Of a stretch of DNA of 64,000 nt, positions 1 through 64,000 are shown one piece after another. Source of the stretch: Apostichopus japonicus (Eukaryota; Echinodermata; Holothuroidea; Aspidochirotida; Stichopodidae); assembly GCF_037975245.1 (NCBI RefSeq), contig NC_092583.1:17508764-17572763 (forward strand), in the 5' to 3' direction. The position numbers and the translations under genes were made by a program. Numbering within the stretch: position 1 is the stretch's first letter; the number at the start of each line of letters is the position of its first letter. Under the pieces are notes generated by a model. It was not told where the DNA came from. It did no database searches and saw nothing but the letters and a program-made list of their open reading frames with translations.

Positions 1-7786
<7,786 letters not shown>

Positions 7787-8539
7787 CTTGAGTTGGAATT
7801 CGGTGGCTTTTCTGTTCGTTTTCCTTTCACTCTGTTTCGTTTTCTTTTGTGTAAGGTAGGAAAATCTGCAACCCTCTTCTTCACTTCGAATTAGTCGAAT
7901 CACAGCTTTGTTTCGAACGCAGCTTGATTTCTTACAACATGAACATGCGAGTTTTTTAACGTGTACTAAAAAGGCCTGTGTCATAACCAGTTGTATGGGC
8001 CGCCGTCTGGGTAAAAAACAAATACAAAAAGAACGGTGAGGTCACCTACACAAAAACGGGAGAAAAATAATTAGGCGAGCAAAAACGTATGACAAAATAA
8101 AATAAATATATAGAGCATGATGATAGTATACTTGCAGGATCACGTTAAACAGTAAATTAAACATAAAAAGTGGTCACCCATAAGAAATTTCCTCCATCTT
8201 ACAATATGCATTTCTGTAACACTTTATTTCGTGAGAAATGATGGTATACAGTCATTATAGATGAACGTCGCGTGTAACCGGATATTTTGTCATTGTAACG
8301 TTCTTTGTAGTCTTTTAATCTTCACTCTGAATGCTGTTAAAGGTTACCTAAAGGTACAATAGTCCTACGAATTAATTAACAAGGAAAGGAATCATGGCGC
8401 AAGATTATAGGAATAGATCATTGAACTGAATGACAACAACCTAGTTGCAGTTAGCCAATGATTACATTTCTAAGATGAGAACCAGCCAGAACTTACCATC
8501 TTGAGGCAACATAGTTTACAGCTGGTCACAAACATTTAT

Positions 8540-9060
8540 GCCACTGCCAGCTGGCCTTAACCGAGGGATGACGTCCAACAAAGTATCATGCTTTTTTATC
8601 TCAACATGTACTCGCATTATTGAGGGAGAACAAGAACCATCCAAGTTTCTTTTTATCATATGTCAAGTTTACAAGATTTTTAAGCTTAATTCACCCCTCC
8701 TGACCTCAAATGATGTTTGACCTCCACAAAAACAACAGGCCTTTTAAACTCAATATGGAGCATTCTCAAGTTAGGAATGAAAACCATCCAAGTTCCTTTC
8801 TTGAGATATGTTTACAAGATGACCATAGTTTTATCGATTCTGATCTCAAATAACCTTTGCCCCTCACTTAAAACAACAGACTTTATCTACTCAGTATGGG
8901 CAACTTAGCACTGCATTATGGGATCCATACAAATTCCCTTCATGAGTTACCCTGTTTGAAATGATTTCACAGCATACCTTTGTTTACCCTCATATGACCT
9001 TGACCTTCACCAAAACAATGGGATTTATCTACTCAACATGGGGCATCCTTGTTTATGCCG
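8540..9060. repeat. Diverged tandem/dispersed repeat with TGACCT motifs
   Basis: Three or four degenerate units of roughly 130-150 bp share ACCATCCAAGTT(C/T)CTTT, TTTACAAGAT, a block of type ATCTCAAATAACCTTTGCCCC or TGACCTCCAC, and AAAACAACAG followed by TATCTACTCA. Similar blocks occur singly near 13111-13140 and 51370-51400. Confidence 0.7.
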
Positions 9061-10569
9061 TTTCACCTACACTATTTTTCAAGCAGGGAAACACTCCATG
9101 ACAGTGCTGAATCATTTAGCTGCCCTTTCTAGAAAATTAAAAAAGCAAAGTAACAATTTAGATCGTTATTCATAACCAGGGATGTTGAGAACCTACTAGG
9201 ACTCAAGGAAAAATTATGTTACAGGGTCCTCTTTTGAAGTCTTCACTTTTCCTCAAGAATATTTAACATTAGCCTTGAGTTCATTATTCTTTAGGCCATA
9301 TTTCCCCAGGCCCCCATAATGTCCTTGGGCCCTGGGGCTGTAGCCACATCTGTCACTCCCCCTCCCCATGCCATCAAACCGAATCCTGGTCTTATTATTC
9401 TTGACTGTTTTCCTGTGGCCTTGTCCTTCAGGAATTGTGAATTAATTGTAGGTTTTGCATACCACATGCAACATAATTTGTTCATTGACTGTATGTACAG
9501 TATGGATAAACATAGTGACACAGGACAGCAGTATGGTACACATTAACACTTCCATGTGTAATGCAACACATACTAACAGATTTACCCTAGGATCAAGAAT
9601 TACCCTGATTGTAATCGTAAAGGGGAAAAAATAAGACACATTTTATTACCTTTTTCAGCATATATTCAAAATATATCATGTTTTAGAACAATGTAACATA
9701 TGAAAAGCTTCAACATACCAATAATAACATATTTATATTTGTATGTATAGATATTTATATCAAACATGGTGGCAACACACTCCCTTCTGTTCAACATATG
9801 CTGTTATATTCAAAAGGTTAAGAGCAATAAACTTCCTCAGGTCTACTGCTTAACTCTACATGGCAGTTCTTTTGAATTTACTGTTTTGGGAATATGTGGC
9901 ATTGACTTATGGGGGCAAAACACAAAATCACCCCAAAACTTTACCAAAAATCGATCCAACATCTTTTTGGTCCCACAGTGTGTGAATGTTTTCAACAATT
10001 TTCTAATTTTATTTTCTCAACAAAATGGAACTTTTTAATTACACAACTCTGTATGTCTCAACAGAAGGGCACTTTTTAAACAACCATAGGGCACTTTTGA
10101 TGAAATGGGGCACTTTTAAGGATTTTGACAAAGTTGGGGAAGAGGGGGGGGGGGTTGCTCCACCCCATGATTCCACTGTCCCATATCAATTCATTTATTT
10201 AAATATTAAAATTTGCCACCAAACCTTTAACAAATAGATGGGAAAATCTACAGTCCCAAAACAATTTGATAGTTCTACATACCATTTATCATATGTAATC
10301 ACTTCAAAAGCATACTTGGATGTAAAACCTTAGTGGATTCTTAACATTTGATAAATTTACAATCCTACTGGAAAATCAAATGCTGCAGAATTCACCAAAC
10401 TTGATAACCACGCCTAGACAAGGAAACTGTTGGCTGTCAGCTTTCTGCAATGTTACCAAAGCTAGTGAGAGCTAGTCAAACGAAGCAGGCAATGATCAAA
10501 GTCAGGCACCAATTACTAAATCTCATTAATATGCAGAGATAAGCAAGTATAAATTACATTTGAAATGAA

Positions 10570-10645
10570 CAATGAAAAACTTTTGGCTTTACAGGATTTG
10601 AAGCAGTAACCTTGGGATTACAAAATCAGTTCACTACAAACTGAT
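10570..10645 (-). repeat. Possible tRNA-derived (SINE-like) fragment
   Basis: On the minus strand the sequence GGTTACTGCTTCAAATCC resembles the T-arm and B-box of a tRNA. It follows GTAGTGAACTGATTTTG, which resembles an anticodon arm. No A box or clear acceptor stem was found, so this is weak. Confidence 0.3.
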
Positions 10646-10650
10646 TGATT

Positions 10651-10837
10651 CAGCCTTTAGTTGGTATAACTCAGAGGCAATCCCTCTATAGCCATTTATT
10701 TGCAGGGGGTCCCAGCCTTTAGTTGGTATAACTCAAAGGCAATCCCTCTATGGCCATTTATTTGCAGGGGGTCCCAGCCTTTAGTTGGTATAACTCAGAG
10801 GCAATCCCTCTATAGCCATTTATTTACAGGGGGTCCC
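10651..10837. repeat. 62-bp tandem triplicate
   Basis: Three near-identical copies beginning CAGCCTTTAGTTGGTATAAC at 10651, 10713 and 10775; each ends in CAGGGGGTCC. The chance frame across it is not a gene. Confidence 0.95.
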
Positions 10838-11654
10838 AGTCAGAATTCACAGCATACTGTCCGTACTGTGAAAACCAGGATCAGACCATCGTTTCATTCA
10901 GGAAGGGATTTTGAGAGGAATTCAAGTTAGTTGTGAATACATGTTAGTAAATTAAACAATAGAATACTGACCAGGAAATTATAAACAAATTGGTAGCAAA
11001 TACTTTCTTTGTTCTTTTCACAATTGTCTATAATATCCTAGTCAGTTGTCTGTGGTTGATTAATTAAGTACAAATCAGTCTGAGATAGAGAAGTTCTCAA
11101 AACCAATAAATCAATTTTTAAATTATTTATCTACAAAATGATTTATCAGCAGTGTTATACAATTAATGATTTTATTATCTCTAGTTCAGAAATCCTGAGA
11201 TGTATTCAAGCTGTTACTTCTGAAGTGAAAGACATTAGTTTCCTTTGTTTATATACAACTACATCAGACTCTTGGCTACCTGAGTAAACATGAAATATAC
11301 AATTTAATTTTTCCTTTTTTTTTTATTGAAATTTGAAATTTATAGACAAAGATAATTTGTTACATATTTAACATGTTGAATAGTAATTGAAGGTGTTTAA
11401 CATTTTTTTCAACATTAATTTTGACTTGTTATTTGACATATAACATGGTGTTAATTTAAACTCTTTTTCAGGCATCATCTCAATAATGATAAACAATTTT
11501 TATTTTCAATTATTGCAACACATCTGCAAAACATTCTATGTTTAAAGTTGGTCTTTAAAAGGCAGTCAAGCCACACAACTAAACATTGTTCTTTCTTCTA
11601 TTCTTGTACACTAGAATGTTTTTGAAATATAACCTGCAATAATTATCATATTTC

Positions 11655-11660
11655 TTTATT
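11655..11660 (-). promoter_or_regulatory. Candidate polyadenylation signal for the SPFH-like gene
   Basis: AATAAA on the minus strand about 175 bases past the stop codon. In AT-rich sequence this can occur by chance. Confidence 0.35.
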
Positions 11661-11835
11661 ACCCAATCATTTATATATCAATTAAAAGAGTTTTGGGGAG
11701 TAATCACCATTTTTTCCTTATAGAAAAATCACACAATCTGTCATATCTTTCCAAATTTTATCCTAACACCCACCAATTTAAGAATATCAAACTTTACTTG
11801 ATGACAATGATCAAGAACATCTATAAAGTCCTTCC

Positions 11836-12080
11836 CTAATTGCCAGTTGTTAACTTGATGTACTCTTCAAAATTCATTCCTGTGATCAAATTGTCCTGGT
11901 TTCTCAATGTCCTAAGCCAATGTACGGATGCCTTGTGATCCTCTTCGGTGATAGACAAATTCGAGTACATGCCTGTCAGTCCCTGGCTGTTGGCTAGGTT
12001 GATTACGGCTTTGGCCTCTGCGTTTGCTTTCACTCTAATGACTGATGCATAGGCTGTGCCGTTTGCAGAGACAAAGGCAG
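11836..12080 (-). CDS. SPFH-like gene, last exon with stop
   Basis: Acceptor CTTGTAG; stop TAG at 11836-11838. Codes AAFVSANGTAYASVIRVKAN, AEAKAVINLANSQGLTGMYS and a tail ending YIKLTTGN. The Ala/Glu-rich helix after the SPFH core is typical of the family. Confidence 0.9.
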
Positions 12081-15000
12081 CTACAAGAGAAAGGATAGAT
12101 GAGGTTGGGTTAGATATTACATAATACACTAAGAATTAACGGAAATGCAATCAAGTTTCTACGATATGACAGACTTATGTTACAGATGTAGGGTTTGAAT
12201 GGCTTTCTAAAGTAAAATGACAAATAAATTCAAGTTGTTGTTTGTTTCACATTTCAATGTAATCTTCATGAAATTTTTGACTTTAAAGTATCATAGGGTT
12301 GAGAATATTTCATTTCCTCTGTCGATAAATAATTTGAGCAACAAAACAAAAGGAACAGTCAAAGGCATTTTCAACTCTAATGCCATGATGACAGCATTTC
12401 ACCATACTGTGGCCAGAAGCTGTCAGAAAGATTCACCCGTATGTTCGTTAAAACACATACTATCTGGATGCAAAATTCACCTTGTATTGAAGATAATTTA
12501 CGGCTTTTTGTTCAAACAGTGAACTTTCTCTAACGGCTATTCCTTTAAATTAAGATAATGCCAGTCATTTGTTATGATGACGTCTTCCAGTACATCCATT
12601 TAATGATATAATGTAAGCGTTTCTATTCACCTTCATTTCTGATATCTTGTACTAGTTTCTCTGTGTACTTCCTGGTCAGAGCTGCTGTTTGATGAAAGAC
12701 CTCCTCCTCCCCTCCGAGAGCTGTGATCAGCACCTGCTGCTTTCTTGAGAGGACAGCATCGGGGAGATCAACAAACAGTAAGTTGAAGAAGGGTACCTCA
12801 ATGTGGAGGCCTTTGCTGCAATTAGTCCCAGTGGCTGCATAGCATGCATGACAACTGGTAAAGTCCTGGCATTGGCTCCTTGTCACACAACAAGTCCCTG
12901 GATAAATAAAAATTAACATGAAAATGTCAAATTGATCTTCTTCAATCCCTGCATGTTGATGGTTACACATAAGGAAGCAAAAACAACAAAAGCAAGTCAA
13001 AGAAACAACCATTCAAAAAAAAGCAAAAAACTACTTTAACTCCCTGTGCAGAATGTTAATTATCACCCAAAACTCTATATCTACTATGGCTGTAATGATT
13101 GATCTGTTTCGACCTCAAGTAACCTTTGACCTCTACATATTTTATAGTGCATTTAAGTTATATGTGACTATATTTAGTATTAAACACATCGTCTAAGTAA
13201 AATGCATCCAATGATTTGTGTTCATGTGTGAACATTTTGAGACAGAAAAGTGGATTTCTTGTATAAAATGTTACATTGACTATACTTTTTACTTTTTCTC
13301 CTAACATCATTAACTGGTGTAAGAATTCTAAGGTCCATCTCAAGTGAAACTTTCAGCTTGTTTACAGTGGAAACCTAACATTTTGCAGTAAGACTGTTTT
13401 AAGTACGTTTAATATATTACACCATGTCTAATTTGGAATTTCCGAGCCAGTTTTTGCATAATCCTGTTTTATACATAATTAGCTTACCTTCTAGGGCTTC
13501 CCGCAAAGACTGATGTACAAACGATTCGATTACGGCTCTTTGTGTCAAGAACTGATCCACAGAAAACTGAGACGCCGAGTTCTTTATTACTGATATGGAT
13601 GTTTTATTGATGGTCTCTAAATAGTAACGGTCAAGCTCCTCTTCTAGCAGTCCAAGCTCAGATTTCCTGATGAGAGAATAATGAATGAAAATACTGAAAA
13701 TATGGATGTCCTGCAAGGAATGTTTCAATAGACAAACACAAGGTACAACTATGTGTAAGGAAACAACAAAGCTCTCTTTTTCCCCAAAAAAGTTTTTGAC
13801 TTTTGATTGGATTGGGTCCCACTTATTATAAGGTTATGTGACAATAATACAATATACCAATGAATGTGTTGCATTCATATTGCCATGCATCATAATACTG
13901 AGGTACAAAATTCCATGTCAGCTTGAAGACAAACAAGACAATGTCAATGTATATTTATGACATTCAGGCACGTAGCCAAGGGGGAGGGGGGCAAATTTTT
14001 TTAACTTATTTTTTATATCGCTAGTAATTTCAAAATAAAAAAGGTTAGATGCAACTTACAAGGCCTGGGAAGTGCCATTTCCAGTAATCTGGGAGGAAAT
14101 TTCTGCCAACATTTTCAAAACCTATCGGCTTGATATTTAACTTTCTATATCTTGACAAGGCATAAATAGAACCTGACCGCAGATCTCACCATGGTACTCA
14201 CAACATGTCCCTTGTTCATCAGTAAATAGAAATCGTGACTATCCTTTAAAATGTAAAAGTGTCAAAAACAAACAGGATGTACTTACTTTAGAAAGAAATG
14301 AAAATGACAACGGAATGATATCCTCAGGGGGTCTGTGGTGTATATTCGAATGTCTTCAAATTCCATCGTATGCGCTACAGCTGAGTAGGGCTTAAAGATA
14401 TTGCTTGGTCCAATAAAGTATCTGCCGGCCTCAAAGACATCGTCCATGTAGTAAACAAAATGGCTGACCCGTTTCATCTTGAATCCCATCTGATGATATC
14501 AAGGAGAAGAATGAAACTTCTTAAAGAAAATAACTAAGGTTAATGAGAATAGCAACCTTAGCTATGATTCTTGTATGTAAATTATAAAGCTAGGCTGGGA
14601 ACATCTGCTACCACAGTGTGGTAGGTCAAGGCTAATCAATGATGTTTGTATTCAGATTTGTTATGATATCAAAGGAACAAGATAACAGCTAACAACATGA
14701 CACTGAAGACCCACAATACAGCCAAAGGCCTTAAATGAATTTCATCTCTGAAATGTAGCATAAGATGACATCCCTTGGAACACCATTCTTAAATCTTGGC
14801 AAGGGTTGCAACTCACACCTGGTAAAGAAAGCTGATGTTACCAAGGCGACTATCAGCAGCAGCAGCATTTGTATGGCTTCACAAGTCACATTTAACATCT
14901 CTATTAAATCAGTTCTTATATAAGCGCTTAGACTGATAAAGAAAACGTCACAATTTGGCTGATTCACAAACCAAAATGAATATGTCTTCAACCAACACAA

Positions 15001-18000
15001 GAGCTCCAACCTCACAAGCCTGAATAGCTACAACAAGTATATATAAGTTTAAAACTACTGACCATTCGAGTTATAAGTTTAAAATGGAGTGAAGGCTTGC
15101 ACAAAGAAACGTCTGATGCCAGTAATTTGACCTAGTTTCAAATGAGGTGTATCAGAAGTGTTAAACACCACCATCGATCCCAGAAAATACACACATAGCT
15201 TGCTACCGTCGGTAATTAGACACTAGTGTACAGTCAATACATGTAGCTACTGTCAATACCCACAACACAGTGTACATAGCAGCGATGGACATCTCAGGTC
15301 CAGATGAAAGATAACAAGGTATCATGTTTCATTACTGTCTGCATTTTGTAGCGACAAGAAAAAAACTTCACTTGCAAGCAACGGAATGTTAACTTTTTCA
15401 GAGGGCGGCACAAGGTTTGGGGCGAGTCTTCAATGCCTTTAAACTGTGTCGACCATTCAGATATTAAGTATTTAACTGTGTCGACCATTCAGGTAATTAG
15501 TATTTAACTGTGTCGACCATTCAGGTAATAAGTAATTAACTGTGCTGACCATCCCGGCCTAATACCTCACACCTAAACTAATAGAATAAACTGGTACACA
15601 CCTGGGTGTAGTCTAACTTCTGTATGGACAAGATGATGAGAAGTAGAAATAAAGCTATGCAAAAATTGATGAGAGTGGTGAGTGCTGTCTTGACTCCTGG
15701 TCGAAACATTCGGACTTGTCTGAAGGCCGGCCTGAGGGGGTCTGGTATAAATCTGGGGACATCCCCATCCTCTGACTCATCCACATCGTCCGTTTCTCTT
15801 GCTTCAATGTCCTCATTTGCAGCATTTTGTACATCTTTAGAGGAGAATTAAAATGTCATTCTAAAGCCATCTGCAACAACCAAACATTAAATTAAATTCC
15901 CACAACTAGACCAGGCTTAGCAATTCCTTCCATCTATTTGTGCACATATTTCTTGGTACTCAATACACGATGTACTCAATACACGATGTACTCAATACAC
16001 GATGTACTCAATACACGATGTACTCAATACACGATGTACTCAATACACGATGTACTCAATACACGATGTACTCAATACACGATTTACTCAATACACGATT
16101 TACTCAATACACGATGTACTCAATACACGATGTACTCAATACACGATGTACTCAATACATGATGTACTCAATACATGATGTATTTAATATATGATGTACT
16201 CAGTGAGGTAGATTTACGGAACAGGTATCAAGTCCAAGTAACATGGTCTTTGAGTTATCAAGCTTAAAAGGCAAGGCATCACAAACACAACTAATTAACA
16301 TACTATCATCATCATATGGAATCTTTTGCCTTGGACAAGTAAATGAAAAAGAACCAACAGAAACATTGCAACTATCAATAGACTGATGTTGAAAAGGTTC
16401 TAGCAAATGCCTTGCAAAGAAAACATATATAAGAACATGGATCTTAAACTTATAAGGAACAATGGTATGTCATTTGACATTTGCCAAAATTTAAGAGCAA
16501 CAATGACTGCAGTGACGCTCAAATTCTAAATTTCCCACAACTGAATTGGGGATAGGGTAATTGAAGCTGATTCCCATGAAGGGGGGGGGGGTCTGGCAGT
16601 TATCTCCCCACCCCTCCCCCACCCCCAAAATAAGTACTTTAGAAATCAAATAGTGCATTCCAAGACATACTTAGACTATAAACTAGGTCTATAACTAGCT
16701 CTAGATGCAAGGTTGTGCTAATAAATACTATGAATTAGTTTCTGTGTAAGGTTAATAGGTTAATAGGGGGTGTACAACCATAGCAGTGGTCTCATTCTTC
16801 CTGAGCAGCTGAATTTAAAGTATCCCAAACTCAACCATTTGCCCCTGAGGTGGAGGGGGGATATGGCCTGTTTTTGGATAACAATTGTCCTACTCACTAG
16901 TTCCATCATCTTCAGCCACCCAGGCTTCCCGACTTCTTGGTCTACCATCATCTGTGAATAAGGGCAAAATAAATCAAACACTAACATACTATGCATGCTT
17001 TCAATAAGATAAACGAAAAAACATCACAGGTGGCAGTAATTCTTGAAATTTTAGCTAAACCATCCATCTTTTCCTATCATATCGAATCCCTTTGTGTATA
17101 TCATCTCTTCCTGCCCTCCCCTCCCGCCCCTCAAAAAAATAAAAATACAAGTGAACATGCCTCAAAAATGTAGGAATTATTACAAAATTGTTTAAAAATG
17201 TACCCAACACAAAAAAGAGCTAGAACAATCACATTTTTAAATTACTTAGGTATTCAATTCTCCACAGTAGTTTCAAAGTATGTATAGTTGATTTTTTTTA
17301 ACAGCGTGCAATAATTTTTGTTTTTATTAGTGCATTAAATTTTGCCATGAATCTGAAATTGCATGGGAGTTTCACCAGGTAATTGTCTGTTCCTATCATA
17401 TCCCATGACATCTATAACCTTCCACCCCTCCCCCACACATCCCTCCCCCACCCATCCCCCACCACGATGGCGAAGCAAGGCATTACCTTCACCCATGACA
17501 GAGAGTTCCAGAGGTGGTCCTGAGCTGGCCGCTGATGCTGATGTGTCCTGTAAAGCACCACGTGCTTCACTAGCACCCTGTAAATGAGGTTTGTACAGGA
17601 TTCAAAGTTATGACATACTGTGCAATGCATGCTTGGTATTTTGATCATGTGATATGATAGAATTAATGCCCCATGCCAAATACTGCCATTTAGATTTGAC
17701 ATATTAGCTTTGAAATATTAGTTCAAAGAATGCTCTTTTCTTTACTCAAGTAAGCATGGGTTCAACCAGATTGGGAATACCCTATCTGAGCCATTGCACA
17801 TCAGAAGAAGGGAAAATAAACTTGCGACTCAAAAGTATTAACAGTAAGAAGAATGTTACAGAAGCTTGTACTAGTGTGTCGTTACTACGGTTACTGGTAC
17901 TGGTTTAGCACAGAACTAGATATGCATTGGCACATTTAAACACAACTGGATGGGCAATGGCACATCGGACTTTCACTCAAGAATACTAAAGAGACAATTT

Positions 18001-19938
18001 ACAAGGTGGATTTTAAACTCTTCCCAAATGTGAATACGTCCCAAGATATATGCATGTGTCAAGTAGCATGTTAGCAGTCATCTTGGGTCTAAAGTGGGGG
18101 GGGGGGAGGGGAGAGGGGGTGAAGTTGAGGAGCAAGTTATAACAATTGATTAACAGGTAATGCTGTTTTCAGAATGTACCTCATCACGGGTAGCTGCTGC
18201 ATAATCAGGAGGGGCACCAGCCTTTCCCTTCACTACATCATACGATGGGGGCGCAACATCCACCTCCTCCTCTTCCCCTTGTCTGTTGTCTTCATCCAGC
18301 TCAGAGGGGGACAAAACCTGAATGGGGGTTTCTTCAGTCACTTCATTGTCTGACGTCTGAATGTTGGAGCTTTGAACTGAGGAGTCATGGATGGTCTCCA
18401 GGGGTATGCCTTCTGAAGGAGAGCCGGGTGGCTCATCCATGGCAGACAAAGAACCAGGCTATTGGTGTCAGATAAAAGTCAACAAAACAATTGTTTCTCA
18501 CTGATCAAACCAAGCAAATGAATTAGTGTAAAGGTAATTTGACATACGGAAGAGAAAGAAAAACCTGAGCACTGTTAAATCAGTAATGAGCTTTCAGAGA
18601 CTAAAATGTAAAGGATCACTCTGAGAAGACTACAAATCAAGACCTACAGGAATCTAAGGCCTGACAGTATCAAACAGGAACTTTATTGACTGAAATCTTT
18701 GGAAAGTTTATTGAAAAAACAAAGTTCTGTTGAGAGAATGTGTCTTGTAGTATGTTACTACATTGTTATGGTTCATGGATCACCCATTCATTGTAGATCA
18801 AATAATAACCTTCATGACAAATTTCTGTATTTTTTTTCTTTATATGATCATAGCGTTAAATGGCATGGAAGAATGTATCAAAATCGTCTCAAAAATCTAA
18901 ACGGTTTTTAGCCTTTGATGAAGATCCTGCTAGGATCAAAACGTCAGGCCAACTTACTTTAACACATTCTCCTACACAGGCTCTCTAGTGGATAAGCAGT
19001 TTGCTAACAGTTTTATTTTATTTTGGAATCTGAACGTGTTAACACTAACATGAACTGAAGTCATCTCAAGGTTTACAGAGACACGTGACGGAGACACGTC
19101 TGATGGTTCCTCTGATGGTTCCTCTGATGGTTCCTCTGATTGTTCTTCTGATGGTTCCTCTGATGGTTCTTCCTCCTCCTCCCTCGGGTCTTCTTGACTG
19201 ACACCTAGGAACGTCTCTTCTAAATTGATAGAATATTAATATATATAAATATTAGTTTTTCACCTTTTTTGATGGTTTGTTGGAGACTGCAGTAAGCATG
19301 TAGCAAGGTGGTACTAACAGTTGTATGGAGTGTTAGCTCAGTGGTTAATGCCGGTGCCTTCCAATCATATGGTCCCAAGTTCGAGTCACTCCAAGATAAA
19401 TGTATGTCGTCCAGTTACAGAGTTGTTGACAATTGACAATAAGATAAATATGAATCTAAGAGACTGACTTCAGTCAGCTTGCGGCTTTGATAAGCCAATG
19501 AGGCTTCTTTGCGAGTTCCTGCTTGCAGGAGGATCTAAAATACATACATGGTTATATACCATTTAGCTACTATATGCTACTATATGGGTCCCATAGCAAA
19601 ACTGCTTTATCCCAAAGAACAAATGTAATATTCCATCCTATTATTTGCAAATGGAGAGGTTTACATCTTAATTTCAGCTTTTCTGCTAAAGTAACATATT
19701 ATGCGTTCAGTTACGTACAGCACCTAGTCTGTAACAAACCAGATTTTCAAGTTTCAAGCCGTTGTATGTTTGCAAGATTGTCATTGTTAATAAATCGCTA
19801 AAATCTGTGCAAATTGATGACTTTAGGCACAGAAAAACCATTCATCTCATATGCAGTACCTTCCCCTTCTGAATCTTCACCACTGCTGGAGTCCTGCCTG
19901 GCAGCCTGGTAGCCGCTGTGACTAGACCCTTTCAGCAT
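11836..19938 (-). CDS. Single-pass membrane protein with PPxY tail and SPFH/Band 7-like domain
   Basis: Ten exons (19860-19938, 19077-19219, 18180-18458, 17487-17577, 16898-16951, 15602-15834, 14287-14489, 13488-13666, 12631-12897, 11836-12080) join in consistent phase to 590 codons plus TAG. The tail (1-265) is Ser/Glu-rich with a PSEE repeat (about 43-65) and PY motifs PPSY (144-147) and PPDY (157-160), typical Nedd4-type WW ligands. One hydrophobic span lies at about 266-286. From 294 the pattern (EAGRYFIGP; INKTSISVIKNSASQF; FLTQRAVIESFVHQSLREAL; VIRVKANAEAKAVINLA) fits SPFH/Band 7 proteins. A six-cysteine insert (423-447) and sequons at N381, N446, N516 and N550 suggest the SPFH part is exoplasmic, as in erlins. 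The ATG lies directly after a splice acceptor, so an upstream exon, coding or UTR, must exist. Function unknown; membrane scaffold is an inference. Confidence 0.8.
12631..12897 (-). CDS. SPFH-like gene, cysteine-rich insert exon
   Basis: Acceptor TTATCCAG, donor GTGAAT. Codes GTCCVTRSQCQDFTSCHACY, then AATGTNCSKGLHIEVPFFNL, LFVDLPDAVLSRKQQVLITA and a helix ending VQDIRNE. Six cysteines lie within 25 residues where typical SPFH proteins run directly into a strand. Confidence 0.88.
13488..13666 (-). CDS. SPFH-like gene, core SPFH helices
   Basis: Acceptor CTCATCAG, donor GTAAGC. Codes KSELGLLEEELDRYYLETIN, KTSISVIKNSASQFSVDQFL and TQRAVIESFVHQSLREALE, the most recognisable SPFH segment. Confidence 0.9.
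13667..14286. other. SPFH-like gene intron between 14287 and 13666
   Basis: Contains GGCACGTAGCCAAGGGGG near 13974, which resembles one end of a dispersed repeat. No second end was identified. Confidence 0.35.
14287..14489 (-). CDS. SPFH-like gene, start of SPFH domain
   Basis: Acceptor ATCATCAG, donor GTAAGT. Codes MGFKMKRVSHFVYYMDDVFE and AGRYFIGPSNIFKPYSAVAH, then strands ending ISFRCHFHFFLK. The G-x-Y-x-x-G-P pattern is typical of SPFH/Band 7 starts. Confidence 0.88.
14490..15601. other. SPFH-like gene intron
   Basis: Holds three short tandem copies of TGTGTCGACCATTCAG around 15444-15530, with a fourth diverged copy. No exon recognised. Confidence 0.5.
15602..15834 (-). CDS. SPFH-like gene, transmembrane exon
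   Basis: Acceptor CTAAAG, donor GTGTGT. Codes NVQNAANEDIEARETDDVDE, then FIPDPLRPAFRQVRMFRPGV and the span ALTTLINFCIALFLLLIILS, ending KLDYTQ. Positive residues precede the span, so the N-terminal tail is predicted to be cytosolic. Confidence 0.88.
15956..16200. repeat. 16-bp minisatellite in an SPFH-gene intron
   Basis: About fifteen head-to-tail copies of TACTCAATACACGATG, decaying at the right edge (ACATGATG, then TTTAATATATGATG). No unique spacers are present. Confidence 0.97.
16898..16951 (-). CDS. SPFH-like gene, 54-bp microexon
   Basis: Acceptor TTCACAG, donor GTGAGT. Codes DDGRPRSREAWVAEDDGT with split codons at both ends that fit its neighbours. Confidence 0.75.
17487..17577 (-). 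CDS. SPFH-like gene, Ser/Ala-rich exon
   Basis: Acceptor TTTACAG, donor GTAATG. Codes GASEARGALQDTSASAASSG then PPLELSVMGE plus one base. Confidence 0.75.
18180..18458 (-). CDS. SPFH-like gene, exon with two PPxY motifs
   Basis: Acceptor CCAATAG, donor GTACAT, 93 codons in phase 0. Codes PGSLSAMDEPPGSPSEGIPL through GEEEEVDVAPPSYDVVKGKA and GAPPDYAAATRDE. Confidence 0.85.
18911..18949 (+). ncRNA. Hammerhead-ribozyme-like motif (decayed)
   Basis: GCCT (18911-18914) pairs with AGGC (18946-18949). Between them are TTGATGA, a perfect hairpin GATCC-TGCTA-GGATC (18923-18937), AAAA and CGTC. The order matches the hammerhead core CUGAUGA, stem II, GAAA, GUC, with C3 changed to U and G12 changed to A. 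Those changes predict poor or no activity. Penelope-like elements and retrozymes are known to carry such minimal hammerheads. Confidence 0.4.
18945..19024 (+). repeat. Dispersed repeat copy 1 (CAGGCCAACTTACTTT family)
   Basis: About 80 bp, CAGGCCAACTTACTTTAACA through GATAAGCAGTTTGCTAACAG and a T-rich end, closely matching 61759-61838. It lies in the intron between 18459 and 19076, right after the hammerhead-like motif. Confidence 0.8.
19077..19219 (-). CDS. SPFH-like gene, acidic PSEE-repeat exon
   Basis: Acceptor CAATTTAG, donor GTAAAC. Codes EETFLGVSQEDPREEEEEPS, then repeats of PSEE/QSEE, then DVSPSRVS. The DNA is a tandem array of a 12-bp unit (complement of GATGGTTCCTCT), so repeat number may vary between individuals. 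Confidence 0.7.
19327..19545 (+). mobile_element. tRNA-derived SINE
   Basis: The 5' part (19327-19393) is tRNA-like. Acceptor halves GGAGTG and CACTCC pair, TTAGCTCAGTGG is an A box, and GTTCGAGTC is a B box. A non-tRNA body follows, with GCTTGCGGCTTTGATAAGCC and TTCCTGCTTGCAGGAGGATC. The anticodon arm is degenerate, so this is not a working tRNA. It lies antisense in the intron between 19220 and 19859. The 3' limit is approximate. Confidence 0.8.
19860..19938 (-). CDS. SPFH-like gene, first recognised exon
   Basis: Acceptor CTCACAG directly before ATG; donor GTACTG. Codes MLKGSSHSGYQAARQDSSSG then EDSEGE plus one base. Low complexity, so weaker than later exons, but its phase fits the next exon. 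Confidence 0.65.
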
Positions 19939-21801
19939 CTGTGAGAGTGTGAAAGCATAAACATTCTCAAGATGAAGTATATTAGTTAGAGTGACTGAAA
20001 TCAGTCTACTGATAATACAACCGAACAACCACTGGACACCTCTGAAGAAGATCAGCCTGGCTGCTAGGTTTGTAATGCCAGGTCCTCTACATATTGACCT
20101 GACTTTGCAGTTCTTAAGCACTTTGTCAAATCAGTTTTCTCTTTCACAAAAAATAAACTAGTGATAAATATTACAACATTTTTCATGCAGAGGCAAATTT
20201 GCAATAGAAACTTTCCTTGATATATACTGTAGATACAGCTTCTTTTTTTTTCTTTTTTTGGCAGAAACAGAAGTAATGTAAGTTTAATTTCACTCCACCA
20301 GTCTTTGTAAGGTTAAAGTGACTGGGAAAAGTGCAAGCATTGAGTTTAACAGCACAAACCGTCTCTAGCACTGATATGACATGTGTGTTAGGTAAGATAT
20401 ACTTTATTAAGCTGTTCTTCTCTATGACTGTTATCATACATACATACATGTATAATAAGCACACACTTAAATACACAACATATCTGAAAATCTTGCTATC
20501 ATAACAGTCCATTTAATGATCAATTATAACTTAAGTTTCTTTGTTGATGTCAACTTAAAAAGAGCCAATAAACACAACCATGTATTGAAAAACTGAACTT
20601 TGAATTAACCTTTGAAGTTTTACCTTTTGAATTTAATTCAGAAAATGTTTCTTTCAAAGGTAATTTTGTTGAATTACTTTAAGTTTTTTGAAGTTTTTCT
20701 AACAAATTAAAATGACCAGACCATTCCTCCAATGTGGAGTTGACATCAAGAATCTTCTTCAACTTGGTTGGAAGAAGTAATTAAACTCAAGTTTGACATA
20801 ATTCTAACCCATGAACATTCAGAATAAAATCATTTTAAAATAAAGGCAATGAATTCATATGTTTGTCTACATTGTGCATTAAGTCCTCAACAATCACACA
20901 TTAACAAGCAGTACTTTTTTAATAGTGTAGGGTACATTAACAGAGGACTCAAATGTTAAGTACAGTGTTAAATGAACCAAACATGTTAGTTACCACATGC
21001 ATACCAGTTTAGAAGGAAACATTTCTACAGCAGCAGTAGTAGTAGTAGTGAGAGAAGGAGTTATCTGTGAGGGTTACACAGAATTAGTGTGCAGGATAGG
21101 TGTCTACAGAGAAAGTGAAAGGAAAAATATACTAGAAGAAACAGAACAGTAACTAGTGTAGAAATATACAAAAGAAAGAAAAGCATCCAGTGTACTGTAG
21201 ATAGGAACAATGGTTAAATTGCCAAGTGCGCTGAGGTTGGAGAGGGGGAGGAGGGGGGGGTAAGGAGGAACTACCAATGCATCAACAAATGAGAATATAA
21301 ACAGTGAATAATTTTTCTGGTATTGCATCGCAAATTGTTATGGAAAAATTGCTATACAAGTACTATGATCTATGCAGTTTTGTATAACTGGCAAAGTTAA
21401 TATTAACATCAAAGTGCTATGCAACATGTTAACAGTGCATTATTCCTTGTATAAAGGAGTAAAGGAGATCACTATAGGTTTAATAGCAACCACAAAACAA
21501 GCAAAGAATGTTCATTTCAGGTACTATACTAGTAAGTACTATATAGTATGATCCTTAGAAACATCTAATTCAATTTATGAGTTTCATAGAGAGGTACATA
21601 AGACTTTGCTTTACTACAGCCGGTGTACAAAACTGACAATTTGGAGTATTTCTGGGTCAACAGGGCTAATCAGTATAATGACCTGACATAGTACGCCTGT
21701 GTCATTGGTTAAGTACTAGTAGGATATTGATTCCCCCTTCCTCAGTTCCCCTTGCCCTCCCCTCTAACTCTACAAGATAGTCTAACAACATTTCCTCCAA
21801 A

Positions 21802-21854
21802 AAAATTCCTTTCTCTTTCATCAGTAATATTACTGATGAAGAGAAAGGAATTTT
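21802..21854. repeat. Near-perfect hairpin palindrome
   Basis: Arms of about 25 bp: AAAATTCCTTTCTCTTTCAT plus CAGTAAT against its complement ATTACTGATGAAGAGAAAGG plus AATTTT, with one unpaired T. No flanking direct repeats are seen. Confidence 0.85.
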
Positions 21855-23023
21855 ATTTACTAAACCTATGAATTATTCTTTCAGATGTTCAATGCGTTAA
21901 AATAAGCTGAACTTTTGGTACACTGGACATCTGTGGCACATCAATGTGTGCAAAACAATGGGGAAAACTGAAAACTGCTTTCTTTCTTGTACTACAAAGC
22001 AAACTTAACTATGTAGAGGAGATTTAAGAGTAAAAGTATATTCTGTGACTAATGATGTGCATTGCAATTCACATTTAAATTGCTCAATGGCACGAGAGAG
22101 ATAAAAGAAAGTGAGTTTCTAATGATTTATTTATCACAGCAATAATAGATAAAATTCAAAAAAAATAATTCAACCAAAATCTTGAAAGATGTAGTTAATG
22201 TCCAAACTGTGTCAGGAAATATCAATTGAATGACCCTACCAAAATTAACGAAAATCTGTGTCAAAATAGAGAATGGGAAATATTGACAGTGCAGTAAACA
22301 CATATGTACAGACTTCTTCAGTTACCAGTGCAAGGAAAGGTAACTTTCAGTAAAGAGCATTTTGCACTTGTTTTATGCTAATGAGGCAGTTAAATTTATT
22401 CAGAGGCTATGTACAGTATATTATTGGTAATGAAAAGCACATGCAAACCTATGTGAATATATACTACATGTATATAAATATTAAATAATGTACAATATGA
22501 GATATTAATCATGCCAGCTTTAGTTGAACATGCAGAAATATGATACTGTGTGAAAGCATGTTCTATAACTGACACCTAGATGGCATTAAGTACTTCCAAT
22601 GTTAAAGCAGGGTGGTCACAACAACTCTCTGCATGGTTATAGGATGACCTCATCACCAACACTGTCCAATGGAAAATTGGCAATTAATTTCTACTGTATG
22701 AAAAAGTGATTGCATACAAAGATTTACAAGTTCAAGGTGCTAAATTTAAAGAGAACTTATAGATGTTTCTGAATTTTGAATAAACACTCTTGTTTGGACA
22801 GTATTTTCACTTTTTTTATTGCTTGCCTTAAATGGGAGGATCGAGTAGGCTGAAATTTGTCACACAGGTTATTGCAGTAATCGCATTGGATATTATAGTA
22901 AGACATCAGTATTAACAATGACTTCACACAGTAATCACAATTGTTAAGGTGAATGTACAGGTCTGTAACTTGAATAAACAGATAATAGGGTTTGAAAGGG
23001 ATAAATCAAAATCCAACATAATC

Positions 23024-23041
23024 CAAACATGATCATGTTTG
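23024..23041. repeat. 18-bp perfect palindrome
   Basis: CAAACATGATCATGTTTG, no loop. No flanking duplication. It could be chance at this window size. Confidence 0.5.
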
Positions 23042-23558
23042 CATTCTGTATTATATAAATTACCATGATAAAACTTGTAATGGTTGAAATATCACAAATA
23101 AAACAAGCAAGGACCAAGCTAAAATGAGACACAAAAGAAAAGAAATGAAAGAACAGCTGTATTTTATAACATTACAGGTAAAGTAACAGAACATTTATAA
23201 TATCTCATACATGTACTATACATCATTCATACATATTGGTAACATCTAGTCTCATCACACATTCCATACACACAACCTTTACTATCTGAGCAGTTTATCA
23301 TATGAGTGAGATTATATCAAACTAAACTGACCATTTTTGTCATATTGATCCCAAAATGGTAGGTTTGCTCAAAGGACCACAATAATTTGAAACAGTTAAC
23401 AAACGTACTCTCATATATGGTTCACTGGCAGCATTGTGTTGGAATATGTGATGAAAAAACTTTGCAATGAGTGATAACCGTGCATGATATTTACTACTTG
23501 GATATTAAATGAGACATAACGTTCTTTCAAATTAAACTGTTGTTATGAAACATGGTTT

Positions 23559-24404
23559 GGGTCACACTAATTAGCGTCAACAGGCCGATTTCACGACAAC
23601 TCACGACAACTCAAGACAACAAGTTTAAAATACCATCAAATACAATTGATGTTATCAGAGTATATCTGGAAACACGTTTAAAACTGACTGGAACCAGCGT
23701 GCATACATATTTTTCACGGGAAAAATGTTTTTGTCGTAAAAATCGCCAACTTTTTCCTAACGTTGAACTGGACGACGTGATGCTATTGCGCTTGTGCAAT
23801 GCCATCGGACCGAACCATTATAATATGGATGGGTTTGTGCTAGGTTTTGGAACTACCTTGTGTACAGTGTCGGTAAGGTGGGTTGACGTAGTAATTAAGC
23901 ACCAAAGTATGGTGAATGAAATCCAAATCAAATTATTTCATGTTTTAAAAATAATGAATATTTCTTATTCTTTTTCCATTGTAATTTACATATGTGATTA
24001 TCAACTTTACAGAGTCTTGCTTACCATCATTTTGCCTGGTTTTATTATTCATCAAATCATTGAATATTTTTAAAATAATGAATATTTCGTATTGTTTTGA
24101 AGTGAAATGAAATGGGGTGTAGCACAAACCCATCCATATTATAACGGTTCGGTCCGATGGCATTGCGCAAGCGCAATAGCATCACGTCGTCCAATTCAAC
24201 GTTGGGAAAAAGTTGGCGATTTTTACGACAAAAACATTTTTTCCTGTGAAAAATATGTAGGCACGCTGGTTCCAGTCAGTTTTAAACGTGTTTCCAGATA
24301 TACTCTGATAACATCAATTGTATTTGATGGTATTTTAAACTTGTTGTCTTGAGTTGTCATGAGTTGTCGTGAAATCGGCCTGTTGACGCTAATTAGTTTG
24401 ACTG
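23559..24404. mobile_element. Foldback element with 285-bp inverted arms and 8-bp target duplication
   Basis: Arms 23559-23842 and 24120-24404 are near-identical inverted repeats around a 277-bp spacer. Outside them CATGGTTT occurs at 23551-23558 and again at 24405-24412, an 8-bp target duplication. Outer ends are GGGTCACACTAATTAGCG and, reading inward from the right, CAGTCAAACTAATTAGCG. An 8-bp duplication and a CAG start fit hAT-like non-autonomous elements. The 173-codon frame across the left arm is not a gene. Confidence 0.9.
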
Positions 24405-25776
24405 CATGGTTTAGGCTACTGGGGCTTCAACCTTACTTGGCATGTGCCCAAACATGGGGAAGGGGAGTACCATGCGAGTCGGGCAAAGATGTTTCCACCA
24501 AAATGTTTGAAATGAAAGAAATTTATATGCTCTGTCCAAAGAAAACCATAGGCCGGAGGATGCACAGCCCAGACCTATGCTAGGCTCCTGTGGGTTAGGC
24601 TAGATCCTCATTCAAGGCCTAACTTAGGCTCCGGGTAGCTGCCGTGGGGTGAACTATCCTATACTATAGGCCTAGCTAGATTTTTTCAGAAGAAATATGC
24701 AAACCTTGATCCCAACTGAATGGAAACTAACGGCTTATGTCAAGTATAACATGCCGATTTTCTTCGCCACAGTAACTCACAGTTTTCAGCTAAGCACCAG
24801 TTCTACACCCAACAGTAAGCTAAGGCTGGTATTTTGCGTTGCTATTTTAGCCTAATGTTAACACGTCCTATAACGTTCATATGACCAGAGTATTGTGTCA
24901 ATCAATCGGGATTATGTGGTAAGTGTCAACTGCAAACTGCACACAGGTCGTTGCTATATCAATGCGAAACTGAATTCACAAACTGAACAACAAATGGACG
25001 AGTCTGGCACGAACCACTGTCACTATCACGAAATGATCTGTTAGGCCAAATAAGCTGTCTCATCGCAAAATAAAGTCAGTATTTGCTGGATGATTGTATT
25101 TAAAGCACTTTACGACAGAAACGTTATAATGTTGGCCATCTTGTTTAGTGTGTTTATACAGGATGGAAGCCTGGTGTAGTGGTGTTGAGTAAGCTTCTAG
25201 CTTATCTGACTAAAGAAAGCAGAAAACTAGTCGTGGCCTGCGGCCGGATCTGAGTTGGGTGGTTCTCCCTCGATGGATAAATTTGATTTCAACGGGGTTG
25301 ATCAATATCACTCGATTAAAGATCTGCTAGCCTACCATTGATAATTTACCTTTCTGTGCTCAAATAAGAGTAAGTAGATGACCAAAACACCGAAGAAAAA
25401 TGTAAGCTTTTCCTCTGTTTTTATTAAAACTTTGTACGAAGTACCTAACAATATTGTAAATTGTGTAACATCACCGGACGCTTACAGAGCTGAAAAAGAG
25501 CCTCATAACCGAGGAACTCCGGACGTATGCTAACGCTGTAGTTGGTGGGCAGGGTCCGCAGGGATGTTGTTGGGTGAGGAAGTTGTTGACTTGAAATGAA
25601 GAGAAAATTCTGCTGCAACTATCTAAGGCCAAGGAGATTTACTGGCAACAACAAAGAACAACTACCGATGTTTTTGGCAGAGCGCCACATTCACAGCGTT
25701 GCACTTTTTTTATCTGGCAGAGCGTCACCTATCACACGCGAATACATTTTTCAGAGCGCACACAGTGTCCAACTGA

Positions 25777-25815
25777 GTTACAACCATAGAAATAATCAAT
25801 TTCTATGGTTACAAC
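25777..25815. mobile_element. Minute palindromic insertion, copy 1 (23 bp)
   Basis: CATAGAAAT-AATCA-ATTTCTATG (25785-25807) flanked by exact GTTACAAC at 25777-25784 and 25808-25815. Confidence 0.6.
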
Positions 25816-26528
25816 ACGACTCATCGCGACCGTACTTTTCGATAGTCGTGAAGACCACATAGTTTGCGTGCAACTTCGCACAAGCGCTCAAATGACTGCT
25901 TACCACGCTCGTTTTACCCACATGCAAAGTTTACTATCCCGTGATTACATTTTTAAAGATCGACTGGCCAATCTTAGCCGTGAATCGCCGCTAATATAGT
26001 CGACTGTCACTAGGGAAACTTAGGGGAAACTCCGGAGAACCCACGACTTATGGTAAACCGGCATAGGTGGTGGGTAGGGATGGAGTGGGTTGGGGAAGTA
26101 GTTAATAAAGACTAACTACAGCCCGCTGCACAGTGCCGAATTGTCGTTTTACCAGAGTATAGACGACACTACTTATACCAGGAACAACTCCCTGCTTATA
26201 CCAGCTAGTGATCGATCTCAGTCTTAAAGCAGCATTTTGCGTTTGGTCGCCGTTTTATACTTTTTTGACATGTTCATCGATTTTTTTTTACATATATCAA
26301 TCACAAATCAGCAAACTAAGATATTAGCCAAGTTTTTCCCTGTGAACAACGTTAATTGGCGAGTAATTATGGATATTTGCAGATAATGAGAAGAGTGTCC
26401 ACGACAAATTCCACAGTTAAAATTTATCGCACACAGTTCCGCCAAACCCACTAGTTTGAATTCAACCAATCAGAGATGCAGGTTTAGTTATGAGCCGTTG
26501 CTAAAAATAGATTCAAGGCTTTGCGTTG

Positions 26529-26576
26529 GTACAACCATGGAGGTAAAAACAGATGTTTTTACCTCCATGGTACAAC
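26529..26576. mobile_element. Minute palindromic insertion, copy 2 (34 bp)
   Basis: A 34-bp perfect palindrome (26536-26569) with 16-bp arms CATGGAGGTAAAAACA and a GA centre, flanked by exact GTACAAC at 26529-26535 and 26570-26576. Confidence 0.65.
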
Positions 26577-26590
26577 CATAGAGATGTAAT

Positions 26591-27614
26591 CACTGGCGGA
26601 TCCAGGGCCTTTGTTTGGGAGGGGCCAAAGTGGCATTAGAGTGATATGGGGGAGGGGTCTAAGGGGAGGGGGTTCCCCCCTCTCCCTTTGGAAAATTTTC
26701 TATTGCTGAATGCCCTCAGATGCAATTTGGTGCGACAAAAGTGTACAATGGTGATGTTAATTCACTTCTAAAAAAAATGTTTCCCAGGTGTAATTTTCTA
26801 AAATATTTATAAAACAAAGTTGGGATCATCTTTCTCAAGAAATTTTATTTCTCATAGGTTATAAATTTCTTACAACCAGCCTGTAACTGCAAAATGGTGT
26901 TAAACTGTAAATCCTCATGCTCATACATTTACATAGCTCCCAACTCTTGAGAAGGCAAATGCTGGTCCATGCCACGAATCGCCGTCCTGGGGGAGGGGTA
27001 TAAGGGGAGGGGGCGTCCCCCTCACCTTTTGATTTGTTTTGGAATCCTGGTGATGCCTACATGTAAAATGGTGGCACTTAGAAAGGCTTTTGTCACCCAA
27101 AATTTTCTGAGAAATATGCATTTTTTTGTGTGTAAAATCAATAAATTGAATAGTAGGTGATAATTCATTTTTTCCCGTGGCATGAAAATGTTCGCTGCTC
27201 GCCCCAATGAAAAGAAATATAAGCTAATTTGAGGTTCAAATGATGCTGTAAAGGAGGTTTTATACTCTATTATGCTAAATGCTAAAGAAATGATGGTTGC
27301 TAAGTCAAAATTTGATGCAAATTTTTATGTATACTTGACAATTACAATGCGGTTTTTTTCGGACGCTTGTGCGAGTCAGCTGGTTTGGGTGTTAGAATGC
27401 GGGTCTAATTCCCGCGAATTGCGGGTCAGTTGGGAGCTCTGCATTTAATTTTAAACCAGAAAACGAAAAGGTTTAGACTAGTCTACCACTGCTATTCCTC
27501 TCGATTTTTTTAATTTCCAATCATATGATTTAGCGGATGTTCGGAAACACTTTTTGGCTCACCTTTGGGGGGCCATGGCCCCCCTTGGCCCCCCCCCCCT
27601 TGGATCCGCCAGTG
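26591..27614. mobile_element. Non-autonomous DNA transposon with CACTGGCGGATCCA ends
   Basis: Terminal inverted repeats CACTGGCGGATCCA (26591-26604) and its complement (27601-27614). ATGTAAT sits directly before the left end (26584-26590) and again at 27621-27627, six bases past the right end, so a 7-8 bp duplication with an extended right end is likely. G-rich internal blocks recur (GGGGGAGGGGT(C/A)TAAGGGG at about 26650 and 26990). No transposase frame. Confidence 0.8.
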
Positions 27615-29470
27615 GCCATCATGTAATGGAACTCCCTGGTACGACTGCAATATAGACTGTACACAAATCAAGCATGGTGTTGTATTGGTCAATGACGTTC
27701 GTAGTGTTTAAATATGCATATTATGAGCGAGGTTTATTGGGTTCTAACGGTAAATATCTTGGAGAAAAACAAAGCTGAAAGTTGCAAATTTTTCGACTTT
27801 TATGCCACCATATGAAGTAAGACTTAAATAGATAAGCTAGTTATGTATGTCGTTATGGCATAGTGGAGTCAGTGAGGTTGAGAAAAATCATAGCAAAGGA
27901 CGCAAAATGCTGCTTTAAGCAAAGTTACAGTGTATAATGTGAACACTATAGTCTGCTGTAACCAAATATTTCTACTCATTTGCACTCATACAATATATGA
28001 AGACAAGTTAATGAGTTAATGATAATCTCATGTTTTACCGCACATTAACCACTGATATGCAAATGAATTTCAAGTCAAGTGCATTATTATCAGTGCTCTG
28101 TCTGCGGTTCCATATCTCTTTACTTAGACTTGATCCAAACATCTACACTATATCTGACTATGTCTTTATAGTAAACCCGGCAATGTATTGGATGCTTTAC
28201 GTGATCGTTGTAATGATTGAACAATTAAAGGATTGTTCAGACTTCTTTAAGGGACGGGAAAGGCATCGACAAAGGGGGCATTGGTCTAATTGAGTTTAAC
28301 TAAGGAAATGGTCATAGGCTTATACAGTTACTTTATTGAAGAGTTGTAAACCGCACTTTAGTGGTTAACGTGGTTTGTAGTAATAGTTTTAACCACAAAG
28401 GACTCCATTCTATTTAAGGTAATAGCCTCCTCTTAATATATATTCTCAGTATACAGGCCTATTGCAAGTTTGTTTTAATTGAGTGTTCAATTTGTAGACT
28501 TGATATATCGAACTTAAAGCCCCAAAGAGTGTTTCCAGGGTTCTCATTACGGGAGCGTAACTACCATAGCTTAAATCTATTAAGGGGTTAGCCTATACTT
28601 GCTTATTTCGTCAATTAGGTATAATATAATGCACAACAGAGTTCGTATGATAATAAACCAATTAAAGTTGTAACGTCATTGATTCTTTTATTCGTTGATT
28701 TTAATTTGCAACTAATTTGCCGCATTGCCTCGTAATTAACTTTGAATTATTCCGGCGAAACCTCTTTTTGGCTGTTCCGTACAAATGAACTGATCCTATT
28801 AAATGCAGAAACTTGTCTGACTCATAAAGTCAACGAAAGTAATCATTTGAATATGTATGTAATTTCGCGAAACTGGGCCTGCTAAACTAGTTAACCGCAA
28901 TTCACTATCGTGTTGTTATGTTCTGGTTCGTGACATTTGAAGGCAAAACGCAGTTTTGAGTAAATTGATTCCCCAGCATTCCAAACACATACATTGTGTA
29001 TGTGTGTAACTGTTCTGTAATACATGCTTTGGTAATGGTTGATAATGGTTTGTGCATGCATATGATGGTGGTAATAATAACGGTGAGAGGGTAGGCTATA
29101 GTTGTAGGACCTTATGATAGTTCACCTGAAAGATATTTCTGAAGTAGGAAATTGAAAGACAATTTCCTGGATGACTTCCAATGTTGGCCGAAGTTTCGGG
29201 TTTTTAGAAGAATTAATGCGATTAAGAAGCGATGACGTCAGTGTTTGTTATTCTCCTAAATTCCATGAAAGGGATATTATGGGTGTATATATTGGTTTAT
29301 TTTACAAACCACAGGATATATATACTTGAATCAAATAAGCCATTACAATATGGTCGTTGAAATAATTTTGTCGTTTAGAGGTTGCGTATTTCCGACTACA
29401 ATCCATTGGTGATTTTGGATGTTCTTATACAGCCTATGCTGGACTATGATCACTAATTCACAATGTTTTT

Positions 29471-29579
<109 letters not shown>

Positions 29580-31393
29580 GGGTTTTCATATTAACAATTG
29601 TTTTATAAGGTTAGATGTACTTATCATAAGTTAAGTCAAGGTGGTTTTAGTAAACATTATATGCAGGGCTAACTAGGTACAAACGTTACGTTCTGAAGGA
29701 CATTGTGATCGTGGAAATATTACCTTGCAGTGTTGATTATACGGTTCAGCGACAAACTATATTTTCTAAGTTATTACTTGATCCTCCTCTCAAATTTAGA
29801 TGAAACTCCATTGGAATAATGTACATGGAACACATACAAAACATTAGCTCCATGTTCACTCACTTGTTGGAACTCGCAAGTCGCCAACATATACATGTTT
29901 GTGATATCTTTTGAATTTGAGAGCTTACAAGCGTATTCTTGATATCAGGAATATGTTTCTATCCTATTGCATCGTGTATATCGGATCGTGTCTACAGCCA
30001 ATTGCAAAAGTGAGCACTATTTGCCAGATACAACCATTTATAAGAGTATCAGTGATATGTATAGGTAAGTTTGGATACACGTGGTTTTGTTTCGTACACA
30101 GCCCCCCCCCCCCCCTCCGTCATTCCAAAGGTTTACCCCGTGAGCAATGGCCATTTCACTAACTTGTTTTGAATGTTACGTAATTTAGAACACTATAACT
30201 CATGACTAACACGGAATAGACCATGCTACCATGCACGCAGTGGGGCGCAGCATATATACACAGCAGAGGCATGGTTTGTGTGTTGAATGGGTGGGTGGGT
30301 GGGGTACTGGTGGGGATCATTCCTATACAAATGACCGCCGCGACAGATCCTTTTAAAAAAAAAAAAATTCCTTCTTCATCACTAGGCTTGGCAGAATCGA
30401 CAAAATGTGTAGGTCTACACTGAACTGATGGGTTTGTATTTTCTGAGAACGGACAGACAAAGCATGACCTACAAATTTATATATATATCATCATACTACA
30501 TAAATTCAGTGTACTGATGTCCACTCATGATCATATGCAAGGTTCCTAACTGACATACTTAATACAAGTAAAGATGTAGTACATTGACCGAACGTTTACG
30601 TTTAGGTAGAATATACGTAGAGTAGAGGAATATGGAACCGTCTGCCAATATAATATTGTATTACAACTCTACACCTTTAAGATACTTTAGTGCTGCAAAA
30701 TTCGGATTATTTTGAAGGTCAGTGACTTGAACAATCCTTGAATCATCATCATCTCCTTAGAACGAGATCTGCTCACTGAATCAAATTTAAGGGAATGTTT
30801 CCGTTTTTGTGAAGTTCAGGGTTGTAGGAAAGAACTTTGCCACGTGTATAACGCGTGCCTGGAAAGACATACCGTAATAGATAATACAGCCTGTGCTTAA
30901 TTTTACTACATCTGGAATAAAGTCAGCTTGTGAATATATAAATATTGAATTTATTCACCGTCATTAACAGTGAAATATGGTATATAATTACTATGATATT
31001 GAAGATGTAAAAAGCGGGATTTTCCATCGTATATAGGGCAGTGGGCTCTCTACTCGGGGTAAGTAGCCCGTGTCGGATGTGGGTGTGGGTGTGGGGGGGG
31101 GGGGGGAGGGGGCGAAGGTAATGACAATGCTACCGACAATGTTTTGTAGAAATTGAAATTATTTTAATTTTTTCAGGTCAGTCAACATGTTTGCAGTAAG
31201 GAATAAACTGCAATTGGGTGATTTTTCACTGGTCACGGTAAAAACAAAGCAAAAAAATACCAGCGATTGATGGTTTATCATGAATTGTCCTTACATAGTT
31301 AAAGGCGTAAGTGATAACAATATAAAGTACAATCAGTGGCTTAAAGACAATTATTTCAATTTTCCACCCCTCTTGAAGTTTTCATTATTTCTA

Positions 31394-32033
31394 AGGTGTT
31401 CCCCGGGGTGCGAATGGTTTTTCCCAAACAGGTTTGCAATTACGGAGTTTTCAGCCAATCAGATTGCTCGTGACGTCAGCATCAATAATGACCATCGCTT
31501 GGAAGTTTGAAGACACTGAATCAGAAGAATGATATAAGGTCCATACGTCATAAAATGTCAAAACATGAATGAGTTCATTGACGTCACTGAAACATGGTGC
31601 TTAAGCTGAACATATCAATTTTTGTTGTTGATTGACTTGGTAAACTTAGTAAAGTCTAGTTACGAGGTTGGATCACATATTGACCTTACTTATGATACAT
31701 CGCTACATTCCATTGGGTGTGTCCACGTTATCCAAGAATCGTGAGCCGTTCTATTGAAATCGGAATTCCTTTCGTGGAAAGGGTACACTAAAATCAACTT
31801 CACGACGCGAGTTCACGAGTCTTGAATGAATATTCGCAAAACATGACAACAGCCATTCATTGAATCCGCACAATACGTGAGTCCGTTGCAACAAATGGAT
31901 GCAGACAGTTTGGTAACCTCGAAGTTAAGGTTTCTATGGTGATGACGTAACTTTTCCGACCAATCATGAGCGGCTGTTTACACATAATTGCAAACCTGTT
32001 TGGAGAAAAAATTCGCCCCGGAGCGGGGATACC
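31394..32033. mobile_element. MITE-like element with long inverted ends and TA flanks
   Basis: Ends are inverted copies: GGGGTGCGAATGGTTTTT then CAAACAGGTTTGCAATTA on the left, and the complement at the right (CAAACAGGTTTGCAATTA is exact in both). Similarity continues to GTGACGTCAG/GTTACGTCATC, giving arms of roughly 80 bp. TA flanks both ends (31392-31393, 32034-32035), which fits Tc1/mariner-like insertion. Internal sequence is non-coding. Confidence 0.75.
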
Positions 32034-33346
32034 TAGCCCCTTCCGGGTCCCTGGGGCTGTATGCCCAACCCCATCCTTTTCTCGTTAGGGTTTATTATTT
32101 TCGCACGAATATACACGATAATGGGCAGGATTAGGAGGTGTTTGATCACGGGGTTAAGTATCGCACAATACTGGATGGAGTTTCTATTTCTATATAGTCC
32201 ATATAGAATGTTATATATTATTACATAGCCTACATATGGTCGAATATGTATGATATTTGATCTATAGTACCTCTATAGAAAAGTATAGACTACTAAACAC
32301 ATGTGGTCAACTTTGTATAATATTTGATCTATAGTAACTCTATTTTAAACTATCGACTAGCAAACACCATGGTAATAATATGTCTGAAATAACTCTAGAA
32401 GGATACAGGTGACACATCCTCTAACATTAATGTCTACAACTTTGGGTTATATTACAGCCTGAGCGATCTTTGTGAAGGTCAACTCCCTCAAACAGCTAAG
32501 AAAAATCTTGATTCATTTGGGGAAAGTAATGTTTTGGAGCTTGTCATTTTGTTAATCTGTGATGTCACAGTGCCACTACGATCTGGAACATTTTATTTTC
32601 TCTTCGTGTTTCTTGTCATATATTTTCAAGGTGATAAACCAGTAAGCGGAACAGGGCCGGGTTGGTTGATTATTATACTGCTTGCCAATTTTAGGTCTTA
32701 CTTTGCTGCTCTTATTCCTAAGCAAGGTCAAAATCCGATATGAAATTGTCCAAATATTCCAATGATAGGCATCTTCGGTACCATCTCAGTTAATTTTTTT
32801 TTTCATTTTCATTTTTTTTTTACTGAAACCATTCATTGTCATTGAAAACCCCTTTCTTTCCAGCCCAGAGTGGTCCTTATCAGAGACTCAACCCCATCGG
32901 CGGTGCACTATTTATATACGTCACAGTGACGTACTAAGCCTACACTAGTATACCGTTATAATAAAGTAATGTTTACTAAGAGCTGGCACTGTGACATCAT
33001 GTTGTGGCTCTTCGGTAGGATATTAACTCAGTTGAAACATACTGTAACATTATCCTTTGTTTGATTTTCAGAGCTCAAGTCAGTCCGCAATGTTATCATC
33101 ACTTCAGCAGTCAGTATTTGTTTATGTTAGGCCCTACCTCAATCAGCTGAGAGAGGGATGGGAGCTGGCGTGTCCAAACACAGCTTATACTGTTCGTTAC
33201 GTATACAGTATTGTCGGTCACTGATCGATATCGTTAGAAACGTTATAGTTCCTCTCACTGAAACCTGGTGCATCCAGACACGCCTACAACTAAGTTCATT
33301 ATTTACATTTGAGCACCTTAGTAATACACCATCATTTCCGTTAACA

Positions 33347-33465
33347 GCAGCGACATATATTTTCAGTGCGACGACGTATATTTTCGGTACAGCGACATAT
33401 AGCTTTAGGACAGCAACGTACAAGATTGGTACAGCGACGTATATTTTAGGCACGACGATATATAT
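33347..33465. repeat. 24-bp minisatellite
   Basis: About five degenerate copies of GCGACGTATATTTTCGGTACA-type units. Frames with repeated YVAVPKI on the minus strand are translations of this array. Confidence 0.8.
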
Positions 33466-33620
33466 AGTGTCCCTTTTTGCGTTCCTTAGACAGGACAGTA
33501 ATATACTTCCATGATAGATGGGCCGTCACGAGAAGACTGGTAATGACATCGATACCCGAAAGTTGGAGAAAACACTTGTCCTGGGGCAAGACGAAACGAG
33601 AAGATTAGATATCCGATCCA

Positions 33621-33652
33621 GCTATACCATGGAGGTACCTCCATGGCTATAC
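33621..33652. mobile_element. Minute palindromic insertion, copy 3 (18 bp)
   Basis: CATGGAGGTACCTCCATG (33628-33645), a perfect palindrome flanked by exact GCTATAC at 33621-33627 and 33646-33652. Confidence 0.6.
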
Positions 33653-34159
33653 CGAGTATGAATACCGCGGTACGTTGTTACACCAGCTCCCTGTTTATTC
33701 CAACATGTATAGAAGGAAGCTTCGTATGATTGGCGGACGGTAGTAGGATTTAGTGTTATCTCTTAGCATTCCAAAGTAAGCATGGTAACCATGGAAACAA
33801 TGAAAGACGTATCTGGTATAATTCCCGACTGTAACGAGCCATATCGCGCCTAATTTCCAGGTATTTCTCTCGAGTTTCTTATAGGTTTATCTTGACTAAT
33901 TAAGACGTATTGAAAACGACTCATCCACATATTAGCAGTTGAGTAGCATTTCCCTGGTTTTGATGGACGTCAAGGGTGATCGTATGACTCAATGAAAAGA
34001 AAACCATCGCAATAGGTGGGCATCATTACATCGGATAAGTCTGTATATTATTTTTCTGTTTTGCCGAACACCCACGGCGATATAACCCGATACGCTAAAA
34101 GCGACTTAACCGGGAATTTGGGAAAGAAGAATACAGTTCAGATTTTTCAAGGGCGGCTC

Positions 34160-34235
34160 ACGCGGTCTATATATATGTTTCACGAGGCCTGTTTTTTCAC
34201 GCGGCCTATATTTTTTATGCGGCCTACATTTTTGT
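34160..34235. repeat. Short degenerate tandem repeat
   Basis: Four imperfect copies around CGCGGCCTATATTTTT and CGAGGCCTGTTTTTTCA. Confidence 0.6.
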
Positions 34236-36615
34236 GATAACTTGAGGTCTATTTTTAGCACGTTCAAATACAGGGAAGCTTCCTGGGCCAACACTTTCAA
34301 GGGACTTTAAGAAGTAAGACATTTGGCGTTTTTACTTTCTGTATAGCAGTGAAACCTTTTTCAGTTTTCGAAAAGTTGGTTCCAAAACTGGAACGTTTCA
34401 GTTTCCGAGCACGCATGGTAACGTTGTGAGTGGTCACGTGACTACGAGCAGTTGTGAACTTTGCATATTCGTTGGTTAAATCAATAAAAGCGATTTCAGT
34501 TTAATTACCCAAGTTCAAAGTTTCGATCTTCGACAAACACACTAGTCAGACGGATTCTGCCTATTGAGTAAATGGTGTACATAATATATGCGTATATCTG
34601 CTGGATAGTTACATTTTAGAAAATGTCGCAAGTATATAAGCTGTTGGAAATCTCATATACTGCCGACAGTAACCGGGGGAAAAAACAGCCTTAGCAACGC
34701 GGAGAACAGCGTATATACGGATCATCGATATCAGTGATGACTTTAACATATAAACGTAACAGATGACTCAGAAAAGTTCATTTCATCTTTGAACCGGAAA
34801 AGGGAGAGAAGTTTAATGATAGTTAGCCGTGTTGATGCTATGAAAGCATTCGACCTGATGGGATGGATGGTTGATGGTATGAAGTTATGGGCGTGTACAC
34901 GAACGGAGTGACACTTACGAATTTAGATTGCCTCAAAACAAACCACACACACTCACACGTCATTCATTCATTGATTGGGATATAGCGGCGCGGAGTAGTG
35001 CACATGTGTCCATGATGGATTGTATTGAGCACGGAACTGATACATTTGAAATGGGGAAGTGAACGCAAACAAGTCAACAGATTACCGTGTTGATATACTC
35101 ACGCAGTTTACAAGTTGTCAAGTCTGTTTGAAGCAAGAATTTCATTTCAAACTACCGCAGTGTGTTTTTTCTTTTTGCCTTCTTCGGATTTTTGTTGTTG
35201 TTCTTTATTCTGCCTTGCTGAGACCTAGTTCACCGTAACTTTTTTTTTTTCTTTTCGACGAAACTTCCCAAGGGTAGTTAGCTATCAATCAAAAGAGGGA
35301 AGGAAAATTGTTCGGAAGTATTTTGCCCCTTTCCTTTTCAATTCATGGATTTAATGTGTCCTTCAGTCAGTGCAGGAGGAAAGCGATTTATTACTCTGTT
35401 TGGTTAAACCAGCTCATTAATACTTATTCATATCGATAATCGGTGGAAGGATTATCTGTTTTCCAGTAAAACGTTTCCTTTTTTTCGTTGAAGCTGAAAT
35501 GTGACCAAATGTGACAGTCAGGGAAACTTTACATAAATACATGCATATGCATGTAGAATTTCTCGATGCTATTTATACAGTGTTATACTTTCGACAGGAA
35601 ATATTCATTGACAAACCTTCTCTCCCCTTCGTCTTCGTTGGGACATATTCTCTGATCGTTGCGTAGCTTTAGAAATCTCAACACAGAAACAAAGTATTTG
35701 TACTACCCCCTCCTCCTCCCTTACACCCAATGAACATAAAGAACATTTCGTTTGGCAGCACCACATGAGTATTAACTATCAAATAGTTGGTTTCAATCCA
35801 GTGAGGTTACTGAAACGTCGGAAAATAGCGAAATATTTTGGTTACCCCCAAATCACTCGATTTCCCTTTAAATCAAATTCGGGAGAAACGCAGTGATATT
35901 GTTATGCTATTGATTCGAAGAGAGAGGAAAAAAGAGTCTAAAACTTTTAAGGCTTTTGTTGTCGTCGCCTGTTTCTTCTCAGTAAATCTTTCGTAAAATT
36001 GGGAATTAACCCCTATAGTAACATCAGTAGTTTACGTATTCTTGTTACTATCTAAGGATGTCCACTCAAGCGACTGATACTTTCGTCTGTAACACTATAG
36101 AGTCTTGGACGCAAAAGGCTTGGGACCTAGTTGACTCTTTTGTTGTGATCACAATTAAAAGTAAGGGTTTCTTTGCCGTCTTTCCCCCCTTTTTGAAGGA
36201 AATTTCCGGATTAGAGAGATTTATCAGAAAGCACTGATTTTTAGGACCGACAGAGTTAGTTTGATTTGTGTTCCGATTTAGTGGATTAAAGAGGTATTTT
36301 GTATTCACTTCACAGACTTTGTTTGAAAGTTTGTCTTTGAGGGTGAAACACGTTGTCATTCGGCCGGAATGACCGCTCATTCAAAAGCTTAGAGAAAAGT
36401 GCTGAGTCCTTTTCAAGTAAGCACGCAAGATTTTAATTGAGCTGAATGTTCTCACAGTTCGCAGTAACCGACTGTACGGGACGCTATTTAATAGCTTCCA
36501 AGCCATCTATTTAAGTACACTTAACCACGGGCTTTCACCAAGCGGATTGCCTCCACATCACCAAGAAATTACAAGAGAAAGTTGTCCTAAGTTTTGGGAA
36601 ATCTCTTGACACATC

Positions 36616-36703
36616 ATGTGGAGTTTTGCAGGGGCTAGAACGTTGGTGGTCGCTATAGGCGGACTAATCCTTTACTTAGCCTCTAGTGCCCTTGGCCAGT
36701 ACG
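36616..36703 (+). CDS. VWDE: VWDE exon 1, signal peptide
   Basis: ATG at 36616 with an in-frame TGA nine bases upstream (36607-36609), which fixes the start. Codes MWSFAGARTLVVAIGGLILY then LASSALGQY plus one base. Donor GTGAGT. Confidence 0.88.
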
Positions 36704-39700
36704 GTGAGTTTCTTTTATATCCCCTTTTCGCTTTTATTGTTCCCACTTTTCGGTCAATTAAGTGAAACCTTTTAAATGTTTCCTTATACATGTCTACGTC
36801 ATATATTTGCTTATGGTTACATTTTAGACTTCTTTAGGTTAATGATAATGGAAGCACAGTTGCACACAGTATGCATGTACAGTATCCTGGCACGAGTTTT
36901 CTTCAATATTTATATAAAATTTCCTTCTTCAATATTGGAATGCATGTCGGTATGAATAATCAACTACTCCCTGGCATAATACACTATAACATCATTGGTG
37001 TATTGTTATACCAAACACATCCCATCAGGTAAAGTTGGAACCCTATCCAATCCTAGTCCTATAAAGGTCAAAACTAATAAAGTGCAAACTAAAGTGAAAC
37101 AGAGAATGTTGTTGACAGTGTACATCTGTGACATCACACTTGTTTACTTCAAGTTCAGTTATGGTACAAACTGTGACAGTTTGAAGAATCAATGTCTCGA
37201 CAACGCCATGTAGGAATTGGATGTTAATTTCACTAGGGTGCTTAGAAAGTGTTGCTGGCAGTGTGCCAATATATGACATCATACCTGTTTGCTTCAACTC
37301 CACTCATGGTATACAAACTGAAACAATTTGAAGAATGAAATGAAGAATGAATTTGAAGAATGAAATTTGAAGAATCAATGTCTAATTCGCCATATAGGGA
37401 ATTGGATTGGATGTTCTGTACGTTAGCCATTTTGATATGTAGCGACGGGGAGAAAGATAACAGATTAAGGAAGATCAAGAATAATAACATAAAATACAAA
37501 TAACAAACATTAAATACAGCCGGGTTCTATCCGTGCAGATTGATGTCTAGGGAAGGTAAACTCTAACAAATTGTTGTAAAGTGTAAGAGTGGTTCATTGG
37601 TTACTTAAAATTTGAGCTGCACAGGAACACACCATTAGAAATTTATGTATCAAAATTCTTACATGCGGTTTTCTCGGTAACAGCGTATTTTGATGGTGGT
37701 ACTATAGGCCTACGTAACCCAGTGAACTTGAAGCAAACAGAGATGTTTACGTCATAAATGTATGTGTGGAAGTAATATGCGCGCACTGTGTGTATGGACT
37801 TGTATGGGACGGTTATGCGACGAGTATACAGCGGTATGTGACAGTGATGTATTAGGCATGAGCATTCTGATATAGGCCCTTATTAGCAATGCAAAAACGT
37901 AGGGTTGCTATACCGATAGGACGTCAAATATTTCAACGTAATGAATCGAAGCTTGACAAATATTCCGAATTTAGCAATTTAGACTTAATATTGACACCAC
38001 TCCACACCTCATTATGCCATTATACATCCAACGCAATATGTATGTACTGTTGTAAACGCGTCAGCTTTTTCCTAAACCATTTCCTACCCCCTTAGCCTAA
38101 CATGTTAACTGTTAGTGTAGTTCAGTATGTGGAGCTGGTTCAAAGCAACACCAGGAGGTCAAATAGTCTACAAGTGGTTATCTGAGTGGTTTCCAACCTT
38201 ATTTTTAGCTACAAGGTACTATACAACTGACATTCTCGATAAGAGTAAGTAATGTAAAATATGCCATGTACTACGCTTCACCCTTTTAATAAAATAAGAA
38301 TGACACTCCATGGGATAGGAACGAAAATGTCATAGTGTTATGAACAAAATTTCAAACCACTTGTGAGTGTGTACGCTCTCAATGTTATTCAACAACTATA
38401 CATTATTTGAGTCTCGTGTTGTTACCACAGAGGTAGTGTGTTTAGAATATACAGGTGTGTAGATATGTCAAACATTACGGTACATTACACAAGTCCATCG
38501 AGTGGAATTACACAATGGTCTCTCCCTTCCGTGAGTCCCAACTGTGTTTACCTGTGTCTTATGTACTGCAGTAACCCAATTTAATGTTCCGTATTGTTGG
38601 TGACAAGCATTACTTTTCACCCATACAATGGGTGCGAACAGATGTCAAATTATCTCATAACTCATTGACAATAACAACAGTTGCGTAGCCATATATGCAA
38701 ATTAGTTAACCAGAATGCACTTCTGATGTCAATGTGTTGCACACCTCAATATTGTCAAATTTAAGTTTACATGCAGTGTTAGCCTTCTCAAAATTAAGAT
38801 TTTGTACAAAGAAAACTAATATTATTGTGCGTCAGCTGCGATGCTTGCTTTATTAGCCTATCATTCGGGGATTTATTTCTGGCATTCTAGGGTATTGCAT
38901 AAGTTACCCTCATGAAGGCAGGGAATTTAGTTAAAGAGGGCTGACAGTGTACAACAGCCATTGAGAGGTGTAGAAAGGGGGTCTCTCTCTTCCCCTAGTG
39001 AAAGTCATATATCGATTTTAAACTGGTACCCAAATCAGGACGGGAGAAATGATACGAGAGAAAAATGAAGTATCTTAAAATGTTTAAAATGATGCGAGAA
39101 ACAAGGAACATGTTAGTATGCTGCAACTTTCAGTGCTTCTCATACATTCTAGATTACCGACAGAGTTCTAATATACATTCCAACGCAATTTCATGTGTTC
39201 GTTCCTCTTTCTAAAATCTATTCATGCTTGAACAACGCTACGAGAGAGGCAAAGAAACTCTGAACAGGATGCATCTTAAAAACGGGAGTGCTACTTGATC
39301 TGTCGGGACTAACCCCCCCCCCATCCCCCTCATATCAATTTGAATTTCCCTAATTCTATATGGGAAATACAAAATATGTGAATTACGCCTCTCCTGATAT
39401 TACGATCGGTCATGAATAAATCATGTCCAAAGGGAGGGAATTAATGCAATATTTACCACTTACATATAGCCACCCAATTACTACTAACATCAATTTACCA
39501 ACCGTTCTCTCTTTTTTTCTCTCTCCCCCTTCCGATATCCACCCCCCCCCCTCCCACACCCACGGCTTGCATCACCTCACCAGAGCCCGTAACAACTTCC
39601 TTAGATACCATACATACATATAGGAATGAGCGGTATGTAATTTGTCACTAAAATTTCGCGCGACTTACACACAACAAAACGTCCAGTTTGAAAACGTTTT

Positions 39701-42700
39701 GTAAAACTGCCCTGGAAATTAAGCATACTCTGGTTAAATAATTGGGCCTGTTTAAAACTTTTCTGAAAGAAAATTTATAAAACACTCGGCCATGAAAACA
39801 AATTCTTTTATGTACAATGGAGAAGCAGAAAGAGATTGGAAAACAACCTCTCGGGGCACTACAAGACAGATATTTTGACGAACGGAAATAAAAAAGCGAG
39901 CTATTAACTGTTAGATGATAAAGTAGATCTTCTTTTTATTTGATAAACTTACTGCTCACAAAGGAGTCTCGAATGAATCGAAGCTTGTTGAGAGGTTGGT
40001 AAGAGGGTATGATTCAATTGGATTGATGTAGCCCCATGCAAGGGAGGCTTATTATGCTATTTATAAATCGTCGGTGTCCAAAGGTAAAGAAAACTTTCTG
40101 CTCACGGGGCCTCTACTTACAGTTATTCATCAAATTTGTGTAAAAAATTAAGCCGACTAACTAATTATACCATCTTTCGGAAATAACTTTCCTGGATATT
40201 TGGCCCTGATTATTTCCCAGACAGTAAGGTCCTTGTATGGTGATGGGGGTAGCATAGGGGAAAGGTACGTGAAGCTGGAATGTCTCGGTGATGGTAAGGT
40301 GTATGTCGGGTGATGGGATGGGGAAAGCTGTGTGAAGCTCGAATGTCTCGGTGATAAGGTCACAAGGTGTGTGTAGGGTGATGGGATGGGGAGGGGTGTA
40401 TGAGGCTGGAATGTCTCGGTGATGGTAAGGTGTATATATGTGTAGGATGATGGGCAGGGGGAGGGGTGTGTGAAACTCGAATGTCTTGGTGATGGTAAGG
40501 TGTATGGGGTGGGGGAGGGGTGGGGAGGGGTGTGAATCTCGAATGCCTCTGTGATGGTTTGGGGAGGGGCGTGTGAAGCTCGAATGTTTCGGTGACGGTA
40601 AAATACTTTGAGGCAGTAAGCTGCTGAATGAAAGTGTCATGTATGAGGGACCGTTACTTAATTTTCTAGCAGATTTCTCATCCAAGGATCACAACTCGCC
40701 AACAAAGAAAGCGCATTAAATAGCAAAAGGGGAGATTTATCGATGAAATAGACCAAACCCCCTCACTCCCCGCCCCCCCCCCCCATAATGATATGACCAA
40801 ATGTGATGTAACAATATGAATTAGTACTAGCAAGCATGAACTCGGTTATGATACTTATTAGAAAAACAAAAATAGTAGTGTATTAATGGCATGAAATTGA
40901 ATTTTGAGAACATGACTTCCGTTCGGATATACATACTTCAAGTAATAATTGATTTTAGACCAATAACTGTGAAGTTTGGACTTTGTTGTTATCGTCAAGA
41001 CGCCTTGAATAATTGATCCCGAGTGCATTGTAACCATGGAAACCAATTAAAGCAGCAGAGGTGTGTAAACTGCCAATTACTGACAATTTCAACATACATT
41101 CGGAATAGCTGTCAAATTAAATATAAATTGAAAGAAACGAATCCAGAACATGGAATGAAAATGAGGGAAAATATTATGTTCTCTTCATTTATTGAAATGA
41201 AACTTGAATCAAGCTAAAATAGGCGACAATAATATAGGATAATATTAGGAATCCACCTCGTATAAAGCCGATCTAAAGTGGGTCATTTTTGAGATAATTT
41301 TTATCCTTAAAAGCAAGACATACCGTTGACAAAGCTTTTCTATTTTGTTCCGTGTATTTTTCGTTGGTTTTGAAAGTCTTCGATACAAGATCCAACAAAA
41401 TGCAACACACCAGGATGGCTATTTTTCTCGATTTTTTTAGTTCTATAAAAAGACGGAAAACTTTCCGATTTTACCATTATTAACATCAATTTAGTAGAAC
41501 ATCTACGAGAATTTTTTGTTATTGGTTCGAATCAGAATTGAGTGAGAGAATATTTTTTCCAGAAAGCTGAATGAAACACGGATATTTGCTTTTAACGCGA
41601 AGTATTGCTTTAATTTTGAAACCAACATATCTTAGAGAGCCATAATGCATCCCTTGGAAATGGATTCTCAATATGGTTGCAGCCCTTGGCATTTTACCTA
41701 ATTGATTATCCGACGCCAAGGGGATCATGTTGAGCTGTTTAATTGTTATGTGGAAATTTATGTTGAAATAACAATGTTATATCTGTGGCAACCTCGCTGC
41801 TTTCCCAATCGCCAAACCACGTAATAAAGTTCGAAAGATAAAGTTTGATGTAAAGATGAGTGGTTTGAATCTAAAACGAGAGTTTCACCACAGACTAACG
41901 TCTCCAGCCACTAATGTGACAAGAACCTTCACCGACCTATATTGTACAGGGCAATACTTCAATCTATAAATAATTTGCTACTGTTTACATTACCAAACAT
42001 TAGGAACATAAATCTTGACTAAAATGACTACACAAAAATTGCAATCTTCGCTGAAGTTTTTCAATTTTCTCATCTATAATCATTGAGTCACTTGTTTGCT
42101 GGTTATAAATATCAAATAAGCTTCAAATCGTCAAGGGACAAGGTGTTTGATATTGGGAAGCAAGCGCGGATGCGGGAAGGGGGAGGGGGTGATTTGGATA
42201 TGGGGTGAACCCTCACCCATTTTCATCCTCTCACAAAAAAAAGCAAAAGTATTTATTAACAGATTATTCTCAGATGTAATTATAGACCTTCTAAATATGT
42301 CAGGCTACGAATGCACCATTTAACTTCGAAATATAAGAAAAAAATCTTATTCTAAGGTGGGATCCCTTCATTTTCCCAGACATGAAAATGAGTAATAATA
42401 CGATTAGATAGATTGTTCACAGCCCAATTCCGTAAATACGTAACTACAAACGTGTTTCAACGTCGCCGTTCGGGTATACACATATAAATCTTCGATAAAG
42501 CGCCATTAGATATTATTGACAAGTCAATCAACAATTTTACTAAAAATTGTTTCACTTACAGTAGAGTAAACTCTAGGTACCATTTGATGGTTGTGTGGAA
42601 AGTTAAACATTTTATCTCCCGACCTTATAGAACTTAATATCGGTGTTTTCTTTATTCGTGTAAAATTAAACTTAGCACACTGTGTGTATCCAATGAATAG

Positions 42701-45700
42701 TTGCATTATAAAGAAGCGCTTAATAGTTGATACCGCTATAAACGTCAAAGTTTATATGTATAGGCCTAGGCCTAGGCCTATATATATATATATATTCTTT
42801 CCAAATGAGTGACCGTTCAACTTGTGTGGGTTTATGATTTAATTGAATTGGTCTATAAAAAATACAACTGGAATGGTCTTTATGAAGCTTTAGTGGCTCA
42901 TAAATTCCAGGTTATTTCCGTTATAAAGTGAAAATAAAGGAAAAAGTGCATTTCTATTTGCCACAATTATATTTTAGTTCGAGATATGATGGCCTATGGA
43001 TCGACTCGACAGAATCGACAGAAATTTCTATTCTTCAATTGAAAACTACGTGACAAGGTTTTCCCAAAGTTTACCTATTATATAGGCCTATATATTAAAC
43101 TTTTCGAATGATCATTTTAAGGCAAAATATAAAACGATTTCTGCTGTTTCTGATTTATAAGTGCAAATTCAGTTTTAATTTTATTGAGCTTACGAATATC
43201 CTATCCAGCAAGATTATGCCTTTATGTCTTGGTACTTCAACAGAGGATAGATGGGTGGGAGGGTGTGTGTGTGTGTGGGGGGGGGGGGGTGCATCGAGAG
43301 GTTTACTTATAGGAAATAACGGAGCGTGACAAGACTATGGTAATTGTTTAAACAGAAAGAACTTGTATTCTTTAGTTGCATATCAACAATAGAGAATGGA
43401 AATCATGCATATATTTGTCTTCGACCTACAGTATATAAACACTAACTGAATTGTGAAAGTATTATTTGATACCGCGGTCTTCTTAAAGGCAATGTGATAG
43501 GAAGGTGATATCTTGTGGGTAACCCTAGCTACAGAAGAGAGGAATAACGTGTATTCGTAACATCGTCCATATTCAATTTCATTCACTCTCACCCCCTGAT
43601 GAAAGAGGGTGGTGGGATGGGTTAGATTGACTAGAGGTGGTAGAGGGGTTGGTCGGTATCATTGAGTGTAGAGGGAAGGGTCGGTATGATTGAGTGTAGA
43701 GGGATGGGTCAGTAAGATTGAGTGTAGAAGGATGGGTCGGTATGATTGAGTGTAAAGGAATGGGTCGGTATGATTGAGAGTAGAGGGATGGGTCGGTAAG
43801 ATTGAGTGTAGAGGAATGGGTCGGTGTGATTGAGTGTAGAGGGGTGGGTCGATATAATTGAGTGTAGAGGAATGGGTCGGTGTGATTGAGTGTAGAGGGG
43901 TGGGTCGGTGTGACTGACGGTGGTTTGAGGGGTACACTAGCAATGAATACATTACTGAACCTATAACATTGTAAGTCCATTGACCTATTCATGTTATGAC
44001 TCATAATTGTTCAGGATACAGACTTCTCAGACAATGTTTGTCGAGACAACATGAGAGAAACATTCAAAGTGAGGTCAACATCCCCTTTCAACCAGAAAAT
44101 CTTCAATGTTTATACTTGAGATATGCTATAGATATTAATTGTTTGTATTGCACTAAGCAACAAAATACGTGACAAGTTTTGTTTAGAATTGACACGGTTA
44201 TGTGACAAGGTTGGAGGCGTCAACTACTGCCCCGCCCAAGGGCATTAAACATGATACCGTCTTTATCACATTTTAGAGGATGTGAAAATGTTTGCTATCT
44301 AAAAACGGAGAGAGAACAAAATGGTAATAATCCTTTCTTGGGGAACTGATTACAGCAGATCTGTCGCCATGTTTTAAAGGGTATTCTTATAATTTACGAC
44401 ACATGTTGTGTGTGTTGGTGCAGTGTACAATGAAGTTGCCTCATCAAACTACGTGCACGAAACGAGTTTTCGAAAGTCTCAATAGGAAACATGCTCGAAT
44501 ATGGTGAAGAAACTGACTTCATAATAGATTCAAACCATGCACGCAGGTTGGTCAGAATAGCAACTATTACAACAACTTGCGTTTTTTTTTCAAATGAAAA
44601 ATGGTAAAGAAAAAAAAAACCATGGTAAATAATTTACTGCAGATTGTTTACCTTTGAGTCATGTGTGGCAGCTTTCTGAAATTATTGATATTCAGATGTT
44701 TCATCGAAGGCAAATTATTTTGTCTTACTTGTGTTTTCTCTCAGCCTACAAAATATACAATAGAAAACAGGATTTCCAGTTGAAATGAAACTTGTGTTTG
44801 GTCTATAATATACGTTTGAAGTTTTGTTAAGTGCGAAGGCATTTCAGTTAGTGACTTCTGAAGATTTGTGTTATCCAAACAACATGAGAGGGTCCAACAA
44901 ATACCTTTTAGGACACATAGTAGTTTCATTTCAATGTATTTGACTCCTTTGACATTTACACACAATGAACGGTAACCATTTCCAATGCGATTACCGCGAT
45001 TTTGTTCTATAATGTTTTCTTTTTAACTGAAGCGGTTCAAGTCGCTTTGATCTTTAATTATATAATTATGACTTGAAAGGAAGCCGACGAAAGCACTTCA
45101 CCAAAATGCCTTAAATAATTCGCAATTTTTTCAAATCTAGTTCAAGTTATCCTTGTAATGTTGTGATCTTGCAGCTACTGTAGCAAGTTCCAAGAAACCC
45201 CGGAATAATTGCCGACCAGTTCTTCTTTTTTCTCTCTCGATCCGTTCGGCAAGTGTCTTCTGCATCACATATCACCGAAGCAGATTAATGGTGCATCATA
45301 CCAATGTGTTAGGCGCGTGCGCAGTACGGTATGGGCTATAAAATCTAGTAACAAATATCACAGTTTATCTATACAAAATGGGACATCGGATTCGTATCTT
45401 GACGCACTCACAAGACCTGTTTCGCGGAAATAGTCCCTACGAGACACTTCACTTTCCAACTTCACAACATGGGCGGGATAAAATATGACCAGTGGGCTGT
45501 TACCGAGCTACCCGATGTGACTAATTTATCGTTTATAATCAAATATAATGGATATATACAGAATGTTTATATAAAAATATCAGAATTGAGTACCTCGTAG
45601 ATGGGAGCCGAGGATAGCCTTTTCATCAGGGACATAGGACAATCGGTCAACATTCTCCATCAGAGAATGAAAGTCTCCATGGTTTCACAAATCTTTTATT

Positions 45701-48700
45701 CCCACCTTATGATCAGATTATATTTTGTGTAAAACCCACATACATAAAGGCAAATTTTTCCTTCTTTATTGAATTGAAGGGTGTGTGTGTGGGGGGGGGG
45801 TTGGATGGGACTGATATTTTGGAAAAACAAAGGGACAAGAGTTCCTTTACCACGATAAATGTCGTATTATATTATGTGTCCCGTCTAGTTCCACTTTCTC
45901 CCATGTAATGGTATCGCCAGTCTAAAGGTGAAACACCACACAAAATCATCCCGAACCGAAATGGTTGTAGCCTCTTTAAGGAGAGCACCGTTTCCACTCG
46001 GATGTTTGCATTAGACACTTTACACTTAAATTCATTGTACAAGTCAAAGGTCGTAAATGTTTATCAGCTCTAAAACACGAAAAGCGAAAAGATCCGATTT
46101 AGGATGATCACTCAAACATTTTAACTGAATACTGAACTTCCCATCGATCGTCTTTGGTGTTTCATCTTGTTTGCTAAAGTCGAGGTTCGTGCAAGATGGA
46201 TATGATTTGATTATAAACTGCTTTATGAATCATTTCCAAAACAAAACAGAACGTCATTCTGAATACGTATTAATGTTGATATAATGTATTTAAATACTAG
46301 ATTAATAATAAAAGTGTTAGCCGGAGTATAAGGGCTGAGTTGTTACTACCTTTGGGCATTGTTACAGTTCAATTGTCACAATTATCCAACAACCTCCCTC
46401 GACCTCCCACAACAACTCAACCTCACACAACCACTCAACCTCCCACAACCACTCAACCTCCCACAACCACTCAACCTCCCGCAACCGCTCAACCATTCAG
46501 CCTCCCACAACCACTCAATCTCCCACAACCTCCTATAACAACTCACCATCCCATTGACAACATCAACAGTTAGCATATTATTGATTACAACTCATCAGTG
46601 CAACGTCCACATATATGCTAGAACTTATATAGCTAATGGTCACTTATATTCAATCGTCCTCATACATTTTACTATGACCATTAAATGTGAACTTAATCTT
46701 TCTTCATGCAGCCTGTGGGTTGTCTGGAGTCAAAGCCACTAAAAGGGTACTTTTAGCAAGTGTAAATCACTCAGCTATCATGGAGATGTGTACTATATAC
46801 GTCGAATGGCTCCATAAATAATCGAGTTGCTGCTGTTTATAATTTGTTTATATAAGTTACATGAACCCACCAAAGTGTGATCCGCCTCCAGGATAATATG
46901 AGTCATTTAATAGAAGTTATGTTATGTTCATGTATTTTACATGTTATGATTGTCACATAAGTTATTGGGACGTTTCGATTGCTTTCTTAAGTCTTTTCTC
47001 TTATACATCTTTGATAGTTTATTTTTTTATTCCTTTAAGGCTTGGCGACAATTCAGCTAATACCCACCTACCGACCCCACTTTAATTCTTTTCAAAGTAG
47101 TTTCGTTATTTCATAATATTGTTCATGGGAGCTAATGAGGGCAATTAACACTAATGCACGTAATAGGAAATGAAGTTCTTAGAGGCTCAACAGGTCGGAT
47201 AAGAAAAAAAATAGTTTATGTGGATAATGGCAAAGAAAATACTATACAGTGAGTATAGTTATTGGTTTGTATATTCAAGTTCAGTAGAAATTAAGTTGGT
47301 TGCCTGCGGTTATATAGCAGTGAAGCAATTGGGCTTACATTATTTATAAATCAGTCGAGAGTGCCCTTAAAATTCCTAGTGTGTCTGTCTGTCTGTTACA
47401 ATTTCCTACCGTTGAGAATTTGTCGCCTTTACCCCCAGCCCCACCCCCCCTCTCTCTCTCTCTCTCTCTGACCCTCTAAATGTCAAGATAGGCAATAACA
47501 TGAAATATACATGCAGCGCGTCATTGAACGTATTTCTTGCTTTGATCATTTAGCAAAACGAAGTCATAAACGCCTGTTATGTCAATGATACAAATGTCGG
47601 ACGGATCTTAACCTGCTCTGGGACCCTAAGACGCAATATGCTTGGCCCGGTCCCTTGCTATGTGCTGGCACAGGCCCGAAAACATACACTTGATGTGGGA
47701 TAAGGTCTTACCAGGGAAATATTTTACTCTGACACAGAGCAGCATTTCACCGGTCTTACCCTTGAAGTGTATTCGGAGGTCCCTCTATCTTGGTGCCCCT
47801 TGGGTGCCCTTGGGTGCCCCTTGGGTGCCCCTTGGGTACCCTTATAGCCACTTGCCCCATCTTCATATTGGATGACAGTTATATCTGCAAGGTGTACACA
47901 ACTGCTGTTTTGATCTTTTTTGATCGAGAGAAATCGTCTAACATTCTTTACTTGTTATCAGAACGGATTTGAGCAGGGAAATGCTATCATTTGCCTAACG
48001 ACATACAGATTGTGATTTTACATACAGCAAGTATATCTCTTATACCAATTTGGTTGTGGGAGTTAACATGTATAATTGAACGCACAGTGTGTGACGTAGC
48101 ATTACCGTTACAAAAGTACTTAAAAGCATCACCGCAGGGCAGGTTTAAAAGGAGAACTTTAGTTGAGGTAAGGGGGAGGGGGTTGGGGAGGGGGTGGGGG
48201 AGGGTTGGAGAGACGATCCGGAATAGTTGTAAGCATGGTGCAAGAGTGGAGGTGGTGTGGTGAGGTTGAGGTACAAGGTGCAATGTGTTTTAACATCTAA
48301 CAAAGTGAGTACGTCGTGTTTAGTAACGGGCCAATGGGAAGTTGGGAACGATCAGTTTCGTTAAAAAAAAATATATTAAAAAAATATGAAAACTGTCATC
48401 GAAACGGGTCTCTCTCTCTCTCTCTCTTCGCCAATTAGAGTTCAGAATTAGTCTTTATCAGCGAGTATATATTGCTTTAATTCTTGATCCAGAAAATATA
48501 TCTCCTAGTTTGTATGGCTAAGCACCTCACTTAATCTATTTTTGTTATTTGTGAAACTGCTACTTGTAAAGGGTTTTACTTGCAATTTTGAGTTCATTCG
48601 AATTTAAAATAACAAACAGTTAAGTTTACCAGATTGAATTTCAATCGCGAAAGTAACCGACATATTTTCGTGACATTTGGAATATAACGTTATATCATTG

Positions 48701-51700
48701 CTAGACAAGATCAGAAAAAGAAAGGGTTTGAAATGAAAAGATGATAAGGAAAATGATGTTTTTTCAAGCTCTTTTGCATTAGTCGTCATTTTTGTTATTA
48801 CTTTGAAATTCCAAGGCAAACTTTAGATGGTAGGCTATAAGTTACGAAATAAATTTGACAATGTAACCACAAATTATTTCGTGCACGTGCACGTGTGTCT
48901 ATGTGTGGCTGTACATCATGGCAGTTCAATCACAGAACTCAATTCGAACAATATGAAAAACATATTTTAACATTTGCATTTTTTTGAACATTTCTAACAC
49001 TTTACATAATTTTGATTGCCATGCATAGCAAAGGGATCATTCCATTTTAATTTTCTTTATTTCACCTTTTATATTTTCACAGAATGTACAGAAAACGGAC
49101 ATCGTGTTCTATCTGATCCGTTCCGTAGCGAGGAATTTGTTGCAGCGAGTTCGAATGAGCTGCTTTGTGATAAAACGTTAGATCGAGGATGGTACAGATT
49201 CGAAATTTTTGGTAAAAATGCTGAAATGCCGACTCGATGTGTTCAGGTAAGAATACTTTACCTTATCTAAACACTATTCCTCAATATAGATCGTGGAGTG
49301 GTCCCTTTCCTATTTCACCTCCACCCCCCCCCCCCCGTGGAAAAGTGTGTGCGTGACAAATGCAAATACCCATCTGACCCAGATTGTCAATTATAACGCA
49401 TAGACCTCAGACGAACAACGTTATCCTCGATTTTTCACAAGAATATTTCTTTTCCACGATTATTATAAACTATGATAAAATACACAACACGAGGCACCTG
49501 ACATATGTACAGCCTATAGACCCACCCAGCCCACTCCCCCTTACCATACCTCCCTTCCATGTGGGCACATTTTAACATATTTCATTAACTTAACATAGGA
49601 CGGCCCATATTTCCCTACCGTACCACCGATCGACTTTCTGATTGGCTCCTCGACCCTTGCCGTACCTTACGCCCAACCCATTGGGGAGAAATTGGTTTAA
49701 ATACATTGTAAAGTCCGAAAACTATGAAAGGATCCAAGCTCAACCCCGCCCCTCCCCCCACCCCGCACCTCTGCCCGCCTCCCCATTCCCTACTCCTTCA
49801 TACGATATAAAAGGAAATCACAAATTCTGCCTTAGTGCCTATAATGTACGACCTCACAGTGTAGATATATCTAATGACACATCTTTCCGATTTAAATGAT
49901 TAAAATGATTACCTGTTCCAGAGATTAAATAAATAATATATTATATGTTTGCTTCTCTTTATTCTATGACTCACGGAATATTACATTTACCATGACGAAG
50001 ATAACCGTTGTATCTACCATGAGATATAATGATATAATTATCGCAGAGGATGTATAGAACTAATTTACATCCCATAATGCAGATAAGTGATATCTCCCAT
50101 TGTGTTTTCTTCTAAGAATGGTTTCTTTATCATATCTGCATCTCGTTATCTTCACTGAACATTTATTGGCACATGATAATGAAATTGATACCTCAAATCA
50201 CATTTGTTTATTTACAAACAAGCACAAAAAAGTAAGAATAAAGTTTATTACAAATCGAAAATGTTTAGCTCCCGGATGAATTGCACCAACAACTTCTATC
50301 TTAAATCAACATTCATGATTTGAAATGATATTATTTCGGTTGTTAAGCAGTTTCAGCACTCTTTGAAAGATCTTACGTAATGTGAACAACACTTGAGTCT
50401 TTTCGCTAACTCAAACGAAGCTTACAGCATTCTATGTTGTGTTAATTTTTAACTAGCCCAACGCGAATTAATAAATTTGATTAATACTCTGCAACATCTC
50501 AACCTGACTTTAATGTGATTTTCTACTTATTTAGAGACAGTTTTGTACAATCGCAATATAGAACATGCTTCTACGAAACCCAAGTTGCTCCTTTAACCGA
50601 GTAAAGATTTATCTCATGCGGTTGCTGAACCTTAATTCCAAAGGGAATAATCTTTCCTCCCTTTTCAAAATGATTGAAACATAACATTTTCCATTTTCCC
50701 TAAAAAACAGGGGGTCGTTAACTCGTTATGCCATTCAAGAAAAGTGACATACAGTTTGTTATACTGCAACCGTCTGTGAAATATTGTGACGAGTTTGTAA
50801 AGATGATTCAGTTTGATGGTATAGTTTATAGTCCCCCCACTTCCATTATCGAATCTATATCTTATGTTTTATGTATCTGCTGATATCACCGCTGAATAGA
50901 TTTATGTTTAATGTAGCACGATTAGTATCTTATATAATGGCACTTACGAGCCAGATAAACAAACAGGCAGATACAGGTCGCGTAAACTGGTGTTTGTATT
51001 CACCTGCAGGGGTGCAGGGCTGGTATATAGGAACCTCGCTGATATTCTTGCGCTTGTATTTTGCTTTGTCCATTTATAAATAAGAGATGAACTTGCAGAT
51101 AACACATATATCAATTGTTTATGCTTCGTTATTATCCTGGAAGCATAAGACAGAAAAGGGCTCCAATAGGGCAGGGGTAAATGATGTTACTCATATTCTC
51201 ATGCGGTCATCTACTGGCGGACATCGGCGCACTATTAGTCAGTGGGTTTTATAGAAGGTAATAAGGCGGTGTATCGTCAACTGCGTGAAAGGGCACTGTG
51301 TGTGTTGGGTGAGGGGAGAGGGAGGGGGTGTTTCAGTTTCTTGAAGTATTAACTTTGGTAAACCATGACGACCTTTAACCTTTGACCTCAACATAAATAA
51401 TCAGATTGCGCTATTTATGTGGACTTTCGTATGATTATTCAAAGCTATCGGAAGAAGGTATTCCAGGCTGCCGATGTTTATATGATGTTAGGTTGCTAGG
51501 TATTCTAGAGGTAAAGAGTTTGTATTGATACGACGTCTGCTGTCTGTTGAGGGCTACATTGATACAAGGGTTAGAGATTAGGAACTAGTCGCACAAAATG
51601 GAATGAAGTTAACGAAATATTTGACACCTGTCATTGAATGGTATGCACTAATGTGAACAAGCACATCACTTAATCTGCATTCGTCGTCACCAAAAAAGAT

Positions 51701-54700
51701 TTGTCCTTTCGGGCAGGGTCTCTTTTTTTAGTTTAATCTGAAACTTCTTTATGCCTATAGAGAGAACTTCAGAGATGTGTATTCATGAGGGTGTTTTACA
51801 CCCCGAAGGGAGAGAAACTCGCATGGAATCTTTGACAGAATTGGGTCAAATTCTACTGACACTAAAATTAGCTCTGAACACGCATTCGGTGCTTAGATCA
51901 AAATAAAAACCAAGAACTGTTTATGACAGATGTTTAAACTAATACATTTTGTAAGTCTTGGTCAACTTCAACAAATGTGAAGTGATGAGTCTTCACAGGT
52001 TCTTTTACGTTCTACTTTATTCATATCTAGCCAAAGAATTTAAGTTTCGATTCGACCAAAAAAGAAAACTAACAACAATAACAAAACAACAACAACAAAA
52101 CACGCGAGACAGACCTCCCAAAAGACACAGTTTGGATGTTTACCGTAAAAAAAACTGAGAACGAAAGAGAGGACGTACAATTCAGGTAACGTGGGGTTGG
52201 GGCAAGAGTGGGGTGGGGGGGGGGGGTTGGAGAGGGGTGAGTGAATGGCGAAGGAAATGTCACGTGATGGGATATTCAAAAGGGCTGGTATTTGGGACGT
52301 AAGTTTACCATGGTCAACTCATGTTTTATACACATCTGACAGGTTGGCGCGCTACAGAACAAAGAGAACTGTTAAGGTTTCCTCGGCCTTCTGAAATCTG
52401 AAAAAAATTATTTCCCAAAGATAAGTTTGAAATTTTCAAAAGACGAAACTAAGTCAGATCAAGGATGTGTAACAGAAGGGTAATAGTAAATGACGTGGTG
52501 GTATTTATAATGTAGAGTGGTTGTGTGCCATGGTTGAACATAAAATTCACTTGTAGAAGGACTACCCGCCGACTGAGCAGTTAAGTCGAAAAATATGTGT
52601 GTAACAAAAATTAAAACATTGGACTCGTACACTATAGGTTATTAGACGAAGTTGCGGTATAGATTGTTGTTTATACCTGGGGTGTCGCTAAATTCAATCT
52701 GATGCACCAATAAACGAAATTTCATGACCAAAATGTCTGAGAATGATTAATGATGACCATAGAAGCGAAGTTTCTACAAATAAGTGAACTCTGGTTAACT
52801 AAACTCAGTTGAGGGAAGACAGGTTGGGAGGTAGGGTTGAGTCAGTTGGGATGGCTACTCCAAACAAACTAAACGTTTTGAGGTGACGGGTCTGTCCATT
52901 CACTAAAAAAATTCATCCAAGAATATCGCTTCAACGTTATTTCCAAAACTAGGTTTAATGAAGAATGGGGCACTGTAACATGCGTGGCGTACCTTCAAAT
53001 TATGTCTGTTAACGCAGAGTAGAATTCAAAATGCCTACTTAAATGGATTGATCGCAATTAGCCATCATGAGAAGTATTCGAGTGTAGCCTGCCCCTTTAA
53101 TATGAAACCACTTCGTAGCCTTTGTCTATAACAGACACCCATTTACGACAGGGCGTTTTACTAGCCCTCCTCGATAGTATATGTGAAGGACTTAGCTGTC
53201 TCTTATTATAGGCACCAGGAAGGTGTTGCTGTAAGTATGTTCAAGTTTGCAGCCTCATTAAGACCATAATGATCAACTTGAATGTACTTGTACAGGGAGT
53301 AGCTCAATCCTACATGAGTAGCCAACATGAGGAGTGAAGGGTCGAATGACTTTGAGGTGTCATTCAGACACGTATACCACACATGATTCATATAGACCGC
53401 TACTCACATTATTTTGGTTTAATCGAGCAATTCCTTTCAGCCAAAGTTTTCCAAATATGCAGACTTCACTTACAGTCACTATATATATACCTAATATTTG
53501 TCAATGACCAAATGGCAAATGTTATACGCAGCTTTACACGTTCTTGTGCATCGTACGTACGGATGGCCGCATGTGGGACTTCGTTGTAGAGGGAAAATCG
53601 AGTAACAAGTTTGGTAAGCCGAAATATTGAGAACGGCTTCACCAAAGACATACAGGCTCCTTGCTCACATGGGCTACCCCTTTCCTAATGTGCTGTTGTT
53701 CAGAAAGAACCGGCCATGAAAGAAGGAAAGGCGTTCTCATGGAAAGAACGGCAAGTTCTCAGTGAAGGAAGTTTGTAAAAGGGTTAATGTAGCTGCCAGT
53801 GTAGATGGCCAGTGTCTCCCCGTTGTCCTAAATGTAATAGGGCCTATTAACTGTAAGTGGAAAACACTATGTGGTCTCTAACTGTATGTTTCAACTATAT
53901 ATACTGGAGAGCAACAACATTTGTTAATATTGTAATTACAATACCCTGGACGACGAAAACAGGAAAATTCAAAACAGAAGCATCCAGGTATAAGCTACTG
54001 TATATGAAGAAAATGACAATATGTGCGCTTCAGTTTACTCTCTAGGTACAACCATGGCGGAAGTTATACTTTTACATTATATCGATACCTTGTTGAATCT
54101 CTAAGGACGGCCAATGAGGTCAAATCCCTACTTTATATAGCGAAGTAAACCATCGGCTTGCTTTATCATTTTATCACCTTATTTGCTCATAGCATGAAGT
54201 GCCCTCTCCAGGACGTATCCTATTTAACAATCCACACAGAGTCACTTGCTTCGTCTTATATTAATAAACTATTCAATTGGAGAGCTTTGGTATACAAAAC
54301 GCAAATGTAATTATGAAACTATAAACTACCAATTTATAGGCGTCCTTGAACGTGACTTTTGATATAATTTGGTCACCGAGTGGAGCCAATAAAATCTTCG
54401 GCTTTCGTTTTATCAGATTGTTGATAAATGGTCATTTTCTTTCCGGGTAAGACAAAATTTATAGGTCATTCGATTTTCAGGGTGTTCTCATTCCTTGCTT
54501 CGAGGAGTCGTAAGCATAAAATATTACCAAAGTATAAACAATTGCATATACCTCTCTGTAGCTTCGTAATTGAGGACGCCATTGGGTTTACCTATATACA
54601 TAGTATTACATTGGTTTCCTGTTTTAGGCTGATTATTTTGTCAGGGAATAGTTCATTATTATATGTAAACATATAAAAATGTTCACATTTACGTGCAGTT

Positions 54701-57700
54701 AACCTATAAGCTGTATCTGGTTATTGTCGCTGTTGCTCTGCCAAATGCCTCAAATATAAAAAATTAAAGTAAACTATTGAATATTAATTTATTCCATAAA
54801 TCAAGGCATTTTCTTCTTTAAATTACAATCCCCGCTCATCCCATAATATAACCGGTTGTCCGTGTTTGCGTCCCCCCCCCCCCCCCTCCCAATCTTCCTT
54901 TTAGGTTATACACTTCGAAAACACACACGATTTATCTAATTTGTATTACATTTTGCTTTTCAGGTAAATCATTGTGGCACCAGTGCTCCAATATGGCTGA
55001 ATACAGAGGGACAAAGTTTGCCGTCACCGGGACAAACGAGGAGGTTTTCTGGTTGTGTCACCTGGCAAATGAATCAGTTAGTAGCTGATCATTCGTGCTG
55101 TTTCTTCTCTTTCCCTGTGACCGTCACAAATTGTGAAAACTTCTTTGTCTACTATTTGGCACCAGCGAGAGGCTGTTATATGGCATATTGTGCAACAGGT
55201 AATGAATATACAATAACATCACCCAGTTTGGAATTTTTTCTATACTGTTAATTTTATGTCAGGCTTTCAAAGCACTTGTATTGTCAGTATGGGCAGTATG
55301 AATATCATGTTTCTATCAGATAAAGGTTAGGAACTTTTTGCACTGTTAGTAATAGTGCTATGAAGCATGGTATGGGAGGACAGTATAGAGTGGTAATAAC
55401 ATTAGGAAATTGTCACAACTGGTTGAATAAAACACAGCAGGCAATGAATATGGAATCATTTCAAACTTAAGAATCTTGCGACAACGTATGCAACGTTGCT
55501 ATGTCAGTTATTGACACCCAAGGCTAAACACTTTGAGCAAGATGGCACACTAGAGCGTGTGTGTATGTGTCCACAGACTTACACTAGAGCGTGTGTGTAT
55601 GTGTCCACAGAGTTAACCTTATTATGTTCGTCGTCTGATTTCTTGTTTCTATTATTATGACAATTTTTATGCTCCGCGGAACATGATACCACAAACACCT
55701 TCATTTTATATGTTACATATGCTAGCGCACTTTTCGCCGTCATCATAGCACGATGTTCCCCTCCAAAATCGGAAAAACAAGCAAATAGCATTAGGCCTAT
55801 CGGATACGTTAATCGGAAACCAAAACGGTTTGTTTATTGGTTATTTCAGACATCATTAACGTATTGTATCCGTAGAAAGTTGAATGACATTAGCCCCGCC
55901 TCACACGTTAAAGTAGCAGGTTAAAGTTGGTCTAAAATTTCGTGTTACATTCGCTTAGCAGTATATATCCTGATTTAGTCAGATGACTCTGCGAGGTTCC
56001 ATTAATTTATGTTAGGAAATATTTATGTTCTTTTAAACAGGTGTTCTAATAGTTGGCAAGGAAACATTTACTTCATTCTACTAGTCCTCTCTGCCAAGTT
56101 ACGTGACACTCACTGTACACAATGTCATGAATGTGTTACATACACCATAGTTATCTGTAATTATTCTTGTAACTGAATTAATAACGTAAACCTGAATGGG
56201 AGATTATTAATCAACTTAAAATGAGCAGAGCGATATTTGCTAGAACGCGATTCGAACCAGTGACGTCAATTTTACTAACGTATAAACCCTGCATACGCTG
56301 TAGCATCTGAACGGCATGTCCATCCTTAAGTTAGTAGCGATCCCTATGTAGTTATTTCTTTGCTGTAGGCCCCAGTTAGAAGCCACAGTCATATACGGAT
56401 CTGCATACAGTGCCATGCTGTTGGGGGGGGGGGGGGGGGTTAATGGTGAGGGGTTACTTTTTAGGAAATTTGTTCTTTTACGTACCGTGTAGTACGCCAA
56501 TGAGCGAAGTTATAATTCGGTCTATAAGTGTCAACTATATGCAATGCATATCTATCCTCCACGTGTTCTGTGACCTATACGCTACCTGTGAACGCACCTA
56601 AACGCACATTGTTTGCATGTTTGTGGTCTTTCCATTAAACAGGTTTACAACTTGTTCTATCACTTGAAACTGCTCTTGTTAAACTATTTCGTGATTTGCC
56701 AGTATGAAGTCAAAGGGTGACAATAGCAAACACGAGCTTCTGTTGACCCAACGGCATCAAATTTGCATTTGATTTCTAAATCAATATTTCGAAGTTTAAA
56801 GGTAGGGTTAGCACAAAATGGAAGATGGCTTGAAAATAAACTTCATATTTGCAATTACTGTATTCTATGGATTAATACTTTACTGACACATTTAACATAC
56901 TTATTTTCTATTTGGTATAGTAGGGCATAGAGACTAGTAGTAAATTAACACAAATTATATATTTACATGATCATATGGATCCATTTTGTAGCAGAAATGT
57001 TGATAAAATATTAAAACCCTAAATATTTTAATTTTGGTCCGAGATCTCAAGTCATCTGCGTCTGCAAAGCAGGTAATCATTGACGGTCGCAATTAACAGA
57101 GTATTAGCTATGTTTGCCTTGATAGTCATCAGTATCACCTTCCACCCTCCCCTCCCCTTCCCCTCCCCTCCCCTTCCCCTCCCCTCCCCTCCCCCTCCGA
57201 TCCCCTCCCCTCCCTCTTAGCATGCTTAAACTTGCTACTAGTTCTCAAAAGTACTTTCCGCGAGGTTCTGACCCTTCAACAGTTTCCTACACACAGAGGA
57301 GGCGGGTTCAATGAGACATTTAATTGTCTCGGTGACACAAACTGTTTTTCAGATGGCTGCTGTAAAATACTTGTTGTACTATGAGCATCAGTTACCAGTA
57401 TTCGACTTTCTAGCCCCTTTCGAGGCAATAAACGAATTACTTGTAAAAATCAAAAGGAAAATATTGTTTACTAATAGTATCCAAGAAAACATTTTATTGT
57501 TTACGTTTTCCACCTACTCAATTGTTGTTACATTATTTTCATTGCGTGGGTTTAGATGTCCTTATAAATATTAAAGAGGACGCTACTACATTGCTTATTG
57601 TGATGTGAGTATCTAAAACGTGAGACATAACAGGTTTGAAAGTTGAAAGGTATATACAGCAATACCAGTCATGTATAATGCAAGAAGAACCACAATTCCC

Positions 57701-60700
57701 TACCATGAGTTGTTAGTTTCAAAGTGACTTAACTAGTTAATGAGTTTGGTCTTGATATGTCGTACAAAGTCTGAGGAAAAACAAAACACTAAAAATCGAC
57801 GCTGGTAATGTTTCTTTAATTATTGTTCAGGCTTTGAAAATATTCAGCTCAAATACGCTAAATCTCTGATGTGTTTCTTTAAAGCTAACCTTGATAATGA
57901 CGTACGCACTTCAGCGAGGTCGAAATGATAATGTTAATTAATTATTTTGTAAATTACAACAACTCGAACTAAAATAAGTTCTCTTATCTTCTCTTGAACA
58001 ACAGAGAAGCCTTGGATGACATTCAATATCACATGTCCTTGAAAACTTTGCACTGCATCGCAAACATGTTACTAACAGCCACCCACTAATATTAATTGAG
58101 CCTTAACAAATGTAGAAGTACAACACAGGCTGATACAGTGCTTTTTAAAGTCCACAGATTATCATAATTATAACTTTGTGCCTAAAATCACAAATCATGT
58201 TCCAACAAGGATCTCATCATGTATATCGAAACTGTACAACTGCACGTAGTGTTGCGCATGAATACGTATGTGATCGTTTGGTAATTTTCTTTTCTTATAA
58301 ATGCAGCATATTGAGTGGGGCGGTCAAAGAGTTTCTTTATATTACCATGGATACATGAATAAACATACCAGGCTTATGGAACGCTACGAGGGTATTCGAA
58401 GCGTAAACCGTATATACCATACACACACTGAGGATCTTTAGAAACGAATACCTTATAACCTCTATTTGGAAGTATTGGCAATAAAGTCTCCGTTGAATTG
58501 TGATAGTATACTATTTTGGTGTTGGTTATTGTCCAACCGCAATCACACGATGCCATAAATTCCACTTACAACAGATAATGCAAGATTAAACGGCCATTCA
58601 TCATCGTTATCAAGACAGATGTATTTGCTAACAAAATAGATCTATAAAATACCCTGGAAACGTTATTTTATATCTTAAAAGCAGTTGGTTGTGTTTGACA
58701 CTGTTTTTGACGCATCTAACGTCTTCTCTTCAGTGAGTATACTGTATGAATCATATCATTAGCCAGAATGACGAGGGCAGCACCGACTCCTGTGTAAACC
58801 TTATAGGCTAGCACTGTAAGTGCATCGTATATTCATTCAGTGAGTGCTGTATGAATCATATCATTAGCCAGAATGACGAGGGCAGCACCGACTCCTATGT
58901 AAACCTTATAGGCTAGCACTGTAATTGCATCGTACTTTCATTCAGTGGTGCTGGTCTATATTAACCGTATCTGTTTGAGACGGTAAACATAAAAACAACA
59001 AACAAACAAACATAATGTTTCTTCATAGGTTATATGTATTTGTTGTGACATTAATATCATCAGTACCACACTGGTTGTATGCAACATGATGGTTATTTTG
59101 AAACTAGGGCACCAACGGTGCGCAACTCACAGGCACCGACTTAGTTTATTTGTAATGTAAGCTATATATCACTATAGCTTCATCAGTTGACTATAAATTG
59201 CAAGATTTGATTGTTCTCTTTTTGTCTTGCTCAGTATTCTAACATCATGACTACGTTAATATGTATAACGGAATGAGAGGGGATGAAGGGGGATGGGGAT
59301 GAGAGGGGATAAAGGGGGAGGGGGAGGAGGGGATGTTGTTTAAAATGTCAGCGCAGCTCAATATTATTGAGCACAATAAGCCTATTTATACAACTTTTCA
59401 TCACTTCCAGTTTGTGAACCGTCGCAACTACCAGTCCTATCTTCAAGAATCAGTTTCGATATAACATGACAACAATCATAAACAATTGCAATGAAAATCT
59501 ATTTCTTTTATATCTATCTATATTGTTTCGGATTTCATCTGCCAGTTTAAACAGACAGTTGAGTTGAAATATGTTTCCATGCCAAATGATCTTGGAATTG
59601 AGGGTGGGTGATGTAGACTTGAGGCAGGGGAAAGGGTAATGGAAGGGTAGGGGAATGGAAGGGGTAGGGCGAATGAAAGGGGTTGGGTTTGGTTAAAGGT
59701 GTAGGGGAAGGGGGAAGGAATGAACACAATATACTTGAAATCACCTCGAAGCAAGAACCATGCATGTGATGGACAACGGATCTTCGAATTCTACCAATAT
59801 AAGGAAAATATATACCTTTTACATATATCTCTTTTTTTCTTTTCACAGAGGCGAGACAAAAATGTGGAACAGGAGAAATTTCGCCAGATGGGTTTGCACC
59901 GTGTCGAAGTGAGTTATAAATATCTAGCTCTATTTAAAAACAACTTGAAGAGATGATTGCCACAAAGTAACGTTCCTTTATCGCTCGATGTCAGGAATCC
60001 AACATTTATTATTAGTTTGATTCATGTCAGGAATCCATCCAACATTTATTATTAGTATGATTCATGTCAGGAATCCAACATTTATTATTAGTTTGATTCA
60101 TTAGAATCAAAACACATATACGATACCTACATTCCTCAGTAACAATTTCTTGCGGATGTACTTCAATCTCATCCAAACAAAATGTGTTCATTTATTTTCA
60201 GCTCTTTATACGGTTGAGGGGAGGAGGGGGGGGGGGGTTTGTCCCTCTTGAGGACCTCCAGTTGGCCACTCTTTTTGGACGTGGAAGTATCCGTTAATCA
60301 TAGCTTCGATTTTAATCTAAGTATAATAATAAATTATCTCCTTAGACTATGATTGTTATTAACCATTTTCCTTCGCCAACAACATCAACTTTGTAGAAGA
60401 TTATATCAATGATACTGCAATGTTTCATTCTTTTACAGAGAGCTTTCCTGCTATAATGGGATTACCTCGTGTTCAACCAGTAGTTTTCTTAGACTCAGTA
60501 CAACTGCAATGTTCATTTACCATCATGGATTCTTCAAATGATACGTCTAAAGTTTATTCAGTCACGTGGTACAAGGTTTGTCATATTTGTTTTCTAGTGC
60601 TCAAAGTTCTTTTGTGTTTATATTTATTATGAATTGTAATTTTGGTATCACTCATTTATTGATACAAAGAATCACAGGTCCTGGAAGTAACAATGACCTG

Positions 60701-63700
60701 AAAAAATGAATAATTGTGAAAAAAATGAATAATTGTGAATACAAGAAGTAAGCCCGGGACTTTTGCTAGATTTCCTAACTCGTGTTTGAAAAAAAGGAGG
60801 TTTGATAGCAAACCGCCAATAAATGAGGAGACACAAATCTAACCATTATAATTGGTATGTGTGGGTGAGACCACTGTCATGAACAAAACTTGCTAATAAG
60901 CTAAGAAATATTCCATTCAAATTGGGAGATATGACAGTTTTAATGGTTCTTGACACACAAAGCTGAGGACTTGATCAAGTATAAATATGAACATCATCGA
61001 GCCTCAAGTGCTTCATTTTGTATGTTTATATTTTTTTTATGTTTTTCTTGATTTATTTCAATGTTTATTTTCTGTAATGGAGAAGGATTTTGCAAATTCT
61101 GAATCTGAAACATTGAACCTCCTGATGATGGTATTGGTTTCAGTGTAACACTGCTTACATTCTACATTGAAATTATGAAAATATGAAAATATGAAAATAT
61201 GAAAATATGAAAATATGAAAATATGAAAATTAAAACAAGGAGAAAAAGAAAAGGGTATCAGATCTCTCTGGCTCTATATATGTGATATCGTAGAAATAAA
61301 AATTGACAGTTCACAAACACGACTTTCAAAGTAGGAAATCTCCCAAACGGAGCAAGTTTTGCTTTACCTGTTTGGGGGTGGGGTGGGGGTGGGGGTGGGG
61401 GGGGGGACTGTTCACCACAGAGATCACTATCATGTATAGGCTAATATAAAGATGATGGTTGGGTGTGTGTCCTCTTTAAGAATGCACTTTTCTTTATGAT
61501 TTTGTAAACATTGCATCATCTAATATTACTGACAGGCCGATAGAGGGTCAGCCATGTTTCGTTACGTGCAGTCTGAAGACACAGTGACTAGTTCAGTATC
61601 AATTGACCTGAATCAGTTCAGAATGGGAGAAAAGGTAAGCACCTTGACATAGGTTATAGTAGTTCAGTGAAAAATGATAAGTTACTCTATATTAATACAA
61701 GAGAAACAAATGCTTTTATTCATCTCAAAAATAAATTTTCTTATAATAAAATTATTTTCAGGCCAACTTACTTTTACACATTCTCTTATACACATGCTCT
61801 TTAGTAGATAAGCAGTTTGCTAACAGTTTGTTTTATTTCAAAATGTATTTAAGTATCCATTCCGGCCTTGATCTACTTTTTGTTCTTAAGATAAGTATAT
61901 CCTATGCATGATGAAAACATAAAATCAATAAACCATCAAATAAAATGAAATGAAAATATACGACAACAATACTGTAACTTTGATTATCTTGAGGAAAATT
62001 GAGTTAACCAAATTTTTACTGGTTGTCTTTTGAATTTGTTAAAGAAAGTCAATAGGAAATCCAACATTGATATATTATAACATTATAACATAAAATGATA
62101 ACATTATAACATAACATACCATATATTATAACATTGATATATTATAACATTATAACATAAAATGATAACATTATAACATAACATACCATATATTATAACA
62201 TTGATATATTATTACATTAAAATAATATAATGAACTCTGTAATGGTATTTGATCGTTATTCTACAGAATAATGTTAATCATTAAAGGAAGCAACAGTAAA
62301 GTGAAACCATATATCATTCTTTAAATGTTTAAAATAAGTATGTCGACACAGACGAAATACTCAACGTAGTCTCTTCCGGTTAGAATGTCTTCGTGACATT
62401 CATCTTTTACTAGACTCTAGTGAGAATGTTTTCAATTCTTTCTCTACGTTTTGGTTACGCATGACAATAACAGGAAACGACTATTGTATTAAAGGAAATA
62501 GCAACTCTTGAAGATGGTTAGCCTTAAACTTGGAGGAGGACAGAGGTTGAATTCAATTTCTTATAAGCTTTCTTGAGTTGGTGTGTCATTGTAATGTAGA
62601 GTATATAGTAGGCAAAGAATCACACGCTATACACCTTGAATGACTGTATGCAAGAAACTGTCATTTTAGGGCTCACTGCTTTATCAAGGTTGGGCAAGCT
62701 CGTTTTGATTTGCCTTTCCTATGGTTTTGGTATTCGCTTCTCGATCAATAACAATAGTGTTATAATGATTAGGCATATCACTTAAAAATCCAAAAACTGG
62801 CTAGGCTTAAGCGCGGGAATGAGGTACGCGTTTCTTGTCGTCGCATATTAATTAGTATCTTTTAATTAATATATGTCTGTGTAGACCATAGGCGACTACA
62901 CGACATTGCCGGTCTTCTTCGTGTCCTCCGGACGAACACGTTGGACCTGTCATGTCCCCCATACAATGTGTGCCTTTTTGATATTTCTCGCTGGCATCAT
63001 GTTCATACATTTCAGTTGACTTTCTTATCATGAAAGTTTCTCCGAAAACATGAATACTTTCTCAACACCACAGGAGACAAACTCCTTTAAAAAATTCATT
63101 TTTTAAATATTTCGTGTTCGTTTTTTCGTCCTACAGGTTCTATGCACTGTACAAGCATTCTACAACAACACCAGAGAATTAATGAGTCCACCCATTGAAA
63201 GTGATCAGTTTAACATCACTATTCAGGTAAAGAATTTCAAATTTCGAGAAAATAAAATAAAGAAACATTCTAAATATCCTCCATAGATGCCCGCCCCCTC
63301 CCCTCCCCACCCGCCTCTTTCCTTGGAAAAAGGATCGTGTACGTGAGAGGCTATTTGGCGAGGTTTTCTCATTATAATCTCTGTCGCTATATCTTATTTC
63401 AGAGAATTAGTATATTTTATGATTTGACGCCTCATGGTATTTATCCTCGATTTCTTTATCCTCAGGTTTCACCGACAAGACTGAATGTTTCGGAGGACGG
63501 CGAACGATACCTGATCTTGTTTGAGAGTTCCATCCCGTTGAGATGCCCACCCTCGAATCCACAATGCCAAATTAGGATCCCACTCTCAGTGATCACCGAT
63601 GGTATTATATAAAGACATTATTACTGTCGAATTAACAATCTAAGTAGGGTTTTATAGGGCTTTCTGAAATTTTCAGAAGTGCCCCATTTCATGAATTCGA

Positions 63701-64000
63701 AGTGCAATTCTTCGTTAAAGGACAAATCTGTTTTCCATGTTTTATTTTATTATGAAACATTCCCTTACTTAGGTACTAAGAAACTTATTACTAGAAATTT
63801 AAGTGCTCTTCTATTGAAAAAAAATAAGAAAAAAGGTAGTAAAAGGTACATTTTTGTTAGCAAGCATGAAAACATTTAAATACCGGAATTTGTGGTATAA
63901 ACTTTTACAGACGGTCCACTTGGACTGGTTTGAGGTCACTTTGCTCAAATCACAGTCACAAGACCCTCTGCCCTCGAAGTTTGTGTCCCCATCCTCCAGC
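36616..64000 (+). CDS. VWDE: VWDE-like secreted protein, 5' part of gene (D8C module)
   Basis: Exons 36616-36703, 49083-49246, 54964-55198, 59849-59908, 60439-60575, 61536-61634, 63137-63226 and 63466-63601 join in phase to about 336 codons; the gene continues past 64000. A signal peptide (about 1-27, ALG before QY) precedes [62 protein letters not shown] and CGTGEISPDG. This cysteine order matches the D8C module and the N-terminus of vertebrate VWDE (von Willebrand factor D and EGF domains), including intron after the signal peptide. The following region (LQCSFTIMD; LCTVQAFYNNT; VSPTRLNVSEDGERY) also aligns in order with VWDE. VWD and EGF domains are expected downstream. The product should be extracellular and glycosylated (NDT, NNT, NIT and NVS sequons). 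VWDE has been linked to appendage regeneration in vertebrates; the role here is unknown. Confidence 0.88.
37110..37416. repeat. Diverged tandem duplication of about 120-165 bp
   Basis: Copy 1 (about 37110-37227) and copy 2 (about 37251-37416) share GACATCA(C/T)AC(T/C)TGTTT, ATGGTA(T)ACAAACTG, TTTGAAGAATCAATGTCT and GGAATTGGAT. Copy 2 has an internal GAATGAA expansion. Confidence 0.85.
40250..40600. repeat. G-rich minisatellite, units of about 60-75 bp
   Basis: Five or six units with GTGAAGCTCGAATGTCTCGG, TGATGGTAAGGTGTAT and GGGATGGGGAGGGG. The long minus-strand frames here are low-complexity translations. Confidence 0.85.
43651..43920. repeat. 28-bp minisatellite
   Basis: Nine and a half units of GGTCGGTATGATTGAGTGTA plus GAGGGATG with exact 28-bp register from 43651 to the last partial unit at 43903. 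The 141-codon minus-strand frame is its translation. Confidence 0.95.
46392..46546. repeat. 18-bp minisatellite
   Basis: About eight copies of CCTCCCACAACCACTCAA with small variants. Confidence 0.9.
47790..47845. repeat. Short tandem repeat of CCTTGGGTGCCC
   Basis: Four to five copies of a 12-13 bp unit. Confidence 0.8.
49083..49246 (+). CDS. VWDE: VWDE exon 2, D8C module first half
   Basis: Acceptor TTTCACAG, donor GTAAGA. Codes ECTENGHRVLSDPFRSEEFV, then [19 protein letters not shown] and EMPTRCVQ. Three conserved cysteines. Confidence 0.95.
49247..54963. other. VWDE intron 2
   Basis: AT-rich intron with no exon recognised. It has a TGACCT-type repeat block near 51370 and several G- or C-runs. 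Confidence 0.6.
54964..55198 (+). CDS. VWDE: VWDE exon 3, D8C module second half
   Basis: Acceptor CTTTTCAG, donor GTAATG. Codes [47 protein letters not shown] and GCYMAYCAT. Eight module cysteines recognisable with exon 2. Confidence 0.95.
56238..56310 (-). repeat. tRNA-like fragment
   Basis: On the minus strand TGCTA near 56307 can pair with TAGCA near 56240, and GGTTCGAATC is a good B box before it. The A box region is poor. Likely a tRNA-derived repeat remnant rather than a gene. Confidence 0.4.
58731..58948. repeat. Tandem duplication of about 107 bp
   Basis: Two copies starting CAGTGAGT at 58731 and 58838 share GTATGAATCATATCATTAGC and AGAATGACGAGGGCAGCACC with only a few differences, so the duplication is recent. 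Confidence 0.95.
59849..59908 (+). CDS. VWDE: VWDE exon 4, 60-bp exon
   Basis: Acceptor TTTCACAG, donor GTGAGT. Codes EARQKCGTGEISPDGFAPCR with split codons on both sides. Adds two cysteines in the position where vertebrate VWDE has a similar pair. Confidence 0.85.
59988..60100. repeat. Tandem triplicate of about 37-41 bp
   Basis: Three copies of ATGTCAGGAATCC followed by AACATTTATTATTAGT(T/A)TGA. Confidence 0.95.
60439..60575 (+). CDS. VWDE: VWDE exon 5
   Basis: Acceptor TTTTACAG, donor GTTTGT. Codes KSFPAIMGLPRVQPVVFLDS, VQLQCSFTIMDSSNDTSKVY and SVTWYK. An Ig-like or beta-sandwich pattern (C ... W). Confidence 0.88.
61174..61230. repeat. (ATGAAAAT)n microsatellite
   Basis: Seven head-to-tail copies of ATGAAAAT in VWDE intron 5. 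Confidence 0.97.
61536..61634 (+). CDS. VWDE: VWDE exon 6
   Basis: Acceptor CTGACAG, donor GTAAGC, 33 codons. Codes ADRGSAMFRYVQSEDTVTSS and VSIDLNQFRMGEK. The end resembles the L-G-D/E-(K/R) turn before the next cysteine strand. Confidence 0.85.
61759..61838 (+). repeat. Dispersed repeat copy 2 (CAGGCCAACTTACTTT family)
   Basis: Matches 18945-19024 over about 80 bp (CAGGCCAACTTACTTTTACA through GATAAGCAGTTTGCTAACAG). It lacks the hammerhead-like sequence upstream. Lies in VWDE intron 6. Confidence 0.8.
62063..62216. repeat. 68-bp AT-rich tandem repeat
   Basis: ACATTGATATATTATAACAT begins at 62063 and 62131, with a third partial start near 62199. Confidence 0.9.
63137..63226 (+). CDS. VWDE: VWDE exon 7
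   Basis: Acceptor TCCTACAG, donor GTAAAG, 30 codons. Codes VLCTVQAFYNNTRELMSPPI and ESDQFNITIQ. The Cys pairs with the one in exon 5 if this is a beta-sandwich fold (inference). Confidence 0.87.
63466..63601 (+). CDS. VWDE: VWDE exon 8
   Basis: Acceptor ATCCTCAG; donor GTATTA at 63602 (phase 1). Codes VSPTRLNVSEDGERYLILFE, SSIPLRCPPSNPQCQIRIPL and SVITD. An alternative donor GTGATC after 63588 would end the exon in phase 0. Confidence 0.85.
63911..64000 (+). CDS. VWDE: VWDE exon 9, partial and uncertain
   Basis: Acceptor TTTTACAG ends at 63910. Joined to 63601 the frame meets TGA within eight codons. Joined to the alternative donor at 63588 it stays open (TVHLDWFEVTLLKSQSQDPL and on). A second acceptor ending CACAG at 63955 would also keep exon 8's usual phase open (VTRPSALEVCVPILQ). 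The window edge prevents a decision. Confidence 0.35.

Follow-up and report, generated by a model that had tools for sequence, protein, structure and literature searches.

Among described systems, the excision footprints of the Drosophila P{w-a} element come closest to the sequences considered here. According to the part of that study drawn on, excision leaves 17-nt tails that are joined through microhomology, bluntly or with filler DNA (PMC2895639). A stagger of 17 nt is termed unusually long in the excerpted section of a review (PMC7776569). Galileo, a P-superfamily transposon of Drosophila, makes 7-bp duplications, a few of them 8 bp, at a palindromic target (GTANTAC/GTATTAC), as given in the available passages (PMC4168063), and the accessible text on zebrafish Pdre2/THAP9 describes 13-bp ends starting with CATA and an 8-bp duplication (PMC10983969). 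A sea cucumber genome preprint, in the portion consulted, describes genes similar to THAP9 that encode a P transposase domain (PMC13228809).

The short palindromes described below are very probably excision footprints of a P-element-superfamily-like transposon, closed by end joining. The window, a 64,000-bp stretch of the Apostichopus japonicus genome (C23:17508764-17572763, in a 671,581,487-bp assembly of 35 contigs), contains three of them. A sequence-only reading had reported perfect palindromes of 23, 34 and 18 bp between exact flanking repeats, and the full structures are indeed letter-perfect at 25777-25815 (8+23+8), 26529-26576 (7+34+7) and 33621-33652 (7+18+7). Their parts, together with the dispersed repeat that hosts the second, are as follows.

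25777 to 25784, no strand: left duplication of scar 1, GTTACAAC, 8 bp, exact letters, under the 8-bp rule of family C
25785 to 25807, minus strand: scar 1, 23 bp, CATAGAAATTGATTA (15 nt of the 17-nt C end) plus ATTTCTATG (9 nt of the opposite end) with one A common to both, read on the minus strand and split by eye
25808 to 25815, no strand: right duplication of scar 1, GTTACAAC, 8 bp, exact letters
26224 to 26591, plus strand: dispersed-repeat copy containing scar 2, from an alignment to L039 over 26224-26578
26529 to 26535, no strand: left duplication of scar 2, GTACAAC, 7 bp, family A, exact letters, single in empty copies of the repeat
26536 to 26569, plus strand: scar 2, 34 bp, CATGGAGGTAAAAACAGA (18 nt of the A end) plus TGTTTTTACCTCCATG (16 nt of the opposite end), a blunt join split by eye
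26570 to 26576, no strand: right duplication of scar 2, GTACAAC, 7 bp, exact letters
33621 to 33627, no strand: left duplication of scar 3, GCTATAC, 7 bp, family A, exact letters
33628 to 33645, no strand: scar 3, 18 bp, CATGGAGGTA plus TACCTCCATG, 10 nt of each A end with a TA overlap, split by eye
33646 to 33652, no strand: right duplication of scar 3, GCTATAC, 7 bp, exact letters

Palindromes with arms of at least 9 and exact 7-bp flanks number two in the window (scars 2 and 3; the 7-bp rule leaves out scar 1 with its 8-bp repeat) and one in total across 100 dinucleotide shuffles. No longer element with the same ends and duplications was found in the window in a search up to 5 kb. Rfam and tRNA scans gave no match, and Pfam returned only below-cut-off matches for four window ORFs. 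The window also holds a 43-residue exon matching p97/VCP, and split genes, by which it is judged to be nuclear DNA of an animal.

How do these scars compare with the known systems? As far as the cited excerpt goes, they resemble the P{w-a} footprints in their duplication, in keeping up to 17 nt per terminal repeat and in their microhomology, blunt and filler joins (PMC2895639), but they are natural and numerous, fall into at least three end families, show a 7-bp duplication and apparently 18-nt tails in families A and B, and derive from an element that is itself unseen. With Galileo, in the passages available, they share duplication lengths of 7 or 8 bp and a palindromic target resembling that of family A (PMC4168063), whereas Galileo has copies with long terminal repeats and nothing comparable was found here. 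The short CATA-starting ends and 8-bp duplication given in the accessible text on Pdre2 are likewise similar (PMC10983969), but the end sequence is distinct and a full element is known there. MITEs, too, are short and have inverted ends and target duplications, but where a MITE has a common interior between two ends, the 50 CATGGAG-N(2-32)-CTCCATG places among the matches listed hold 36 different inserts, the joins vary, and sometimes only one end is present; the scars would be excision leftovers rather than insertions as such. The mechanism is ordinary; the abundance is unusual and the end families are new. No genome-wide account of such scars was found in the open-access literature, which is weak evidence of absence, and four end sequences searched there appear in no paper.

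First, the scars are far in excess of expectation genome-wide. The pattern CATRGA-N(4-30)-TCYATG occurs 7351 times against 3963 for the pattern read backwards, and CATGGAG-N(2-32)-CTCCATG 1816 times against 61 for its reversed control. Three end families were sampled, A and B being CATGGAG families and C the CATAGAAAT family. The family A 17-mer CATGGAGGTAAAAACAG has 545 copies in the genome (280 + 265) and the family B 17-mer CATGGAGCTATAAACAG has 697 (336 + 361), with none for either reversed control; the family C 14-mer CATAGAAATTGATT has 105 (52 + 53), against 11 + 0 in its control. Two of the 50 listed CATGGAG-type places look like chance, and the commonest insert there, one 26-mer, occupies five. 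In all, scars of this kind appear to number well over a thousand in the genome, and the genome-wide counts that the sequence-only reading had named as its check stand far above the controls.

Second, the length of the target duplication is fixed per family: 7 bp in A and B, 8 bp in C. An initial sample of 20 loci, covering 21 of the 50 listed CATRGA-type places and chosen by eye as palindromic, has an exact 7- or 8-bp repeat at 13 loci, one with a single mismatch at 4 more and none at 3. The family A sample comprises 70 of the first 76 places among the matches listed (30 + 40), the six others being paired places read separately as L094, L095 and L097. Within 60 bp, 41 of these 70 rows show an exact 7-bp repeat (shuffled flanks: mean about 0.38-0.41, maximum 3), and 54 show a 7-bp repeat with at most one mismatch (shuffled flanks: mean 7.8, maximum 16). 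At 6, 7, 8 and 9 bp, exact repeats number 45, 41, 8 and 3 in the 70 A rows, 11, 10, 2 and 1 in the 20 B rows, and 15, 14, 14 and 3 in the 22 C rows, the shuffled-flank expectation being 0.14 for B (7 bp, 20 rows) and 0.06 for C (8 bp, 22 rows). The A rows are not independent, L046/L047 being one site seen from both strands and L029/L040, L109/L110, L117/L118 and L132/L133 duplicated loci; without the second member of each pair, the exact 7-bp repeat is present at 38 of 65 sites. Family B gives 8 of 18 at 7 bp without its seed L018 and one of the near-identical L149/L150, and family C 11 of 19 at 8 bp without the seeds L011 and window scar 1 and one of L192/L193. The exact repeat is absent from 29 of the 70 A rows (16 of them lacking even a one-mismatch repeat), from 10 of 20 B rows and from 8 of 22 C rows. 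Contrary cases besides these missing repeats are L096, whose flanks are inverted, and L097.

The 7-bp rule of A and B and the 8-bp rule of C account for both lengths in the window; the "7-8 bp duplications" of the sequence-only reading are real at both lengths but separate into two rules. Its remark that the repeats share a G...TA...AC look is better recast as a palindromic target preference, about TnnRTnnnACnnA in the 41 A repeats. The duplication tends to have GT and AC at its two edges: the inner positions are T in 35 and A in 33 repeats, the outer ones G in 18 (A in 14) and C in 25, and the first T and last A of the pattern are found in 34 and 30. A transposition origin with common ends and target duplications, as first proposed, is borne out.

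Third, the units are not tiny transposons: they consist of up to 17-18 nt of a fixed end on one side and 0-18 nt of the other, the latter range being that of the opposite end kept in A and B joins. The intact A 17-mer is followed by A in 52 of 70 rows, by T in 17 and by G in one, and position 19 is unconserved. Families A and B therefore seem to retain 18 nt of the end, a reading of retained length that rests on rows chosen for an intact 17-mer. The family C end is CATAGAAATTGATTAGG, 17 nt to AGG, in 8 of 22 rows, with an ambiguous 18th base (A). A constant sum of duplication and tail (25) was considered and not retained, the C tail length being ambiguous.

These observations suggest the following course of events. 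A P-element-superfamily-like transposon would insert with a 7- or 8-bp duplication, and its transposase, presumably of the P superfamily, would later excise it, cutting with a long stagger that reaches 17-18 nt into each end. The donor gap would then be left with two tails of identical sequence, probably 3′ single strands, and could be closed by end joining, either blunt or guided by microhomology, sometimes accompanied by filler synthesis and trimming. The predicted residue is a pair of duplications enclosing up to 17-18 nt from one end and 0-18 nt from the other, and such joins would read as near-perfect palindromes because both tails are the same inverted repeat. A further and more tentative idea, doubtful but worth stating, is that these are ghost P-like transposon families known solely from their scars, with at least two geometries: in A and B a tail of 18 nt goes with a duplication of 7 bp, in C a tail of 17 nt with one of 8 bp.

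Which transposon could have left these scars? The genome contains 45 matches to the P-superfamily transposase domain PF21787, the best with E 3.6e-45; in 14 control genomes the domain has no match. Among the matches listed (100 of 545 for A, 100 of 697 for B, 100 of 105 for C), no full-length element with A, B or C ends was found, and two convergent end pairs lie 0.3-10 kb apart, neither with matching direct repeats. The convergent pairs C4:14203788-14209255 and C2:23817227-23818285 were rejected as full elements, their flanks being inverted or unrelated. A pair of B ends 20.8 kb apart was also noted (C2:29967140 and C2:29987910). The combination of a CA..TG inverted repeat and a 7-8-bp duplication occurs in none of 35 transposase stretches, most of which, at 3.2-3.4 kb, are too short for both ends. 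As candidate parents, the L065/L066 and L055/L056 transposase regions were set aside, with left boundaries unlike the scar ends and right boundaries beyond the stretches, as were T58, T61, T62 and other transposase regions, which have no fitting inverted repeats. No full-length element with these ends was found in the parts covered, so that the P assignment stays an inference; the parent elements would now be lost or rare. The family, which the sequence-only reading did not recognise, appears to find its best match in the P-element superfamily. It could instead be asked whether the scars are excision footprints of a different cut-and-paste superfamily with a long stagger, considering that no P transposase could be linked to the ends among the 35 stretches and that the A/B tail looks 18 nt long, as opposed to 17. 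However, P transposase domains are present in the genome, and the 17-nt-class stagger, CAT ends, 7- or 8-bp duplications and palindromic target match the P superfamily as the excerpted sources portray it, and we regard a non-P origin as improbable.

Under the P-like excision reading, the joins themselves form a record of repair. The A join classes cover 38 of the 41 repeat-bearing rows, the rows left out being L098, in which the second repeat starts at the 17-mer's final G, and two that have an identical 30-bp left flank. Of the 38, 19 are one-nucleotide overlaps, 11 blunt and 8 filler; the 10 B joins comprise 6, 3 and 1, respectively. Random trimming would be expected to give an overlap at 2-4 of the 19 possible trim positions for family A and at 3-6 of 19 for family B. 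No second end is kept in L044, L098, L113 and L135 (A) or in L182 and L192 (C), L094 keeps both ends around 14 nt of filler, L095 has the end repeated as a templated insertion, and some joins have lost one duplication. L117/L118 were dropped as two independent excisions, their joins being one base apart, and L067/L083 proved uninformative as a filled/empty pair. The 17+9 join is found in 15 of 54 A rows, more than expected from independent repairs.

This last excess invites the thought that the short palindromes (18-35 bp) are mobile end-only micro-elements, moved in trans by a transposase, given that one 26-bp join turns up repeatedly, at sites that are unrelated and carry different duplications (the 15 of 54 A rows; 5 of 50 listed places), and that the 18-mer of scar 3 recurs, at C1:5395314 and C1:6525158 among the CATGGAG-type matches listed. 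We know of no transposase that moves such end-only units, the recurring 26-mer is a join sharing one A after an 18-nt tail, one-ended and filler joins still keep the duplication, and the 50 listed places hold as many as 36 different inserts; micro-elements are, in our judgment, very improbable. Among the options that the sequence-only reading had offered, end-joining products thus fit, whereas minimal elements and hairpin insertions do not: one-ended joins, filler DNA and the loss of one duplication oppose the minimal end-only element, and joins this variable leave no fixed palindromic unit.

Fourth, empty copies of the host repeat of scar 2 are directly visible in the same genome. The left flank of scar 2 has 1276 candidate copies genome-wide. 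In the best 20 of 39 other copies listed, the site is empty in 14, filled in 4 and different in 2 (L177, L179). All 14 empty copies have a single GTACAAC directly before a CAGGGAG-type module, diverged in some, and in the window an apparent diverged CAGGGAGTTGTTATGG module, judged by eye, follows the second GTACAAC before another dispersed repeat cuts in at about 26589-26591. The filled copies (L162, L164, L166, L170) bear an A- or B-type scar at the site, with diverged repeats in three. L039, L162 and L166 have a join of one kind and probably go back to one ancestral event. The sequence CATAGAGATG to the right of scar 2 was considered as another end and dropped, as it looks like a diverged host-repeat module. 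The empty sites with one flank copy that had been proposed as a check thus exist for scar 2, in paralogues of the repeat within one genome and not as alleles or from related genomes. Local template switching during replication, with no transposon involved, can yield perfect inverted repeats between direct repeats, and the inverted flanks of L096 would suit it, but identical 17-mers present 545 and 697 times against none in the reversed control, a duplication length fixed per family and empty paralogues that show insertion leave it next to no probability, and while it might account for an occasional exception like L096, the counts speak against it for the bulk.

Finally, the excision footprints have implications beyond this locus. 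Footprints have mostly been examined in individual assays. Here one genome offers natural germline repair joins, seemingly well over a thousand, of breaks with defined tails, and these joins make the preferences of end joining legible in an animal that is not a model species. Follow-up is worthwhile on two counts: the joins amount to an extensive natural record of repair, and no parent element was found. More generally, very short palindromes in an assembly may stem from repair and need not be minimal elements, and scars allow a transposon family to be deduced even where no copy is found. If the reading of ghost families with two geometries is true, the stagger of P-type transposases would not be fixed at 17, and genomes would retain a readable record of germline excision and repair after the transposon has been lost.

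Several occurrences of the scar ends (scars being the short palindromes between direct repeats that are read as excision footprints of P-element-like transposons) apparently lie in tandem arrays elsewhere in the whole assembly (G000). At G000:C2:31519238-31519738, nine copies of the B-family 17-mer stand in a single orientation, mostly spaced by 35 bp, and this cluster is apparently a tandem array grown from a scar. The seven C-family 14-mers at G000:C16:19710285-19711330, regularly spaced by 172 bp, represent either a scar or a chance copy within a tandem array. The window itself contains the following arrays, palindrome and open frames.

3036-4372, long tandem array, 199-bp unit
15956-16202, long tandem array, 16-bp unit
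43640-43917, long tandem array, 28-bp unit
29475-29577, perfect AT run of 103 bp
21805-21852, long near-palindrome, perfect 24-bp core, arms continuing at a one-base offset
542-805, minus strand, open stretch, p97/VCP exon-like by look
2069-2353, minus strand, the same
2606-2890, minus strand, the same
13420-13833, minus strand, open frame, weak Band_7/SPFH match (E 0.0043, under the curated cut-off)

The three open stretches look like p97/VCP exons, and the 43-residue piece of the middle one that was tested matches p97 chains (E 3.7e-27).

No direct repeats flank the near-palindrome at 21805-21852. The palindrome CATAGAACGTACGTTCTATG, found at two fetched loci (L014 and L015), likewise lacks a direct repeat; because its flanks are also common to both loci, it is apparently a piece of a longer repeat rather than a member of the scar families. 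At a further locus, L096 (G000:C4:2614310-2614440), the join reads 17 + A + 17, and the flanks, AAGTTGCAC and GTGCAACTT, are inverted rather than direct repeats.

In most fetched copies of the dispersed repeat that houses scar 2, the 34-bp palindrome at window 26536-26569, a CAGGGAG..CTCCCTG palindrome between GTACAAC copies belongs to the repeat itself (e.g., L163, L171), and it looks like an older scar that was dispersed along with the repeat.
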